From Desulforamulus reducens MI-1 (GTDB lineage Bacteria; Bacillota; Desulfotomaculia; Desulfotomaculales; Desulfotomaculaceae), in NCBI RefSeq assembly GCF_000016165.1, contig NC_009253.1:3111484-3175483 (forward strand): a stretch of DNA of 64,000 bases, given 5' to 3'. Of the stretch, positions 1 to 64,000 are shown in pieces; the stretch's first letter is position 1, and each line of letters begins with the position of its first letter. Under the pieces are notes generated by a model. That model made no database searches. It was given only the letters and a program-made list of their open reading frames with translations, and had not been told where the DNA came from. The translations under genes and the position numbers were made by a program.

Positions 1-800
1 ACATCCACAATGACGGAACCAGGCTTCATCTCTCTTACCATGGCCTCAGTGACCAATTTGGGTGCCTTAGCACCTGGAATTAAGACAGCCCCCACCAGTA
101 GGTCCGCTTTCCTAACAGCCTCCGCAATATTGTAGCTGTTGGACATAACTGTATGGATACGTCCACCAAATAAATCATCTAAATAACGTAACCTATCAAC
201 GTTGACATCAACAATGGTTACATTGGCGCCTAAACCCATGGCCATTTTAGCCGCGTTGGTGCCCACAATTCCACCACCCACAACAACAACCTCAGCTGCT
301 GGAACCCCTGGTACGCCACCTAACAGAACGCCTGCACCACCGTAGTTCTTCTCTAAATATCTTGCACCAATTTGGATAGACATGCGGCCTGCCACCTCAG
401 ACATGGGTGTCAACAGGGGCAAAGCACCGTTATCTAATTGAATGGTTTCATAGGCTATACCTACAACTTTTTTGTTAAGAAGGGCTGCTGTCAGTTCCGG
501 TTCAGGGGCAAGATGAAGATAGGTAAAGAGCAATTGTCCTTCCTTAAATAAATCATATTCTGCAGGTAAGGGCTCTTTAACTTTGATAATCATATCTGAT
601 TTGTCAAAAACCTCTTTGGCAGTATCCAAAATCTGAGCCCCTGCCTTAATATATGCCTCATCAGCAATTCCACTGCCCACACCAGCGTTATGCTCAATAA
701 AAACCCGATGTCCGTTATTGACCATGGCCTGCACTCCTGCTGGGGTCATGGCTACACGGTTCTCGTTATTCTTTATCTCCTTGGGAACTCCTATTAGCAT
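1..800 (-). CDS. ald: Alanine dehydrogenase, partial (C-terminus beyond window)
   Basis: Catalyses NAD-dependent interconversion of L-alanine and pyruvate plus ammonia in the cytoplasm. The reading frame starts at the ATG at 798-800 ([20 protein letters not shown]), preceded by a good AAGGAGG site, and runs off the left edge after about 266 codons. The family is usually about 370 residues, so roughly the last 100 are missing. Visible family features are the N-terminal [14 protein letters not shown] block, the [10 protein letters not shown] segment, and a Rossmann nucleotide-binding motif ([16 protein letters not shown]) near residue 170. It is transcribed away from nnr with a 392-bp spacer, so it probably has its own promoter. 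Identification is by family motifs I recognise; no frameshift is seen in the visible part. Confidence 0.93.
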
Positions 801-1119
801 AGTAAAGTCGCCTCCTTATTGGTTTATTATCAATTATACTTAGCAAAATTTATGCCACATCATCAGTCAAATACTATCAATGGATTATTTCCAGTTCCGG
901 CCATCTCGGAAAGTATTATTTCCACTTTTTGTGTTAATATCAGAAAAATGGAATCTTTTCTTTACACTTTTGGACTAAATAGTTTCCATTTTGTCATCTA
1001 CCAAGTTTAATATAAATTTTACTTTTTACTTCTATAAAATTAATAATATTGGCATATAATACAACTGGTTTTTCCGGCCAAGCTAAAAACTTCATATTCT
1101 CTTTCATGTTTTAACTTTC

Positions 1120-1149
1120 CCTGCCACCGACCGGGCAGGCTATTTTTTT
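1120..1149 (+). terminator. Orphan rho-independent terminator-like hairpin
   Basis: CCTGCC (1120-1125) pairs with GGCAGG (1134-1139) around an 8-nt loop, followed by CTATTTTTTT. The U-run lies on the plus strand, yet no plus-strand gene ends here. It may close a short untranslated transcript or be a relic. Confidence 0.4.
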
Positions 1150-1151
1150 GT

Positions 1152-1180
1152 TAGAAAAACCTGTGGCAAAACCACAGGTT
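1152..1180 (-). terminator. Terminator of acpS-nnr operon
   Basis: AACCTGTGG (1158-1166) and CCACAGGTT (1172-1180) form a perfect 9-bp stem with a 5-nt loop. Read on the minus strand the stem is followed by TTTTCTAAC, just downstream of the nnr stop codon. Confidence 0.7.
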
Positions 1181-1192
1181 AGGAAGTTAATA

Positions 1193-2746
1193 TTATTTAG
1201 TCAACACTGCTTTCATGGTAGCGGGTAAAAATCGCACAAGATCGCTGGCCAGTGTGCTGACCTCACTTAATTCCTGAGCCGCCAAGTCCCCTGCATAGCC
1301 ATGAAGATATGCTCCTGCCGCCGCTGCCTGGGTCGGGCTAAATCCCTGGGCCACCAGACTGGCAATTATGCCCGTCAGTGCATCACCGCTGCCACCGGTG
1401 GCCATGCCAGGGTTACCGGTGGGGTTGATGTAAATCTCACCCTCAGGGGTCCCAATGATGGTCTTAGCGCCCTTTAATAATACAACTAAGTTCCAGTCCT
1501 TTGCAGAAGTACCGGTTAGGTAAAGACGTTCTTCTTGTACCTCGTCAATTGTTAACCCTAGCAACCGGCTCATTTCCCCAGGGTGAGGTGTAATAATAGC
1601 AGGTGTTTGTAATTGCTCCAGTAAATGGCTGGCTCCGGCTAAGGCATTTAAGGCGTCTGCATCCAACACAACTGGGATTGTTAATTTTGGCAGTAAATTA
1701 CGAACCAAATCAATGGTCTCTGGATGTGTCGTAATGCCTGGCCCTAGGGCCAACACATCCGCAGACTGACACGCTTCTAAAATCTGTTCCAAAGCCTCTG
1801 TTGACAGGGTCCCCTCTTCGGTTTCCGCTAAACCCTTCGTCATGGCTTCCTCCAGCCCTGCAGCTACCAGCGGTTGAATACTTTGGGGAACCGCCAGGGT
1901 TACTAATCCAGCCCCGGCCCTTAAAGCCCCCCGGGCTGCCATACGTGCTGCGCCACTCATATCTCTGGAACCAGCCACCAACAAAACATGGCCATAGATT
2001 CCCTTATGGCTTACGGACCTCCTTGGCTTAAACCAGGAGGCTATCAACTGCTTGGTTAGCAACTGTCTTGGGATAGCCTTGCTTTCAGTGAGATACTTGG
2101 GTAATGAAATATCCACTACATGCAATTCGCCAGCAATGGAAGCGCCGGGCTCCACCACCAAACCCAATTTTGGCAAGCCAAAGGTTACCGTATGGTTGGC
2201 CTTTATGCTCGGTCCTGGGGCCCGTCCAGTGTCGGCCTCTAGCCCGGAGGGAATATCCACCGCAATAACGGTTACAGAACTGGCATTGATTAATTCGATA
2301 ATCCTGGCTACCTTTTCATTAACCATTCCATGAAAACCAGTTCCAAAAAGGGCATCAATAAAAATGTCGGTATTCAACAGGGCAACTTTTACAAGGTTTA
2401 TACCATTTTCCTTGTTTACTTGATAAACAGGTTGCCCCATTTTTTTCCATATTGTAAGGTTTACTCCGGCGTCATTCATAAATTCCTCGGGTTCAGCCAT
2501 AAGCAATACTTTCACCAATGCACCTCGGTTAAATAAATGCCTGGCAATAACAAGTCCGTCGCCTCCGTTGTTCCCTTTGCCCACAAGAATAGTAAACACT
2601 TTTCCCTTAACTTCCGATAGGATATTCTGAATAACCTCAATCACACGTAATCCCGCATTTTCCATCAGAACTACACCAGGGATACCATAATCCTCTATGG
2701 CCTGTCGATCAATATCTCTCATCTCTGCTGCTGTCACAATACGCAC
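1193..2746 (-). CDS. nnr: Bifunctional NAD(P)HX repair enzyme (epimerase and ADP-dependent dehydratase)
   Basis: A 517-residue cytoplasmic protein that repairs damaged NADH/NADPH hydrates. The N-terminal YjeF_N domain (about residues 1-215) epimerises R- and S-NAD(P)HX and carries the GNNGGDGLVIARHL motif. The C-terminal ribokinase-like domain (about 225-510) dehydrates S-NAD(P)HX and carries LALGPGITT, ITPHPGEMSRLLG and GGSGDALTGIIAS. Its length matches the usual fused bacterial form. It follows acpS by 5 bp on the same strand, a common Firmicute pairing, so the two are almost certainly cotranscribed. No defects are visible. Confidence 0.95.
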   Translation of the reverse strand: MRIVTAAEMRDIDRQAIEDYGIPGVVLMENAGLRVIEVIQNILSEVKGKVFTILVGKGNNGGDGLVIARHLFNRGALVKVLLMAEPEEFMNDAGVNLTIWKKMGQPVYQVNKENGINLVKVALLNTDIFIDALFGTGFHGMVNEKVARIIELINASSVTVIAVDIPSGLEADTGRAPGPSIKANHTVTFGLPKLGLVVEPGASIAGELHVVDISLPKYLTESKAIPRQLLTKQLIASWFKPRRSVSHKGIYGHVLLVAGSRDMSGAARMAARGALRAGAGLVTLAVPQSIQPLVAAGLEEAMTKGLAETEEGTLSTEALEQILEACQSADVLALGPGITTHPETIDLVRNLLPKLTIPVVLDADALNALAGASHLLEQLQTPAIITPHPGEMSRLLGLTIDEVQEERLYLTGTSAKDWNLVVLLKGAKTIIGTPEGEIYINPTGNPGMATGGSGDALTGIIASLVAQGFSPTQAAAAGAYLHGYAGDLAAQELSEVSTLASDLVRFLPATMKAVLTK

Positions 2747-2751
2747 AATAT

Positions 2752-3129
2752 CTATCCTTCCTTTTCCTTACCAACTGCCACTGCAAAGGCCACCGCTCGG
2801 CCCCGGTCATGGGCAATGCTCACCAATATCCGGTGTATGCCCTCCTTTTCTGCCCGTTCCAGGGCGGGTCCCGACAAGGTCACCTCGGGCTTTCCCAGAT
2901 GGTTTGGCAAGATTTCAATGTTTGTCCATCGCATTTCCCTGAGGCCTGTCCCCAGAGCCTTTAACACGGCTTCCTTTGCCGCAAAACGCCCAGCCAAAGA
3001 GTGCACTTTACCCTGGCAGTGTTCTTGTTCTGCCGCAGTAAAAACACGGTCTAAGAACTGCTGGCCAGAACGACTGACGGCCAGTTCAATCCTTTCAATT
3101 TCGATAATATCTGTACCGATCCCCTTCAT
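2752..3129 (-). CDS. acpS: Holo-[acyl-carrier-protein] synthase
   Basis: Transfers 4'-phosphopantetheine from CoA to the serine of apo-ACP, activating it for fatty-acid synthesis. About 125 residues, the normal size. The two family signatures are present: [12 protein letters not shown] at the N-terminus, with the Mg-binding Asp, and [14 protein letters not shown] near residue 55, with the second metal ligand Glu. Two adjacent ATG codons exist (3130-3132 and 3127-3129). The GGAGG site lies 4 nt from the first and 7 nt from the second, so I prefer the second. It is the first gene of a two-gene unit with nnr. Confidence 0.95.
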
Positions 3130-3409
3130 CATTCCACCTCCGGGGAAAAATTTAAATGGTACTATAATGGTTCCTTCTGATATAAGGTTGTTAGCTTTAT
3201 TACCAGTATATTAGAAAAGTCCACCAAGGACTAGGCAGACTTTCATGTTATTTGAAATTCTAAAATCATAAAGAAGAAACCATAGGTGACTTTTTGTCGA
3301 ATAATGTAATTGCATTGACAAAAAAATGTTTTCCACCACACAAAATTCTTGTCTTATATTTGATATTATATAGATTAATAAGACTTCTACATATGAAGGA
3401 GGAATATAG

Positions 3410-4222
3410 ATGTTGCTGTTAAATATAGAAAAGCTATTTCTTAAAGAGCAACTAACTTACGAAGAAATACACAAGGTCTTTGCTGCACTTTATAAATTGG
3501 AGTATAATCCAGTTGCTATTAAATATTTCTTTGATCAAATGGAGTTAGAAACCTTTCCGGTTGAAAAGGTTCCCGGTCCCAAAATGACTTTCTGCCAAGC
3601 AGCTTTGGCATCTCGTCTGGATGAATACATTGTAAAATTCACTGAAGAAAAACTTCTCTGTGATAATGCCCGTACAGTCTTTGGCTACCGCGAATCCTCT
3701 GAGGATGAAATCCAGGATCATGTAAAATATACCAATGATTGGGATATGGCTAAGAAGGTCCTAGACGCTAAGACTAAACTGCCTGTGGGCAAACTAAAGG
3801 GAATTGTAACTGCACCTCTCTATAAAGCTACTTTTAAGCCTGACGTTATTTTCTTCATTGTCAATGTTTTTCAAGCTTATCATATTCTAAATGATTACAT
3901 TGGAGGCACTAAGACAACCACTGTAAACTCTACCCATACTGTGAATTCCGCCGTTTGTAGTGGTTCCGTGGATTGCTATCTTAACCATACTGCCAGCATG
4001 AAAACCATGTGCGCTGGCAGCTTTACCTCTGGTAAAACAGAAAAAGGTGAAGTTAACGTCTTTATCCCCGGTGATCAAATTGAAGCAGTGGCTAAACAAT
4101 TATTGACCAGAAGTCACCAAAACAAAGGTGGTGCTTCCTTTGTTGGGGTAGGCGGGCAGGAATATCCCGGTATGGATGTCTGTAAGAAATGTCCAATGAT
4201 TCGTTTTAAGGAAGTAGAATAA
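3410..4222 (+). CDS. DUF169 family protein
   Basis: A 270-residue cytoplasmic protein that resembles the DUF169 (COG2043) family, whose biochemical role is not established. Visible features are an N-terminal helical region, two Cys-containing stretches in the middle (TVNSAVCSGSVDCYLNH and MKTMCAGSFTSG), a VFIPGDQIEAVAKQL segment and a C-terminal CKKCPMIRF, which gives a CxxC pair near the end. The cysteines could bind a metal or cofactor; that is inference. The ATG at 3410 follows a strong AAGGAGG. It is a single-gene unit, divergent from acpS, and the 280-bp spacer shows no clear promoter. Confidence 0.8.
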   Translation: MLLLNIEKLFLKEQLTYEEIHKVFAALYKLEYNPVAIKYFFDQMELETFPVEKVPGPKMTFCQAALASRLDEYIVKFTEEKLLCDNARTVFGYRESSEDEIQDHVKYTNDWDMAKKVLDAKTKLPVGKLKGIVTAPLYKATFKPDVIFFIVNVFQAYHILNDYIGGTKTTTVNSTHTVNSAVCSGSVDCYLNHTASMKTMCAGSFTSGKTEKGEVNVFIPGDQIEAVAKQLLTRSHQNKGGASFVGVGGQEYPGMDVCKKCPMIRFKEVE

Positions 4223-4308
4223 AATTAATCTCTAGTTATACTACTACAAGTTGGTACTTGTTTGAAAATTTTTTTGAAAAATGTTGCAATATGCTAAAAA
4301 ATCATATA

Positions 4309-4361
4309 TTCTTAAACAAGTGTTAACATTATATTAATATATGTTAACACTTGTTTAAGAA
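4309..4361. promoter_or_regulatory. Perfect 21-bp inverted repeat, probable operator
   Basis: Bases 4309-4329 are the exact reverse complement of 4341-4361, separated by an 11-nt AT-only spacer. Each arm contains the smaller palindrome TGTTAACA (4321-4328 and 4342-4349), whose centres are 21 bp apart, two helical turns. This is the geometry expected of two regulator dimers on one DNA face. No U-run follows, so it is not a normal terminator. It lies 87 bp after the DUF169 stop codon and 280 bp ahead of glpT. Confidence 0.6.
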
Positions 4362-4388
4362 TTTGATAGTGCAGGAGAAAAGGAGATT

Positions 4389-4432
4389 CCCTGAATTCAG
4401 CAGAAACTTTTTATCAATTAGGGTTTTTTTTT
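4389..4432 (+). terminator. First terminator-like hairpin in glpT leader
   Basis: CCCTGAATT (4389-4397) pairs, with one bulged G, with AATTAGGG (4416-4423), followed directly by nine T residues (4424-4432). It could terminate the DUF169 transcript or act as an attenuator in the glpT leader. Confidence 0.5.
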
Positions 4433-4452
4433 CTGCCTGGCCAGGAGCATGG

Positions 4453-4507
4453 AGACGGCCTAAAATACCATTCCTTTTGAGAATGTATTTTAGGTCGTCT
4501 TTTTTTG
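4453..4507 (+). terminator. Second, strong terminator in glpT leader
   Basis: A long stem formed by 4453-4473 and 4481-4500 (AGACGGCCTAAAATAC against GTATTTTAGGTCGTCT, with one G-U pair and one bulge) is followed by seven T residues. It sits 135 bp before the glpT start. Two terminators in a row with no gene between suggest transcription attenuation or a hidden short transcript. Confidence 0.75.
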
Positions 4508-4641
4508 TCAGGGGGGTGAAACGAACACAGCATAACGTTTCGGAAAGTAAAAATAGTTTGTTTATAGTCCTTTTTTTATTTTATTTAAAATTGCTCATGC
4601 AACCACATTATTTACATAGTGTAAAGACAGGAGGAAGAACC

Positions 4642-5979
4642 TTGAGCTTACTAGGTATTTTTAAACCAGCACCTCATATTGATCGACTACCTAATGAGAA
4701 GATTGACAATGAATATAAAAGACTGCGTATGCAGGTGTTCATTAGCATTTTTATTGGTTACGCAGGCTATTATTTAGTTAGAAAGAACTTTTCTCTAGCC
4801 ATACCCCATATGATACAGGAAGGTTTTACAAAAAGTGAACTGGGCTGGGTTATGTCAGCCCTTGCACTGGCTTACGGTATCAGTAAATTTGTGATGGGGG
4901 CTTTTTCCGATCGCAGTAACCCAAGATTCTTTTTGGCTGCGGGACTAATGTTATCCTCCATTATTATGTCCTTGTACGCATTGCCAGCTGTTACCTCCAG
5001 CCTTACTTTAATGTATGTGCTGATGTTTATCAATGGTTGGGTACAGGGGATGGGCTGGCCCCCTTGCGGTCGTACTATGACTCACTGGTATTCTATTGGG
5101 GAACGTGGTACCAGAGTCGCCATCTGGAATACCGCACATAATGTGGGTGGCGGCCTGATTGGTCCTCTGGCAACCCTTGGTTTAGTGCTTTTTGGTACCT
5201 ACAAGAGTATTTTCTTTTTCCCTGCTATGATTGCCTTTGTAGTTGCTATTTTTGTTCTTTTTACCCTAAAAGACACTCCCCAATCCTGTGGTTTACCACC
5301 CATCGAAGAGTATAAAAATGATTATCCCGACGACAAGGTGGAAGATAGAGAAAAGGAGCTTTCTGTTAAGGAAATTCTCTTTAAATATGTGTTAAATAAT
5401 AAATACCTTTGGTATATTGCCATTGCGAACTTGTTTGTTTACTTCGTACGTTACGGTGTAGTTGACTGGGCACCCACCTATCTAACTGAAGTCAAAGGCT
5501 TCAGTACCAAAGGATCTCACTGGTCTTATTTCCTGTATGAATATGCAGGTATCCCTGGTACAATCCTTTGTGGTTGGATCAGTGACAAGGTATTTAAAGG
5601 TCGTCGGGCACCGGCTGGGGTCATCTTTATGGCTGGTGTGGCTGTGGCGGTACTGGTTTACTGGTTTAACCCAGTGGGTAACCCCATGATTGATAACTTA
5701 GCTCTGATTGCCATCGGTTTCCTGATCTATGGTCCTGTTATGCTCATTGGTTTACATGCCCTGGATTTAGCACCTAAGAAAGCTGCTGGTACCGCAGCAG
5801 GTTTCACTGGTTTGTTTGGTTATGTAGGTGGAGCTACGCTGGCCAATGCCGCCATGGGTATGGTTGTTGACTCCTTTGGTTGGAACGGTGGCTTTATGAT
5901 GTTGGTTGGTTCTTGTTTCTTAGCCATCTTCTTCATGGCACTTACCTGGAATCATGGCCTTAAATCAAAATCTGCCTAA
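4642..5979 (+). CDS. glpT: Glycerol-3-phosphate/phosphate antiporter-like MFS transporter
   Basis: An inner-membrane transporter of the organophosphate:phosphate antiporter family, expected to import glycerol-3-phosphate in exchange for inorganic phosphate. I place the start at TTG 4642, 7 nt after AGGAGG (4629-4634), giving 445 residues. Upstream in-frame codons run through the terminator hairpins and are not coding. The N-terminus [13 protein letters not shown] and [14 protein letters not shown] closely follow the GlpT signature, and about 12 hydrophobic segments are visible. The leader carries a large palindrome and two terminators, implying regulated expression. No glycerol-catabolic genes are adjacent. 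Hexose-phosphate or another sugar-phosphate substrate cannot be excluded. Confidence 0.88.
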
Positions 5980-6001
5980 AAACTTTTTAAAGAAAACTTG
6001 G

Positions 6002-6050
6002 CTTACGCCATACCCTATAGGGTACGAGAGCCTTTAGGCGATGGCGTAAG
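6002..6050. other. Predicted three-way-junction element
   Basis: CTTACGCCAT (6002-6011) pairs perfectly with ATGGCGTAAG (6041-6050). Inside lie two small hairpins, the self-complementary ACCCTATAGGGT (6012-6023) and GCCTTTAGGC (6030-6039). The result is a compact junction in the 3' untranslated region of glpT. No U-run follows. It could be a structured RNA end or a repeat element. Confidence 0.45.
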
Positions 6051-6066
6051 ACTTAGTTGCCCTTAT

Positions 6067-6149
6067 GCAAGTCGGAAAGTTTTATACTTCTGCCCTAAAA
6101 TAACATTTATCAGTGGCGCCACAAGGCGCATGTGAGTCTGATATGCTAA
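6067..6149 (+). repeat. Diverged repeat, copy A
   Basis: This segment aligns with 7257-7348 in the same orientation. Shared blocks include TTCTG-CC, AAATAA, CATTTATC-GT and CATGT-AGTC-GATATGC-AA. The two copies flank cysK. The function is unknown. Confidence 0.45.
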
Positions 6150-6154
6150 TAAAG

Positions 6155-6190
6155 AAGCCACATCGCTTTGATAGCAATGTGGCTTTTTAT
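6155..6190. terminator. Bidirectional terminator between glpT and cysK
   Basis: AAGCCACAT (6155-6163) pairs with ATGTGGCTT (6177-6185). T-runs lie on both outer sides, so it serves convergent glpT (plus) and cysK (minus). Confidence 0.8.
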
Positions 6191-6198
6191 TAGCATTT

Positions 6199-7155
6199 TT
6201 ACTGATTTGCCTGGAAACTTTCCTTCGATAATTCTTCCTTAAACAATTCCGTGGACAAATAACGTTCCCCGGTGTCAGGCAGTAAAACCACCACTAACTT
6301 ATCATTATTCTCTGGCCGACGCGCCACTTCCAAGGCTGCATACATGGCAGCACCAGAGGATATGCCCACTAAAATCCCTTCTTCTCGGGCCAGTCTGCGA
6401 GCAGTTTCTAGGGCTTTGTCCCCGGGTACCTGAAAGACTTCATCGACCACTTTTAGGTTTAGCACCTCCGGTATAAACCCTGCGCCAATTCCTTGAATGG
6501 GATGGGGTCCCGGCTTGCCACCGGATAGTACCGGTGAAGCCGCTGGCTCTACGGCTACGGCCTGGAGTGATGCATTTTTAGCTTTAAGGAACTTAGTAAT
6601 CCCTGTAATGGTACCTCCTGTACCAACACCGGCAACAAAAATATCCACCTTGCCGCCGGTGTCTTCCCAAATTTCAACTCCTGTACTTTCTTCATGGGCC
6701 CTTGGGTTTGCTGGGTTACGAAACTGCTGAGGTATAAAAGAATTTTCTGTTGTTGCCGCTAATTCTTCGGCCTTAGCGATTGCTCCTCTCATCCCATCTG
6801 CACCCGGAGTTAATACGATCTCTGCCCCATAGGCCTTCAGTAGACTACGTCTTTCCTGGCTCATGGTTTCGGGCATTGTGAGAATTAACTTGATGCCCAT
6901 GGAGGCACAGGTTAGCGCCAAACCTACTCCGGTATTGCCACTGGTTGGTTCAATCAAAACACTGTCTTTGTTGATAAACCCATGTTGTAAAGCATCTGAT
7001 ATCATGGCATAAGCAATTCTATCCTTCGCACTGCCACCAGGGTTAAAAAACTCCACCTTGGCAACCACTTCAGCCGCCAGACCTTTGGTTATATTATTTA
7101 ACCTTACCAGGGGGGTATGACCAATGGTTTCTAAAATACTGTTATAAACAGGCAT
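6199..7155 (-). CDS. cysK: Cysteine synthase A (O-acetylserine sulfhydrylase)
   Basis: PLP enzyme that makes L-cysteine from O-acetylserine and sulfide in the cytoplasm. Using the ATG at 7153-7155 ([20 protein letters not shown]), which follows GGAGG by 7 nt, the protein has 318 residues, the usual size. The PLP lysine lies in [16 protein letters not shown] near residue 42. The substrate loop [11 protein letters not shown] and the phosphate-binding [10 protein letters not shown] are also present. It is monocistronic, with terminators on the 3' side and a broken chemoreceptor gene upstream. CysK and the pyridoxal-dependent CysM are similar; the sequence fits CysK best. Confidence 0.95.
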
Positions 7156-7256
7156 CTCGGATCCTCCATTTTTTTGGAATCTATGCATTCAAGTTATTTT
7201 TACATATTTTATCACGTTTAGTATTGCCTATAACATAATTATTATAAAAATGTTCT

Positions 7257-7348
7257 GCACATTAGAATTTTAATACTTTCTGTCCAGAAATAAGCAAAAT
7301 TTCATTTATCTGTTGGCCTAAAGCGTTCATGTTAGTCCGATATGCCAA
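7257..7348 (+). repeat. Diverged repeat, copy B
   Basis: Second copy of the element at 6067-6149, lying between the decayed chemoreceptor and cysK. Read on the minus strand it contains an in-frame stretch (AYRTNMNALGQQINEILL) that resembles a coding remnant, but no start or ribosome site accompanies it. Confidence 0.4.
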
Positions 7349-7357
7349 AGAAAATAC

Positions 7358-8105
7358 TTATAGCTTAAATTGTCCAACCATCTCTTGGAACTCTTCCGCC
7401 ATTTTGGCTAATTCTTGAGACGTACCAGTTTGCTGTTGAACAGTGGATGTCACCTGTTGAGTTGCAGCTGCCAGTTGTTGTGTGCCTTCGCTGGTTTGCT
7501 TTACACCCTCGGCAATCTGTTTTATTGATTCTACACTCTCATCAATTTGTTCAATAATCTTATTTAATGCTGTACCAGATTGATTGGTGATCCTAACTCC
7601 CTCTTCAACTTCCAAGGCGGCCTCGTCCATCTTTTGATTTGCTTTTTGCATTTCGCTATGAACTTCTCCAATAATATTGGCAATTTCTTTAGTGGAATTA
7701 GCGGATTGCTCCGCCAGTTTACGAACTTCTTCAGCCACAACAGCAAAGCCCCTACCCTGCTCACCAGCTCGGGCAGCCTCTATGGCAACATTATGTATAT
7801 CTTTTTTCTACTATCACTATATTCAACAACTTCCTTGGTCAATTGTTTTGCTATGGGCACACCCTGGTTTACAGCTAAAGTAGTACCTTCTTCAAGTTTT
7901 CCTGATTAAACAAATCTGAGGTTCTTTTAATGATATCATTGTAATCAGTGCTTAATTTTTTCATTTCTTCCCCAGCCTGGCGATTCACATTATTTCGTGC
8001 ATTATTTATTAGGTTCTGTTCGATTTTTATATTAGTATCACCATATTGCTTACAATCCTCAAGATACTTTATATCCTGGTAGGCAAAATAACCCCTGATG
8101 GATGC
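7358..8105 (-). pseudogene. Decayed methyl-accepting chemotaxis protein
   Basis: Remnant of a transmembrane chemoreceptor. The 3' part (7358 to about 7800) encodes the C-terminal signalling domain, with the conserved hairpin tip [20 protein letters not shown] at its start. Upstream, a four-helix-bundle sensor fragment is readable (SIRGYFAYQDIKYLEDCK, then KLSTDYNDIIKRTSDLF), interrupted by a frameshift near 7900 and continued by LAVNQGVPIAKQLTKEVVEY. The second membrane helix, the HAMP domain and half of the signalling domain are missing, so a large internal deletion joined sensor to signalling tip near 7800. The N-terminal membrane segment is also absent. Not functional. Confidence 0.85.
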
Positions 8106-8235
8106 TGTTCAAAAAGCCCTTAGTTTTTTAAAAAAATAAAAATACACCTACCCGGAAAATTGGTAAATGGCTCGTGGCTGCGTGTTCACCCCCGGGGGAC
8201 AGGAAAGATTTTGATTGGGAATAGGGAAAAAGAAA
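8106..8235. other. Intergenic relic sequence beside the decayed chemoreceptor
   Basis: Starts with TGTTCAAAAAGCCC, a motif resembling insertion-sequence ends, immediately where chemoreceptor homology stops, and contains the palindrome CCCCCGGGGG near 8200. No reading frame is recognisable. Confidence 0.3.
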
Positions 8236-8276
8236 AGAGGCTCCTCAAAAATTCATTGAACTAATGAGAAACCTCT
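8230..8276 (-). terminator. groEL terminator
   Basis: On the minus strand AGAGG...CTCA pairs with TGAG...CCTCT (8236-8276), followed by TTTTCTTTTT. A second inverted repeat, GCCTGCG/CGCAGGC (8298-8329), lies closer to groEL but has no U-run in the minus direction. Confidence 0.65.
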
Positions 8277-8376
8277 AATCTGTAACATATTTTATTTGCC
8301 TGCGTGAGCATTTTGTGAGCATCGCAGGCTCTTTACTTTATTGACACCAGTAATTACAAGGCTTTCGGGGGCCGTC

Positions 8377-10008
<1,632 letters not shown>

Positions 10009-10062
10009 TCATGACCTCCTTAGATTCTAAAAATTACAGATTAAGTACAAAGGTGCACTTGT

Positions 10063-10347
10063 TTACTCGATAACAGCAAGAATATCCATTTCACGTAGAA
10101 TTAAATATTCTTCTTCGTCTAGCTTGACTTCATTGCCAGCGTACTTGGAGAAAAATACTTTATCTCCAGCTTTTAAGTCAAGGGCAGCACGTTGTCCATT
10201 CTCCAGTAGACGGCCAGGACCCACAGCCACAACTTCACCTTGTTGGGGCTTCTCCTTTGCAGTATCAGGCAGTACAATGCCACTCTTGGTTTTTTCTTCC
10301 TGGGGCAGTGCCTTAACAACTACCCTGTCACCTAATGGTTTAATCAC
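10063..10347 (-). CDS. groES: Co-chaperonin GroES (10 kDa, Hsp10)
   Basis: Heptameric lid of the GroEL chamber. The protein has 94 residues, the standard size. It contains the [21 protein letters not shown]-terminus, the mobile loop around [13 protein letters not shown], and [11 protein letters not shown]. The start is GTG at 10345-10347, 5 nt after AAAGGAGGGG. It is the first gene of the heat-shock operon with groEL. A perfect CIRCE lies 53 bp upstream of the start. Confidence 0.98.
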
Positions 10348-10400
10348 AAAAACCCCTCCTTTAAAATATTAAGGTTTTTTAATTTACGGGTTTCGGTTTG

Positions 10401-10468
10401 TTAGCACTCATCCTCATCGAGTGCTAACACCCAATAAATATAATATAGAACAAGAAATTTAAAAGCAA
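10401..10468 (-). promoter_or_regulatory. CIRCE operator and SigA-type promoter of groES-groEL
   Basis: TTAGCACTC (10401-10409), a 9-nt spacer and GAGTGCTAA (10419-10427) form a perfect CIRCE, the HrcA repressor site. Just upstream on the minus strand are TTGCTT (10463-10468) and TATTAT (10440-10445), separated by 17 bp. Repression by HrcA is known for this operator class. The remaining spacer to 10654 shows nothing else. Confidence 0.93.
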
Positions 10469-10654
10469 ATTCTCCGTAAAACCGATTAACCCAATTATAA
10501 TCTTATAGACCAGAATACGGATATTTATCTTTTAATTTCTCCTTCTACATTACATTTACATGGGTTCTTGTTTTTTACATCTCCCACAAGGTATTCTTGC
10601 CATATACTTGGTTATTTTATGCAATATTTTTTACATATTTTAGATTTTTTTATC

Positions 10655-11143
10655 CTAGGATTGTCCGCACTCCCCACCCCTACCGGTTAGAATCTCCAGT
10701 CCATGGGGCAATACCGGCAGAACAACCTCCAAACATTCTCTTACTCCTTTAACACTGCCGGGTAAATTAATAATTAAGGTTTTCCCTCTGGTCCCACTGA
10801 CTGCTCTGGATAGCATGGCCTTGGGGGTTTTTTTTAGACTTTCTGCCCGAATGGCTTCAGCTAGACCCGGCACCTGGCGATGGATGACAGCCAGCGTAGC
10901 TTCCGGTGTATTATCCCTGGGTCCCAGTCCGGTTCCACCGGTGGTTAGAATTAAGTCTATGCCCCTTTGATCCGCAAATTCAATTAATGTTGCTTTGATA
11001 ACCTCTGGGTCATCCGGTACAATGCGGTATTGTTCCACGTTGCCTAACCCTTGCACCATTTCTCGGATGGTTGCTCCACTGACATCTTCCCTTTGACCCT
11101 GGGAACCTTTGTCGCTCATGGTTATGATACCTATTTTGTACAT
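10655..11143 (-). CDS. mogA: Molybdenum cofactor biosynthesis protein MogA/MoaB
   Basis: Cytoplasmic enzyme of the MogA/MoaB family that adenylylates molybdopterin before metal insertion by MoeA. Starting at ATG 11141-11143, after a GAGGTGG site, it has 162 residues (MYKIGIITMSDKGSQGQRED). The family motif LILTTGGTGLGPRDNTPEAT near residue 70 binds the pterin and phosphate, and INLPGSVKGVRECLE follows near residue 133. It is divergent from fdhD and close to two moeA-type genes, fitting a molybdenum or tungsten cofactor role. MogA and MoaB are hard to separate by sequence alone. Confidence 0.9.
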   Translation of the reverse strand: MYKIGIITMSDKGSQGQREDVSGATIREMVQGLGNVEQYRIVPDDPEVIKATLIEFADQRGIDLILTTGGTGLGPRDNTPEATLAVIHRQVPGLAEAIRAESLKKTPKAMLSRAVSGTRGKTLIINLPGSVKGVRECLEVVLPVLPHGLEILTGRGGECGQS

Positions 11144-11233
11144 TTGTTTCCACCTCACCATTTAATAAGACCTTCAAATATTGATAACATTGGGGTACAA
11201 TAAAAAATAATGCGTCATGTAGGGGGTTAAAGA

Positions 11234-12022
11234 ATGGTCTGGCAATTCAATAAAACCACTTCTAAAATTGTTCGTATTAAAGGCGACAAAATTATAACCA
11301 CCGAAGACTGTATTGTTCGTGAAGTACCAATAACCCTTTTTCTAAATGATAAAGAGTTTGTTACAATGGTCTGTTCTCCCCAAGCATTGCAGGAATTGGC
11401 CGTGGGTTTTCTTTGTTCAGAAGGTCTGTTACAATCCCCCGAAGATATTAAAGCAATTCGATTAGATGAAGAAAATGGGGTCGTTTATATTGATGCCCCG
11501 GATATAGAAGACGAGTCTAAATTTCTTAAAAGAAATATAACCAGTTGCTGTGGTCGGGGACGACCAGTCTTTTACTATATCAACGATGCCAAAAGCATGA
11601 ATAAGGTATCCTCTGATCTGCTGGTAACGCCAGGTCAAGTATGGGATTTATCCGATCGATTGGAAGAAATGTCTATTCTTTTTAAAGAAACCGGTGGCGT
11701 TCATAATGCCGCCCTATGCTTGCCCACAGAAGTAATGATGTTCTATGAGGATGTGGGACGACATAATGCAGTTGATAAAATCTTCGGACGTGCTTTTTTA
11801 GATCGCATTCCCCTAAGGGATAAGATTCTTGTTTTTAGCGGCAGGGTCTCTTCGGAAATCGTCATAAAAATCGGAAAAATGGGCCTGCCGGTTATTATTT
11901 CCCGTTCTGCACCAACGGACCTAGGGCTGGAAATGGCCCAAAAACTTGGTATTACTGTGGTGGGTTTTGCCAAAGGTGAACGCATGAATGTATATACATA
12001 TCCCGAGCGTATTTTGGGATAG
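11234..12022 (+). CDS. fdhD: Formate dehydrogenase accessory sulfurtransferase FdhD
   Basis: Transfers sulfur from a cysteine desulfurase to the molybdenum or tungsten cofactor of formate dehydrogenase. It has 262 residues, typical length. Recognisable blocks are QALQELAVGFLCSEGLL, FKETGGVHNAALC, the signature EDVGRHNAVDKIFG and FSGRVSSEIVIKIGKMGLP. The sulfur-carrying loop reads NITSCCGRGRP (cysteines near residues 105-106), not the CxxC seen in the Escherichia coli enzyme. The start ATG at 11234 follows AGGGGGT. It is divergent from mogA, with a 90-bp shared upstream region. No formate dehydrogenase structural gene lies in the window. Confidence 0.93.
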   Translation: MVWQFNKTTSKIVRIKGDKIITTEDCIVREVPITLFLNDKEFVTMVCSPQALQELAVGFLCSEGLLQSPEDIKAIRLDEENGVVYIDAPDIEDESKFLKRNITSCCGRGRPVFYYINDAKSMNKVSSDLLVTPGQVWDLSDRLEEMSILFKETGGVHNAALCLPTEVMMFYEDVGRHNAVDKIFGRAFLDRIPLRDKILVFSGRVSSEIVIKIGKMGLPVIISRSAPTDLGLEMAQKLGITVVGFAKGERMNVYTYPERILG

Positions 12023-12088
12023 CTAGCTTTGGGGTATTCCTTTCTGGTGGGCCTTGAGCCATGGGCTTTTAGCTTTTGGATTATAATT

Positions 12089-12109
12089 GCTCATAGCTCA
12101 TAGCTCATG
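12089..12109. repeat. Short tandem repeat GCTCATA x3
   Basis: Two GCTCATA units and one GCTCATG unit lie in the spacer between convergent fdhD and the ModE-type gene. No terminator hairpin is obvious here. Confidence 0.5.
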
Positions 12110-12118
12110 GCTTACAGC

Positions 12119-12493
12119 CTACTCCCCAAAACACTCTCTGTAAATTTCCTGAATAACCTTATCCATTCTGTCTCGGATTTGGCTAAAGCACTCCACCAAT
12201 CTACTTCCTTTGGCTGTCAGCTTGGCACCTCCGCCGGCGTCACCGCCCACCTGTGTTTCAACAAGACGGAACCCCCAGCTTTTTTCCGCTTTTTTAATCT
12301 TTCCCCAGGCAGCACGGTAGGACATACCCATTGCTTTGGCCGCCCTTGAAATGGAGCCCTGCTGTTGAACATTTATAAGAAGATAATAGAGTCCATCTCC
12401 AAAATGGGCTTCTCCCTTCTCTAACCAAACTTTGCAGCCAGGTCGAAAAAGTTCTCTAAAGGGGTACTCCAGATTTCCAGGTCCATCGGCCAT
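12119..12493 (-). CDS. ModE-type winged-helix DNA-binding protein without molybdate domain
   Basis: A 124-residue transcription regulator resembling only the N-terminal DNA-binding half of ModE. The helix-turn-helix is around GSISRAAKAMGMSYRAAWGK (about residues 40-62), followed by the wing (ETQVGGDAGGGAKLTAKG). The C-terminal helix probably dimerises. The molybdate-binding TOBE domains of full ModE are absent. Two adjacent ATGs exist; the one at 12491-12493 is 7 nt from AGGAGG, the other 4 nt. It lies 11 bp after the MoeA-PBP fusion gene, so the two are cotranscribed. It may control molybdenum genes, but the effector is unknown. Confidence 0.85.
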   Translation of the reverse strand: MADGPGNLEYPFRELFRPGCKVWLEKGEAHFGDGLYYLLINVQQQGSISRAAKAMGMSYRAAWGKIKKAEKSWGFRLVETQVGGDAGGGAKLTAKGSRLVECFSQIRDRMDKVIQEIYRECFGE

Positions 12494-12504
12494 CATAGTT
12501 CCTC

Positions 12505-14439
12505 CTAGATTCCCTGACGATACATAACACCACCGCAATCCCGTAAATCATAGCCACCCAGCACTTCCACTTGCTGCTTAAATTCCGTTGTTGAAATGAC
12601 TTCCAGCAAACGTTTAATGTAAGGAGTATCCCAATATTCCCCGGGAATGCATAGGTCATAGCGTTCCTCCACCACAGGGACAAAGTCCAGATCCAAGGCT
12701 TTGGCCGCTGCTAAAATACCAAGTCCTGCATCCGCCGCTCCACTGGCAACCGCAGCTGCCACAGCCATGTGGGTATACTCTTCACGGTTATATCCGTAAA
12801 TACTGTCTGGATCAATATTTAATTGATTCAAACGGTAATCCAGTAAGATTCTGGTTCCGGCTCCCCGCTGGCGATTAATAAAGCGTACACCTTCCCGGGC
12901 TAAGTCTTCTAAGCCTTGAATATTCATGGGATTCCCCTTTGCCACCATTAACCCCTGCTGGCGATAGACCAGGTTGACCAGAACTGCAGGACGATCACCT
13001 AGTAACCGCTGAACGTAGTTTACGTTGTAACCACCAGTCTCTTCATCCAATAAGTGGGTACCAGCACAGTGGCACTCACCTCTCTTAAGGGCCGAGAGTC
13101 CTCCCAAACTTCCAACATTGGCACTGGAAAGGCTGGCTTCTGGAAATTTCCTTCGCAGATGGTTGGCCAAAACATCTAGGGCCATATCATGGCTGCCTAT
13201 AATGACGGTAGTCTGGCGAATCTCCTCCAGGGGCCGCATCAGTTCAACCTTAACGTTATCCCCTGCCCTGTAGCCCTCTGAAAGACGTGGTACCCTTAAC
13301 ATACCATCTGCCCTAACAAGGGACATAATGACCCCCGCACCCCTGGAGATAGGCGTTGCAACAAACTTCTCTCCAACTTGACCCATTTTTACCCGGATAA
13401 ACTCCTCTACACCCATTGGTGAAGGCATTTTACGGGAAATAATGGCCTCTGCGGCTACGGGCTTAGGAGCTACAGAGCCTAACTTTTTATAGATAATTGG
13501 ACGGACAAATAATTCCATGGCCAGATAAGCCGAAACAGGATATCCCGGAATGCCAATCACAGGCTTGCCATTTATTTCCCCCAGTATGACCGGTTTACCT
13601 GGCTTAATGGCTGCACCATGGGTTAACACTGTGCCCAATTGACGCACCAGTTCTGCAGTGAAGTCCTCCCGCCCGGCGGAGGACCCGGCATTAATAACAA
13701 CTATATCTGCCTTCTCCACCGCTTCCATAATAGATTGTTTTAGCTTCTCCCAGTTATCAATGGTAATGGGCCAGCGTAATGGTTCGCCCCCCCAGGTTTG
13801 AACCAACGAACCAAAGACCCTGGTGTTATATTCAACAATATCTCCTGGTTTTAAATCTGTACCTGGTTGAACCAATTCCGTACCCGTGGGTAGCAAGGCC
13901 ACTTTAGGTTTGGGGTGGACTTTAATTCTGCCGACTCCCCCGGCCAAGATACCCCCAATATCCATGGGTCGAATCTTGTGATTGGCAGGTAAAATCATTT
14001 CTGTGGCCACCACATCTTCCCCAATGGCCCGTACATGCTGCCAGGGGGCCGCTGCAGAGGTGATTTCAAAAACATCTTCTTCCACAAAGTGAACATCTTC
14101 AATCATAATTACTGCATCACAGGCCGCGGGGATAGGATCTCCGGTATCCACAATCTGAGCCTTGTCTCCCAGTTGAATCTTCTTAGGGGTTGCATCTGAG
14201 GCTCCAAAGGTAATGGCAGAGTCCACTGCAATACCATCCATAGCCGATGCATTGTAATGGGGAGACGAATTAAAGGCAAAAATAGGCTCTGCGGTAACTC
14301 TTCCCAGGGATTCTTCTGCAGCAATTTCTTCTCGCTCAGCCGGCACCAGGGAACCCTTTTCCTCTAAGTGCTTAAGGAGTCCTTCCAAGGCTTCTTCCCA
14401 GGGTCGATTATCCAGGTATACATCACGTTTATTTCTCAT
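12505..14439 (-). CDS. MoeA molybdenum transferase fused to a periplasmic-binding-protein-like domain
   Basis: A 644-residue fusion. Residues 1-410 are MoeA, which inserts molybdate or tungstate into adenylylated molybdopterin (FNSSPHYNASAMDGIAV, VVINAGSSAGREDFT, IGIPGYPVSAYLAMELFV). Residues about 415-640 resemble the substrate-binding domain of molybdate-responsive regulators (IIGSHDMALDVLANHLR, GLMVAKGNPMNIQGLEDLAR, INRQRGAGTRILLDY). It seems to lack a signal peptide, so the C-terminal domain should be cytoplasmic and could sense or deliver oxyanion or a cofactor intermediate; that is inference. It sits between moeA (52 bp upstream) and the ModE-like gene (11 bp downstream) in one operon. 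Confidence 0.92.
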   Translation of the reverse strand: MRNKRDVYLDNRPWEEALEGLLKHLEEKGSLVPAEREEIAAEESLGRVTAEPIFAFNSSPHYNASAMDGIAVDSAITFGASDATPKKIQLGDKAQIVDTGDPIPAACDAVIMIEDVHFVEEDVFEITSAAAPWQHVRAIGEDVVATEMILPANHKIRPMDIGGILAGGVGRIKVHPKPKVALLPTGTELVQPGTDLKPGDIVEYNTRVFGSLVQTWGGEPLRWPITIDNWEKLKQSIMEAVEKADIVVINAGSSAGREDFTAELVRQLGTVLTHGAAIKPGKPVILGEINGKPVIGIPGYPVSAYLAMELFVRPIIYKKLGSVAPKPVAAEAIISRKMPSPMGVEEFIRVKMGQVGEKFVATPISRGAGVIMSLVRADGMLRVPRLSEGYRAGDNVKVELMRPLEEIRQTTVIIGSHDMALDVLANHLRRKFPEASLSSANVGSLGGLSALKRGECHCAGTHLLDEETGGYNVNYVQRLLGDRPAVLVNLVYRQQGLMVAKGNPMNIQGLEDLAREGVRFINRQRGAGTRILLDYRLNQLNIDPDSIYGYNREEYTHMAVAAAVASGAADAGLGILAAAKALDLDFVPVVEERYDLCIPGEYWDTPYIKRLLEVISTTEFKQQVEVLGGYDLRDCGGVMYRQGI

Positions 14440-14491
14440 AGGTTTTTATCTCCTATTCTTATGCAACGGTAAGTTTTTAACTATTCTGTAT

Positions 14492-15721
14492 TTAAAAGAG
14501 CCAAACATCCACTAATTCCCCGGCCTCCACCCCTTCTTTCGTTAGGGGAATATGGGCTACTCCGTCGGCTTTAACCATTGTACTGATTAGACCAGATTTA
14601 CCTAGCACCGGGTCTGCCACAATGGTACCATCTTCTAATCGGCGCAGTGTTACCCTGAGAAAGTCATCCCGACCAGTGGCAGAGTGAATATTACGGGTAA
14701 TGGCAGCCCTCAGTGGAAAACTTCTGCCGGGTTGACCATCACCGGAGGACTCAATTAATGGCCTGGCTAACAAATCAAATACAATCATAGCCGAGACAGG
14801 GTGGCCAGGTAAGCCAAAAACAACTTTACCATCTACCACTGCTCCGATGGAAGGCTTCCCTGGTTTAATGGCAATTCCGTGAAATAAAAGTCCTGGGTTT
14901 CCAAGGGTTTCAATTACTTTAGCTGTCACGTCCCGGGTACCCACAGAACTACCACCAGATATTAATACCATTTCATTTTCATGCAAGGCCCCAATTAAGG
15001 CTTGACGCAGGGACTCAAAATTATCTTCAATGATCCCGTAAAGGGTCGGACTCCCACCGGCTTGCAAAACCTGTCCATAGAGTGTATAGGAATTAATGTC
15101 GCGAACTCTTCCAGGACTTGTGGGTTGATCCGGCGCAATTAACTCATTGCCAGTGGATAGAATACCAACCTTAACAGGCTTTAATACAGGTACTTCGGTT
15201 ACTCCTACCGCCGCCAGTAACCCGAGGTCCTGTGGGCGTAAGCGATGCTTTGCATTTAATACAACAGCACCTGTGGACACATCTTCACCTCGGCGTACCA
15301 AGTTATCTCCCGGAGCCGCCGGTTTAGTGATCCCAATGGTTCTTTTATCCAATTCCTCGGTATATTCCACCATGACCACTGCATCCGCCCCTGGGGGCAA
15401 CATGCCGCCTGTGGGAATAGCCCAAGCTTGTCCTGCTCCCACTGGACCATGGGCTTCCTCCCCCATTAAGACTTCGCCTGTTACATCCACATAAGAAGGC
15501 AAACTTTCGGTTGCCCCGAAGGTATCTCTGGCCCGTACAGCATAACCATCCATGGTGGAACGGTGGAAACCGGGGACATCTTCTTTGGCAGTAATATCCT
15601 GGGCCAGTATTCGGTTTAGTCCCTGTAGCAGCGGAATGGTCTCTTCCTTATGCCAGACAGGTAAATGGACTGCTAAAACACTGCGCGCCTGCTGCACAGT
15701 TAGTACGTTAAATAACTCCAA
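14492..15721 (-). CDS. moeA: Molybdopterin molybdenumtransferase MoeA
   Basis: A stand-alone MoeA of 409 residues that ligates molybdate or tungstate to the dithiolene of activated molybdopterin. Motifs are EDVPGFHRSTMDGYAVRA near residue 52, GILSTGNELIAPD, the pterin-binding VLISGGSSVGTRDVT and FGLPGHPVSAMIVF. The start is TTG at 15719-15721, 7 nt after CGGAGG. It is the second MoeA-type gene in the operon. Organisms using both Mo and W enzymes often carry two, and here a paralogue with an extra sensor domain lies 52 bp downstream. A 59-codon HTH-like gene lies 33 bp upstream. Confidence 0.95.
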   Translation of the reverse strand: MELFNVLTVQQARSVLAVHLPVWHKEETIPLLQGLNRILAQDITAKEDVPGFHRSTMDGYAVRARDTFGATESLPSYVDVTGEVLMGEEAHGPVGAGQAWAIPTGGMLPPGADAVVMVEYTEELDKRTIGITKPAAPGDNLVRRGEDVSTGAVVLNAKHRLRPQDLGLLAAVGVTEVPVLKPVKVGILSTGNELIAPDQPTSPGRVRDINSYTLYGQVLQAGGSPTLYGIIEDNFESLRQALIGALHENEMVLISGGSSVGTRDVTAKVIETLGNPGLLFHGIAIKPGKPSIGAVVDGKVVFGLPGHPVSAMIVFDLLARPLIESSGDGQPGRSFPLRAAITRNIHSATGRDDFLRVTLRRLEDGTIVADPVLGKSGLISTMVKADGVAHIPLTKEGVEAGELVDVWLF

Positions 15722-15754
15722 AGTAATTCCTCCGTTTTTGAACTTCCTGATATA

Positions 15755-15934
15755 CTAAAAACAGCCTAACTCGCAAGCCTTTAGTTTAATTTTTAATTCA
15801 TCACAGATATCCCCCACAACCTTAGGGGACACATTATAATCACTGGCAATTTTTCTGGCAGCCGTACAGGAGATTCCACCATCCTTTGCTGTCTCTTTAA
15901 TGGTTTGTATAATTTTTTCTTTTTGCTCGTCCAT
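15755..15934 (-). CDS. Small HTH-like protein at head of the moeA operon
   Basis: A 59-residue protein (start MDEQKEKIIQTIKETAK, end KLKACELGCF) with a good GAGGGGAG ribosome site 7 nt before the ATG at 15932-15934. The middle section, CTAARKIASDYNVSPKVVGD, reads like a helix-turn-helix, and two cysteines close to the C-terminus plus one at about residue 23 could bind metal. I believe similar short proteins ending in ACELGCF occur near molybdenum genes in related anaerobes, but this is from memory. It is 33 bp ahead of moeA and probably cotranscribed. A longer open frame over 15793-15990 in another frame is a shadow. Confidence 0.75.
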   Translation of the reverse strand: MDEQKEKIIQTIKETAKDGGISCTAARKIASDYNVSPKVVGDICDELKIKLKACELGCF

Positions 15935-16076
15935 TGTAAATCTCCCCTCTCATTGGAATAGAGCCTATTTGTGTTATTATTACAATACAATGTCTAAATA
16001 TCCTGCCTATTCCAGCAAGTGTTATGTCTATTTTTACATAACGGTGTCGTTATTTCTTCAAAAGGAGAGAAAATCA

Positions 16077-17561
16077 TTGATTATAGGTCTTTCAAACACC
16101 GCCTTTGAATACAAAGGAACCATCCAGGACATTATCTGGTTATTTTATCCTGGGGCAGAACTGGTGGCTGAAGATAAGGGAGATTTTTTGCTTCAACTTA
16201 ATTTATCCCAGGAAGTGGAATTTAATCTTTGGGCCGAGGCACAACTATACGTCAACGGAGCATCCCTGGCCCAGAGAGAAGAAGGTCATCCGCTCATACC
16301 AGCAGAAGTCCCTAACGAGCTAAAACGGTTAGCCCGCATGGCTGTTTATAAAATCCTGGTTTCCTATAGTGGAACAACCCCCTCTCCCTGGGGTATTATG
16401 ACGGGCATTCGTCCCACCAAAGTTGTCCATCGCCTACTGGATCTGGGTTGGAGCAAACAAAACGTGGAGAATTACTTACTGGATAAATATGCTTTAAGAC
16501 CGGATAAGACACAATTAATTACCTCTGTGACAGAGATTCAACGCCCCTTGCTTTTGTCAAAGAAACAAGCAAAGAAATTGGTAGGGGTCTATATTGGTAT
16601 TCCTTTCTGTCCTTCCCGCTGTCTTTACTGCTCATTCCCCTCTTATTCCATTAAGCGCCATCGTGATATGGTGGACCCTTTTTTAAAGGCATTGCTGCAG
16701 GAAATACAAGTGATTGGTGAAACCCTTAGGTCCCAGGGACTCCTTGTGCAAAGTATTTACTTGGGAGGCGGCACCCCTACCAGCCTGAATTGTGAGCAAC
16801 TGCAATCTCTGCTTGAGGCCATCCAGTTATCTTTAAAGGACGACAGTACCATCGAAATGACAGTGGAAGGCGGGCGGCCGGATACGTTAAACGAAGATGT
16901 TTTTGCTCTATTAGCCAATGCCGGGGTAAATCGGCTGAGCATCAACCCCCAGAGCATGAACCAAAAAACCTTGGACATTATTGGCCGGGCCCATACAGTT
17001 GAGGATATATATCGTTCAGTTGAAACGGCAAGAAACTATAAGTTTCCCACCTTGAATATGGACCTAATTATTGGTTTGCCCGGAGAAACCGTTCAAGATG
17101 TTGCTCGAACGATGGAAAGCATATTACAACTGAAACCAGAAAACTTAACAGTCCATGCTCTGGCTCTCAAGCGGGCTTCAAACTTGAAACAGCGCCTGGC
17201 TGAATTTCCTCTTTTACAGGCCGAGGAAGCTGTGGCCATGTGGCAAGAAACAGCCCGGGGCGCAACCGCCCTTGGCCAACATCCCTATTACATGTATCGC
17301 CAGAAACAAATGGTTGGTAATCTGGAAAACATCGGCTATGCCCTGCCTGGCCATGAATGTATCTATAACATTCAGATGATCGAGGAACGCCAAACCATTA
17401 TTGGCCTGGGTGTAGGTGCCGGTTCTAAATGGATGGACCCAGATACCTGGACTCTGGTAAACGAATATAATGCCAAGGACCCCAGGCAATATGTGGAACG
17501 TTTAGATGAGTACATTGAACGCAAACTGCATCATATTAGGGAATTATCGACCAAGCAGTGA
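16077..17561 (+). CDS. hemZ: Radical SAM coproporphyrinogen III oxidase-like protein HemZ
   Basis: Oxygen-independent coproporphyrinogen dehydrogenase family member (HemZ type), a cytoplasmic [4Fe-4S] radical SAM enzyme related to HemN. From the TTG at 16077, preceded by AAAGGAGAG, it has 494 residues. The cluster motif is PFCPSRCLYCSFPSY (Cx3Cx2C plus the HemN-type third position), followed by GGGTPTSL, the glycine-rich SAM site, then MDLIIGLPGE. The N-terminal 150 residues are the extra domain typical of HemZ. An open frame continues upstream to 15900 but overlaps the divergent small gene and has no ribosome site. Whether HemZ truly makes protoporphyrinogen is not settled for the family. 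Confidence 0.9.
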   Translation: MIIGLSNTAFEYKGTIQDIIWLFYPGAELVAEDKGDFLLQLNLSQEVEFNLWAEAQLYVNGASLAQREEGHPLIPAEVPNELKRLARMAVYKILVSYSGTTPSPWGIMTGIRPTKVVHRLLDLGWSKQNVENYLLDKYALRPDKTQLITSVTEIQRPLLLSKKQAKKLVGVYIGIPFCPSRCLYCSFPSYSIKRHRDMVDPFLKALLQEIQVIGETLRSQGLLVQSIYLGGGTPTSLNCEQLQSLLEAIQLSLKDDSTIEMTVEGGRPDTLNEDVFALLANAGVNRLSINPQSMNQKTLDIIGRAHTVEDIYRSVETARNYKFPTLNMDLIIGLPGETVQDVARTMESILQLKPENLTVHALALKRASNLKQRLAEFPLLQAEEAVAMWQETARGATALGQHPYYMYRQKQMVGNLENIGYALPGHECIYNIQMIEERQTIIGLGVGAGSKWMDPDTWTLVNEYNAKDPRQYVERLDEYIERKLHHIRELSTKQ

Positions 17562-17600
17562 TAGTTTGTTCTAAAGACGGTAATGAACCGTCTGGTCTGT

Positions 17601-17665
17601 CAGACTGTTGAAAAAGTAGGCAAAGGGATTTTATTATCTAGAGCGAGCGAAGATAATGAAATTCC
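17601..17665 (+). repeat. Dispersed-repeat-like hairpin
   Basis: CAGACTGTTGAAAAAGTAGG leads into a 15-bp stem with two G-U pairs: 17625-17639 against 17651-17665. Part of it (AGTAGG...TTTATCTAGA..GAGCGA) recurs at 46185-46220. This suggests a dispersed element or an insertion-sequence end. Confidence 0.45.
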
Positions 17666-17692
17666 TGATAGAGAGGTTTAACAACAAACTCT

Positions 17693-17725
17693 GAAGGGCC
17701 TCCAGTTTAAGAGGCCCTTCTATTA
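17693..17725 (+). terminator. Terminator downstream of hemZ
   Basis: GAAGGGCCTC (17693-17702) and GAGGCCCTTC (17711-17720) form a perfect 10-bp stem with an 8-nt loop. The U-run after it is weak (TATTACTTCTTAT). Confidence 0.6.
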
Positions 17726-17769
17726 CTTCTTATATCCTATAAACACATATTGCCAGGAACCGTTAGAAT

Positions 17770-17994
17770 GCACTTCCCCTTCTATACCCACCTCTGCCAA
17801 CCCTTTATGAAGCAATACAACTGTTAAAACAAATTGGCTTTACCGCTAAACCTGTTCCCGGAACCAACAGCTATATGATTGAAACTCCTAAAGGTAAAAT
17901 TTCCTGGTTAAAAGAAAAGTCTATGCTTCAACTGGTTATTTCGTATAAAAATAATCCTAATCAGCTTCGTATGACTTTAAGTAAAATCCTGTAA
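17770..17994 (+). pseudogene. Gene fragment without start codon, unknown family
   Basis: A 74-codon open stretch that ends at TAA 17992-17994 and reads EAIQLLKQIGFTAKPVPGTN and then MIETPKGKISWLKEKSMLQL. It looks coding in composition, but a stop lies directly upstream at 17764-17766. The only in-frame ATG is internal and has no ribosome site. It is best seen as the 3' end of a gene that lost its beginning. I do not recognise the family. Confidence 0.4.
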
Positions 17995-18004
17995 CTTGGT
18001 CATA

Positions 18005-18026
18005 AAAATAGGCCAGCAACTGGCCT
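18005..18026 (-). terminator. Terminator of paaK-ACT-cyclo-ligase unit
   Basis: AGGCCAG (18010-18016) and CTGGCCT (18020-18026) form a tight 3-nt-loop hairpin followed on the minus strand by ATTTTTAT. It overlaps the stop codon of the cyclo-ligase gene. Confidence 0.75.
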
Positions 18027-18600
18027 AACACTGTATGATTTGTTTTTCGGTTACAATAAATTGAACCGGCTGATCATACTTTCCCATCAATACTGAAAAA
18101 TTTTCCCTAACCTGAAATTCAAAAGCCAGTGCCACAGTGACAGCATCTTTCCTGAGTCTTGGTATAAAGCGGTCATAATATCCCCCACCGTAGCCCATAC
18201 GGTTACCTTGGTGATCAAAAACAGTACCCGGCACAACAATAAGGTCAAGTTCCTGCACTTCCACCGGACGTAGGTTTTCCGGAGCTGGTTCCAAGATACC
18301 GTAGGAACCGATGCTTAAATCCCCTGGAAAATCCACCAGCAGAGAGGGTGTCATGGACCGATCCACGGCATTCACTACGGGAACTGTAACCCGCTTCCCA
18401 GACCTCAGGGCATGGTTTATTAGACTTTCTGTTTTTACTTCCTTGCGAAAATCCAAGTAAACCATTATCGTCTTGGCCCTTCGGTAAGGTTCAAAGGATA
18501 CTAACCTTTCTACTATCACGCTGCTTTTATCCGCAACTTCGGATTTCTTCAGGGCACTGCGAACTTCCAGTACCTTTTTCCTGATACCTTTCTTATCCAC
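18025..18600 (-). CDS. 5-formyltetrahydrofolate cyclo-ligase
   Basis: ATP-dependent conversion of 5-formyl-THF to 5,10-methenyl-THF, returning a storage folate to one-carbon metabolism. The protein has 191 residues, normal for the family. Motifs are KKGIRKKVLEVRSALKK at the N-terminus, MVYLDFRKEVKTESL, and the signature IVVPGTVFDHQGNRMGYGGG with GYYDRF. The start GTG at 18598-18600 follows AGGGAG. It lies 14 bp after the ACT-domain gene on the same strand and shares its terminator, so it is probably read from the paaK leader. Confidence 0.92.
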   Translation of the reverse strand: MDKKGIRKKVLEVRSALKKSEVADKSSVIVERLVSFEPYRRAKTIMVYLDFRKEVKTESLINHALRSGKRVTVPVVNAVDRSMTPSLLVDFPGDLSIGSYGILEPAPENLRPVEVQELDLIVVPGTVFDHQGNRMGYGGGYYDRFIPRLRKDAVTVALAFEFQVRENFSVLMGKYDQPVQFIVTEKQIIQC

Positions 18601-18614
18601 TATAATCTCCCTGG

Positions 18615-19046
18615 CTAGATTTGATAAACCTTATCACCGGGTACAATACGAACACCATTGGCCTGTAAAAGCTCGATTGCTTCGTCCACCTGCTCAACCC
18701 GAAAAACAATCAAGGCAGCAGTGGTGGTTTGTGTGACAAAGGCATATAAATACTCAATATTTATTCCAACCTTCTCCAGTAAACGTAAAATACTGCTTAA
18801 CCCACCGGGCTGGTCAGAAACTTCCACCGCAATAACATCCGTTGTACTGACTGTAAACCCCTGATCCTTTAGTACCTGATAGGCCAATTGAGGCTTATTC
18901 ACTATTAAACGCAGAATACCAAAATCTGTCGTGTCGGCAATGGAGAGTGCACGAATATTAATACCATTTTGTCCCAGTACATCTGTTACTTTGGCCAGCC
19001 GTCCCTCTTTATTCTCCAGGAATATGGAAATTTGCTGTACTCGCAC
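18615..19046 (-). CDS. Tandem ACT-domain amino-acid-binding protein
   Basis: A 143-residue protein made of two ACT domains (about residues 1-68 and 70-143), the fold that binds amino acids in regulators. The first carries QISIFLENKEGRLAKVTDVL, the second IAVEVSDQPGGLSSILRLLE. No catalytic domain is attached. In anaerobes such genes often follow paaK and indolepyruvate oxidoreductase genes, so aromatic amino acid sensing is likely; this is inference. The GTG start at 19044-19046 follows GGGGG by 8 nt. It is 25 bp downstream of paaK. Confidence 0.88.
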   Translation of the reverse strand: MRVQQISIFLENKEGRLAKVTDVLGQNGINIRALSIADTTDFGILRLIVNKPQLAYQVLKDQGFTVSTTDVIAVEVSDQPGGLSSILRLLEKVGINIEYLYAFVTQTTTAALIVFRVEQVDEAIELLQANGVRIVPGDKVYQI

Positions 19047-19071
19047 ATTGATTACCCCCTTTTCCTAATTT

Positions 19072-20376
19072 TTATAATTCCCTTTTATCAATAACTCTTT
19101 TCGCCTTACCTTCGCTTCTGGGCAAAGACTTGGGTTCCACCAGTTTAATTTTTGCAGAAATACCCAGTACACTTAAAATACGACTTCGTAATTTTCTCTC
19201 TAAAACCTCTAGTCCGGCAATTTTATCGGAAAACATTTTAGAAGAAAGTTCTACATGGATCTCCAAATCATCCATGGAAGCTTTACGATCCACCACCAGA
19301 AGATAATGGGGCTCGGTTTCACCAAATTCCAACAATACACTTTCAATTTGAGTTGGGAATACATTTACACCCCGAATAATAAGCATATCATCGGTCCGCC
19401 CGGTTATGCGCTCCATACGCAGGTGCGTTCTTCCACAGGCACATTTTTCTGGATAAAGGGCTGAAATATCCCTGGTACGGTAGCGGATGACGGGGAAACC
19501 TTCCTTGGTCAGGGTCGTAAAGACCAGTTCTCCCCTTTCACCATAGGGCAAAGGTTCTTCGGTCACTGGGTCAATAATCTCTGGAATAAAATGATCTTCA
19601 CAAATGTGGAGCCCATTTTTATAGGCACATTCGATGGCTACTCCAGGTCCTAAAACCTCACTTAAGCCGTATATATCATGGGCACGGATGCCAAGTTTCT
19701 CTTCTAACTGGTCTCTCATATTGTTGGACCAGGGCTCTGCACCAAAGATACCGGCCTTTAATCTTAGATTTTTAAGGTCTATACCAGCCGCATGAATTTC
19801 ATCGGCTAGATATAGGGCATAGGAAGGTGTACAGGTTAAAATTGTCGTACCAAAATCCTGCATCAGCATAATCTGACGTGCTGTATTCCCCCCCGAAATG
19901 GGCACAATGGTTGCCCCTAAACGTTCGGTACCATAATGAATGCCCAGACCACCAGTAAAAAGCCCGTAACCATAGGAATTTTGTACCACATCTTCTTTGG
20001 TCCCGCCCACCATTGTAATACAACGGGCCACCAGATCGGACCATGTTTCCAGGTCTTTTTTGGTATAGCCAACCACAATGGGTTTTCCAGTGGTACCGGA
20101 TGAAGCATGCATCCGCACAATTTCACTGCGTGGAACAGCAAACAATCCAAAGGGATAGGTATCCCGCAGGTCTTTTTTGGTGGTAAAGGGTAAATATTTT
20201 AGATCGCTAAGGGAGCGAATATCCCCAAGAGTTATCCCTTTCTCTTGAAAGGCCTGACGGTAAAAAGGAACATAAGTATAAACCCTTTCTACCAGGCTTT
20301 TCAGTCTTTTAAGTTGAATTTCTGCCAACTGCTCCCTCGACATTGTTTCATGATATGCATCCCAATATAAAGACAT
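19072..20376 (-). CDS. paaK: Phenylacetate-CoA ligase
   Basis: AMP-forming ligase that activates phenylacetate (or a related arylacetate) to its CoA thioester. The protein has 434 residues, the usual length. The P-loop-like [17 protein letters not shown] near residue 90, [14 protein letters not shown] near 240, and [19 protein letters not shown] in the C-terminal lid are typical. It is the first gene behind a T-box leader and is followed by a tandem ACT protein. In anaerobes this enzyme can feed reductive synthesis of aromatic amino acids via 2-oxoacid oxidoreductases. The Phe-type T-box supports such a biosynthetic or salvage role over degradation. The oxidoreductase genes are not in the window. 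Confidence 0.93.
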
Positions 20377-20484
20377 ATCGGCACCTCCATTTTATCAAAT
20401 TGCCATAAAATTTATAAAGTAGAATTTTTAGGAATTACATTATTTTTTCATCCCATTACCCCCAAAATAGACCCCCTTCCTAGA

Positions 20485-20906
20485 AAAAATAAAAAACTCC
20501 GTCCCAGCAAGGGACGGAGATACATTCCGCGGTACCACCCTAATTGGCCAGAGGCCCCACTTGTAAAGTACGGGAACACATCAAACCAGTAAAGAAACCA
20601 TAAAAAAACCCCGATCCCCAAGGGACGGAGTTACTTTCCGTGGTACCACCCTAATTGCAAAAAGGCCACTTTACCGGTACGGGACATGATCCGATACCTC
20701 TTCCCTTTTAACGGCGGGAAATCCCGTCTGCACCTACTGAACTTTCAGCACAGCAACTCCGGAGGGAACTTCAATCGGCCATACCTTAAAGAAGCTTCCA
20801 GTCTCGGCTTCTTCTCCCTGCAAGGCTGGGATGATTTACTTTTCTCCATCATCGGCTTTCCATATCAACTTAGAATTAAATTACCATAGCCCCCGTTCAG
20901 AGTCAA
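20485..20906 (-). promoter_or_regulatory. T-box riboswitch with duplicated antiterminator/terminator module, probably Phe-responsive
   Basis: On the minus strand a promoter (TTGACT 20901-20906, 17 bp, TAATTT 20878-20883) is followed by a full T-box. Stem I has an AAGAAGC/GCTTCTT distal arm. GAAG-TTC sits just before CTCCGGAG in the specifier position, pointing to UUC (Phe). The antiterminator AGGGTGGTACCACGG (about 20638-20654) is followed by a terminator (20602-20630). About 57 nt later comes a second antiterminator AGGGTGGTACCGCGG (20527-20543) and a strong terminator (CTCCGTCCC/GGGACGGAG, 20497-20519, T-run). No room exists for a second stem I. UGGU in both matches a tRNA ending ACCA. The region controls paaK. 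Confidence 0.9.
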
Positions 20907-21059
20907 TGTTTTTTCCGAATTTATTTTACATAGGGACTGTCCAATTTCCGTACAAATTATAGTATGAGTGACAACTTCCTTTAGGTCCCCTGCCCCACTG
21001 TTCGGTCTGTGCTTTTCTATACACAATAAAAACCCTTATTATATAAGTTATTAACAGAC

Positions 21060-21104
21060 TTATCCACATTGTCCACAGGACTTCTTCCACAGAACAGTGG
21101 ATAA
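21060..21104. other. Cluster of DnaA-box-like sequences
   Basis: TTATCCACA (21060-21068, perfect consensus) is directly followed by TTGTCCACA (21069-21077). TCTTCCACA (21083-21091) and an inverted TTATCCACT (21096-21104) come next. Four boxes in 45 bp, in an AT-rich spacer between the T-box promoter and tsaD. No dnaA, dnaN or parAB genes are near, so this is not the usual oriC setting. The rest of 20907-21187 shows no gene. Confidence 0.55.
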
Positions 21105-21187
21105 GTAAAAAAAGTTGACTCATTTTGTGTATTTTAGTCATTATATTACATTATTCGAGCTTAGTTAATAACCTGGTTTTTATCTTG

Positions 21188-22210
21188 TTAATAGCGGTCC
21201 TCCCCTAAGGGCAAGCTTGGAAGGGCATTTAATGTTAAAGGTGCAAAATCGCCCCTAAGATATTTATAGTAGCCCGCACAGGCAATCATGGCAGCATTAT
21301 CAGTGCAAAGATTTATAGGCGGGAAAAACACCTGGCAGCCGGCTAAAGCGGCTCTCTCTTGAAGCAATTCCCGAAGACCCTGGTTTGCTGCCACACCACC
21401 CGCCAGCATGATGGTTTTAACACCGATTTTTCGGGTTGCCATGATGGTCTTTTCAACCAATACCTCCACCACTGCCCTCTGGAAGCTGGCAGCCAGGTCA
21501 GCTTTGTTGATTTCCTCATTTAGCATCTTGGCTCTATTTAAATAGTTTAATACAGCGGATTTTAACCCACTGAAACTGAAATCAAAGCTGCCTTCTTCCA
21601 AATAAGCCCTGGGAAACTGAATGGCTTGGGGGTTACCATTTTTGGCCAATTTATCAATTAAAGGCCCCCCCGGGTAGCCAAGACCCATGGAACGGGCTAC
21701 TTTGTCAAAGGCTTCACCCGCTGCATCATCCCGGGTTCGTCCCAATAATTTATATTCACCACGGCTGGGTAAGTATACTAAATCAGAATGCCCACCAGAA
21801 ACCACTAAGCAAAGTAAAGGAAACTGTAAATCCGGTTGGGCCAAAAAGTTTGCTGAAATATGTCCTTCCAAGTGGTTGACACCAATTAAGGGAACATCTA
21901 GAGAATAGGCCATGGCCTTGGCAGCTGCTACCCCCACCAGTAGCGCACCTACCAAACCAGGTCCATAGGTGACGGCCACTGCATCCAGATCAACGGGAGC
22001 CACTCCGGCCTTGTCCAGGGCTTCTATGATTACAGGGTGAACATTCTCCAAATGTTTTCTGGAAGCCACCTCTGGTACTACACCACCAAACTTTTTATGA
22101 ATTTCTATTTGGGAAGATATAATATTGGATCGTAGATCAACCCCATCCACTAAAACCGCAGCGGAGGTTTCATCACAAGACGTTTCAATGCCTAAGATTG
22201 TAATACCCAT
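21188..22210 (-). CDS. tsaD: tRNA N6-adenosine threonylcarbamoyltransferase TsaD
   Basis: Transfers the threonylcarbamoyl group to A37 of ANN-reading tRNAs, with TsaB and TsaE. Starting at ATG 22208-22210, 5 nt after GGAGG, it has 340 residues ([20 protein letters not shown]). The metal-binding [10 protein letters not shown] near residue 113, the nucleotide-binding [12 protein letters not shown] and [14 protein letters not shown] are present. It is the last gene of the compact minus-strand cluster tsaE-tsaB-rimI-tsaD. Confidence 0.98.
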
Positions 22211-22237
22211 GCTTTCCTCCATTTTTTCATTCGCAAT

Positions 22238-22717
22238 TTATTCTTTTTCCATAGTATCAACCACAGGCCAATTGCCCATGTCCACCCACATGATAATGGC
22301 ATCTTCATTTGTATCGGTATAATATTTTTTGCGAAGCCCCTTTTCTTTAAAGCCTACTTTTTCGTATAATTGGCGAGCGGTATAATTGGAAGGCCTAACT
22401 TCCAAGGTCATGCGCATGGCACCCCTTAATACCGCCTGACGCATCATTTCCAACAATAGGGCTTTGCCGATCTTTTTGCCCCGGTAATCCGGGTGAACAG
22501 CTATGTTGGTAATATGAGCTTCATCAAGAACCAGCCACATTCCAGCATAGGCAATTACCTTCTCTTGCTGGATGGCTACTAAATATACTGCAAAATTATT
22601 TTGAGTAATTTCATAGGTAAAGGATTGCTGGGACCAGGGCGTTGGAAAGGAAACCTGCTCAATTTGCAGCACACCTGGAATGTGTTCAACCGTCATTTCA
22701 GCCAGCATAAAATCCAT
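22238..22717 (-). CDS. rimI: Ribosomal protein S18-alanine N-acetyltransferase RimI
   Basis: GNAT acetyltransferase of 159 residues expected to acetylate the N-terminal alanine of ribosomal protein S18. The acetyl-CoA motif is VHPDYRGKKIGKALLLEMM, with ITNIAVHPDYRG before it and RPSNYTARQLYEKVGF after. It lies 4 bp after tsaB and 27 bp ahead of tsaD, the standard location for rimI. The start ATG at 22715-22717 follows AGGTGA. Some members of this position acetylate other targets. Confidence 0.92.
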   Translation of the reverse strand: MDFMLAEMTVEHIPGVLQIEQVSFPTPWSQQSFTYEITQNNFAVYLVAIQQEKVIAYAGMWLVLDEAHITNIAVHPDYRGKKIGKALLLEMMRQAVLRGAMRMTLEVRPSNYTARQLYEKVGFKEKGLRKKYYTDTNEDAIIMWVDMGNWPVVDTMEKE

Positions 22718-22721
22718 AACT

Positions 22722-23429
22722 TCACCTACTTTCGCATTTGGCGGCTAACTTAACCTCTGCTTCGGATAATCTGATATATTCTGGTTCCAGATCTAGGGGC
22801 ATTACCCCACCCCCGGCCAGCATTTCCCAATAACCTAATTCAGCCACTGCTGCACCTCTGGGCAATTGGGCAGATTGAGCTCCAAATAGCGCCCGCTGAC
22901 CCAATAATTTTATAATTTCTTCCTGATAAACCGGTACAGCATCCCCCACAAAGGTAACAGGCCCTGGCCACTTCTCTAATTTCTGAACTAACTCAGAAAT
23001 TCCAATGGCCAAGGGACCTTCCAACATTTCAGGCCGACCCGTTCTACCCCTAAAGATACTGGTGTAGACTTCGTTCTTACGGGCATTTAAGATAGGACAA
23101 ACAATCTGCTCTCGGGCCATCAAAGGTAAAGCCAGGGCCTCTAGGGTAGATACCCCTATAATCGGAATCTGCCAAATCCATGCCAGGGTTTTGGCTGTTG
23201 TCATACCAATCCTTAGTCCGGTAAAGGAACCAGGTCCCGAAGATACTGCCACAGCATTCACTTGCTTAGTCGTTATCCCCGCTTCTTCAATAATATCTTT
23301 AATCATTGGCAATAAATTGACCGAATGGGTTCGACGGTTGTTCACAAGGCGTTCTGCCAGGATTCGTCCGTTCTCCACCATCGCTACCCCAGCCACCGGT
23401 GTTGCTGCTTCAATTCCCAGAATGTACAA
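22722..23429 (-). CDS. tsaB: tRNA threonylcarbamoyladenosine biosynthesis protein TsaB
   Basis: Non-catalytic ASKHA-fold partner that dimerises with TsaD for t6A synthesis. The protein has 235 residues. The N-terminal LGIEAATPVAGVAMVENG and AVSSGPGSFTGLRIGMTTAK near residue 62 are diagnostic. The start is TTG at 23427-23429, and it overlaps the 3' end of tsaE by 20 bp, showing translational coupling. The next gene, rimI, starts 4 bp after its stop codon. Confidence 0.95.
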   Translation of the reverse strand: MYILGIEAATPVAGVAMVENGRILAERLVNNRRTHSVNLLPMIKDIIEEAGITTKQVNAVAVSSGPGSFTGLRIGMTTAKTLAWIWQIPIIGVSTLEALALPLMAREQIVCPILNARKNEVYTSIFRGRTGRPEMLEGPLAIGISELVQKLEKWPGPVTFVGDAVPVYQEEIIKLLGQRALFGAQSAQLPRGAAVAELGYWEMLAGGGVMPLDLEPEYIRLSEAEVKLAAKCESR

Positions 23430-23895
23430 GTTTGATCAACTCCTCTACTAGCTGTTGATAACGATTGCCCGCAGGCTCAAAATAGACAATACGGACTGAC
23501 TCCGCATTGGCTTCCCTGATTAAATTTATGTCCAATCGCTCCTGGGGTAGAACGTCCCTAACCCGTTGGGCCCATTCAATCAGGCATACACCATGTCCAT
23601 AAAAATATTCTTCATAACCCAGATCCTCCATATCCTCAGGACCGTCCAGGCGATAAACATCAAAGTGGTAAAGGGGCAGCCTGCCCTCATATTCGTTAAT
23701 TAAGGTAAAGGTCGGACTGGTTACTGCACCGGTTACGCCTAACCCTCTGGCCACACCCTGGGAAAAGGCCGTTTTCCCAGCCCCCAGATCTCCATTAAGG
23801 CATATAACATCCCCGGGCTTTAACAAGGTTGCCAACTGTTCTCCTAGGTACTTTGTTTCCTCCGGGGAACCGGTTTTGATTTCCGATAATATCAT
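23410..23895 (-). CDS. tsaE: tRNA threonylcarbamoyladenosine biosynthesis ATPase TsaE
   Basis: P-loop ATPase that turns over the TsaB-TsaD complex during t6A formation. The protein has 161 residues with the Walker A motif NGDLGAGKTAFSQGVARG near residue 34, then VTSPTFTLINEYEG and PLYHFDVYRL. The ATG start is at 23893-23895. It follows thiL by 24 bp and overlaps tsaB by 20 bp. This gene order, thiL-tsaE-tsaB-rimI-tsaD, is common in Firmicutes. Confidence 0.96.
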   Translation of the reverse strand: MILSEIKTGSPEETKYLGEQLATLLKPGDVICLNGDLGAGKTAFSQGVARGLGVTGAVTSPTFTLINEYEGRLPLYHFDVYRLDGPEDMEDLGYEEYFYGHGVCLIEWAQRVRDVLPQERLDINLIREANAESVRIVYFEPAGNRYQQLVEELIKLVHSGN

Positions 23896-23919
23896 ATGTA
23901 TTGATCACCTTTCATTACA

Positions 23920-24924
23920 TTAAAAATGACTGTACCCCTGCAACAGAATGGTTTCTTTGGCGCCATCTTCTTTTTCCAGGACCATCCCTTCCGAAGAGTG
24001 GGTTATAATCCCAATGGCTTTATATAAAATTCCTTCCTTGCCAAGGGCATTCTCTATGTATTCTTGCCGCTCTGGACGAAGAGTAAAAAGAAGTTCATAA
24101 TCCTCGCCGCCATCCATAATCCAATCCAGGGTGTTCCTGCCGGTCAGGCAAGCTAACTGCTCTACCTCAGGCAAAACAGGAAGGCTCTTTTCCCTGATTA
24201 AACAGCCGGCGGAACTTGCCCGGCAGATTTCCCTTAATTCCGCAGCCAACCCATCGCTATTGTCATCAAGGGCTGTGACACCCTCCAACTCACTTAATAT
24301 TCTTGCTGCGGCCACCCGGGGTTCCGGCAGCAGATGGGACCGAATTACTTTTTCCTTCAACTCAACAGGATAGTCACCATTATGACTTAGGATGTAAAGC
24401 CCCGCTGCGGAAGTCCCTAGAAAACCAGTTGTATAAATCAAATCCCCGGGCTTGGCTCCCGAGCGAAATACCGCCCGACCCTCTTCCACTTCACCCATCA
24501 GGGCAATGTTAATCACCAGCGGCCCCGGTGACTTTACGGTATCGCCTCCCACTAGATTAACCTTAAACCGGCAAGCCATCTCCTTTAGGCCCCGGTAGAG
24601 TTCTTCTATATCTTCTACCCGGGTCTCCTCGGGGATTCCTACGGAGACCACGGCATGGCTGGGATACCCCCCCATGGCAGCCACATCACTAATATTGACA
24701 GCCAAGGCCTTATAACCCACTTGATAATATTGAGACCAATCCAAACGAAAGTGAATATTTTCCATCATCATATCTGTTGTCAATAACTGCCATTTTGTTC
24801 CGGGGGGTTTTAAAACTGCTGCATCATCACCGATTCCTGCAATAACCTTCTCCGGGTCATAAAGCATATTCTTGTTTAATAGATCAATTAAGCCAAATTC
24901 ACCAAGCTTTGCCAGTCTCACCAC
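23920..24924 (-). CDS. thiL: Thiamine-monophosphate kinase
   Basis: Phosphorylates TMP to TPP, the last step of thiamine biosynthesis. I start at GTG 24922-24924 (then RLAKLGEFGLIDLL), 10 nt after AGGAGG, giving 334 residues. The open frame continues 37 codons upstream through the thiC terminator, which is not coding. Motifs are IAGIGDDAAVLKPP near residue 27, LTTDMMMENIHFR, ALAVNISDVAAMGG, NLVGGDTVKSPG and the C-terminal MDGGEDYELLFTL. It follows thiC and is 24 bp ahead of tsaE; thiC has its own terminator, so thiL may use a separate promoter. Confidence 0.95.
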   Translation of the reverse strand: MVRLAKLGEFGLIDLLNKNMLYDPEKVIAGIGDDAAVLKPPGTKWQLLTTDMMMENIHFRLDWSQYYQVGYKALAVNISDVAAMGGYPSHAVVSVGIPEETRVEDIEELYRGLKEMACRFKVNLVGGDTVKSPGPLVINIALMGEVEEGRAVFRSGAKPGDLIYTTGFLGTSAAGLYILSHNGDYPVELKEKVIRSHLLPEPRVAAARILSELEGVTALDDNSDGLAAELREICRASSAGCLIREKSLPVLPEVEQLACLTGRNTLDWIMDGGEDYELLFTLRPERQEYIENALGKEGILYKAIGIITHSSEGMVLEKEDGAKETILLQGYSHF

Positions 24925-24959
24925 AGGGCAACTCCCTCCTGCCAAACTATGGTTATTAT

Positions 24960-24994
24960 ATAGCAAAAACCCCCTATCTGTAAAAGATAGAGGG
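24960..24994 (-). terminator. thiC terminator
   Basis: CCCCCTATCT (24970-24979) pairs with AGATAGAGGG (24985-24994) with one mismatch. On the minus strand it is followed by a T5 run, 35 bp after the thiC stop codon. Confidence 0.8.
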
Positions 24995-25028
24995 CTGAGT
25001 ATTGCCAATTCCGGGTCCTTTAAACAGC

Positions 25029-26327
25029 CTAACAAGATTCCGGTTCTTTACCCAAGTACTGGGCCACAATTTTCATAGCGCAAAAATCGCCGCACATGGT
25101 GCAAGCCTCATGACCATCAGGATTACGTTCTTGCCTAATTTTTGCTGCCCTTTGTGGATCAATGGCCAGTTTTATTTGTTCATCCCAGTCCAGTGCCTTA
25201 CGTGCCCTGGCCATTTTTTTATCCCATTCCAGGGCTCCGGGAATCCCTTTGACAATATCCGCAGCATGGGCTGCAATACGAGAGGCCATAATCCCTTCTC
25301 GTACATCCTCCAGGGTTGGTAAACCCAGATGTTCCGCTGGGGTAACGTAACATAAGAAATCTGCCCCTGCGGCAGCAGCTACGGTTCCGCCAATGGCTGC
25401 GGTTATATGGTCATAACCCGGTGCAACATCTGTAACCAAGGGACCCAGCACATAAAAGGGCGCCCCTTTGCAGAGGGTTTTTTGCACCTCAATGTTGGCC
25501 CGAATTTGATCCAACGGAACATGACCAGGTCCCTCCACCATGGCCTGAACTCCTTTTTCCCTGGCTTTATCCACCAATTCACCCAGGATAATCAACTCCT
25601 GGATTTGTGCCCTATCAGTTGCATCTGCCAGGCAACCCGGACGCAAACCGTCTCCAAGACTTAATGTTACATCATATTTCAAGCAAATATCCAGCAGTCG
25701 GTCGAATTGCTCATACAAAGGGTTTTCTTTCCCATGATGAAGCATCCAACCTGTCAGGAAGGACCCTCCCCTGCTTACAATATCTGTAATGCGGGACTGC
25801 TTTTTAATGCGTTCTAAAACTTCAAGGGTAATCCCACAATGAACGGTAATAAAATCAACACCGTCTGAACAGTGTCTTTCAACCACTTCAAAAAGATCAT
25901 CGGCAGTCATGGCAATCATGCTACCCCTTTTGTTACGGTTTTCTAAAAAAGATTGATAGATCGGTACTGTACCCACTGCAATGGTACTTTCTTCAATGAT
26001 CCGTCGGCGCCCCTGGTCAATTTCTCCACCAGTACTTAAGTCCATTACAGCATCTGCTCCGGCTTCCAGTACAACCTTAAGTTTTTCCAGTTCTTTTTCT
26101 ATATCCGTAAAACTGGTGGATGTACCAATATTGGCATTAACCTTTGTTTTTAGACCCTTGCCAAAACCAACGGGATCTAAATTGCGGTGATTAATATTCG
26201 CAGGGATAACAATGCTTCCTTCAGCAACACCCTGCCGTATAAATTCCGGGCTAAGGCCTTCCTTTTCAGCCACCCGTTTCATGGCAGTGGTTATTTCCCC
26301 TGCCCTCGCCGCTAGCATTTGCGTCAT
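25029..26327 (-). CDS. thiC: Phosphomethylpyrimidine synthase ThiC
   Basis: Radical SAM enzyme that rearranges aminoimidazole ribotide into HMP phosphate for thiamine. The protein has 432 residues, the shorter form common in Firmicutes. Motifs are [46 protein letters not shown] and [19 protein letters not shown]. The C-terminal cluster motif reads [11 protein letters not shown], giving Cx2Cx3C by my reading. The gene is under a TPP riboswitch with a terminator in its leader and ends in its own terminator before thiL. Confidence 0.96.
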
Positions 26328-26341
26328 AGCTTCTCCTCCTT

Positions 26342-26495
26342 AGAAAAATAAAAAATGCCCATAGGAAATATGGGCATAAAATAGTATAGTACTCCCCACA
26401 TTCCCTTCGCTGGTATTAACCAGATCAGGTTCAAAGAGTCAAGCACATCATCGGGTGCCTATCTCAGCCCGCCTCTTCGGGCCCCCCTAATGGTT
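26342..26495 (-). promoter_or_regulatory. TPP riboswitch and its expression-platform terminator
   Basis: On the minus strand the THI-box core is clear: GGGCTGAGATAGGCACCCG (about 26453-26471) and CCTGATCTGGTTAATACCAG (about 26411-26430), followed by CGAAGGGAA. Downstream, ATGCCCATA (26355-26363) and TATGGGCAT (26369-26377) form a terminator with a long T-run. Thiamine pyrophosphate binding would favour termination ahead of thiC. Confidence 0.95.
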
Positions 26496-26610
26496 TATAT
26501 TCAATTATCCCTTTTATTCAACAGTAAGTCACTAAATTCCTGCGTGTCGAGAAAAACTTTACCTATGCAAGTCTTGATGCAGTATACCCGTGAAAAAAGT
26601 TAAACTACCC

Positions 26611-27018
26611 CTAGGCATAGTTGCTAATACAGGCCTGCTGATAAGATTTTCTATTTGTGGTAATATAACCCAATAAGTTTTTGATTTCATCCACGTCAAA
26701 GGGCTTGCTCATACACATAAAGTCACCCTTTTGCATAGCAATTGTTGCTGTGTCTTCAGCACTATAGGCAGTCATCATAACAACTTCTGTATTAGGGGCA
26801 AGGGATTTAATTTTACCAAGGGCTTCTAGACCACCCATGATTGGCATTCTTACGTCCATAAAAATTAAATCCGGTTTCACGTTACGAACCTTATCCACTG
26901 CTTCGACACCATTCTGAGCTGTATAGACATTATGCCCGGACTCCTTAACCAGTATTTCTAAGAGGTAACGTACTCCTGCTTGATCATCTACAATTAACAC
27001 ATCCAGTGTTGATTTCAT
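26611..27018 (-). CDS. Spo0F-like single-domain response regulator
   Basis: A 135-residue receiver domain without an output domain. From the ATG at 27016-27018, 9 nt after GGGAGG, the acidic pair is VDDQ (D11-D12), the phospho-acceptor is D55 in LIFMDVRMP, the switch Thr is T83 in MMTAY and the Lys is K105 in MSKPF. These positions match Spo0F almost residue for residue. A role as phosphorelay intermediate for sporulation is therefore likely but inferred, as stand-alone receivers can serve chemotaxis or other paths. It is a single-gene unit. Confidence 0.85.
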   Translation of the reverse strand: MKSTLDVLIVDDQAGVRYLLEILVKESGHNVYTAQNGVEAVDKVRNVKPDLIFMDVRMPIMGGLEALGKIKSLAPNTEVVMMTAYSAEDTATIAMQKGDFMCMSKPFDVDEIKNLLGYITTNRKSYQQACISNYA

Positions 27019-27145
27019 TTTTCTACGCCTCCCGACATTTTGTGACATTGTTCCATAAAAGGTACATATTACCAATTTTACTTATTGTTTTCGACGGGAG
27101 TTTGATAAATCCTTCTAAATAAATTGAAATCTTATAGGAATTTTT

Positions 27146-28303
27146 CTAGTTCTGCAACACCAGACGCCCATTTACAAAAACTTGTTCAACTTGGTGATTT
27201 GGATCAAATATTGGCCTATCAGTGACAATGATATCTGCATCCTTACCTACTTCCAAGGACCCCACACGATCTTCAATTCCCAGCAGTTTTGCCGCATTAA
27301 TTGTGATGGCCCGCAGGGCCTCTTCTTCGGGCAGTCCCCCTTTTACCGCCAGGCCTGCGGATAAGCTAAGATAATGAATTGGTACAACTGGGTGATCTGT
27401 CATAATGGCAAAGGGTACCCCTACTTTATACAAGGCCATTGCCGTCTCCAGGCTTCTGTTCATTAGCTCCACCTTAGCCCGGTTACTAATAATGGGGCCC
27501 ACCACTGCCTTTACACCAGCCTTCGCTATCCAAGGGGCAATTAAGTGACCCTCGGTACAATGTTCTACTATAAGTTGTAAATCAAATTCTTTGGCTATGC
27601 GAATAGCAGTCATGATATCATCTGCCCGGTGGGCATGAACCCGCAGAGGTATTTCGCCCTTTAATACCCGTACCACTGCCTCCATCTTTAAATTACGCTC
27701 TGGAGGTGTAGTATTTTCAGTGGCCGCCCTGGCTACTTTAGCTTGGTAAGTTTGTGCAGCCACCAGGGTTTCTCGAAGCAGGGCTGCAGATGCCATGCGA
27801 GTAACTGGCATTTTATTGCTATTTCCATAAACCCTTTTAGGGTTCTCCCCCAGGGCGCATTTTAGTCCAGCCGGGAAGCGTAAAATCATATCATCCACCA
27901 CAGTGCCCGAGGTCTTCATAACAACCATCTCACCGCCCACAATATTGGCACTGCCAGGTCCCGTTACAACCGTCGTAACGCCACCTGCCAGTGCATCCTG
28001 GAAGCCCAGGTCTGCGGGGTTTACAGCATCGATAGCTCTTAAATGAGGTGTTATAGGATCTGCGGTTTCATTGGTGTCGTCCCCTTCTATACGATAAATC
28101 TCTTCCAAAATACCAACATGGGTGTGTGCATCAATTAACCCAGGTATGATATATTTACCGGTGGCATCGATAATTTCAACCTGCCGGGGCAAATTGATAC
28201 TAGACCCCACATAGGTTATTTTCCCGCCATCTACCAGGACGGTTCCCTTCGGTATCACAGGGCCGTTCATGGTATATACCAAACCATTGATTATAGCAAG
28301 CAT
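27146..28303 (-). CDS. Amidohydrolase, imidazolonepropionase-like
   Basis: A 385-residue metal-dependent hydrolase of the amidohydrolase superfamily (COG1228 type). The metal-binding HxH is in GLIDAHTHVGILEE near residue 62. Further ligands are expected in RVHAHRADDI and VEHCTEG, with the Asp in MTDHPVVPI. The substrate is unknown; relatives act on cyclic amides and peptides. It lies about 27 bp after a class I glutamine amidotransferase-like gene on the same strand, so both may act on one small amide or peptide. The start ATG follows GGAGG. Confidence 0.85.
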   Translation of the reverse strand: MLAIINGLVYTMNGPVIPKGTVLVDGGKITYVGSSINLPRQVEIIDATGKYIIPGLIDAHTHVGILEEIYRIEGDDTNETADPITPHLRAIDAVNPADLGFQDALAGGVTTVVTGPGSANIVGGEMVVMKTSGTVVDDMILRFPAGLKCALGENPKRVYGNSNKMPVTRMASAALLRETLVAAQTYQAKVARAATENTTPPERNLKMEAVVRVLKGEIPLRVHAHRADDIMTAIRIAKEFDLQLIVEHCTEGHLIAPWIAKAGVKAVVGPIISNRAKVELMNRSLETAMALYKVGVPFAIMTDHPVVPIHYLSLSAGLAVKGGLPEEEALRAITINAAKLLGIEDRVGSLEVGKDADIIVTDRPIFDPNHQVEQVFVNGRLVLQN

Positions 28304-28330
28304 TTATTACCCTCCATAATAGTTAACTAG

Positions 28331-29032
28331 TTATTTTTTTGCAGCTTGAACAAACTCTCTAAATAACTGGAAAATAACCGTGTCTTTTTCCCACATGCAT
28401 TCCGGATGACACTGTACTCCCAGAACAAAGGAATGGGTTGTACTCTCCATTCCCTCCACAACACCGTCCACAGACCAGGCACTGACAATAAAACCTTTCC
28501 CCACTGTTCCCACAGCCTGGTGATGATAGGAATTAACAACCATTTTTTTGCCCCAAATCTTTGCTAACCGACTTTCTGGCAAAATGTTGATGGTGTGTGT
28601 ACCATACCACCTAGGTGCTTCCTGGCTATGCTTTACAGGACATTGAACCGTGGCTCCAATATCTTGAAGTATACTGCCTCCGGCAACAATATTGAGCATC
28701 TGAACGCCGCGACAAATGGCCAGTATTGGCAAATCCTGCCCGAGGGCCTGCTTGGTTAAGGTGAACTCAAATTTATCCCTTTCGGGACATATTTCTCCCA
28801 TCTGGGGGTGTGGTTCTTCCCCGAATATAAGAGGGTCAACATCAACACCACCGGACAAAATGAGTCCATCAACCAACTCTAACAGGAAAGGAACCGAGCT
28901 TTCTGGTAGGATACAAGGCAAAACTAAGGGCAAACCTCCGGCAGCTGTCACAGCCTGTATATAATCGCGGCTCAAAAAAGTTCTGCCGGTTTTATCATCA
29001 TAGGAACTGGTAATACCAATAATGGGAATCAT
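28331..29032 (-). CDS. Gamma-glutamyl-gamma-aminobutyrate hydrolase family (class I GATase-like) peptidase
   Basis: A 233-residue peptidase C26 family enzyme, related to PuuD, that cleaves gamma-glutamyl bonds. The nucleophile Cys is in LAICRGVQMLNIVAGG near residue 113. The His-Glu pair is near the C-terminus in LGVQCHPECMWE. The start ATG at 29030-29032 follows GGAGGG. It is upstream of the amidohydrolase gene and probably cotranscribed. The true substrate cannot be told from sequence; gamma-glutamyl-GABA or another gamma-glutamyl amide is likely. Confidence 0.88.
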   Translation of the reverse strand: MIPIIGITSSYDDKTGRTFLSRDYIQAVTAAGGLPLVLPCILPESSVPFLLELVDGLILSGGVDVDPLIFGEEPHPQMGEICPERDKFEFTLTKQALGQDLPILAICRGVQMLNIVAGGSILQDIGATVQCPVKHSQEAPRWYGTHTINILPESRLAKIWGKKMVVNSYHHQAVGTVGKGFIVSAWSVDGVVEGMESTTHSFVLGVQCHPECMWEKDTVIFQLFREFVQAAKK

Positions 29033-29049
29033 AGCTTCCCTCCTTGTGA

Positions 29050-29081
29050 ATTAAAAATACACCCCTCATATGGAGTGTATT
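29050..29081 (-). terminator. Terminator of ndoAI-ndoA
   Basis: AATACACCCC (29056-29065) pairs with GGAGTGTATT (29072-29081) with one G-U pair. On the minus strand it is followed by TTTAATT, 11 bp after the ndoA stop codon. Confidence 0.7.
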
Positions 29082-29091
29082 CATAACCCTG

Positions 29092-29442
29092 CTAGATTTC
29101 CACCAGTCCCAGACTAATTTCAACGGCCCGGTTCACTTTGTTCATGAAATCATTGTTTAAAGAGGATACCTTCTCAAACAGCCTACTTTTATCAATGGTT
29201 CTAAGCTGTTCCAAAAGAACCACAGAATCTTTCTCAAGCCCACTTTCCTTGGCCTGGATTTCAACGTGAGTAGGTAACTTTGCCTTTGCAATTTGGGAGG
29301 TTATGGCAGCAATAATGGTAGTGGGACTGTACTGATTCCCAATATCGTTTTGCAGAATCAACACCGGCCTGATGCCTCCCTGTTCTGAGCCGACCACAGG
29401 GCTGAGGTCAGCGTAAAAAACATCTCCTCGCCGGACTTGCAT
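29092..29442 (-). CDS. ndoA: mRNA interferase EndoA (MazF family toxin)
   Basis: Ribosome-independent endoribonuclease toxin. From the ATG at 29440-29442 ([20 protein letters not shown]) it has 116 residues, the same length as Bacillus subtilis EndoA. Conserved blocks are [40 protein letters not shown] and [14 protein letters not shown]. It lies 7 bp after its antitoxin gene. The open frame extends upstream into the antitoxin gene, but homology starts here. Chromosomal copies of this pair are near-universal in spore-forming Firmicutes. Confidence 0.96.
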
Positions 29443-29449
29443 GAAAGTT

Positions 29450-29725
29450 TTATCCCTCCGCTTTGGCCAGCTCGTAACCACTGGAAACATTTTCAATGCG
29501 CTGGTATTCGATGGCCAGAGCCAGGTTTAATTTAGCCATTTCTAAATAACCTTTTTTCATTTGTTCCCTTAAAAGGCGTCGTTTACGCTCAGCAATATAT
29601 AACTTCATTGCCTCCCTAATAAACTCACTGCGATTGACCCTTTCTTCCTCGACGATATTGTCCACTTCCTCCAGCAGACTGTCGGGTAGGCTAATCATGA
29701 TTCGTTTAATCTGTGCTTGTGACAC
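29450..29725 (-). CDS. ndoAI: Antitoxin EndoAI (ribbon-helix-helix)
   Basis: A 91-residue partner of EndoA. The N-terminal ribbon-helix-helix ([20 protein letters not shown], then [16 protein letters not shown]) dimerises and binds the operon promoter; the C-terminal helix ([19 protein letters not shown]) would block the toxin active site. The start appears to be GTG at 29723-29725. It is the first gene of the pair. Autoregulation is known for the family and not visible here. Confidence 0.92.
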
Positions 29726-29789
29726 CTACCGGACCCCCTTGTTCTATACTAAAAGATACATGTTAAATATATACCCAAAACTGGATAAA

Positions 29790-30305
29790 TTATGTCAAAT
29801 CATTATCTGGTGCATCCTTAGCAGCATTGGGACCTCTGCCCAGGCAAATTTTACCTGTACGCACCATTTCCACGATACCATGTCCCTGCAACATACTGCA
29901 GAGAGCATCAATCTTCTCTTCTGTGCCGGTTAACTCAATAACCATGGTCTCACTGTTTACATCAACCACATTGGCCCGGAAAATATCCACAATGTTAACA
30001 ATATCAGCACGATGACCTGGTTCATTGGCCTTTACTTTGATCAAGGCCAATTCTCTGTTAATTGATTCGGAAGCACTCAGTTCATGAATTTTGATGACAT
30101 CCACCAGTTTACTGAGTTGTTTTACGACCTGATAAAGAATATGATCATCACCCTGAACAACCAAAGTAATGCGGGTGATATTGGGATCTTCTGTATAACC
30201 TGCTGCAATACTTTCAATATTAAACATACGCCGACTGATCAGGCCAGAAATTCTCGCTAATACACCGGGCTTATTTAACACTAGGACGGCCAAACTATGT
30301 CTCAC
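29790..30305 (-). CDS. ilvN: Acetolactate synthase small (regulatory) subunit
   Basis: Regulatory subunit of acetohydroxyacid synthase that confers valine feedback inhibition. From the GTG at 30303-30305, after AAGGAGGG, it has 171 residues (then RHSLAVLVLNKPGVLARIS). The N-terminal ACT domain covers about residues 1-80, including RRMFNIESIAAGYTEDPNIT, and the C-terminal domain ends at HGIVEMVRTGKICLGRG. The open frame extends 38 codons upstream without homology. The large subunit gene (ilvB) is not adjacent, and I see no T-box in front. That separation is unusual, as ilvB and ilvN are normally paired. Confidence 0.92.
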   Translation of the reverse strand: MRHSLAVLVLNKPGVLARISGLISRRMFNIESIAAGYTEDPNITRITLVVQGDDHILYQVVKQLSKLVDVIKIHELSASESINRELALIKVKANEPGHRADIVNIVDIFRANVVDVNSETMVIELTGTEEKIDALCSMLQGHGIVEMVRTGKICLGRGPNAAKDAPDNDLT

Positions 30306-30435
30306 TTGATAACCCTCCTTAATCACCAAGGCATCTGATAACTTTTTAGCACCCTCGTTATATCGACCAAGGTTATTCTTTTCTACAAAACCATTCAATA
30401 TCCTTGTATATAATAGCATGCAAATAATGGTATTG

Positions 30436-30810
30436 CTATTCTATAACCTTTGTGCCACAGTTAGGACAGAATTTTCCTTCTTCGGGTAACTGAGTGTTGC
30501 AGGCAGGACATACCGGTGGCTTGGGCATCAATTTATCTATCTGTTCCTTAAAGTTCAGTATATCCTGCTCTACAGCTTGGGTACTTTGGCACAGACGTTC
30601 AATCTCCTCTGCCAGTGCTTCTTCTCCCTTAAACTTTCGATAATAAAGTTCACCTATTGCTTCAATGTTATTAACCATAATTTTCTCCAGTTTACTGATT
30701 TCATAACGCATCTTGGTAACTTCCACCAGTTCACCGGACTTTTTGGTTATTTCCTTTGCTTTCTCCCCAATATCCTTGGCCTTCTCGCTAATGTTTTTAA
30801 TAAATTCCAC
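30436..30810 (-). CDS. Coiled-coil zinc-ribbon protein, unknown function
   Basis: A 124-residue protein with an N-terminal lysine- and glutamate-rich helix (about residues 1-90, likely coiled coil) and a C-terminal zinc ribbon, CPACNTQLPEEGKFCPNCG (CxxC-x12-CxxC). There are no membrane segments. The GTG start at 30808-30810 follows AGGAGG. It lies 16 bp after the acetyltransferase gene and is probably cotranscribed with it. I do not recognise a named family. Confidence 0.75.
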   Translation of the reverse strand: MEFIKNISEKAKDIGEKAKEITKKSGELVEVTKMRYEISKLEKIMVNNIEAIGELYYRKFKGEEALAEEIERLCQSTQAVEQDILNFKEQIDKLMPKPPVCPACNTQLPEEGKFCPNCGTKVIE

Positions 30811-30826
30811 CTTTATCCTCCTCCTT

Positions 30827-31282
30827 TTATTTCAATTCCAGAATGACAGCACTCTCCTCACAGTTGGGAAACTGCGGGCAGTTAACACATTCTTTCCATA
30901 CCTTTTGAGGTAATGACTCTTTATCCGTTAAGTGAAACCCGCATTTCACAAAAAATTCCGGTTTATAAGTTAGGGCAAATACCCTTGGCAAATCAAGTTG
31001 CTTTGCTTCTTTAAGGAAGGTCTCCACCAGGGCCTTCCCTAACCCCTGTCTGAGGTATTCCGGTACAACTGCCAGTGCTCTTATTTCCGCCAAATCACTC
31101 CAGAGCACATGAAGGGATCCTGCGGCCACAACCAGGTTATTCATTTCCACTACAGAAAATTCTCGGATACCTTCATAAAGGGTCGTACGGGCCCGAGCCA
31201 ACATTTTCCCTTCCGTCGCATAATGATTAATGAGTTTATGGATATCTTCAACATCGGATATCTTTGCCTTTCTTATGAGCAC
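30827..31282 (-). CDS. GNAT N-acetyltransferase, short ArgA-like
   Basis: A 151-residue GNAT enzyme. The acetyl-CoA binding motif is VVPEYLRQGLGKALVETFLK near residue 75, preceded by LAEIRALAV. The sequence MLIRKAKISDVEDIHKLINH with the C-terminal KECVNCPQFPNCEESAVILE resembles stand-alone N-acetylglutamate synthase-like proteins, which acetylate glutamate at the start of arginine synthesis. That function is inference; no arg genes are nearby. Three cysteines in the CVNCPQFPNC segment could bind metal. The start is GTG at 31280-31282. Confidence 0.8.
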   Translation of the reverse strand: MLIRKAKISDVEDIHKLINHYATEGKMLARARTTLYEGIREFSVVEMNNLVVAAGSLHVLWSDLAEIRALAVVPEYLRQGLGKALVETFLKEAKQLDLPRVFALTYKPEFFVKCGFHLTDKESLPQKVWKECVNCPQFPNCEESAVILELK

Positions 31283-31468
31283 TGCTACATCTCCTCTAGG
31301 AAAAAGTATATATCAGTATATATAAGATTATATTCGCTATTTTTCATAGATAACCTGCCCGGTTCAACAAAATTCACCTGACCATAGTAATAGTGAGAAA
31401 AAATTTCTCCCGGCAGGAACCGGAAACTAAACCTTTACATAACATGAATCAGGAAGGAGGAAGTTGCT

Positions 31469-31804
31469 TTGTCTGTTATTATTGCTGATCCTATCCCATT
31501 TCATCACCACTTTGTTATCGGACGTACCGCAACTATTAATAATCATTACCATAGTTTTTCTGGGGTTACCGGCCCTGAAATACCATTACCCCATTGTGCT
31601 AATCTAGGGCATGTCCATGAAATATATGTTACTCATTGTTCATTTCTCTACATGCATAATCATCAAATTAAAGGAATAACCGGCCCTCCGATATGGCTTT
31701 CTGAAACTGAACATTATCACATCATTTATGGCTCTACTTACCCTTGTCCTGCAGACAATCATATTCATGATTTCTCCGGTTCTTCTAAAATATTTTGCTT
31801 ATAA
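31469..31804 (+). CDS. YmaF-family histidine-rich protein
   Basis: A 111-residue protein with repeated HxH motifs: PFHHHFVIG, NNHYHSFSGVTG, LGHVHEIYVTH, YMHNHQIKGITG, EHYHIIYGST and NHIHDFSGSS. The spacing is typical of the YmaF family, whose function is unknown; metal binding is plausible from the histidines. The start is TTG at 31469, 8 nt after AGGAAGGAGG. A second YmaF protein is at 51810-52181. No signal peptide is seen. It is a single-gene unit, with a shared terminator against the rhomboid gene. Confidence 0.82.
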   Translation: MSVIIADPIPFHHHFVIGRTATINNHYHSFSGVTGPEIPLPHCANLGHVHEIYVTHCSFLYMHNHQIKGITGPPIWLSETEHYHIIYGSTYPCPADNHIHDFSGSSKIFCL

Positions 31805-31805
31805 T

Positions 31806-31838
31806 AACCCTGCCGTTTTTTAGCGACAGGGTTTTCTT
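31806..31838. terminator. Bidirectional terminator, ymaF-type gene / rhomboid gene
   Basis: AACCCTG (31806-31812) pairs with CAGGGTT (31827-31833), with inner C-G pairs, and T-rich sequence follows on the plus strand. It serves convergent genes. Confidence 0.65.
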
Positions 31839-31845
31839 ATGAGTA

Positions 31846-32493
31846 TTAATAGCGATATTTTTGAAAGAATTTTACCAGGAGGGCGCCCGCTGCAAAACCG
31901 CCGATATGAGCCAGAAAAGCCACTGATTGTGCTCCCTGAATACTAAAAGTTTGGTTAACAACCTGTAACAGAAACCAAAAACCTAAAAAATAAAGGGCCG
32001 GTATATGAATGATCTGGATAAAAACAAAAATGGGGATAAGAGTAAGTACTCTGGCGTGGGGGAATAAAACAAAGTACCCACCCAATACACCAGCAATGGC
32101 GCCACTGGCACCAATCAACGGCGAAGTGGAGGTAGGATCTGAGAAAACGTGGGCCAGGGTTGCGGAATAACCAGTAATCAAATAAAACAATAAAAATCGC
32201 AACTTACCCATACGGTCTTCAACATTGTCCCCAAAGATCCACAGGTACAACATATTACCCAGGAAATGCATCCAACTACCGTGTAAAAACATGGCCGTAG
32301 TCATGAAGAAAAACTGACCAAGCAATCCATATTTGAATATTTCAGCCGGCGTAACACCCAGGGCAAAGATCAGATTATCCATATAAGGACCGAGAGATTG
32401 CTCATACAACCAGGCAAAGGTATTCAGCAAAATCAGGATTATCGTAACAAGGGGAAATCTTCTCGAAGGAATATTGTCCTTTAACGGGATCAC
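31846..32493 (-). CDS. Rhomboid-family intramembrane serine protease
   Basis: A 215-residue inner-membrane protease with about six hydrophobic segments. The catalytic Ser is in GASGAIAGVLGGYFV near residue 127 and the His is in LAHIGGFAAGALLV near residue 195. The conserved HFLGNMLYLWIFGDNVED precedes them. No extra domains are present. The substrate is unknown. The gene is monocistronic, followed by the terminator shared with the upstream convergent gene. Confidence 0.93.
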   Translation of the reverse strand: MIPLKDNIPSRRFPLVTIILILLNTFAWLYEQSLGPYMDNLIFALGVTPAEIFKYGLLGQFFFMTTAMFLHGSWMHFLGNMLYLWIFGDNVEDRMGKLRFLLFYLITGYSATLAHVFSDPTSTSPLIGASGAIAGVLGGYFVLFPHARVLTLIPIFVFIQIIHIPALYFLGFWFLLQVVNQTFSIQGAQSVAFLAHIGGFAAGALLVKFFQKYRY

Positions 32494-32579
32494 AACAGGA
32501 TACCTCCAGCACTTTTTGATTATTATATATCAATTTATGGTTTGAGTTATTACAATGTTATTACTATTTCTCAATATGC

Positions 32580-32611
32580 CAAAGAAGACCCGCAGTTCTC
32601 ACTGCGGGTCT
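32580..32611 (-). terminator. Terminator after the 110-residue hypothetical gene
   Basis: AGACCCGCAG (32586-32595) and CTGCGGGTCT (32602-32611) form a perfect 10-bp stem with a 6-nt loop, followed on the minus strand by TCTTT. Confidence 0.75.
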
Positions 32612-32614
32612 CTG

Positions 32615-32947
32615 TTAATGCTTAGGGCAGGGGTTTAGCGGGTTAAACTCCTTCATATACTTTGGTTCTACTTCCCTCCAGGATTCACCAATGGGTTCCA
32701 AATACAGCTCTCCCATTCTTTGAACTTCCCTTTTAAAGTCTTCTGGGGTACCTTCTCCTTCCACCAGGTTTTCCATATTTTGATTGGCATCTTCAGAGAA
32801 GATTTTATAAGATATTTTACCCGTTGCCGTTTCCAGTTTAGAGAAGGCCTTGAGGCGTTTGCCATCCATATCTCCAACCAAAATTTTATGCACTTCCTCG
32901 CCTGGTGTTTTATAAACGTAAATATCTTGTTCTGGCAAACGTTGCAT
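32615..32947 (-). CDS. Conserved-looking hypothetical protein, 110 residues
   Basis: A small soluble protein with no membrane segment or cysteine cluster (one Cys near the C-terminus). It reads MQRLPEQDIYVYKTPGEEVH, then LVGDMDGKRLKAFSKLETAT, and ends NPLNPCPKH. The ATG at 32945-32947 is 8 nt after GGGGG; a GTG three codons earlier is possible. Strong terminators bound it and it stands alone. I do not recognise the family and assign no function. Confidence 0.6.
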   Translation of the reverse strand: MQRLPEQDIYVYKTPGEEVHKILVGDMDGKRLKAFSKLETATGKISYKIFSEDANQNMENLVEGEGTPEDFKREVQRMGELYLEPIGESWREVEPKYMKEFNPLNPCPKH

Positions 32948-33055
32948 GATATTCACCCCCGTTTCTTTTTGTCACTATCATTTTAGTTTATCATACCGCC
33001 CTGGGGCTTTGCTCATTCTCAATATTTGTTATGAATAAACTTTGTATAAAGTCCT

Positions 33056-34489
33056 TTAGATAATAAATTCCTTCTTTTTTTCAGGTCGGCCTTCCAACTC
33101 CTGTTTCTTTGCTTCATAGCCCGGCCTGCCAAGCAATGCATACGTAGCATTTTTACCTTCTTCCACACCCGGCTGATCAAAGGCATTGATATTTAGAAGT
33201 TCCCCAGTAAAGGCCGTTTCTATCTCCAACAACTGGATAAGCTGTCCAATGGTAAAGGCATTAATTTCCGGCAATATAATAGTCATATTCAAACGGTGGG
33301 CCTTCATTAACGCGTATTCTGTGGCCATTTGTTCTGCTGTGATGAGATCTCCCAGACTGTGCCCCCCTAAAAAGGAGATTCCCGGTATATGATTAAAGAC
33401 TTTGGGTATAGCAACCTCCTGGCGGTAACGGCTGACACCCAAAAAGGTAACAACTTTATCAAAGGGTCCCTCAACATATAACTGAACCTGTGAATGTTGA
33501 TCGGTGGTTCCCAAGGCTTTAACGGGTGTTTGACCGACAAATACTTCTTCTCCTGTAAGACTTTTACGCTTACCAAGGCTTTCTGCCCATAGCTGGGCAT
33601 ACCAATCAGCAAAGTACTTCAAGGCATCCGTATAGGGCATCATCACAGATACGTTCTTTCCCCGTTCCATGGCCAGATACTGCAGGGTTGACCGTATATA
33701 GGCTGGATTCCGGTAAACATCCGCTTCTTCACAGAGTTGATCCATATAGGCTGCCCCGGCCAATAATTCGGTAATATCGATGCCACATACAGCTGCAGGC
33801 AATAATCCCACCGGACATAGTTCTGAGAAACGTCCCCCTACACCCTGGGGTATAATAAAGGTTTTATAGCCTTCTTCCTGGGCTATTTTAATAAGGTTTC
33901 CCTTCTCGGCATCAGTGGTAGCGATCATATTTTTGGCATAGGTGTTCCCCAGTTTATCACGGAGTAGCTGGTAAACAATCATGAATTGTGCCATGGTCTC
34001 CGAGGTGCTGCCTGATTTACTAATGACATTAAACACCGTCTTCTTGGGGTCAATCACATCAAACAAAGCAGCAACCCGCTCCGGGTCCACGTTGTCTAAA
34101 ACATAGAGTCTGGGGCCACCACGTTTTTCTGTGGCTAATTCATTATAATGCAGGTGATTAAGGGCCGTTTGTACTGCCAACGGCCCCAGGGCAGAGCCGC
34201 CAATGCCCAGAACAACAAAGTTTTCACACCAGGTGCGTAATTCTTGGGCTGTTTCCAAAATATCCTTTATCACATCTGCTTGCTCAAAGGGAAGTTTTCT
34301 CCAGTCCATTTCGCCGGCGGCTCTTTTCTCCTTCATGTTTTGATGTGCCTCTGATATCTTGACCGCCAGGGCATCAATATCCTCCTTAGAAAAACCTTCC
34401 ACCGGGCCAGCAAAGCCTTTCATCATATTATTAAAATCAACCTTTAACTTCATTTCTTCCTGCCAGTGGGGTTGTTGGTATCTGTTCAT
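33056..34489 (-). CDS. pgi: Glucose-6-phosphate isomerase
   Basis: Interconverts glucose-6-phosphate and fructose-6-phosphate in glycolysis and gluconeogenesis. The protein has 477 residues, within the short bacterial range. Motifs are VLGIGGSALGPLAVQTAL near residue 98, VISKSGSTSETMAQFMI, IPQGVGGRFSELCPVGLLPA, and the C-terminal NINAFDQPGVEEGKN. The ATG at 34487-34489 follows AGGAGG. It is monocistronic, just upstream (on the minus strand) of an IS-disrupted chemoreceptor locus. Confidence 0.96.
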   Translation of the reverse strand: MNRYQQPHWQEEMKLKVDFNNMMKGFAGPVEGFSKEDIDALAVKISEAHQNMKEKRAAGEMDWRKLPFEQADVIKDILETAQELRTWCENFVVLGIGGSALGPLAVQTALNHLHYNELATEKRGGPRLYVLDNVDPERVAALFDVIDPKKTVFNVISKSGSTSETMAQFMIVYQLLRDKLGNTYAKNMIATTDAEKGNLIKIAQEEGYKTFIIPQGVGGRFSELCPVGLLPAAVCGIDITELLAGAAYMDQLCEEADVYRNPAYIRSTLQYLAMERGKNVSVMMPYTDALKYFADWYAQLWAESLGKRKSLTGEEVFVGQTPVKALGTTDQHSQVQLYVEGPFDKVVTFLGVSRYRQEVAIPKVFNHIPGISFLGGHSLGDLITAEQMATEYALMKAHRLNMTIILPEINAFTIGQLIQLLEIETAFTGELLNINAFDQPGVEEGKNATYALLGRPGYEAKKQELEGRPEKKKEFII

Positions 34490-34698
34490 TCATAACCTCC
34501 TCTAGAAAGTGCTCCCTATATAATACCATTATATTCCATTAATTCCTGCTAAGAAATTATCGTTAGTTTGCCCCTTTTTTGGACAAAAATCAATATATTG
34601 TTTGCAATATTCGACCAAAAATATAAATTTTTGTGCTATTATGTAAAATAATACAATTATATATTAGAGGTGCTCACCATGAATCTTAAACTTGAAAT

Positions 34699-36516
34699 CG
34701 GAAAGTAGCTTCCCGAGCTTGACTTAATCCCTCAAATAACCAAATTTTAGGGCATTAAACCACTGTTTTTATGGTCTCTGAAATTCTTGGCGTCTGGAAT
34801 ATGGTATTACTCCTAAGTACCCCAATAAAGGCTAGGTTTTAGGGTACAGTTAATAAGACCCCTTTTGGGGGATCAGTGACACCAGATATTTAGGTCGTCC
34901 GATGTTTGTTTAACCGGAACTTACTGCAACCCATGCCTGTGTGCAGAGAAATTCTTGTAGTTTTTCCTTGGCATTTTTCAAAACCTTTTGTAGCCAGGGA
35001 TTAGGGGCTAACTTTATATGGCGGTAACGGTCGTTGCCTACAATGTTCCCAGGTACATTCAGTATTTTGCGGCGGATAGTTGGCACTTCAGCACGACTGT
35101 CTTTGCCATCCAATAAGACCAAGCGAAACCAGTTGAGAATGTTATACGATAATACTTTGAGCCACATAAAGGCTATATTTCGATCCAACTCTGCCTGACT
35201 CATTTTTTCAAAGCCTAGACCAACCTTGAGTTCATCAATTTTGTTTTCAATATTGCAACGCTTATTGTATTGGTGCCATACCTCCTCTGGGTTGTACTCG
35301 TCGCTAGAAGTAATTATCACTTGGTAATCAAATGTCTTTAGGTCAAAGTTAAGTTGCTCACCAGATACCTTTGGTTCTTGAGTTTCACGGATAAATACAA
35401 ACCTGCGGGCTTTGGACCATTTAGGCAATGGAAGAGTAATTTCTGCTGCAGCGTAGTGGTTGCTCAAAGGCTGCCATCGTTCCTGATCATCAAGGTATTT
35501 AATGACTTTTTTCATATTACTGGTGAGCTTAGCCTTACAAATATACTCAATGCCCTGTTCTTCCAGGTAGGCGAAGTTATCTTCATCAAAAAAACCTTTA
35601 TCCATGCGTATGCCTTTTACGAGGATATTCTGGTTGGCTAAGATCTCTAGTGTCTCTTTAAGAAACTCCATAAATTGGCCGTTACTGGCGACATTCCCAC
35701 TATATAAGCCAGCATTGACCAGTTCGCAAGTTCCGGAGATAAACGCTACTTTTACTTTGTAGGAAGGTCGCCCGTGATACCGGGGATTGTAACCGACTTT
35801 TGATCCCTCCTGTTTACCGAAAACAGTGAGGACACTGTCGTCAATATCCAGCCAGACTTCGCGGGATTGGTCGCATTTGGCCTTTAAGGATAACAGTTCC
35901 TGATTCACCAGAGACAATTGGTCTAATGCCTCCTGCTCACATATAAGAGATACAAAGTTTCGCAAGGTGCTCTCGTCAGGCACTTGTGTTACTTCCTTAA
36001 TTTTCTGGTACCCAGGATCAGTTTGTAGAGCATTCATATGAGAAAACCGCAATAATCCCAATGAGAGGGCATCAATGATCGTATCCAACAACTCTGTATC
36101 AGAGTATTTACAGTTATGATGCCGCTTAAGAGAGACCCGTTTAAGCATACCGGGTAAATCAACAGCCTTCTTAAAAGCCTCTAGTATACCAAAACTTCCA
36201 TAAGCGGTTACAGACGAATTGTCAAACCTAAGCGGAAGATCGCTTTTGCTAGTCTGGTGTTGTAGGGAATTTAATTTCTTTTGGTATTTGCGTTCCAAGT
36301 TACGTCGTTGTTGACGGGACATAGTTTCAAGTTGATTTGTGGTAATAAGTTGTGATACCATCATTTTAGAGGGTCACCATCCTTTGGAATGATTTGGTTT
36401 GGTCACTAAAACATTTCCAGCTAAGGAGTGGTGTACCCTTTTTTTTGCTAAAATTTTTACACGTAAAAATGACTTTGAAGCCTTGACGTTAGAGGATTTC
36501 TAAAAGTTACTTTCCG
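34699..36516 (-). mobile_element. IS1380-family insertion sequence, 1.8 kb
   Basis: The ends are imperfect inverted repeats: CGGAAAGTAGCTT (34699-34711) and the reverse complement of 36504-36516, CGGAAAGTAACTT. AAT (or AATC, counted with the adjoining C) is duplicated at 34696-34698 and 36517-36519. The single transposase gene reads leftward and looks complete. The length agrees with the family. A GACCCCTTTTGGGGGATC hairpin lies near the left end. The sharp boundaries and intact transposase suggest a fairly recent insertion. Confidence 0.85.
34910..36364 (-). CDS. IS1380-family DDE transposase
   Basis: A 484-residue transposase filling most of the element. The likely catalytic acidic residues are in WLDIDDSVLTVFGKQEG (about residue 170), GIRMDKGFFDEDNF (about 255) and CNIENKIDELKVG (about 385). 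A basic N-terminus (MSRQQRRNLERKYQKKLN) probably binds DNA. The best start may be this ATG, 13 residues into the frame, but the upstream Met at 36364 is also possible. No frameshift or internal stop is present, so it may be active. Confidence 0.92.
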   Translation of the reverse strand: MMVSQLITTNQLETMSRQQRRNLERKYQKKLNSLQHQTSKSDLPLRFDNSSVTAYGSFGILEAFKKAVDLPGMLKRVSLKRHHNCKYSDTELLDTIIDALSLGLLRFSHMNALQTDPGYQKIKEVTQVPDESTLRNFVSLICEQEALDQLSLVNQELLSLKAKCDQSREVWLDIDDSVLTVFGKQEGSKVGYNPRYHGRPSYKVKVAFISGTCELVNAGLYSGNVASNGQFMEFLKETLEILANQNILVKGIRMDKGFFDEDNFAYLEEQGIEYICKAKLTSNMKKVIKYLDDQERWQPLSNHYAAAEITLPLPKWSKARRFVFIRETQEPKVSGEQLNFDLKTFDYQVIITSSDEYNPEEVWHQYNKRCNIENKIDELKVGLGFEKMSQAELDRNIAFMWLKVLSYNILNWFRLVLLDGKDSRAEVPTIRRKILNVPGNIVGNDRYRHIKLAPNPWLQKVLKNAKEKLQEFLCTQAWVAVSSG

Positions 36517-37420
36517 AATCCAAGTTAAAGAAAAAGTTGATGAATCAATTGAAAGTATTTATATCATCTTAGAACAAATCGGCCCCCAAGTGGTAAAAAT
36601 GATTGCCACCGAGACCGGTGAGAATGTCCATATCATGGGTCAAGGTGGTGTCATCATTGCGACCACTCAGCCAGAAAGACTAGGAACGGTACACGAAGGT
36701 GCTAAAAAACTTCTGGCTGGGGAAATTGAGGAAGCTTTTATTACTGAGGAGGATTGCCAACACCTCACTGGTGTTAAACCTGGCTACACAGCGCCAATTA
36801 TTTATAATGGAAATAAAATCGCGGGCCTAGGGATATCCGGCAATCCCTATCACACCAAACCCATTGCCCGCATTGGCATCCAGATCGTTGAATCCTGGAT
36901 AACTCGTGAACTGGATCATCTTGCAGTGGAGCAGGCTGTTCTTGAAGTTCATGCCCGGATTGAAGAAGCCACAGCCGCCATAGAGGAGGTATCCGCCTCT
37001 GCTCAACATTTAGTAAAAAATGGTCATGCTATGGCCAATGTAGCCGAGGTGGCCACTTCAAAGGTGGAACAAGTTAATCATATTCTGGAGGCCATTGAAG
37101 AAATTTCTATCCATAGCAACCTCTTGGGCCTTAACGCAGCCATTGAAGCAGCACGGGCCGGGGAACATGGTCGAGGGTTCGGGGTGGTAGCCACTGAAAT
37201 CCGTAAGATGGCTACCTCCAGCGCCAAATCCGTAGGGGATACCGCCCTGATTATCTCCCAAATTAAGGATATCTTTCAACAGGTTGCCACTGCGGTAACA
37301 CAAAATGTATCTGTCACTGAATCCCAGACTGCCTCATTAGAGGAACTATCCGCACAATTAACGGATATAACCTATCAGGTGGATCAGTTGGCTAAAAACT
37401 TTAAATAATCTCTTTTACAA

Positions 37421-37447
37421 AAACCACACGAAAATGTGTGGTTTATT
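37421..37447. terminator. Bidirectional terminator after chemoreceptor remnant
   Basis: AAACCACAC (37421-37429) and GTGTGGTTT (37436-37444) form a perfect 9-bp stem between the chemoreceptor stop and the convergent aminotransferase remnant. Confidence 0.65.
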
Positions 37448-37454
37448 ACATTTA

Positions 37455-38495
37455 CTACCCATGCAATTTACCAAACAAGTTTGCCAACCTCCCAATCCCG
37501 CTCTTTATTTGATCAGGCGTAGCGTTTGAATAATTTAAACGCAGTGTATTAAGACATGCATCATCTGCGTAGAAGGGAGCACCGGGCACATAGGCCACCT
37601 TCTCCTCAATGGCCCTGGACAGAAGTTTTACTGCATCTAAATTTTCCGGTAAGGTCACCCACAAGAACATTCCCCCCTCTGGCTTCGTCCAGGAAACATT
37701 GGTTGGGAAATTCTTCTCCATTTCCTGCAGCATTATGTCCCGTCTCCGTCCGTACTCCGAACGAATTGTCTCCACATGGTTTGTTACATTGTAATTCATC
37801 AGGTAATGATAAGCAGCTCTTTGCACTAAAGTCCCCGTGTGCAAATCTGTTCCTTGTTTTGCCAGGACAAGTTTCCCCATCAAATCTTTTTCCGCCACAA
37901 GCCAACCAAGTCTCAGACCCGGGGCAATGGTTTTAGAGAAAGTACTCAAATAGATTACCCAGCCAGTTTCGTCAAAGGATTTTATAGGAGGAACCACTTC
38001 TCCATAATAACGCAGTTCCCCATAAGGGTCATCTTCAATTAAAGGAACCTTATTTTCCTGCACAATTTTAGCCACAGAACGACATCTTTCTTTGCTCAAC
38101 GTTACACCCGTGGGATTTTTAAAGGTAGGGGTTACGTATATAAGCTTTGGGTGATGCTTTTTAATCGCAATATCCAGTGCCTCTATATTAATTCCCTCAT
38201 CATCCGTAGGAACATCAATAAAACGTGCTTGGTAGCTTCTAAATACTTGAAGTGCCCCTAGATAACTGGGCTTTTCAACCAACACCACATCCCCGGGATT
38301 GATAAACAACTTGGCCAATAGATCCAATGCCTGTTGGGAACCATTTGTTATTAAGATATTGTCCGATTTGGTCTCTATCTCTTTGGCCTGCATTTGTGAA
38401 GCAATGTATTCCCTAAGAGGTAAAAATCCTTCTGTGGTGCTGGCAGACCACCAGCAAAGGAGATGATCTTCCAACAACTCCTTTCAGATCCCCTG
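37455..38495 (-). pseudogene. PLP-dependent aminotransferase (LysN/ARO8-like), 5' end deleted
   Basis: The frame from about 38455 down to 37455 encodes the large part of a fold-type I aminotransferase: STTEGFLPLREYIAS, LITNGSQQALDLLAKLFINP, PTFKNPTGVTLSKER, and the PLP Lys in YLSTFSKTIAPGLRLGWL. Just upstream, in another frame, IISFAGGLPAP is readable (38443-38475), the N-terminal motif of this family. It is joined directly to STTEGF at GCCAGCACCACAG, so about 35 residues are lost with a frameshift. The ATG giving MLEDHLLCWW is accidental. A transcript could still be made, but an active enzyme is unlikely. Confidence 0.75.
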
Positions 38496-38529
38496 GTCCC
38501 AGCTTTTTAAACCCTATCCTCAAACACCC

Positions 38530-39606
38530 ATGTCGTCAATTATAAAAGAACTGGTTTCTGACCCTCATTCCAGTGAGATCATCTCATTGGCTGTTGGCAT
38601 GCCCGACCCATTCTTATACCCCTTGGATGTTTTCCAAAGGATATTAGAAAATATGCCAGCAACCAATCCCTCAGACTTTGGTTACATCGCTACTGAAGGG
38701 TATTTACCCCTGCGCAGAACCATTGCCCATATGCTATCAAGTAATGGAATTGAAACAACTCCAGAAAGAACTTTAATTCTTTCCGGGGCCCAGCTGTTGG
38801 TCCTACCCACCGAGGCCGGACTTAATTTGGAGATTTTGGAGGATTATCTGATTCGTTACCGTCCTAAGTTGTTTTATACTGTATCGACCTATAACAATCC
38901 AACCGGACAAGTCCTTACGGAACAAGAACGAAGGGAGCTTTTACTTCTTGCCAGGAGGCATCGTCTGGTTATTGTTGAGGACGATCCGTACAGTCAACTT
39001 TATTACGAAGAGAAGCCTCCTTTGCCTATCAAATCCATGGATTCCTTTGAGGGGGTCGTTTATATAGGAACTTTTTCTAAGACCTTAATCCCTGGGTTAC
39101 GTGTTGGTTTTCTTACGGGTCACTCAGCCCTCATTCATCGTTTGGCCCTTGAGAAACAGTATGTTGACCTTCACAGCAATAACTTCTCCCAGTGGCTTAT
39201 CAACTTCTACCTGGAACAGGGATACTTTGAAGATCATTTAAACTTTATTCGATCTGAATATAAAAAACGTCGGGATAGCCTTGTCAAAGCCATTCGACGC
39301 TATTTAGAAAATAATGTTCATTTTAATGTACCCGGTGGTGGATTTTATCTTTGGTGCAAATTGAAAGGAACGATTACCTCTGGTAGATTATTGCAAGAAG
39401 CAACTAAATGTGGGGTTTTCTTTGTCCCTGGCCAAGCCTTTAATGCCCGGCCAACAGAGGAAAATGAATTTCGCCTTTGTTTTGCCAGTCAGCCCGAACC
39501 GGTGTTGGTTGAAGGAGTAAAGCGTTTAGCAAAGGCATTAGAAATTCTACAAAAAAGTAAAACTCCCAGGAAAATATCTGAAAGCTTTTTAAAACCAATT
39601 GTATAG
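38530..39606 (+). pseudogene. MocR-type regulator/aminotransferase remnant
   Basis: A 358-codon frame resembling the aminotransferase half of MocR regulators (ISLAVGMPDPFLYPLDVF, TVSTYNNPTGQVLTEQERRE, VEDDPYSQLYYEEKPP, and the PLP Lys in TFSKTLIPGLRVGFL). The GntR-type DNA-binding N-terminus that should precede it is absent, and upstream sequence shows no homology to it. An internal stretch of about 40 residues is missing between LILSGAQ and LLVLPTEAGLNLE, compared with the opposite gene, which keeps QQALDLLAKLFINPGDVVLV. The ATG has no ribosome site. It lies head-to-head with the other broken aminotransferase. Confidence 0.7.
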
Positions 39607-39616
39607 CCTTATTGCA

Positions 39617-39660
39617 ACGGAGCTGTAATTTTCTATTATGAAACAGCTCCGTATATTTTT
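39617..39660 (+). terminator. Terminator after the MocR-type remnant
   Basis: ACGGAGCTGT (39617-39626) and ACAGCTCCGT (39643-39652) form a perfect 10-bp stem with a 16-nt loop, followed by ATATTTTTC. Confidence 0.75.
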
Positions 39661-39842
39661 CTATATATGTAACATTTATCTATATTCTTACATAATGTGG
39701 TAAAGAAGATCCCTTAAAGAACGCTAGGCTGACACCCTACCCTAAAGACACCAGAGCACTGGTGACAGCCTTAGTTCCCCTTGTGTATTTCAGAAAGCTT
39801 TATCTTTCTGATCTGCCAACAAAAGAGTTTGGAGGTATGCAT

Positions 39843-40142
39843 ATGTCCAAGGAAGACAAAAAAATTGACCAGACGAAAGCTCAGGCTGCTCCTATGGGGC
39901 CAATGACAGGTCAACAGGGTATGGTCTATCCTGGTCAACCAGGTATAAACCCTCCCTATCCGCCCATGCCGGGAACCCAGCCTGGTTATTGTCCTGGCGT
40001 TCCCTATCCAGGGATGGAACTGGCTCAGGCCTATGTACCCATACAACCCTGTGGAGGTCCCCAGTATGATCTTAGGAAAGCATTGGAAGTGGGTACTTTA
40101 TACCCCGAATTATATAAGCCCTATCTTTATCCTCACAAATAG
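39843..40142 (+). CDS. cotJA: Spore coat-associated protein CotJA
   Basis: Small inner spore-coat protein made in the mother cell. From the ATG at 39843, 7 nt after GGAGG, it has 99 residues. The N-terminal half is rich in Pro, Gly, Gln and Tyr (GMVYPGQPGINPPYPPMPG). The C-terminal half carries the family signature ELAQAYVPIQPCGGPQYDLR and ALEVGTLYPELYKPY. It is the first gene of cotJABC. The open frame extends upstream to 39762 with no homology or ribosome site. Sigma-E control is known in Bacillus; I could not confirm a sigma-E promoter in the 236-bp upstream region. Confidence 0.9.
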   Translation: MSKEDKKIDQTKAQAAPMGPMTGQQGMVYPGQPGINPPYPPMPGTQPGYCPGVPYPGMELAQAYVPIQPCGGPQYDLRKALEVGTLYPELYKPYLYPHK

Positions 40143-40157
40143 ACGGAGGTGACTACT

Positions 40158-40433
40158 ATGGATGCTAATACTAACGCCATGCCTCAACATCAAATTCTTA
40201 TGCAAATCATGCAGTTGGAATTTGCCGGTGTTGAATTAAACCTTTTCTTAGATACTCACCCAGATTGCCAGGAAGCACTCACACAATTTAATCAAGTTCA
40301 CCAGCAATTGATGCAATGCAAAAAATCTTATGAGCAAATGTACGGTCCACTGTGTAATTATGGTTTCTCACCCAATGTAGGAAATTACTGGAGATGGGTG
40401 GAGACCCCCTGGCCCTGGGATATTAAATATTAA
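40158..40433 (+). CDS. cotJB: Spore coat protein CotJB
   Basis: A 91-residue partner of CotJA and CotJC. It starts at ATG 40158, 8 nt after GGAGG. It contains LMQIMQLEFAGVELNLFLDT, HPDCQEALTQFN and the C-terminal YGPLCNYGFSPN with WVETPWPWDIKY, all typical. It sits 15 bp after cotJA and 18 bp before cotJC, so the three are translated from one message. Confidence 0.92.
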   Translation: MDANTNAMPQHQILMQIMQLEFAGVELNLFLDTHPDCQEALTQFNQVHQQLMQCKKSYEQMYGPLCNYGFSPNVGNYWRWVETPWPWDIKY

Positions 40434-40451
40434 AGGAAAGGATTTGTGAGT

Positions 40452-41024
40452 ATGTGGGTCTATGAAAAGAAACTTGAAATACCGGTGAGGGTTTGCGGTC
40501 CTAATCCTCGCTTGGCTTCCTATATTATTACCCAATATGGCGGGCCTGAGGGTGAGCTATCCGCCGCACTAAGATATTTAAATATGCGTTACAGTATGCC
40601 TACTAATAAGGCTAAAGGTGTTTTAACGGATATCGGCACTGAGGAACTGGCTCATATGGAAATCGTAGCCACCACCGTTTATAAATTGCTAGAAGGGGCT
40701 TCCCCTGAACAAATTAAGGCTGCCGGCTGGGGTGGTCATTATGCAGATCATGACAAGGCCCTCTGGTGGGAGAATGCCTCCGGTGTTCCATGGGTTGCCG
40801 CCTATGTTTCCGCCACTGGAGATCCGGTTGCCGACCTGCATGAAAATTTAGCAGCTGAGCAAAAGGCCCGGGCAGTTTATGAGAATCTGATTAGACTATC
40901 TGATGACCCTGAAGTAACCAACGTCCTACGCTGGCTCCGCGAAAGAGAAGTTGTTCACTTCCAGCGCTTCGGTGAAACTTTGATGGATGTGCAGGAATAC
41001 GTTAAACAGAAAAAATATTACTAA
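40452..41024 (+). CDS. cotJC: Spore coat protein CotJC (manganese catalase family)
   Basis: A 190-residue ferritin-like coat protein related to manganese catalases. It starts MWVYEKKLEIPVRVCGPNPR. Metal ligands are expected in GGPEGELSAALRYLNMRY (Glu), TEELAHMEIVATTVY (Glu and His) and NLAAEQKARAVYENLI with REREVVHFQRFGE. All are intact, so catalase-type activity in the coat is possible. The ATG at 40452 is preferred; a GTG at 40446 closer to AAGGAAAGG is an alternative. It is the last gene of cotJABC. Confidence 0.93.
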   Translation: MWVYEKKLEIPVRVCGPNPRLASYIITQYGGPEGELSAALRYLNMRYSMPTNKAKGVLTDIGTEELAHMEIVATTVYKLLEGASPEQIKAAGWGGHYADHDKALWWENASGVPWVAAYVSATGDPVADLHENLAAEQKARAVYENLIRLSDDPEVTNVLRWLREREVVHFQRFGETLMDVQEYVKQKKYY

Positions 41025-41156
41025 GGGTAAATAATACAAAACATGGGATATTTTTTACAGTCTGAGGTCACCAAATCGGTGGCCCTTATTATTTCTTTAA
41101 TTGTTATAAGAACCCTTGTACTTGGAATAATAACTGTAATGAAAGGAGGTGAAGGA

Positions 41157-41609
41157 TTGAAGATTAGTAAAAGAATGACCCTTTTATTATGTATTTTGCT
41201 TGTGGCCATTGTAGCTGCCGGTTGCACCGCAGCCCGTAAACCCGAGGTCAATAATACCAAAGATAAAGTTACGCAAGAAAACCGTCAGGCTGAAACATTA
41301 GCCAGAGAAGCAACCCAGGTGGAAGGTGTAAAAAAAGCCTATGTGGTTGTATCCGGGAATATGGCTGTGGTAGGTTTGGACACAGATAAAGACACCAAAA
41401 AAGCAGAAATTACACGGATAAAAGGTGAGGTTGGGCAACGTCTTAGAAATGCCGATGGCCAAATCAATGATGTAAGGGTAGCCACTGATGCCAATACCGT
41501 CACTCGAATTCGTAACATTTCAGAGGGTATTACCAATGGAAAACCTGTCTCCAGCTTTGGTGCCGAACTCAATGAAATTGTTCGTCGCATTACCCCAACA
41601 AAGGAATAA
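41157..41609 (+). CDS. YhcN/YlaJ-family sporulation lipoprotein
   Basis: A 150-residue predicted lipoprotein. From the TTG at 41157, after AAAGGAGGTGA, the N-terminus is KISKRMTLLLCILLVAIV with the lipobox VAAGC. The mature part carries the YhcN fold (LAREATQVEGVKKAYVVVSG, MAVVGLDTDKDTKKAE). Relatives in Bacillus are found in the inner spore membrane and help outgrowth. The location just after cotJABC fits a sporulation role, though a 130-bp gap suggests a separate promoter. Upstream in-frame codons are not coding. Confidence 0.88.
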   Translation: MKISKRMTLLLCILLVAIVAAGCTAARKPEVNNTKDKVTQENRQAETLAREATQVEGVKKAYVVVSGNMAVVGLDTDKDTKKAEITRIKGEVGQRLRNADGQINDVRVATDANTVTRIRNISEGITNGKPVSSFGAELNEIVRRITPTKE

Positions 41610-41753
41610 TTTTGTAATCCCTTGATCTAATCAGGGGATTATCTCTTTTAAATGGTTATTTTATTATTTTTAAAAAATAATCCTTGATTTTTGTCATTTT
41701 ATACAGTATTACAGTAATATATATATTTTACTGCCGGAGGTTTGGCCAATATT

Positions 41754-43103
41754 ATGAAAATTACTATAATCGGTGCTGGTAAAGTAGGCTTTGAAACTGC
41801 CCGTCGTCTTTATGAGGAAGGCCATGATATTCTGGTGGTGGACAAAGATGATACTAAACTATCTAAGGTTGAAGAACAACTGGATGTTATGATATTGAAG
41901 GGGAACGGCGCCACCGCTCAGGTGCTACGGGACCCTTATGTCGTTGATAGTGACTTGTTATTGGCTGTAACTAACAGTGATGAAGTTAACATCATTGCAG
42001 GAATAACAGGAAAAAAACTTGGTATTAAAAAATCCATTGTTCGGGTACGTGACCCACACTATGCAATGGACTCATCCTTTTCCAGGGAAGACCTGGGCTT
42101 GGATCTAATTGTGAATCCTGAATTTGCAGCAGCCCGAGAAATTGTTCGCATGTTAACAATGGCATTGCCTGTTCATACAGAACCCTTTGGGCAGGGTAAA
42201 GTCCAGTTAGCTGATATTACCACTGACGAGAACATGACCCATTTTATTAACAAACGCATTAAAGATTTGAAAATGCCCCCGTCTTGCTTGATTGTAGCCA
42301 TCTCGCGTCGTGGTGATATGATTGTTCCCGGTGGGATGGACACGATCTTACCCGGTGATACCCTCTATATATTAGGACTACCCAGCAGTATTGATCATCT
42401 GGTATCCAAGGTCAAAAAACGCCGCCAGAAAAAAATGCACAGTGTAATCATTCTGGGTGGTGGGCGCTTAGGCTATTACCTAGCAAATAAGCTTTGTTCC
42501 TTGGGTATGTCTGTAAAGGTTATTGAACAAGATTACAGTAGATGTCATGAGTTGGCCGAGCGATTACCCGATGCTTTGATATTAAATGGGGATGGCACCG
42601 ATGTAGATTTGTTGAAACGGGAGGGCATTGAAGAAACCGATGGGTTTGTAGCCGTTACCGGTTTAGATGAGGAAAATTTATTAATATCTTTGTTAGCAAA
42701 GCAAATGGGGGCTAAAATGGTGGTGGCCAAGGTAAGCCGTGCCAGTTATGCTCCCATTGTTGAAACTCTAGGCGTCGACGCAGCGGTCAGTCCCCGTCTG
42801 ATCACTGCATCTGAAATTGTTCGGTTTATACAGGGTGGTAGATTATTATCACTGGTGATGCTTTTAAACGGCAAGGCAGAAGTGGCGGAGTTAATTGTAC
42901 CAGCCAGCAGCCGTATTATCGGAAAACCTTTGGCTAAATGCGGTTTGCCTAGAAATATCATTGTTGGTGCCATTTTAAGGGACGGCATAGCCATTATTCC
43001 AGAAGGTACAGAAAAGATTTTGGCAGATGACCGCATTGTTGTTTTCGCCATGGGTCATACCTTAAACACCATAGAAAAGTTATTCGGTGTAGGAGGAAAA
43101 TAG
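41754..43103 (+). CDS. trkA: Trk potassium uptake regulatory subunit TrkA
   Basis: Peripheral NAD-binding gating subunit of the Trk potassium transporter. Starting at ATG 41754 (MKITIIGAGKVGFETARRLY), it has 449 residues, the family's usual size. Two RCK modules are seen, each with a Rossmann GxGxxG: the first near residue 6 and the second, VIILGGGRLGYYLANKL, near residue 230. Each is followed by a RCK-C (TrkA-C) segment. A TTG at 41742 is too close to the GGAGG site. It is 2 bp ahead of trkH and translationally coupled. Confidence 0.95.
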   Translation: MKITIIGAGKVGFETARRLYEEGHDILVVDKDDTKLSKVEEQLDVMILKGNGATAQVLRDPYVVDSDLLLAVTNSDEVNIIAGITGKKLGIKKSIVRVRDPHYAMDSSFSREDLGLDLIVNPEFAAAREIVRMLTMALPVHTEPFGQGKVQLADITTDENMTHFINKRIKDLKMPPSCLIVAISRRGDMIVPGGMDTILPGDTLYILGLPSSIDHLVSKVKKRRQKKMHSVIILGGGRLGYYLANKLCSLGMSVKVIEQDYSRCHELAERLPDALILNGDGTDVDLLKREGIEETDGFVAVTGLDEENLLISLLAKQMGAKMVVAKVSRASYAPIVETLGVDAAVSPRLITASEIVRFIQGGRLLSLVMLLNGKAEVAELIVPASSRIIGKPLAKCGLPRNIIVGAILRDGIAIIPEGTEKILADDRIVVFAMGHTLNTIEKLFGVGGK

Positions 43104-43105
43104 AG

Positions 43106-44545
43106 TTGCATATCCATCTTGTTTTAAAGACAATGGGCCTGGTTTTGTTGTTTGAGGCAGCAGCCATGGTCCCAAGTCTTTTTATTGGCGTTTATTATGA
43201 TGGAACTAACCTGAACCCCTTTCTCGCAAGTATCGGAGTAACAGGTCTGATCGGTTTTGTCTTATACCTTATCCCAATTCGGAGCAAGAACGTAGGTTAC
43301 CGAGAAGGATTTGCCATTGCAACCTTCGGTTGGTTATTACTGGCCATTTTCGGCGCCCTTCCATTTACCATTGCGGGAGCAGTGCCAAGCTATGTGGATG
43401 CTCTATTTGAAACCATGTCTGGCTTCACCACAACCGGTGCCTCCGTTATCTCCGATGTTGAAGCCTTACCCAAAAGTATCCTTTTCTGGCGTAGCTTTAC
43501 CCACTGGCTGGGCGGCATGGGGATCATTGTTCTGACACTGGCCTTGATCCCATCTTTAAACATTGCCGGTTTGCAAATGTTTAAAGCGGAAGTACCTGGA
43601 CCCACCAAAAGTAAAGTGTTGCCTAGAATCGCCCAAACATCCCGGCAACTCTATAAGGTATATCTTATTATTACTTTGACGCAATTAGTGGCTTTAAAAC
43701 TGGCAGGGTTAACTTGGTTCGACTCCGCTATTCATACCTTTGGCTCGGTGGCCACCGGTGGATTTTCTAATTACAATAGCAGTGTGGGGCACTTTCAAAG
43801 CCTATCTGTGGAACTGATTATTATTTTTTTCATGTTGATTTGTGGTATAAACTTTTCTTTGCACTACAGCGTCCTGCGTGGCAATTTTAAGACTCTGTAT
43901 AAAGATACTGAAACTAAGTTTTATCTCGGAATTATTGCTTTGAGTTGCCTTGCCATTATGTTAAATCTAATCCATGATCTGGATTATACTGCGGGCAAAG
44001 CCCTACGGGAAGCTGCCTTTCAGGTGGCCACCATTATTACAACAACTGGCTTTGCCACTGCAGATTTTGAACAATGGCCCTCCTTTAGTAAGTTTATACT
44101 GCTTCTACTAATGTTTTGCGGTGGCTGTGCTGGTTCCACAAGCGGTGGCTTAAAGGTGGGGCGTATCTTGATTCTCATTAAAACATTTTCCCGACAATTA
44201 ATGCGACTTATCCATCCAAAGGCCGTTATTCCTGTTCGTTTAGGAACGTTTGTAGCCTCCAATGAAGTTATTGAATCGGCCCATACTTTTTTTACCCTTT
44301 ATATTTTGATTTTTGCTGTGGGAACTGGGATTATGACAGCTCTGGGCTTGGATTTAATATCCGCTGCTTCTGCCACAGTGGCAACCCTTAGCAATATTGG
44401 CCCTGGCTTGGGTTTGGTAGGTCCTATGTCCAACTATGCAGCCCTACCGGATCTCGGAAAGATTATACTAACCTTTCTCATGTTAATTGGCCGTTTGGAA
44501 ATATATACTGTTTTACTGGTTTTCAGTGTGCGGTTTTGGCGTTAA
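43106..44545 (+). CDS. trkH: Trk potassium transporter membrane subunit TrkH
   Basis: Integral membrane potassium-translocating subunit of 479 residues with about ten hydrophobic segments and four pore-loop repeats. Filter-like sequences are visible in MSGFTTTGASV, GSVATGGFSNYN, TTGFATADFEQW and LSNIGPGLG. The conserved LGGMGIIVLTLALIP and CGGCAGSTSGGLKVGR are present. The start is TTG at 43106, 9 nt after AGGAGG. It forms an operon with trkA. The 146 bp after it hold no obvious terminator. Confidence 0.95.
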   Translation: MHIHLVLKTMGLVLLFEAAAMVPSLFIGVYYDGTNLNPFLASIGVTGLIGFVLYLIPIRSKNVGYREGFAIATFGWLLLAIFGALPFTIAGAVPSYVDALFETMSGFTTTGASVISDVEALPKSILFWRSFTHWLGGMGIIVLTLALIPSLNIAGLQMFKAEVPGPTKSKVLPRIAQTSRQLYKVYLIITLTQLVALKLAGLTWFDSAIHTFGSVATGGFSNYNSSVGHFQSLSVELIIIFFMLICGINFSLHYSVLRGNFKTLYKDTETKFYLGIIALSCLAIMLNLIHDLDYTAGKALREAAFQVATIITTTGFATADFEQWPSFSKFILLLLMFCGGCAGSTSGGLKVGRILILIKTFSRQLMRLIHPKAVIPVRLGTFVASNEVIESAHTFFTLYILIFAVGTGIMTALGLDLISAASATVATLSNIGPGLGLVGPMSNYAALPDLGKIILTFLMLIGRLEIYTVLLVFSVRFWR

Positions 44546-44691
44546 AATATTCTAATAAGGTAAATACTAGAAACAAAAACGTCTATGACATAAAATTATT
44601 TCAAAGTATATTGTATTTGCAAATTAGCACATTTTTTGCTTTAATAAAATAAGTTGTTAAGTTTTAGGCATTTAAGGAAGGAGCAAGAAAA

Positions 44692-45639
44692 TTGAAATTC
44701 CCTACCCTAACAATTGGTAAATTTACTCCAAAATACCCCATCATCCAGGGAGGTATGGCAGTTCGGGTTTCAACGGCGCCACTGGCAGGTGCAGTAGCTG
44801 CAGCTGGTGGGATTGGTGTTATTGGTGCCACTGGCATGGAAGAACAGGAACTTCGTGATGAGATCCGTGAGGCTCGTAGAATTGCCCCGAATGGTATCAT
44901 TGGTATTAATATAATGTATGCAGCCAAAGAATTCTCTAAAATTGTGCACACGGCCATGGAGGAAAAGATAGATATGATCTTTACCGGTGCAGGTTTCTCC
45001 AGGGATATCTTTGGCTGGGGAAAAGAATCCAATACACCAATTGTATCCATTGTTTCTTCAGCAAAGGTTGCAAAATTGGCTGAGAAACTAGGTGCCGCAG
45101 CGGTGGTGGCTGAGGGTACTGAAGCCGGGGGGCACCTGGGTACTGATCGTTCTATTAAAGATATTTTACCGGAAATAAGAAAGGCTGTAAAAATCCCTGT
45201 GATTGCAGCCGGTGGTATCATAGACGGCAAAGGAATTGCAGAAGTTATTCGTATGGGTGCTGATGGAGTTCAAATGGCAACCCGCTTTGTCCTCAGTGTA
45301 GAATGTGCCGTGTCCGATGCCTTTAAGAAACACTATTTAAATTCCTCTGCCGAAGATGTGGTTGAAATTTTGAGCCCAGTTGGCTTACCTGGTAGGGCTT
45401 TAAAAAATAATCTTGTTTCCCGTATTTTTAGTAATGATGCTCCAAAACCTAAAAAATGCGTTTCCTGTTTAAAACATTGTTCTAAGTCCTTCTGCATTAT
45501 GAAAGCCCTTACCAACAGTCGTGACGGTAATATCGACGAAGGTCTTGTGTTCTGCGGTCAAAATGTTCATAAGATAAAAGATATTTTACCAGTTAAGGCC
45601 ATTTTTGATCGATTAATTACAGAATTCCAACAAGCCTAG
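44692..45639 (+). CDS. Nitronate monooxygenase / FabK-like flavoprotein with C-terminal Cys cluster
   Basis: A 315-residue FMN-dependent TIM-barrel protein of the nitronate monooxygenase family, related to the enoyl-ACP reductase FabK. The N-terminal YPIIQGGMAVRVSTAPLAGA, AAVVAEGTEAGGHLG and VIAAGGIIDGKGIAEVI are typical. The C-terminal section adds a cysteine run, CVSCLKHCSKSFCIMKAL, that could hold a metal or Fe-S cluster, and a further Cys follows. The start is TTG at 44692, after AAGGAGC. No fatty-acid genes are near, so a nitronate monooxygenase-like activity is more likely than FabK, but the substrate is unknown. Confidence 0.85.
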   Translation: MKFPTLTIGKFTPKYPIIQGGMAVRVSTAPLAGAVAAAGGIGVIGATGMEEQELRDEIREARRIAPNGIIGINIMYAAKEFSKIVHTAMEEKIDMIFTGAGFSRDIFGWGKESNTPIVSIVSSAKVAKLAEKLGAAAVVAEGTEAGGHLGTDRSIKDILPEIRKAVKIPVIAAGGIIDGKGIAEVIRMGADGVQMATRFVLSVECAVSDAFKKHYLNSSAEDVVEILSPVGLPGRALKNNLVSRIFSNDAPKPKKCVSCLKHCSKSFCIMKALTNSRDGNIDEGLVFCGQNVHKIKDILPVKAIFDRLITEFQQA

Positions 45640-45814
45640 TCTGTAAGAATTGATTGATTTTTCTCTTTATGGGAGGTATACTTAAGGTACCTCTAAGTTT
45701 TATTTCGCTAACTAGGCTATCTCCTCCCGAAAAAATGGATCGGTGTAAGGGTATCGGTAGTTCAAATGGTTGGCACGAAACTTTAGGGAGTCTATTATTC
45801 GGAGGAGATATTTG

Positions 45815-46105
45815 GTGTTTTCCGACAGAACCTTAACATGCCGTGATTGTGGTGCAGAATTTGTTTTTTCTGCTCGTGAGCAAGAATTCTTTGCTGAAAA
45901 AGGATTCCAAAATGACCCTTCCCGTTGCCCTTCTTGCCGTGCAGCACGCAAGCAACGGATGCAAGGAAACGATGGATATCGTCCCCAGCGTCAAATGTTT
46001 GAAGCTGTTTGTGACGAATGTGGTTGTACTACTCAGGTACCCTTCCAGCCCAGTGGTACCAAACCGGTTTACTGCCGTGACTGCTTTAATCGTGTAAGAC
46101 AATAG
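45815..46105 (+). CDS. Double zinc-ribbon protein
   Basis: A 96-residue protein with two zinc-binding motifs. The first is CRDCGAEFVFSAREQEFFAE...CPSCR (about residues 9-47); the second is CDECGCTTQVPFQPSGTKPV...CRDCF (about 68-92). The second matches the CxxC-VPFxP-CxxC domain common in Firmicutes and Chloroflexi, of unknown role. The start is most likely GTG 45815, 9 nt after GGAGG; TTG 45812 is possible. It is followed by a strong terminator. Confidence 0.85.
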   Translation: MFSDRTLTCRDCGAEFVFSAREQEFFAEKGFQNDPSRCPSCRAARKQRMQGNDGYRPQRQMFEAVCDECGCTTQVPFQPSGTKPVYCRDCFNRVRQ

Positions 46106-46117
46106 TGAATTAGTTGA

Positions 46118-46150
46118 CCGAATGCATACTGGCATTCGGTTTTTTATTTT
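46118..46150 (+). terminator. Terminator of the double zinc-ribbon gene
   Basis: CCGAATGC (46118-46125) and GCATTCGG (46132-46139) form a perfect 8-bp stem with a 6-nt loop, followed by TTTTTTATTTT. Confidence 0.85.
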
Positions 46151-46470
46151 AAAAAATGCCTGTTAGACCTTCAGGCTGGTAAAAGAGTAGGTAGAAACTT
46201 TCTTTATCTAGATTGAGCGACTTTTGGAGCAGTGGAAACAGCGCTTAACGAAGTTGCGGTGGCGAAAATAGGTGAGCTCACAAGGATGTCGGTCTGGGCC
46301 CTGTGGGTACAAAAGCTTAAGCTGACTAAGGATGGTCAGAGGATAGCTTCCTATTTTCGTCCACAACAAGTTCTTGCAATGTTCAATAGGGAGACTTTGG
46401 GCGAACGAAGAATGAAATTACTAATAGGTAGATTTGATCAACAAGCTCAACACCTATTAGTCTTTTTTCA
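46151..46470 (+). other. Unassigned 320-bp region with its own terminator; possible ncRNA or gene relic
   Basis: It begins with a segment similar to the repeat at 17601-17665 (AGTAGG, TTTATCTAGA, GAGCGA). Nested inverted repeats follow near 46310-46350 (AGCTGACTAAGGATGGTCAG). It ends in CTAATAGGT (46421-46429) pairing with ACCTATTAG (46452-46460), then TCTTTTTTC. An open frame from GTG 46232 runs through that terminator and matches nothing I know. Confidence 0.4.
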
Positions 46471-46474
46471 AACA

Positions 46475-46783
46475 TTAAACGTACAGGTCTTCTTCACTTA
46501 TGGTTCTGGCAATTTGACCACCTTTTACAGCCTCTTCATAATCCACTTCATCCTCAAAATCTTCATCAATTAAGAATTGAATTGATACACCACAGGTATC
46601 CGCTATGAGATTTAATGCGTCCCATTCGGGGTAAAACTGTCCTTTTTCCAACTTTTGAACCCATTTTGAGGTTTCACCTATCTTAAAGGCAAGCATTTTT
46701 TGGGTAAAGTCCTGTCCACTTCTTTTGGATCTTTGTTCCCGAGCCTTCTTAACTTTGAGGCCTAATTCCTTTGAGCTATACAC
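46475..46783 (-). CDS. XRE-family helix-turn-helix regulator
   Basis: A 102-residue DNA-binding protein. The helix-turn-helix covers about residues 25-60 (FTQKMLAFKIGETSKWVQKL), with KGQFYPEWDALNLIADTCGV completing the five-helix domain. The acidic tail (FEDEVDYEEAVKGG) may interact with a partner. It stands alone, divergent from a ribbon-helix-helix gene 211 bp away. The target is unknown; the fold is as in phage-type and antitoxin-type repressors, and no toxin gene is next to it. Confidence 0.82.
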   Translation of the reverse strand: MYSSKELGLKVKKAREQRSKRSGQDFTQKMLAFKIGETSKWVQKLEKGQFYPEWDALNLIADTCGVSIQFLIDEDFEDEVDYEEAVKGGQIARTISEEDLYV

Positions 46784-46994
46784 TTGGTGATGCCTCCTTT
46801 CAAAATCCTAATTATATTATTTGTTTATGTTCCATAGGTATGAGTGGTAAATTTTCTAAAAATTTTACTGTTATTTTTATAACTATTTTGCCAATTTAGG
46901 TTATTTCATCCTGACAACCTTACATAAGATATACCATTAGAAAACCTACTTTAGTTTACACTGGGTCAACAAAACCAGAAAAGGAGGCGTCAGA

Positions 46995-47258
46995 ATGCGT
47001 AGACATAAAACGATAACCATTAGTATTCCTGAAGACCTAATTGAATATTTGGATAAAAAAATCACACAAATAAACAAAAGTTCCTTTGAAGAAACCAACC
47101 GTAGCCAATACATTCGTTTACTTATCAAAAAAGATATGTCCAATGTTATGGTTTCTGACAACAAAAAAGCAGTATCCCCAGAAGAAAGCAGCGATATTAT
47201 TCTATCAGATCTAGATTATTTTGATTCCCTGCTGGACATTGGCGGCTACAAACGCTAA
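46995..47258 (+). CDS. Ribbon-helix-helix (CopG-like) protein
   Basis: An 87-residue small regulator with N-terminal basic strand and two helices (RRHKTITISIPEDLIEYLDK, then NRSQYIRLLIKKDM). The C-terminal acidic part (SDIILSDLDYFDSLLD) is untypical and could bind a partner. The start ATG at 46995 follows AAAGGAGG. No toxin-like gene follows, so this is not an obvious antitoxin operon. The role is unknown. Confidence 0.78.
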   Translation: MRRHKTITISIPEDLIEYLDKKITQINKSSFEETNRSQYIRLLIKKDMSNVMVSDNKKAVSPEESSDIILSDLDYFDSLLDIGGYKR

Positions 47259-47350
47259 ATACATAACCCTATAGCGCACGAAATTTTAATAAAGTTGTCA
47301 TTTTTCAATGGCCTCCAAGTAGCATAATAGGCTAATATGCAAATAATAGA

Positions 47351-47388
47351 GGAAGGGCATACCCTAAGGTGCCCTTCCTTCTTTATTA
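47351..47388. terminator. Bidirectional terminator between RHH and SLH genes
   Basis: GGAAGGGCA (47351-47359) and TGCCCTTCC (47370-47378) form a perfect 9-bp stem, with TTCTTTATT on the plus side. It serves the convergent RHH and SLH genes. Confidence 0.75.
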
Positions 47389-49803
47389 TTTCACTTCCAA
47401 GGATTTAATTTTTCCATCTCTGAGTTCAATTTCTACATCTTTTCCTTCATAGTCATCCAGATCATCTTCGTCAATATCATCCCCATCATCATCTTCTAAA
47501 TCTGCATTATCGGCAAAATAAAGCTTGTGCTTGCCATTATCTTGTTTTAGATAGATATACGAGGAACTGGCACTATAAAGCTCTCCCTCAATTTCAATAT
47601 CTTCATCATCGGTTATCTTGATCTTTTCCACTTCGTCATCATCAATGGTGACTTCACATTCCGAGCCAATGAGGACTTCGTCTACATACAGATCCTTCCC
47701 ATCCCTTTGGATTTTAACATTCCTGGCTAGATCATAGGTTTTCGTACTTTTACCCTTGATGGTGATTTCATCGTCATCCAGTTTGGTAATGGTTCCTTCA
47801 TAATCACCACTGGAATCATCATCAGTAATTATGATGGTAATTACCTCATCATCATCATTATCAAAAATTAACTTTACATAATCTTTCTTATCAATTTGAT
47901 CAAATTTCCTGCTTTTACTTCCTTCATAGACATCCACATTTTTAGATACATCATAGGTTTTCTCTTTGCCACTTGAATTCTCAATGGTGATTCCCCAACT
48001 ACCCGAGTCATCTACTTCGGTAACCTTTCCCTTAACAATCTCAACATCCAAAATATCGATTCTGGTTACGTCATCATTCTTGTCTAACTTTAACTTAACA
48101 TAATCTCCTTTACGAATATCATCAAAATCTTTGCGTTTTCCGTCATCATAAACATCCACATCGTCGTCCACATCATAGGACTTATCGTCACCATTGGTTT
48201 TCTCAATGGTAATCTCTAAGGACCCAGAAGTGTCAAGTTCGGTAACTTCACCTTGGATAGCAGAGGAGGAGCCCCCTCCTTCTGTTAATCGTATGGTGGT
48301 TGCTTCATCCTTGCTGTTCAGTTCTATTTCTACAAATTCTTCCTTTTCTACCTCATCCCTGTCCAGGGAATCTCCATCCTTATCCTTTATCCTATAACCA
48401 CTGGCTAAAGAATAAGTGCGCTCATAACCATCCCCATCTTCAATGGTAATATCCGATGAGCTAATCCTAATAACATCACCAAAGACCTTTTTAGTTTCAT
48501 TCAAGGGTACAATACTGGATACGATACTGCCAACCTTCCCAATGGAAACCCTCTGACCCCTGGACATTTGAAGAAACGTTGTGCTGACATTTCTTTTATC
48601 AATTTCTTCACTGGTGCCATCATCATAGCGAACCGTAAAGTAATCTAAATACATGTTAACCACGTAGCCCTTGCGTCCGTTATCTGTAGATACACTGCTA
48701 AGGAGCTTAATTTCTGTAACACTGCCACCGGTTACTTTTATTTCAGCCCGAGCACCGCTGGTTAAAGCAGTTAAATCCTTTGTTGCACCACTTTGTGTAA
48801 TGCTTACAGAGCCTAACAGAGGATAAGAGTTCAATGTTCCTGTATCTGGTTGGAATGATAACATCCACTGATTGCCACTTATTAATCCCTTAATAGTACC
48901 CGTATAGGTTGTAGTAACAGATACAGTCCCGTTACTCTGGTTTGACTTGGTATTAGCTATGTAGACCACTTTACCTGTGGCATCAATAACTACCCTTATA
49001 TTTTCATTTACCTTTAAAGACCCTGCCGAAATTTTCTTACCATCCCAGTAGTAAAGGGAATCAGCCTGTAAATTCAGCGTGACCGTCTGGCCACCCTTTA
49101 AGACAGTGATTTTCTGACCCGTTGCATCAACTTGTGTCAGTTTAGCCATATAATATTTGCCGGCATTGGGGTTAATCTTGCCATTTTCAAACAATCGGGA
49201 AATAATGGCCGCCATTTCAGCCCTTGTTACACTGGCATTGGGATCAAAGGTATTATCCGGACGGCCCGACATAACGCCATGCTTCACAGCAGCAGCCACA
49301 TAGGACTGCAGACTGGAAGGAATTTTAGACTTGTCTTTAAAATTTAGCTGGTAACCATCCGCACTTAATTTTAAAGCATTGGCAAAAAGTACTGCTACCT
49401 CTGCCCTACTGGCTGAATTCTTAGGCTTCATACTGGGAATTCCAGCCTTTGATATGTAGCCCTTATCAGCCGCAAAGGCTACATTCTTTTTAGCCCATTC
49501 GGGAAAATCCTTTGGGAAGTTATAGCCACCCGCAGACATACTATAGTTGTCTGCCTCTGCTCGATGTCCCATGGCACGGTTTAGAAAAACAATGACTTCC
49601 AACTGGGAAACGGGCGCCTTGGGGTCAAATATACCCTGTCCCCTGCCGCCTACCAAGTCCGCAGCACTGCATTCCGCCACAGATTGTTCCCACCACTTGC
49701 CTGTGGTATCCCTATAAAGGTGCGAGGATGCCGCCCAGGCATAGGTGCTGGTTAACAAGGAAAAAACTAAGATCAATACGAATAGGTGTCTTCTCCCTTT
49801 CAA
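47386..49803 (-). CDS. SLH-domain surface protein with acidic repeat region
   Basis: An 805-residue exported protein. A signal peptide (RRHLFVLILVFSLLTSTYAWA, cut near residue 24) is followed by three S-layer homology domains at about 28-80, 95-145 and 155-207, which anchor to cell-wall polymer. The rest has many beta-rich units of about 70 residues. In the last 300 residues units such as GEVTELDTSGSLEITIE and GKVTEVDDSGSWGITIEN are followed by YDVDDDVDVY-type and DYVKLK-type segments, very rich in Asp. The acidic repeats could bind calcium. The start is TTG, 7 nt after AAGGAGG. The partner or ligand is unknown. Confidence 0.9.
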   Translation of the reverse strand: MKGRRHLFVLILVFSLLTSTYAWAASSHLYRDTTGKWWEQSVAECSAADLVGGRGQGIFDPKAPVSQLEVIVFLNRAMGHRAEADNYSMSAGGYNFPKDFPEWAKKNVAFAADKGYISKAGIPSMKPKNSASRAEVAVLFANALKLSADGYQLNFKDKSKIPSSLQSYVAAAVKHGVMSGRPDNTFDPNASVTRAEMAAIISRLFENGKINPNAGKYYMAKLTQVDATGQKITVLKGGQTVTLNLQADSLYYWDGKKISAGSLKVNENIRVVIDATGKVVYIANTKSNQSNGTVSVTTTYTGTIKGLISGNQWMLSFQPDTGTLNSYPLLGSVSITQSGATKDLTALTSGARAEIKVTGGSVTEIKLLSSVSTDNGRKGYVVNMYLDYFTVRYDDGTSEEIDKRNVSTTFLQMSRGQRVSIGKVGSIVSSIVPLNETKKVFGDVIRISSSDITIEDGDGYERTYSLASGYRIKDKDGDSLDRDEVEKEEFVEIELNSKDEATTIRLTEGGGSSSAIQGEVTELDTSGSLEITIEKTNGDDKSYDVDDDVDVYDDGKRKDFDDIRKGDYVKLKLDKNDDVTRIDILDVEIVKGKVTEVDDSGSWGITIENSSGKEKTYDVSKNVDVYEGSKSRKFDQIDKKDYVKLIFDNDDDEVITIIITDDDSSGDYEGTITKLDDDEITIKGKSTKTYDLARNVKIQRDGKDLYVDEVLIGSECEVTIDDDEVEKIKITDDEDIEIEGELYSASSSYIYLKQDNGKHKLYFADNADLEDDDGDDIDEDDLDDYEGKDVEIELRDGKIKSLEVK

Positions 49804-49818
49804 GATAATACCTCCTTG

Positions 49819-49873
49819 GTTGGACCAGGCGGATGCCTATTGGGGGGCACGACAGGTATCCGACTGGACCAAC
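49819..49873 (-). promoter_or_regulatory. Long hairpin in the SLH gene leader
   Basis: On the minus strand GTTGGTCCAG (49864-49873) pairs with CTGGTCCAAC (49819-49828) with a single mismatch. A second helix, CGGAT/ATCCG, lies inside. The ribosome site (49811-49817) lies 2 bp after the hairpin, so folding might affect initiation or stabilise the mRNA. Confidence 0.45.
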
Positions 49874-50004
49874 ATGTTTTTATATTTATGACTGTCTATC
49901 TAATCATTTCGTTACAAAAAACATAATTCCTGTACCAAAAATGGAAAATAAATACCATTATGCTAAGGAATGCCTGAAAAATAATACTAACTATGGAAGG
50001 ATAA

Positions 50005-50029
50005 AAAACCGACACACCTTGGGTCGGTT
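50005..50029 (-). terminator. Terminator of HAD-family gene
   Basis: AACCGAC (50007-50013) and GTCGGTT (50023-50029) form a stem followed on the minus strand by TTTTATCC. It overlaps the stop codon. Confidence 0.7.
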
Positions 50030-50592
50030 TAGGGACAGAACCTATGATTTTTTACGAAGCTATAAATTTCTTGCCAGGATTTGCATCGAATTCCCTGCCA
50101 TGGCCAATGTCGGTTGTGGGGAGCATCAAACAAGATTATGGGAATCCCTCCCCCATTTAATTGGTAAGCATTATGAATATTATCCTCAACCATCAACTTT
50201 ACACCAAGCTGCTGGCAAATTTCCAATTTATTATGGGAATCTAACAGATGCAGCCCGGTGAAAGGTATTTCCTTCTCCTGCAACCACTTCTCTGTAGCCC
50301 CTTGATATCTGGGACTTCGGGCAGTAATAATATGAACTTCCCATCCCTCCAGAACCAGTTTATGGATGGATTCACTGGCAAAGGAAATTATCGGACTCTT
50401 TATAATAATTTCCTCTTCCTTCTCTTCCATTAGTTGAATAAATTGCTCTTCTTTTATGTTATAAACCTCACAGAGGTTGTATTGATAAATTTCTTCACCA
50501 CATAAATCCTTGCTACAATAATGGTTCATTGTTTGTACAAGCAATTCAAGGTTATCAGCAATGGTCCCATCTAGATCTATCCCAATTCTCAT
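50029..50592 (-). CDS. HAD-superfamily 5'-nucleotidase-like protein
   Basis: A 187-residue hydrolase resembling the NT5C-type putative nucleotidases. The HAD nucleophile motif is IGIDLDGTIADN at residues 3-14. The second motif Thr is in HIITARSPRY near residue 90, and the acidic third motif is MVEDNIHNA near residue 135. The substrate is probably a nucleotide monophosphate, but related proteins are poorly characterised. The start ATG at 50590-50592 lacks a strong ribosome site. It stands alone with its own terminator. Confidence 0.78.
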   Translation of the reverse strand: MRIGIDLDGTIADNLELLVQTMNHYCSKDLCGEEIYQYNLCEVYNIKEEQFIQLMEEKEEEIIIKSPIISFASESIHKLVLEGWEVHIITARSPRYQGATEKWLQEKEIPFTGLHLLDSHNKLEICQQLGVKLMVEDNIHNAYQLNGGGIPIILFDAPHNRHWPWQGIRCKSWQEIYSFVKNHRFCP

Positions 50593-50768
50593 GATCTCTT
50601 TCAGCCCCTTTTAGAGAATTCATATCAAGAAGTATAACGATAAACTTTCCCCTGCGTCAAATCCTAATTAAGAACTTAGATGGTAATTTGGAAATTTTTA
50701 TACCCCTAAGTACTATTTTCCTTTTTACTGGGCATAATAAAAAAAACAATACATAAGAGGTGTAAAAT

Positions 50769-51062
50769 ATGAACATTTCTCCTGGAGAGCGAACCATCTA
50801 TGCTTTCTTTAATGATCGAGTGGCTGCCCGTAGTGCAGCCGAAGCACTTCAAGAAGCAGGCTTTGAACTTCCCTTTGTGGATCGACTAGATCGACATACA
50901 AGTGCAGATTTTCTTGAAGCATCCACCCTTCACCCCGAAGGTTTTGGGGAACAACTCGGGGAAGTTGATTTTAACCAAGGATTCTTCTTTACATTAAAGA
51001 CAAAGGATGATCTTATTAATAAAGCCATTGGTATTATTCAGAAACACGAAGGCTTTGTTTAA
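50769..51062 (+). CDS. Hypothetical small protein, 97 residues
   Basis: A soluble protein that begins MNISPGERTIYAFFNDRVAA and goes on RSAAEALQEAGFELPFVDRL. The opening alternation of strand and helix with an Ala-rich helix resembles small ferredoxin-like or GsiB/YflT-type alpha-beta folds, but I do not recognise the family. It has no cysteines and no membrane segment. The ATG at 50769 follows AGAGGTG. It stands alone; a short GGGGCTCC-type hairpin follows the stop. Confidence 0.65.
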   Translation: MNISPGERTIYAFFNDRVAARSAAEALQEAGFELPFVDRLDRHTSADFLEASTLHPEGFGEQLGEVDFNQGFFFTLKTKDDLINKAIGIIQKHEGFV

Positions 51063-51212
51063 TATTTTAGGGGCTCCAGGCAGCCCCTTTTTGCTTGCAA
51101 TAACATGTAAAAATATGTCATAAATGTAAACTAACATAACTATACCCTCACATTTCCTGTCACCTTGCATAGAATATAAAAGAATATAAATAATGCAAGG
51201 GGGTCTGTTCTT

Positions 51213-51791
51213 ATGACCAAGGATGAAAAAGAATTAACTGAGGCCACTGAAGATACCGTCTCTTCTACCTCATTTATTAAGAGACGTGGCCTATTAAAGG
51301 AATTTGAAGCCTTTACTCTGGAGCCCAGCAATACTAGCGGTGCAATTTCACTTCCACTTAACACAACGCCCACAACCATTGCTTCGTTAACAGGTGAAAA
51401 TGTACTTTGTATAGATGATGAATGTGATCGAGTTTGCTTAACCTGTACAGTAGGTTGGGAAGCAATCTCAAATGCCAATGGCGAAGGACGGCAAGCTGAC
51501 AAGGTGGATGTATTATTCAAAATCTTTCGAGGGAACCCTATGGCAGGGGAAATGATTTTTAGCTGTCGACAAAGTGCCAATGCCACAGAGGAAAATTTCC
51601 AAACCACAACCTTTACACATGTTGATTTACCCTTTGCCAAAAAGGTTCATAATCCTTGCGAAGATGACCTTTGCCATTGTGCCCCCACAGTGCCTTATTT
51701 CGTCACGGCTGAACTCCCTGTGGGCGGGCAGGCCAATGTAATTGGCCCCATTACTTTCACAGGTTCACAAATTGCCCAAAACCCAAGATAA
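51213..51791 (+). CDS. Hypothetical Cys-containing protein, 192 residues
   Basis: A protein with no signal peptide or membrane helix. Two cysteine groups are seen: VLCIDDECDRVCLTCTVGWE (four Cys) and PCEDDLCHCAPT (three Cys). The rest is Thr- and Ala-rich and probably beta-structured, ending VIGPITFTGSQIAQNP. The ATG at 51213 follows AAGGGGG. The cysteine spacing could allow metal binding or cross-linking, as in some spore-surface proteins; this is a guess from composition. I do not recognise the family. It faces a YmaF gene across a terminator. Confidence 0.65.
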   Translation: MTKDEKELTEATEDTVSSTSFIKRRGLLKEFEAFTLEPSNTSGAISLPLNTTPTTIASLTGENVLCIDDECDRVCLTCTVGWEAISNANGEGRQADKVDVLFKIFRGNPMAGEMIFSCRQSANATEENFQTTTFTHVDLPFAKKVHNPCEDDLCHCAPTVPYFVTAELPVGGQANVIGPITFTGSQIAQNPR

Positions 51792-51793
51792 AA

Positions 51794-51836
51794 CAAAACC
51801 CGGGCGGTATCAAACCGCTCGGTGTTTTGTTTTATC
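51794..51836. terminator. Bidirectional terminator between convergent genes
   Basis: AACAAAACCCGGGCGGT (left arm) pairs with ACCGCTCGGTGTTTTGTT (right arm) with a few mismatches around a 5-nt loop, and T-rich sequence lies on both sides. It serves the Cys-containing gene and the YmaF gene. Confidence 0.75.
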
Positions 51837-52181
51837 AACTATGACAGTATCTATCAAATAACTCTTTCTGTTTTGCTTCATTAAATCGTCGTTCCCAACA
51901 GGGATGGCTGGCCCGGTTTCAACCCCAAGTTCATGGAAGTGGTTGAAAAAGAAATCCGTATTCACTAGAATTGCATGCACATGGCTGTCGCCTTTGGGGA
52001 TTTCCTCACTGGTTACACCGGCAAAACGATGATTATGCCTTAACTCACCTTGTACTGCTAATTGGGTGCTGCCTAAAAACTCATGCACATGTGTCTGTAC
52101 GGAAGGGGTCATACCCTTCGTACAAGAATCCTTTACACCATCCATTATGTTATCAAAGTATTCTTTTTCATATTTATTCAT
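51810..52181 (-). CDS. YmaF-family protein, second copy
   Basis: A 123-residue histidine-rich protein. From the ATG at 52179-52181 (MNKYEKEYFDNIMDGVKDSC), it carries HVHEFLGSTQLAV, HNHRFAGVTSEE, SHVHAILVNTD and NHFHELGVETGPA, the HxH-x(n) pattern of the YmaF family. It differs from the protein at 31469-31804 in having a helical N-terminus and a basic tail. The function is unknown; divalent metal binding is plausible. The open frame extends 38 codons upstream without homology. It ends in a bidirectional terminator. Confidence 0.82.
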   Translation of the reverse strand: MNKYEKEYFDNIMDGVKDSCTKGMTPSVQTHVHEFLGSTQLAVQGELRHNHRFAGVTSEEIPKGDSHVHAILVNTDFFFNHFHELGVETGPAIPVGNDDLMKQNRKSYLIDTVIVDKTKHRAV

Positions 52182-52216
52182 ATGAAACCTTCTTGCTTTG
52201 ATACCATAATATGTAA

Positions 52217-52333
52217 CTAGCGGGAGCTTGTTACAATAAAATGATACAATGTAATTTTTTGATAGATTTTTGAATACTCCTCTATGATATTCCACTCTAC
52301 TTGCCGTATCATGGTAACTAGCTTATGGGACAT
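52217..52333 (-). CDS. Possible small ORF, 38 residues
   Basis: It reads MSHKLVTMIRQVEWNIIEEY and continues SKIYQKITLYHFIVTSSR, with a GAGGAG site 5 nt before the ATG at 52331-52333. It lies 35 bp upstream of the second YmaF gene in another frame. It could be a real leader peptide, a relic or chance. The rest of 52182-52450 shows no gene. Confidence 0.3.
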   Translation of the reverse strand: MSHKLVTMIRQVEWNIIEEYSKIYQKITLYHFIVTSSR

Positions 52334-52439
52334 GATATCTCCTCGTAGGTATCCGTCATGGTAGGGAAAGTGGTTTCAAAAATATGATCACCTGTCTTAT
52401 TGGACAGCATTTTATAAAACTCATAAACTTTGCACTAAA

Positions 52440-52483
52440 CAAAATAACAAAACTGAACTCCCAGTTATTCTAAAAGTTCAGTT
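52440..52483 (-). terminator. Terminator of chemoreceptor remnant
   Basis: AACTGAACT (52451-52459) and AGTTCAGTT (52475-52483) form a perfect 9-bp stem, followed on the minus strand by TTGTTATTTTG. Confidence 0.6.
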
Positions 52484-52525
52484 AAGGTAATATATTTTAA
52501 ATCTTAAACTTGTCAACTATAACAT

Positions 52526-53690
52526 TTAAGTCTTGGCTAGTGCCTCTGCAGATGCAGCTACCTCTTGCATTGCGGCAGTTTGTTCCTCTGTAGCTACTGC
52601 CACGTTCTGAACCCCAGCCATAATTTGTTCAGTTGTAAAAGCAACTTCTTCAATCTGTGCAGTTAGTCCCTGAACAGAATTGATAATCTCTCTAAATTTC
52701 TGTCCTACATCTTGGGCAACTAAATTTCCTGAATCAACCTGCTTCACACCTTCAGACATTGTAGTTACTGCTTTTTGAGACTCCTGTTGAATATCGCTAA
52801 TCAAGTCTTTGATTTCTTGCGCTGAACCAGCAGACTGCTCTGCCAACTTTCGAACTTCCTCTGCCACTACCGCAAAGCCCCGCCCCTGCTCTCCTGCTCT
52901 GGCTGCCTCAATGGCAGCATTAAGAGCTAGTAGGTTTGTCTGTTCAGCTATGTTGTTTATTATTTCTACAATATGGCTAATCTCTTGCGACTTGTTGCTT
53001 AATGTCGCAATTACACCTGCTATTTCTTGGCTAGTGTTAGATATTAATTGCATTTGGCCAGTTAATTTCCCAATACCTTCACTCCCTACACCAGCTAGAG
53101 TAGTTGTATCCTGAGACTTATTAGATATATCCTGAATACTAGTAGTGATTGATCCACTGAGGCAGATACTTGAGACATATTAGAAGCAGTTGTCATCGCA
53201 ATTCCCGTGGTTTGTTGAGAACTGGAGTTTAACTGCTGTGCTGTTTCACTAACCACAGAAGCACCCTTGTTGATCTCCAGCATGATCGTTCTTAGATTGT
53301 AGATGAATTTGTTTACGTAATCGGCAAGTTCCCCTGTCTCATCCTTACTGTTTATGTCTATTTTTTGCGCCAAGTCACCGTCGTTTTCAGCAATATCTGC
53401 CAGCTTGTTTTTAAGTGTATTAATAGGTTTAATTATTTGACTGATAAAAATAATAGCTAAGAAAAGTGAAATACCTGTTACAGCAATTATAAAGAATAAC
53501 ATTTCATTTCGAACAGTGTTATTTCGTGCAGTTTGGCTCTTCTCCATATCTGATGTTCTAGCTGTAACAACCTCTTGGATCTGTTTAACCAGACCATCCA
53601 TTGCATCTGTAGGTGCACGGTCCATTCCTTTTACCAGTATTATCCTGTATTCTATTATTTTGTTATCAAATTCGATAATAGTATAAAAAT
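52526..53690 (-). pseudogene. Methyl-accepting chemotaxis protein, truncated and frameshifted
   Basis: Two overlapping frames make one receptor. The 5' part (53095-53690) holds the end of a sensor region, one membrane helix (MLFFIIAVTGISLFLAIIFI), a HAMP domain and the first signalling helix. A 1-base frameshift near 53140 moves the frame to the 3' part (to 52526). There the tip [20 protein letters not shown] is intact, and in-frame [20 protein letters not shown] joins the two. A stop near 53690 precedes the sensor remnant, so the first membrane helix and most of the ligand domain are lost. Non-functional. Confidence 0.82.
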
Positions 53691-53723
53691 TCCTTTAAAA
53701 CTCTTTACGCGAAGAATAATTAA

Positions 53724-53765
53724 AAAACAAGGCTTCACAGGCCAAACCTGCGAAGCCTTGTTTTC
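53724..53765 (-). terminator. Terminator of tRNA-Thr(CGU)
   Basis: AACAAGGCTTCACAGG (53726-53741) pairs with CCTGCGAAGCCTTGTT (53747-53762) with one mismatch, followed on the minus strand by a T-run. Confidence 0.8.
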
Positions 53766-53767
53766 AT

Positions 53768-53843
53768 TGGAGCCGACGATGGGATTTGAACCCACGACCT
53801 GCTGATTACGAATCAGCTGCTCTACCAACTGAGCCACGTCGGC
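53768..53843 (-). tRNA. tRNA-Thr (anticodon CGU)
   Basis: A 76-nt gene with acceptor GCCGACG/CGTCGGC, D-arm GGCTCAGTTGGTAGAGC, anticodon loop of GATTCGTAATC with CGT, T-arm GTGGGTTCAAATCCCAT and an encoded CCA. Its own promoter lies just upstream: TTGCAT (53881-53886), 17 bp, TAGTAT (53858-53863). Confidence 0.95.
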
Positions 53844-53857
53844 TTAACTCAATAGCT

Positions 53858-53886
53858 ATACTACCAAAGACTTACGAAGAATGCAA
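53858..53886 (-). promoter_or_regulatory. SigA-type promoter of tRNA-Thr(CGU)
   Basis: TTGCAT (53881-53886) and TAGTAT (53858-53863) on the minus strand are separated by exactly 17 bp, with the tRNA 14 bp downstream. Confidence 0.65.
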
Positions 53887-53916
53887 GTATATTCAGATAA
53901 TATCCGTAGACAAATA

Positions 53917-53948
53917 AAAAAGAGACCCTGCAATGCAAGATCCTCTTT
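53917..53948 (-). terminator. Terminator after tRNA-Thr(GGU)
   Basis: AAAGAG (53919-53924) pairs with CTCTTT (53943-53948), with an inner TGCA/TGCA helix, followed on the minus strand by TTTTATTTG. It separates the Val-Thr unit from the tRNA-Thr(CGU) unit. Confidence 0.65.
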
Positions 53949-53949
53949 G

Positions 53950-54025
53950 TGGAGCTGCTAACCGGGATTGAACCGGTGACCTTATCCTTACCAAGGATAC
54001 GCTCTACCTACTGAGCTATAGCAGC
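53950..54025 (-). tRNA. tRNA-Thr (anticodon GGU)
   Basis: A 76-nt gene with acceptor GCTGCTA/TAGCAGC, D-arm AGCTCAGTAGGTAGAGC, anticodon GGT in TATCCTTGGTAAGGATA, T-arm CCGGTTCAATCCCGG and CCA. It lies 4 bp after tRNA-Val on the same transcript. Confidence 0.95.
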
Positions 54026-54029
54026 ATAA

Positions 54030-54105
<76 letters not shown>

Positions 54106-54118
54106 ATCGACATGAATT

Positions 54119-54147
54119 ATGTTAACAGAAATAAATCTTCAAGTCAA
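54119..54147 (-). promoter_or_regulatory. SigA-type promoter of tRNA-Val-Thr(GGU) unit
   Basis: TTGACT (54142-54147) and TAACAT (54119-54124) on the minus strand are 17 bp apart. The -10 region reads TGTTAACATA, as in the divergent unit. Confidence 0.75.
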
Positions 54148-54572
54148 TAAAAATATCCTTGGGATTTTTTATATTCTTTAAGGACATGTTTCCTGGAGGT
54201 ATTGAATTTAACTTATCTGTTTTTTCAAACTCTACTAAAGGTACTAAAAGCGAAGTTTATTATTAAAGATTATTTAAAATATCAACATTGTGAGTAAAGG
54301 GACAAAATGCGTTCATATGTTCGCAACCTACTATAAACATGTCAAATTAGAATTTATTTGGATCATTCTCTGTACATTGTTCATCAGAACTTAGCTTATC
54401 CTACATTTAGGGTTATCATTAGACAAAGCCCTTCGTTTGTCCACCTGTGGCTTAGACGTTTATGAACTTAACAGACTATTAAGGATTCTAATATTGTAGA
54501 AGGCCCTGCGGAATAAGATACTGTTTATGGTTATTTTTAAATTCAAGCTGCAAAAACATTAAAATTATGCAA
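54148..54572. other. AT-rich spacer between divergent tRNA units
   Basis: About 425 bp with no reading frame of note, no terminator and no recognisable family. It is bounded by the two tRNA promoters. Confidence 0.5.
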
Positions 54573-54579
54573 AAACATG

Positions 54580-54608
54580 TTGACTTAGTAAGGTTAATTT
54601 GTTAACAT
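54580..54608 (+). promoter_or_regulatory. SigA-type promoter of tRNA-Val-Asp unit
   Basis: TTGACT (54580-54585), 17 bp, then TAACAT (54603-54608). The extended TGTTAACATA matches the divergent tRNA promoter. Confidence 0.75.
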
Positions 54609-54628
54609 ATCAATTGTCAGTTGCGATT

Positions 54629-54704
<76 letters not shown>

Positions 54705-54713
54705 ATCAAAATT

Positions 54714-54790
54714 GGAGCTGTGGTGTAGTGGCCTAACATGCCTGCCTGTCACGCAGGAGAACGCGGGTTCGACTCCCGTCAGCTCCGCCA
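54714..54790 (+). tRNA. tRNA-Asp (anticodon GUC)
   Basis: A 77-nt gene with acceptor GGAGCTG/CAGCTCC, D-arm GTGTAGTGGCCTAACA, anticodon GTC in CCTGCCTGTCACGCAGG, T-arm CGCGGGTTCGACTCCCGTC and CCA. It is 9 bp after tRNA-Val on the same transcript. Confidence 0.95.
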
Positions 54791-54793
54791 CTT

Positions 54794-54830
54794 AAAACCC
54801 TCAATGAAATTCATTGAGGGTTTTATTATT
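54794..54830 (+). terminator. Terminator of tRNA-Val-Asp unit
   Basis: AAAACCCTCAATGAA (54794-54808) and TTCATTGAGGGTTTT (54810-54824) form a near-perfect hairpin followed by ATTATTT. Confidence 0.8.
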
Positions 54831-54920
54831 TCTCACTTTTTTCCTGTTCTAATTTACAACATAATTGCACATTATTTAATAGTAAAGAAGAATATGTAGC
54901 AAAACGCCTCCTCCTCTAAC

Positions 54921-54953
54921 AGCCGCCCTTTGCCTCCAGGGCGGCTGCTTTTT
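54921..54953 (+). terminator. Terminator-like hairpin ahead of the 55-residue gene
   Basis: AGCCGCCCT (54921-54929) and AGGGCGGCT (54938-54946) form a perfect 9-bp stem followed by GCTTTTTGG. No annotated gene precedes it on this strand, so it may end a short transcript or attenuate the following small gene. Confidence 0.6.
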
Positions 54954-55040
54954 GGCCATAATAGATGCTGAATTAAATTAAAAATTATTAGCGGATGAAT
55001 CCCGTTCAATCAGGAATACTACTCCTAGGAGGGGATAACC

Positions 55041-55208
55041 ATGATTTTTGCTTCCGAAAGGCAACATCATGCTTGGTGGGTTTTTCCCACAGCCATCGCC
55101 TTTGGTTTGGGATTAGCAACTTTCCTGGGAGCACCAATGGGACGTCAGGTAGACAAGGCTTTCTCCGTCTGCGATCAACAAAAGAGAAGTACTAAACCCA
55201 TGCAATAA
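55041..55208 (+). CDS. Small membrane-associated hypothetical protein, 55 residues
   Basis: A short protein (start MIFASERQHHAWWVFPTAIA, then FGLGLATFLGAPMGRQVDKA) with one hydrophobic helix at about residues 12-32. The ATG at 55041 lies 7 nt after AGGAGGGG, a strong ribosome site, and the gene ends 1 bp before a good terminator. Signal peptide or membrane anchor are both possible. I do not recognise the family. Confidence 0.6.
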   Translation: MIFASERQHHAWWVFPTAIAFGLGLATFLGAPMGRQVDKAFSVCDQQKRSTKPMQ

Positions 55209-55236
55209 GTAAGGGCCCGTTTTGGGCCTTTACTAT
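55209..55236. terminator. Terminator between small gene and copper amine oxidase-like gene
   Basis: GTAAGGGCCC (55209-55218) and GGGCCTTTAC (55224-55233) form a 10-bp stem with one G-U pair, followed by TATTTTT on the plus strand. It is shared by convergent genes. Confidence 0.75.
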
Positions 55237-55238
55237 TT

Positions 55239-56072
55239 TTAATCCAGAGGTTCAATATTTTTTATGACTAATTTATTTCCTTTATTTTTCTGCAGGGTGT
55301 AAATGAATGTCTCAAATTCTGTTAAACCGTCTTCGTCTTCTCCCCAGACAGGCATAAGAACACGAACCTTTGCCCCTGTTTCTGATAAATCCATAACATT
55401 TAACTCTTTATTATAAAGAAGTGGTATGGACCCTTCAGTAAATAATCCAACATAATGGCCATCCCGGGAAGCTGCTTGCCATAAGTTTTCTATAAAAGAC
55501 TCATCCCAGTAATCCATTAGATGTTTTCTTAAATCTTCATAACTATCAATGTTCGGTGAAGGTGCTATGTAGTGCTCAGCCAAAAAATCTGGGTTATTAA
55601 AATATTCCACCCGCAGCATCTGCCGGTCCGCAGCCAACAAGTGGCCAATAACCCCCTCCTCTGTCATCTCTGGGACCTGAAATAAAGAAACCAACTGTAG
55701 CCCTGGCTCCTGAAACACTTCCAAGTTTAGCAGCTTGCCAATATCCTGGGCAGATAAGTAGGTTTTACCGGCAATTAGTTGCGGGGCAGCCGTTAATTCA
55801 ATGTTCCCATTAGGCTGCCAAAGATTAATCTGAATGGAATCTTGTCCTTTATAACCCCAAACGATCCCCTCTTGGATATTGGCCCCGAGCTTATATCCTA
55901 GTTCCTCCATAATGGGACGTATGGGTACCATAGCCGTACCTTCAATAACCATTGACTCACTGTTGCTTAACAATTTACCATCCAGGGCCACAGGAATCCC
56001 TGCAGAAGCAGGAAAAAAGGGGACCAAAAGTATTAAAATAAACGTCCAGAAACCCAACAGTTTTTTCGGCAC
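55239..56072 (-). CDS. Copper amine oxidase N-terminal-like domain protein, exported
   Basis: A 277-residue protein with an N-terminal signal sequence (LLGFWTFILILLVPFFPASA) and one stalk-like domain related to the N-terminal domain of copper amine oxidases (VPIRPIMEELGYKLGANIQE, YLSAQDIGKLLNLEV). The C-terminal half (about residues 140-277) has no clear family. It is likely at the cell surface; the stalk domain is common in Firmicute surface proteins and has no enzyme activity itself. The GTG at 56070-56072, 8 nt after GAGGGG, is preferred over one three codons earlier. Confidence 0.75.
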   Translation of the reverse strand: MPKKLLGFWTFILILLVPFFPASAGIPVALDGKLLSNSESMVIEGTAMVPIRPIMEELGYKLGANIQEGIVWGYKGQDSIQINLWQPNGNIELTAAPQLIAGKTYLSAQDIGKLLNLEVFQEPGLQLVSLFQVPEMTEEGVIGHLLAADRQMLRVEYFNNPDFLAEHYIAPSPNIDSYEDLRKHLMDYWDESFIENLWQAASRDGHYVGLFTEGSIPLLYNKELNVMDLSETGAKVRVLMPVWGEDEDGLTEFETFIYTLQKNKGNKLVIKNIEPLD

Positions 56073-56209
56073 AAAAACCACCCCTCAAGTATATGTATTC
56101 TGTTATATTTTTATGCCGATTGATTACCATTTATTACCATATATTTTTGTTTCTTCTTGTCTATTATTTCCCCCCAATGAAACTAAACAATAATATATAA
56201 ACCCAACGG

Positions 56210-56740
56210 CTAGCTGCCGCTGGGTTTATATTGAATCTTCTCCATCTGAAGTAGTTTTTCCTTCCATTCCCGGCCACATCCAAAGCCACCCAATCCCCCC
56301 TTGGCTGCCAATACCCTGTGACAGGGTATTGCCAACAACCAGGGGTTGGCACCAACAGCCCCTCCCACGGCCCTAGCCCCACCACGACAACCAGCCAGTT
56401 CAGCAATTTCTCCGTAGCTTAGGGCTTCACCATAGGGTATCTGCTGTACAATGCTCAAAACCCGCTGCTGAAAGGGGGTTAGCTTTTCCCAATTGAGTGG
56501 TACATTAAACCCTGCAGGTTTACCTGCAAAATAAAGTACCATATTCTTTTCAAAATCCTTCTGAAGGGAAGTTAGATCACAGCATATGTTTTTTTCACTG
56601 AGTTTCTCCTTTACATAACCACATAAAGTGGCTAAGGCCGTCTCTTTGCAGGAATGGGGTAACGTAACCCCCTCCAACAGACCGTTCTGCCAAGCAGCAG
56701 CAGATACACCTTGAGAAGTTGCTATCAGTTGAACTTGCAC
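56210..56740 (-). CDS. ogt: Methylated-DNA-protein-cysteine methyltransferase
   Basis: Repairs O6-methylguanine by irreversible transfer of the methyl group to its own cysteine. About 176 residues. The active site is LLAIPCHRVLAAKGG near residue 143, preceded by the helix-turn-helix GEALSYGEIAELAG and RAVGGAVGANP. The start GTG at 56738-56740, 8 nt after GGAGGG, is preferred to an in-frame TTG at 56744-56746. It lies directly after a DMT transporter gene and is probably in the same operon. Confidence 0.93.
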   Translation of the reverse strand: MQVQLIATSQGVSAAAWQNGLLEGVTLPHSCKETALATLCGYVKEKLSEKNICCDLTSLQKDFEKNMVLYFAGKPAGFNVPLNWEKLTPFQQRVLSIVQQIPYGEALSYGEIAELAGCRGGARAVGGAVGANPWLLAIPCHRVLAAKGGLGGFGCGREWKEKLLQMEKIQYKPSGS

Positions 56741-56742
56741 TA

Positions 56743-57669
56743 TCAAGACCCTCCAACTTGTATTAGACTTCCATCAGTTGCTTCAGTTTCATGCTTTCGT
56801 TGGGAGGTAATAAAAATATATACCCCTATGATAATGATACAACCACCTGCCAACTGCATCAAACTAGGTACCTCACCAAAGAAAAAATAGGCCAAGATGG
56901 TAGCACCCACCGGTTCTCCTAAATTGCTTACTGAAACCACAGCTGCTTTTACATATTTTAGGGCCCAATTAAAAAGAGAGTGCCCAAAAATGGTTGGGAA
57001 TATTGCCAGACAAAGAAACCAGACCCAGGTCATGCTGGGATACGGGTAGAAGGAAGAACCGTAGAATAAATTCAGTATAATAAGGACCATAGTGGCAGCA
57101 CCGTAGACCAGGAAGGTGTATGGCAAGAGAGACATTCGATTACGTAAATTTCTACCAATTAACACATAGCCAGCCACAAAAACAGCCCCTCCGAAGGCTA
57201 AAAGATCGCCTAACAATGCTTGACCGCCAACGTGAAAATCATTTATACCTATTAGTACACTGCCAAAAAGAGCCAAGACAGCTCCTAAAAGCCCTGTTCG
57301 ACCCACTTGCTCCTTGTACAAAAAGTAACCGCCGGTAATAACAAAAAGAGGCTGCATGGCCACCAGAACCGTGGAACTGGCCACCGAGGTATAGCTCAGT
57401 GAACTGATCCAAAGGGCAAAGTGTAATGCAAGGAATACCCCAGACAGGCAGGCAAGGGCTAAATCCTTCTTATTAATACAAAATAATTCTCGACGCCCGG
57501 TATAAAAAGTTGGAGTAGCAATAATCAGCACTGTAAATCCCAACCTATAAGCAGCAATAATGAATGGTGGTGCCTCGGCCAGTTTGGTGAAGATGCTGGA
57601 AAAACCAGCCGCCAAAACCCCCAGTATTACCACCAGATAGGGATTGATCATAGGCCTGTCAACCTGCAT
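56743..57669 (-). CDS. EamA/DMT-family transporter
   Basis: A 308-residue membrane protein with ten predicted hydrophobic segments in two EamA repeats (about residues 10-145 and 155-295). The start ATG at 57667-57669 (MQVDRPMINPYLVVILGVLA) follows AAAGGGGGG. The frame extends upstream through a terminator, not coding. Typical DMT motifs are ALHFALWISSLSYTSVASS and VSNLGEPVGATILAYFFFGE. The substrate is unknown; amino acids or other metabolites are usual. It is followed 2 bp later by ogt, with no known functional link. Confidence 0.88.
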   Translation of the reverse strand: MQVDRPMINPYLVVILGVLAAGFSSIFTKLAEAPPFIIAAYRLGFTVLIIATPTFYTGRRELFCINKKDLALACLSGVFLALHFALWISSLSYTSVASSTVLVAMQPLFVITGGYFLYKEQVGRTGLLGAVLALFGSVLIGINDFHVGGQALLGDLLAFGGAVFVAGYVLIGRNLRNRMSLLPYTFLVYGAATMVLIILNLFYGSSFYPYPSMTWVWFLCLAIFPTIFGHSLFNWALKYVKAAVVSVSNLGEPVGATILAYFFFGEVPSLMQLAGGCIIIIGVYIFITSQRKHETEATDGSLIQVGGS

Positions 57670-57735
57670 AAGTACACCCCCCTTTATATCCGTATATTTT
57701 TCTGCACAAGAAACTTTATTCCTGCAACCTGCACA

Positions 57736-57770
57736 GAAATAACAACCCCAGGCGTAAGCCTGGGGTTGTT
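57736..57770 (-). terminator. Terminator of macAB-type operon
   Basis: AACAACCCCAGGC (57741-57753) and GCCTGGGGTTGTT (57758-57770) form a perfect 13-bp stem with a 4-nt loop, followed on the minus strand by ATTTC. Confidence 0.8.
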
Positions 57771-57772
57771 TG

Positions 57773-58957
57773 CTATTCTCTACGTAAGGCCACAATGGGA
57801 TCCAGCTTAGAAGCCTTGTTGGCCGGATAAAGACCAAAAAACACACCAATAAAGGCTGAGAAAAGGAAGGCCAGCAATACAACCCACCAGGATACCAGGG
57901 ATGGTAATTTAAGAAATAGGGCTACAACAAATGCCCCACCGTATCCTAATAGGATACCAATTAAACCGCCCACTGAGCATAATACAACAGCCTCAATCAA
58001 AAATTGAATTAAGATATCCTTCCTTTTAGCCCCCAAAGCCATTCGTATGCCAATTTCTCGGGTTCTTTCGGTGACAGAAACCAACATGATATTCATAACA
58101 CCAATGCCACCCACCAATAACGAAATGCCCGCTATGCAGCTAATCACCAAACCAATAATACCTGTAACTTTCCCTACCGTTTGCATTTCTTGCTCCATAC
58201 TATACACTGCATAATGACCCGGTGCATTGTGCCGCCGTTCAAGGATCGTCTTTGCCTTCTCCATGGCCAGATAGACCTCTTCTTTGCTGGCCGCACTGCC
58301 CATTAGGTAACCAACATATTCCCAGCGGGAACCACCCTGCATAAAGGAGATGGGCACATAAGCATACTTGCCTGGACTCATACCAAGGGAAGACTCTGTT
58401 TTCTTAATAACGCCAATGACTACCGCAGCACTCCCATTAACCATCACCTTCTGGCCCACGGGGTTTTCCATATTAAAGATTTCATTGGCCAGTACTTCAT
58501 CTAAAACCACAACTCGTTTAGCTGCGGCATCATCTTCTGGACTAAAAAACCTTCCAAATAATATTTCAACGTTTCTTATATATTGATAGTCCGTCGTTGT
58601 ACCTATGATTGTAGTTGATTTTTTACCGGTTGTACTCCTTACTTCCCCCCGATCATATTTCATAGGAGCCAGGTGTTTAACTTGCGGTACTAGGTTTTTA
58701 ATGACCGTCACATCTTGCTTGGTATAATCAGTCGATTTCATACTTTCCCCGTCTTTGTAGTTGGGGTACACCTCAAATAGATTGGTACCAAAACTCTCCA
58801 TTTCGTTCATAATCATGGCTTTCCCGGCTTCACCAATGGCAATTACAGATATCACCGCAGCAATACCCACCACAATACCTAAAGTGGTTAAAAAGGAACG
58901 AAGTTTATTATTACGAAGTCCCTCCAAACCAACTAATATAAATTCCTTAAAATTCAC
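57773..58957 (-). CDS. MacB-type ABC transporter permease
   Basis: A 394-residue membrane permease of the MacB/FtsX class. The N-terminal helix (LRSFLTTLGIVVGIAAVISV) is followed by a large extracytoplasmic MacB_PCD domain (about residues 45-240). Three more helices at the C-terminus include GGIGVMNIMLVSVTERTREI and GIRMALGAKRKDILIQFLIE. Members export macrolides, peptides or lipoproteins or act as mechanotransmitters. The start GTG at 58955-58957 overlaps the stop of the ATPase gene by 4 bp. It works with the two upstream genes. The substrate is unknown. Confidence 0.93.
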   Translation of the reverse strand: MNFKEFILVGLEGLRNNKLRSFLTTLGIVVGIAAVISVIAIGEAGKAMIMNEMESFGTNLFEVYPNYKDGESMKSTDYTKQDVTVIKNLVPQVKHLAPMKYDRGEVRSTTGKKSTTIIGTTTDYQYIRNVEILFGRFFSPEDDAAAKRVVVLDEVLANEIFNMENPVGQKVMVNGSAAVVIGVIKKTESSLGMSPGKYAYVPISFMQGGSRWEYVGYLMGSAASKEEVYLAMEKAKTILERRHNAPGHYAVYSMEQEMQTVGKVTGIIGLVISCIAGISLLVGGIGVMNIMLVSVTERTREIGIRMALGAKRKDILIQFLIEAVVLCSVGGLIGILLGYGGAFVVALFLKLPSLVSWWVVLLAFLFSAFIGVFFGLYPANKASKLDPIVALRRE

Positions 58958-59667
58958 TGGCTCACCTCTTCTACAGAGGAAATAATCCGGTTAGCTACCT
59001 TTTCATCACTGATTAAAAGGCCATCTTTAAAATGTAAAATCCGCTCCGCGTGCATTGCTATATCTGGTTCGTGGGTCACCAGTACGATGGTTGTCCCCTC
59101 CCTGTGAAGTTCCTGGAAGATAGCCATAATTTCTTCCCCGGTCCGTGTATCCAGGGCACCAGTGGGCTCATCGGCCATAATGACTGACGGAGAGTTTACC
59201 AAGGCCCTGGCGATGGCTACCCTTTGGTTCTGTCCCCCGGATAGTTCATTGGGGCGGTGCTGTACTCGTCCCCCCAATCCAACTCTTTCCAAGGCTTGTT
59301 GTGCCCTCTGCCGTCGTTCAGCGGCTTTAACACCGGCATAGAGCATCGGTAATTCTACATTTTTTAAAGCGTTAAGGGCTGGAATTAAATTAAAAGTTTG
59401 AAATACAAAGCCTAACCTTTGGTTACGAATCATGGCTAATTCATTTTTGTTTAAGGATGAAACCTCACGATCTGCCAACCAGTAGGTCCCCTCGGTGGGA
59501 GTATCCAACAAACCTAGCAGATTCATAAAGGTGGATTTTCCTGAACCCGATGGCCCCATTACTGCCACAAACTCACCTTTATGAATGGTCAGTGACACGC
59601 CCTTCAGTGCTTCCACAGAAACAGCCCCTGTTTGATAAACTTTTTTTAAATTACTTACCTTTATCAT
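58954..59667 (-). CDS. MacB-type ABC transporter ATP-binding protein
   Basis: A 237-residue ATPase of the LolD/MacB type. Walker A is GPSGSGKSTFMNLLG near residue 40, the signature is NELSGGQNQRVAIARAL near 143, and Walker B is PSVIMADEPTGALDTRT. It powers the permease encoded just downstream. The ATG at 59665-59667 is after AGGAGAGG; the frame extends ten codons further upstream over the end of the adaptor gene. Overlap with both neighbours shows a tightly coupled operon. Confidence 0.95.
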   Translation of the reverse strand: MIKVSNLKKVYQTGAVSVEALKGVSLTIHKGEFVAVMGPSGSGKSTFMNLLGLLDTPTEGTYWLADREVSSLNKNELAMIRNQRLGFVFQTFNLIPALNALKNVELPMLYAGVKAAERRQRAQQALERVGLGGRVQHRPNELSGGQNQRVAIARALVNSPSVIMADEPTGALDTRTGEEIMAIFQELHREGTTIVLVTHEPDIAMHAERILHFKDGLLISDEKVANRIISSVEEVSQ

Positions 59668-60943
59668 TTGCCTCTCCTGTTGCAACCCTTTGACCATCCT
59701 GTAAGGCCGGTGATGGATTTAAAATAATCTTTTCCCCTTCTTTTAAGCCGCTGATAACTATATCGTACAACTCATTTCCCTTCTCGGTTTTAATTTTCCG
59801 CTTTTTGGCAATACCTCCTTGCACCACATAGACCAGCTTTTCACCATTTTGCGTGATAATGGCCTCAAAGGGTACAGTTAAGAGTTTTTTCGCCTCCAAT
59901 GTAATAATGCTAACATCCACGGTATAACCTGGCTTTAGGCCGAGGGTATCCCCCTCTACTTGAATGGTTACCGGTACAATGGTATTGCTGTTACCACTGG
60001 TACTGTCCTCCTTTACAGCCACACCGGCCACACGGGTTACCTCACCGCTAAATTTCTTACCCGGCAGGGAAGTGCAGGAAATGGCAACCGGTTGTCCCAC
60101 CTTCAGGGTTCCGGCATCAATTTCATTCACATTGGCAATAACCTCCAGTTTACTGTCACTGCCAACCGCCAGCAGGCGAGTACCTTCTAAAACACGGGTT
60201 CCCTTCTCGGCCCCCACAAAGAGAACAACTCCGTCTTCTTTACAAATAAAGGTTGCCAAGTCCAAACGTTCCTTAGCCTGGGAAACTTCCTGCTTGCATA
60301 AGTCTACCTGTGATTGCAGAGAAGCAATCTCCTTGGCAGATGCCCCTTGTTGGACCTTCATTAAGGCTTCTTTATAATCAGCTTCGGCCTTAGCAAAATC
60401 CACCTTCGCCTGTTCCAATTCGGTTTTTGCCACTGCACCGCCCCGATGCAGCTCCGTCATGCGATCTAGCTGATTCTTGGCTTTCTCATAAGAAGCCGTA
60501 TTATATTCCAGGGTTAATTGATCATCGGTGGCCTTAGCCCGAGCCAGTTGGGCTTCTAAACCAGCCAGTTTCGCCACTGCCTGTTGGTAAAGGCGTCCTA
60601 ACTCCTGAGTATCCAGCCGTCCCAAAACCTGCCCCTTTTTTAGCCTATCACCAACTTTAACAGATATTTCCATTAATGTACTGTCCACTGGTGTAAAAAA
60701 TTCTTGTTTTTCTGCCGACTCCAGTTTACCCGTTGACATTACACTTTGTTCAATGCTTTTCATCTCTACCTTAGTGGTTTGTACAACCATGTCATCGTTG
60801 TTGCTACGATTATAGAAAAATAACAGGCCCAGACCTAAAAGGAAAATAATTCCTAGCAACCATTTCAGCCAACGCGGCCAACCCTTAAACCGTGCTTTAA
60901 TTTTTTGAAACTTACTTGCTTCCCCAGCATTTTCCACTTCCAA
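59651..60943 (-). CDS. HlyD/MacA-family efflux adaptor
   Basis: A 430-residue membrane fusion-type adaptor. A membrane helix (WLLGIIFLLGLGLLFFYN-like segment near residues 33-50) anchors it. A lipoyl half (SVMSTGKLESAEKQEFFTPV), a long coiled-coil hairpin (about residues 110-210, RLYQQAVAKLAGLEAQLARA) and a beta-barrel with the second lipoyl half follow. The start is TTG at 60941-60943, 7 nt after GGAGGG. It is the first gene of the three-gene exporter. In Firmicutes such adaptors guide substrate across the wall; the cargo is unknown. Confidence 0.92.
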   Translation of the reverse strand: MEVENAGEASKFQKIKARFKGWPRWLKWLLGIIFLLGLGLLFFYNRSNNDDMVVQTTKVEMKSIEQSVMSTGKLESAEKQEFFTPVDSTLMEISVKVGDRLKKGQVLGRLDTQELGRLYQQAVAKLAGLEAQLARAKATDDQLTLEYNTASYEKAKNQLDRMTELHRGGAVAKTELEQAKVDFAKAEADYKEALMKVQQGASAKEIASLQSQVDLCKQEVSQAKERLDLATFICKEDGVVLFVGAEKGTRVLEGTRLLAVGSDSKLEVIANVNEIDAGTLKVGQPVAISCTSLPGKKFSGEVTRVAGVAVKEDSTSGNSNTIVPVTIQVEGDTLGLKPGYTVDVSIITLEAKKLLTVPFEAIITQNGEKLVYVVQGGIAKKRKIKTEKGNELYDIVISGLKEGEKIILNPSPALQDGQRVATGEANDKGK

Positions 60944-61082
60944 CAAACGTCCCTCCAAAATATAAATTTCTCTATAATACGACGTAATAACTAATTAATT
61001 ATTTCACATTTTACTAAATTTTTCTTGTAAATTTAGTAAAAAAATACCTAACACTATAGTTAGGTATTGAAAGGGTAAAATA

Positions 61083-61736
61083 TTAAGCTGTGGATAAGAT
61101 ATACTTCATGGCTCTTTGGGCTAAATCTCTAATCTTAATGTTTATAATTTGATTCGACTCATATACTTCAATTTCATTATTATCCTTTAACAAACCTCCC
61201 AAGAATAACAAAGCTCCTTTGGCCTCAGACCCCATTTGACCCAGGGAGCGAGCTGCATGGCCTCGTACTTCGGGTTTCGGATGTGAAAGAAAATTTATCA
61301 ATAAGGGCATAAATTCTCTAACCAACCCTGGTTCCTTGGAGCCGACCCTTCCTAAAGTCCAGACTATACCCCGATGAAATATTTCCTCTTCAGAAGCATT
61401 TACCACAATGGGGACAAATTCCGCGAACTCATTTGGGTTATGGTAAATAATCTCCCCGATGGCCTCCGGAGCACTCCAGCTTGTTGTGCCTGATTCATCG
61501 TTCATGGACCACAGCAAGCGGCGGATAATCTCCCGCACATCCCCTTGGCTGTTCTGCAGCATTGCTTCTGTGATATAGCCTAGCCCTGCAATGGCCCGCC
61601 ATCTCTCTAAGCCAAAGGGATGATATAGCAACCTAAATAAATATCTTAATGTACCCTGATTTTCAAGGGTTCTGGCCACCAATTCTTCATAACGCATTTC
61701 CTTTAACAATTGATTGATTTCTTCTTTTATGGACAT
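61083..61736 (-). CDS. HEAT-repeat protein (DVU0298-like)
   Basis: A 217-residue all-helical protein with HEAT-like repeats, for example RWRAIAGLGYITEAMLQ and PEVRGHAARSLGQMGSEAKG near the C-terminus. It resembles the DVU0298-type family known from sulfate reducers, whose role is unknown. The ATG at 61734-61736 (MSIKEEINQLLKEMRYEELV) follows GGGGTGA. It stands alone, downstream of the exporter operon on the same strand but after a gap. Protein-protein scaffolding is the general role of such repeats. Confidence 0.8.
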   Translation of the reverse strand: MSIKEEINQLLKEMRYEELVARTLENQGTLRYLFRLLYHPFGLERWRAIAGLGYITEAMLQNSQGDVREIIRRLLWSMNDESGTTSWSAPEAIGEIIYHNPNEFAEFVPIVVNASEEEIFHRGIVWTLGRVGSKEPGLVREFMPLLINFLSHPKPEVRGHAARSLGQMGSEAKGALLFLGGLLKDNNEIEVYESNQIINIKIRDLAQRAMKYILSTA

Positions 61737-61931
61737 CTTATCACCCCATCCATTCTTTTGGGATGATTTCATTGTAGCATGCAATGCTTATGGTTTCATA
61801 AACTGACCCTTACAGTTTTATTACGGCGAAATACCGGAAAGAAATTGGAAGGCGCATCCAGGACGGAGGGGCCTCCCAAACTGAAACACTTATGTTCTGT
61901 TGAGACGACTCAATTAACGTAATAAACAAAG

Positions 61932-62078
61932 CTAGGCCATTGGGGTCCCTTGCCCGTTATCATCACCAGGGTCATAACCATAGAGACGTTCTTGTCTGCC
62001 TGGGTTTTCCTTGGTTATTTGACGTGATATTTTTTCTGCCTCGGGGCGGTTAATGGACCCATTCTTCTTTTTTGCCAT
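61932..62078 (-). CDS. Small basic/acidic hypothetical protein, 48 residues
   Basis: A tiny protein with a strong ribosome site (AAAGGAGGG, 6 nt before ATG 62076-62078). It starts MAKKKNGSINRPEAEKISRQ and ends DPGDDNGQGTPMA. It is hydrophilic with no Cys. The composition recalls small spore or stress proteins, but there is no recognised family. It is flanked by 195 bp toward the HEAT gene and 219 bp toward speE, both without other genes. Confidence 0.6.
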   Translation of the reverse strand: MAKKKNGSINRPEAEKISRQITKENPGRQERLYGYDPGDDNGQGTPMA

Positions 62079-62192
62079 ATGAAACCCTCCTTTATATTAA
62101 CTTACAACTATTATTTCCTTCTTCAGTTTTATCATTCTTCAAAAAAGTTTCTCAAAGATAATTTAGTAATTTGTATATTTTTGCAACTTAAT

Positions 62193-62221
62193 TTCAAAAA
62201 TCATGCCCAATATGTTATAAT
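62193..62221 (+). promoter_or_regulatory. Probable SigA promoter of speE
   Basis: TATAAT (62216-62221) is perfect. TTCAAA (62193-62198), 17 bp upstream, is a weak -35. Confidence 0.5.
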
Positions 62222-62297
62222 ATTAACCGTGTTTTTAAGGGAACTTTAAATTGGAGAGGTGACGAATGACCAGGAAAGATATGAAGGAGGTAATAAT

Positions 62298-63125
62298 ATG
62301 TTAGACTTCTGGTTCACCGAACATCACACCGATAACTATAAGGTATCCTGGCGGATGGATAAAATTCTACATTTCGAAAAATCTCCCTTTCAAGAAATTG
62401 CAGTTGTGGAATCTCCGGAATTGGGACGTGCCTTATTGTTGGATAACATTGTCCAAACCACCACCAAGTTCGAGTTTATTTACCACGAGACCATTGTACA
62501 CATACCGTTAATGATCCACCCTGAACCCAAAAGGGTTATGGTGGTGGGAGGCGGAGACGGTGGCGCAGTTAAAGAAATTTTAAAACACCCCTCTGTTGAA
62601 ACCGTTGATTTAATTGAAATTGATGAACGGGTAATTGAAGTAAGTAAAAAATGGCTGCCGGAGATAAGCCACGCCTTACGCTCTGATAAAGTTAACATTA
62701 TGACCATTGATGGCCTTAAACACATGAAACAATGTTCTTCCCAGTATGACATTATTATTGTGGACTGTACGGACCCCAGTGGCCCTTCCATGGATTTGTT
62801 TTCTAAGGACTTCTACAGGGATGTTTACAATGCCCTTAAGGACGATGGTGTATTTGTTTCCCAAACCGGTTCACCTTCCTTTAGTACTCATTTTAAACAG
62901 GCCGTGCAAAACATTATGGAAGTGTTTCCACTGGCAAAACCTTATCTGACCTGCGAACCCACCTATATTGCCGGGTTTTGGAGTTTCACGGTTGGTTCTA
63001 AAAAATATCAATTGGACAATATTAATCCAGAACGGATGTTTAATATAGAGACAAAATATTACACCCCTGACATTCACAAAGCAGCCTTTGTTTTACCTAA
63101 ATACATTGAACAACTCCTCAAATAA
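62298..63125 (+). CDS. speE: Polyamine aminopropyltransferase (spermidine synthase)
   Basis: Transfers an aminopropyl group from decarboxylated SAM to putrescine. From the ATG at 62298, 7 nt after AAGGAGG, it has 275 residues (MLDFWFTEHHTDNYKVSWRM). The dcSAM site is VMVVGGGDGGAVKEILKHP near residue 80, the acidic site VDLIEIDERVIEVSKK follows, and the catalytic Asp lies in IIIVDCTDPSGPS near 155. It stands alone here without speD or speA. The length and order match bacterial SpeE. Confidence 0.95.
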   Translation: MLDFWFTEHHTDNYKVSWRMDKILHFEKSPFQEIAVVESPELGRALLLDNIVQTTTKFEFIYHETIVHIPLMIHPEPKRVMVVGGGDGGAVKEILKHPSVETVDLIEIDERVIEVSKKWLPEISHALRSDKVNIMTIDGLKHMKQCSSQYDIIIVDCTDPSGPSMDLFSKDFYRDVYNALKDDGVFVSQTGSPSFSTHFKQAVQNIMEVFPLAKPYLTCEPTYIAGFWSFTVGSKKYQLDNINPERMFNIETKYYTPDIHKAAFVLPKYIEQLLK

Positions 63126-63165
63126 AAATAGACGACTGGTTAGCAACCAGTCGTCTATTTTTATT
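63126..63165. terminator. Bidirectional terminator between speE and livF
   Basis: AATAGACGACTGGTT and AACCAGTCGTCTATT form a perfect 15-bp stem with a 3-nt loop. T-runs are present on both strands. Confidence 0.85.
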
Positions 63166-63166
63166 C

Positions 63167-63880
63167 TTAAGCCTTTCCTAAATAGGCTTTTTTAATTTCA
63201 TCATTGGCAGCCAATTCTTTTCCTGGACCCTGAAGGACGATATTGCCGGTTTCCAACACATAACCATAATCGGCTGCTTGCAGTGCCGCCGTAGCATTCT
63301 GCTCAATCAACAATATGGTCATCCCCTTACCATAGATGTCTTTAATAATTCGGAAGACTTCTTTTACCAAAAGGGGTGCCAATCCCAAAGAAGGTTCATC
63401 CATCATTAAGAGAACCGGACGAGACATTAATGCCCTGCCAATGGCTAACATTTGCTGTTCACCACCAGAAAGGGTCCCAGCAGCTTGCCATTCCCTCTCC
63501 TTTAATCGAGGAAACATCTCATATATGTTTTTTATATCCTGCTTAATTCCGTCCTTATCATTTCGGGAGAAGGCCCCCATCTGTATATTTTCCAATACTG
63601 TAAGATTGGCAAAAATACGACGGCCCTCGGGTACCAGAGTAATCCCCTTTTTCACGATATCTGCGGTCTTGGTCTTAGTTATATCTTGACCCCGGAAGCT
63701 AATCTTCCCCTGGGCAATGGGGACTAGGCTACTAATGGCACGCAGGGTGGTACTCTTGCCAGCACCATTAGCACCAACTAGGGTAACAATCTTATTTTCC
63801 GGTACCTCCAGAGTGATGCCCTTTAGGGCATGGATACCACCGTAATATACATGCAAGTCTTCAATTTTAAGCAATTTCAT
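63167..63880 (-). CDS. livF: Branched-chain amino acid ABC transporter ATP-binding protein LivF
   Basis: A 237-residue cytoplasmic ATPase of a high-affinity branched-chain amino acid importer. The start ATG at 63878-63880 gives [20 protein letters not shown]. Walker A is [16 protein letters not shown] near residue 37, the signature is [17 protein letters not shown] near 135, and Walker B is [15 protein letters not shown]. The [20 protein letters not shown] segment is typical of LivF. It overlaps the 3' end of livG by 14 bp. Amide or urea transport systems have similar ATPases, so the substrate is not certain. Confidence 0.93.
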
Positions 63881-64000
63881 CCACCGCCCCAAGATAAGCT
63901 TCTATAACCTGCTGGTTATTTTGAATTTCTGTTGGCGTACCCTGGGCAATGGTTTCACCATGATCCAGGACTAAAATATGCTCACAGATTCCCATAACCA
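63867..64000 (-). CDS. livG: Branched-chain amino acid ABC transporter ATP-binding protein LivG, partial
   Basis: The C-terminal end of the partner ATPase, about 43 codons. It reads [20 protein letters not shown], then [20 protein letters not shown], and stops at TAA 63867-63869. This is the typical LivG/LptB-type tail, with the H-loop and last helix. The rest lies beyond the window on the right. The gene is upstream of livF in the operon, as is usual. Confidence 0.88.

Follow-up and report, generated by a model that had tools for sequence, protein, structure and literature searches.

One specifier domain and two discriminators in Phe-type T-box leaders of Desulfotomaculales: a candidate strand-exchange link between two successive checks of tRNA-Phe

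Vitreschak et al. (2008, RNA 14:717) reportedly described a structural class of T-box leaders with duplicated terminator-antiterminator elements. Partially tandem T-boxes are a known kind, and a review calls their mode of action unknown (PMC7583486). Tandem riboswitches have also been catalogued, and the Figure 1 legend of that catalogue sets out five architectures, none of which is one aptamer serving two platforms in series (PMC9481103). Here we describe the leader upstream of paaK in the window, by which we mean the whole 64,000-nucleotide stretch of Desulforamulus reducens MI-1 DNA that was analysed, compare it with its relatives in the Desulfotomaculales and suggest how its second module may work. 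The features of the leader, all on the minus strand, are collected in Table 1.

The full RF00230 model (positions 1-219) matches the minus strand at 20861-20618 with 105.4 bits (E 3e-22; gathering threshold 93), and the match takes in stem I with its specifier loop, the AG-box and stem II/IIA-B with its F-box; the specifier in this alignment is GAAGTTC, that is UUC/Phe. The stretch that follows terminator 1 (20616-20507, minus strand) matches the model only at positions 128-219 (30.1 bits, E 1.6e-5), with the T-box and antiterminator 2 aligned in full. According to the Rfam alignment and the terminator scans, both modules have a T-box bulge and an antiterminator that competes with a terminator. 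All elements of a discriminator, namely stem III, the flanking RRRxG..AA, the T-box bulge and helices A1/A2, are present in module 2 of the window, the motif with stem III flanked by RRRxG..AA being defined as in PMC7583486. A distance of 111 nt separates the two T-box motifs, and T-box 2 follows about 60 nt after terminator 1 has ended. The first-pass annotation, made from the letters alone, had described a full T-box followed by a second antiterminator and a strong terminator, with too little space between them for a second specifier stem, so that one specifier stem would precede two acceptor-sensing switches. This anatomy is borne out by the full and 3'-part Rfam matches, the 9-bp terminator and the relatives described below; the RF00230 search of the minus strand of 20480-20910 accepted the second antiterminator and found no stem I between terminators 1 and 2. 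The paaK leader is a partially tandem T-box, with one specifier domain and two complete discriminators with their terminators, and not a full tandem T-box, in which each unit has a stem I of its own.

Table 1. Features of the paaK leader and of the genes downstream of it (window positions; 5s, 5' strand of the docking hairpin)
Feature	Position	Strand	Basis and remarks
Promoter -35-like hexamer TTGACT	20901..20906	-	sequence reading, inside the interval of the first-pass annotation; under the automatic-scan threshold, hence weak
Complete T-box leader: stem I, stem II region, IIA/B, discriminator 1	20618..20861	-	Rfam RF00230
Specifier region GAAGTTCCC, codon UUC (Phe)	20764..20772	-	alignment to RF00230
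Stem IIA/B, F-box CCGTTA	20701..20728	-	sequence and Rfam alignment
5s and loop, AGGTATCGGATCATG; single copy per leader	20685..20699	-	conserved in 112 leaders
Copy 1, 3' strand, TCCCGTACC; predicted local hairpin with 5s	20676..20684	-	leader comparison and folding
CCGGTAAAG, which overlaps copy 1 at its end and is complementary to the CTTTACTGG preceding copy 2	20669..20677	-	duplex and permutation test; some signal also in the reversed control
Module 1 stem III and flanking purines	20655..20672	-	sequence, leader alignment
T-box 1, AGGGTGGTACCACGG, 5' part of antiterminator 1	20638..20652	-	Rfam alignment
Terminator 1, CTCCGTCCCTTGGGGATCGGGG-TTTTTTT	20602..20630	-	terminator scan (around 20626-20609); dG -14.4; weaker of the two
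CTTTACTGG, candidate partner of 20669-20677	20586..20594	-	duplex/permutation test, folding
Module 2: stem III, T-box, antiterminator, strong terminator; without stem I	20582-20491	-	
Copy 2 and extension, GATGTGTTCCCGTACTT; predicted to pair with 5s (20699-20685), module 1 looped out	20566..20582	-	folding, permutation tests, compensatory changes
Module 2 stem III, AAGTG-GGGCC-TCT-GGCC-AA (RRRxG-stem III-AA)	20544..20563	-	motif definition PMC7583486
T-box 2, AGGGTGGTACCGCGG, 5' part of antiterminator 2	20527..20541	-	Rfam partial match
Terminator 2, CTCCGTCCCTTGCTGGGACGGAG-TTTTTT	20491..20519	-	terminator scan (stem 20519-20497); dG -18.5, 9 bp
paaK, phenylacetate-CoA ligase, regulated gene	19072..20376	-	ORF; Pfam PF14535/PF00501
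ACT-domain-pair protein, likely same operon as paaK	18615..19046	-	ORF; Pfam PF19571

Orthologues of paaK in Desulforamulus are 90% identical, and the nearest named relatives are Desulforamulus. Elsewhere in the window there is a TPP riboswitch (26384-26498, minus strand; 73.6 bits, Rfam) directly upstream of a long, thiC-looking ORF (25029-26327), and a tRNA cluster on both strands (53768-54790) which includes two tRNA-Val(tac) genes on opposite strands.

Relatives of the leader were sought with a pattern of two T-box motifs 78-138 nt apart in 113 Desulfotomaculales genomes. The pattern matched in 79 of these. Some matches were spurious, falling on RNase P-like GGTGGAAGCCCG sites or arising by chance, and a pair was retained only if CG[T/C]CC followed T-box 1. 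This left 112 double-module leaders, extracted as plausible matches, a number which includes the doubtful L244, where copy 2 is not recognisable. The half T-box of the first-pass annotation thus proved to be one member of a widespread class, of a type already present in the literature as partially tandem T-boxes, and both of these points had been missed there. The specifier is UUC in all 112 leaders (89 by pattern, 23 by eye), and GAAGTTC stands in the alignment of 18 leaders of the genus. The UGGU that pairs with the ACCA end of tRNA-Phe (A73) is kept in module 1 of every leader and in module 2 of 110 of the 112, and stem III with its flanking motif was recovered in module 2 of 92 by a strict pattern. 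Spacing and sequence are conserved across these leaders, which come from many families and stand before several types of gene: DAHP synthase (58), paaK (16), an ABC-type substrate-binding protein (14), sodium:solute symporter-like (11) and TrpX-like (5) genes and a few singletons. The class sits mainly before genes for aromatic amino acids, namely DAHP synthase, paaK and transporters. The layout of the paaK leader is conserved in D. aeronauticus, a Desulfotomaculum MAG and D. putei, and the genome from which the window was taken has two further double-module leaders, before a shikimate kinase gene and a gene for a TrpX-like substrate-binding protein. The shikimate kinase gene has a single-module leader (L291) in one genome and a double-module leader (L111) in this one.

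In a phylum-wide sample, 19 of 299 genomes had a match to the pattern, some of them RNase P-like, and several of those from outside the class are of the Phe type and have a similar helix. L281, from a different family of the phylum, has two discriminators spaced by 98 nt upstream of an asnA-like gene and does not have the CCCGTACC helix; its half-tandem layout possibly had an independent origin.

A full tandem T-box in decay, now without its second stem I and itself being lost, is a very improbable origin for the class: the genome does hold a full tandem T-box with a T-box spacing of 366 nt before an ilvD-like gene, but the conservation of spacing and sequence in 112 leaders points to long-term selection.

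The leaders have a hairpin that separates stem IIA/B from stem III of module 1; it is formed by the strand 5s, GGGTATCGGA or GGGTATAAGGA, and copy 1, TCCCGTACC. A second copy of the 3' strand, TTCCCGTACC, precedes stem III of module 2, and no second 5s was found before module 2 in the aligned leaders. The first-pass annotation had noticed that the CCCGTAC segment seems duplicated from module 1, as is seen both in the sequence and in the relatives; what it missed is that this segment forms the 3' strand of a helix with a single 5' strand, located before module 1. We had considered that the GGTATCGGA...CCCGTAC hairpin might be exclusive to double-module T-boxes, and this was rejected, as 13 of 76 matches to it in the order are single-module T-boxes (L287-L293, L297-L299 and L301-L303, before metS-like, pheA-like, aroK and other genes). 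Since these single-module leaders have the same hairpin, it does not distinguish the double form, and the pairing of copy 1 looks like an ordinary docking element. The docking hairpin precedes or outlives the duplication of the module, and it looks like an ancestral linker helix of which the 3' strand was duplicated along with the discriminator.

Copy 2 could be a passive by-product of that duplication or a second partner for 5s, and the co-variation between the two strands bears on this choice. Using 49 cluster representatives, the duplex of 5s and its loop with copy 2 was at -17.1 kcal/mol with its own partner compared with -13.4 kcal/mol with permuted partners (z -10.7, reached by 0 of 20000 permutations), whereas the reversed copy 2 gave z -2.0 in the same set. 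With 22 representatives z was -8.6, and -6.4 for the part outside the conserved core. Tests with one sequence per subcluster yielded z -3.3, -2.1 and -3.0 within the three largest clades; inside two smaller groups of few, similar sequences the permutation test was not significant. Core cells were paired with copy 2 in 96.6% and with copy 1 in 96.2% of cases, compared with 94.6% in shuffles for each, and in neither case did any of 2000 shuffles reach so high a value. Individual leaders have changes in 5s that are compensated by copy 2 and not by copy 1, namely G-C to A-U in L175/L177, G-C to C-G in L199/L203 and G to A in L218. In 20 leaders, mostly from Desulforamulus and including that of the window, the first helix position is A; in 19 of them this A pairs with a U in copy 2, but it has a partner in copy 1 in only 3. 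Outside the class, the 5s CCAGUAU of L266/L267 matches a copy 2 GUACUGG, and copy 2 of L271 has lost its resemblance to CCCGUACC and still pairs with UAUCGG. The compensatory changes occur in different families and therefore probably represent separate events, judging by family membership. Copy 2 thus co-varies with the single 5s strand, as a docking variant that works by strand exchange would be expected to do, and a helix between 5s and copy 2 is well supported by the comparison. An extension of this helix, between the bases after copy 1 and those before copy 2, gave z -5.2 compared with -4.0 for its reversed control; because the control gives a nearly equal signal, only the 5s:copy 2 part of the helix is secure and the extension pairing is weak.

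One account of the class would be a plain half duplication, in which module 2 only adds a further terminator, largely independent of tRNA, that reduces leakage, and the copied CCCGTAC is a passenger without a role. In its favour, the terminator of module 2 is more stable than that of module 1 in 90 of 108 leaders. However, a plain terminator would have no need of the acceptor-sensing residues which module 2 retains, both the UGGU and the stem III motif, and a passenger would not be expected to change with 5s independently of copy 1, as copy 2 does. We regard this account as rather unlikely.

The geometry and the folding of the window's transcript are in agreement with an alternation of the two copies on 5s. 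Helix and stem III are separated by a linker with a median of 7 nt, equal in the two modules; from copy 1 to T-box 1 there are 36 nt, and from copy 2 to T-box 2 there are 33 nt. With RNAfold, the transcript of the window ending at T-box 1 has a 5s:copy 1 probability of 0.78, and the transcript reaching T-box 2 has a 5s:copy 2 probability of 0.96. Over the 112 leaders the mean for 5s:copy 1 before module 2 is 0.79; after module 2, equilibrium folding gives means of 0.35 for copy 1 and 0.37 for copy 2, and 0.08 for a foreign copy 2. The even division between copies 1 and 2, and the preference of some leaders (L199) for copy 1 in the equilibrium fold, speak against the exchange. The fold z-scores of the isolated modules were unremarkable and were set aside.

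The same helix could also act as a lock rather than in a hand-over, enclosing module 1 so as to shield the readthrough transcript or to fix the decision taken at site 1, with discriminator 2 working autonomously. The predicted helix does enclose module 1 and can be long, the long-range duplex of the window reaching -33 kcal/mol. Against this, the equal helix-to-stem III linker in both modules suggests that discriminator 2 is positioned like discriminator 1, and a 4-bp acceptor contact would probably not suffice for a tRNA that is not anchored. A mere lock is, in our judgement, unlikely.

In another reading, copy 2, and copy 1 likewise, would function as an anti-antiterminator, its UUCCCGUAC pairing with GUACCGCGGAA of the neighbouring T-box and keeping the antiterminator shut until tRNA binds. 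The minimum free energy structure of the isolated second module does fold in this way. As the T-box is nearly invariant, however, such a role predicts no co-variation of copy 2 with 5s, yet this was seen, and the copy 2 of L271 and of L266/L267 differs from CCCGUACC and still matches 5s. Although the isolated fold had suggested such a role for CCCGTAC, we rejected it as the main one on account of the co-variation, and we give this reading little credence.

We favour, with moderate confidence, a hand-over in which one tRNA-Phe sensor serves two discriminators in turn, copy 2 displacing copy 1 on 5s and module 1 being looped out. Comparison of the leaders shows the elements on which this model draws, namely the architecture, the UUC specificity, the sensing residues of both discriminators and the complementarity of 5s and copy 2 with its compensations. 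According to the model, the 5s:copy 1 hairpin would hold discriminator 1 beside stem II while terminator 1 is being synthesized, and discriminator 1 would test the acceptor end of the bound tRNA, a charged tRNA leading to termination at site 1. After readthrough, copy 2 and the bases preceding it would invade the hairpin and pair with 5s and the adjacent bases; module 1 would be looped out, and discriminator 2 would take up the same position relative to stem I/II. We infer that this strand exchange would be co-transcriptional and that the same tRNA would be tested again, now at the stronger terminator 2, although the tRNA might instead stay on antiterminator 1. Since uncharged tRNA-Phe would be needed at two consecutive checkpoints with one recognition arm, low leakage and a steeper response would be expected. 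The tighter termination that the first-pass annotation proposed is plausible.

In six Desulforamulus DAHP synthase leaders (L113-L115, L117, L127 and L128), module 2 is without a U-tract terminator, and its CGUCCC strand can fold over the ribosome-binding region GGAGGGAU and mask it. This suggests that the DAHP synthase leaders of Desulforamulus may be hybrids in which module 1 terminates transcription and module 2 controls translation, and here the last step of the hand-over would probably be masking of the ribosome-binding site instead. For the class as a whole, we would believe and doubt in about equal measure that one ligand-binding domain operates two successive expression platforms through a duplicated docking strand, with the discriminators swapped over the same tRNA as a form of proofreading of the aminoacylation state, and with some members, the Desulforamulus DAHP synthase leaders, deciding first on termination and then on translation.

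The anatomy of these leaders is already known, and what is new is the proposed working of module 2. Like the partially tandem T-boxes described before, they place two antiterminator/terminator modules after a single specifier domain, but the paaK-type leaders differ in the re-pairing helix of 5s with copy 2, its compensations and the hand-over model. These three were not found in the literature searched, though Vitreschak et al. 2008 may mention the helix, and a search on duplicated terminators or second antiterminators and on Desulfotomaculum T-boxes gave nothing beyond reviews. The model would offer a concrete mechanism for partially tandem T-boxes that has support in the sequences. In full tandem T-boxes, as would be the case here, tRNA is checked twice in series upstream of a single operon (PMC12452182); however, each full tandem unit has its own stem I and its own tRNA, whereas the paaK leader has a single stem I. 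A full tandem T-box in the same genome (L015/L016, 287263-287876), before the ilvD-like gene, stands in contrast to the half-tandem form. Pseudo-cooperative and bi-mechanism tandem riboswitches would be similar in that the same ligand is checked serially, and pairs that act on transcription and then on translation exist among them (PMC9481103). If the hand-over is true, a single sensor takes two serial decisions via strand exchange, a layout absent from the architectures of that catalogue. A simple counterpart is the single pheS T-box of the same genome (L009), which also has a UUC specifier and one discriminator of the same kind, but has neither a docking hairpin of this sequence nor a second module. 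The half-tandem layout is tied to genes of aromatic amino acid supply; the ordinary single form is kept by the T-box of pheS in this genome.
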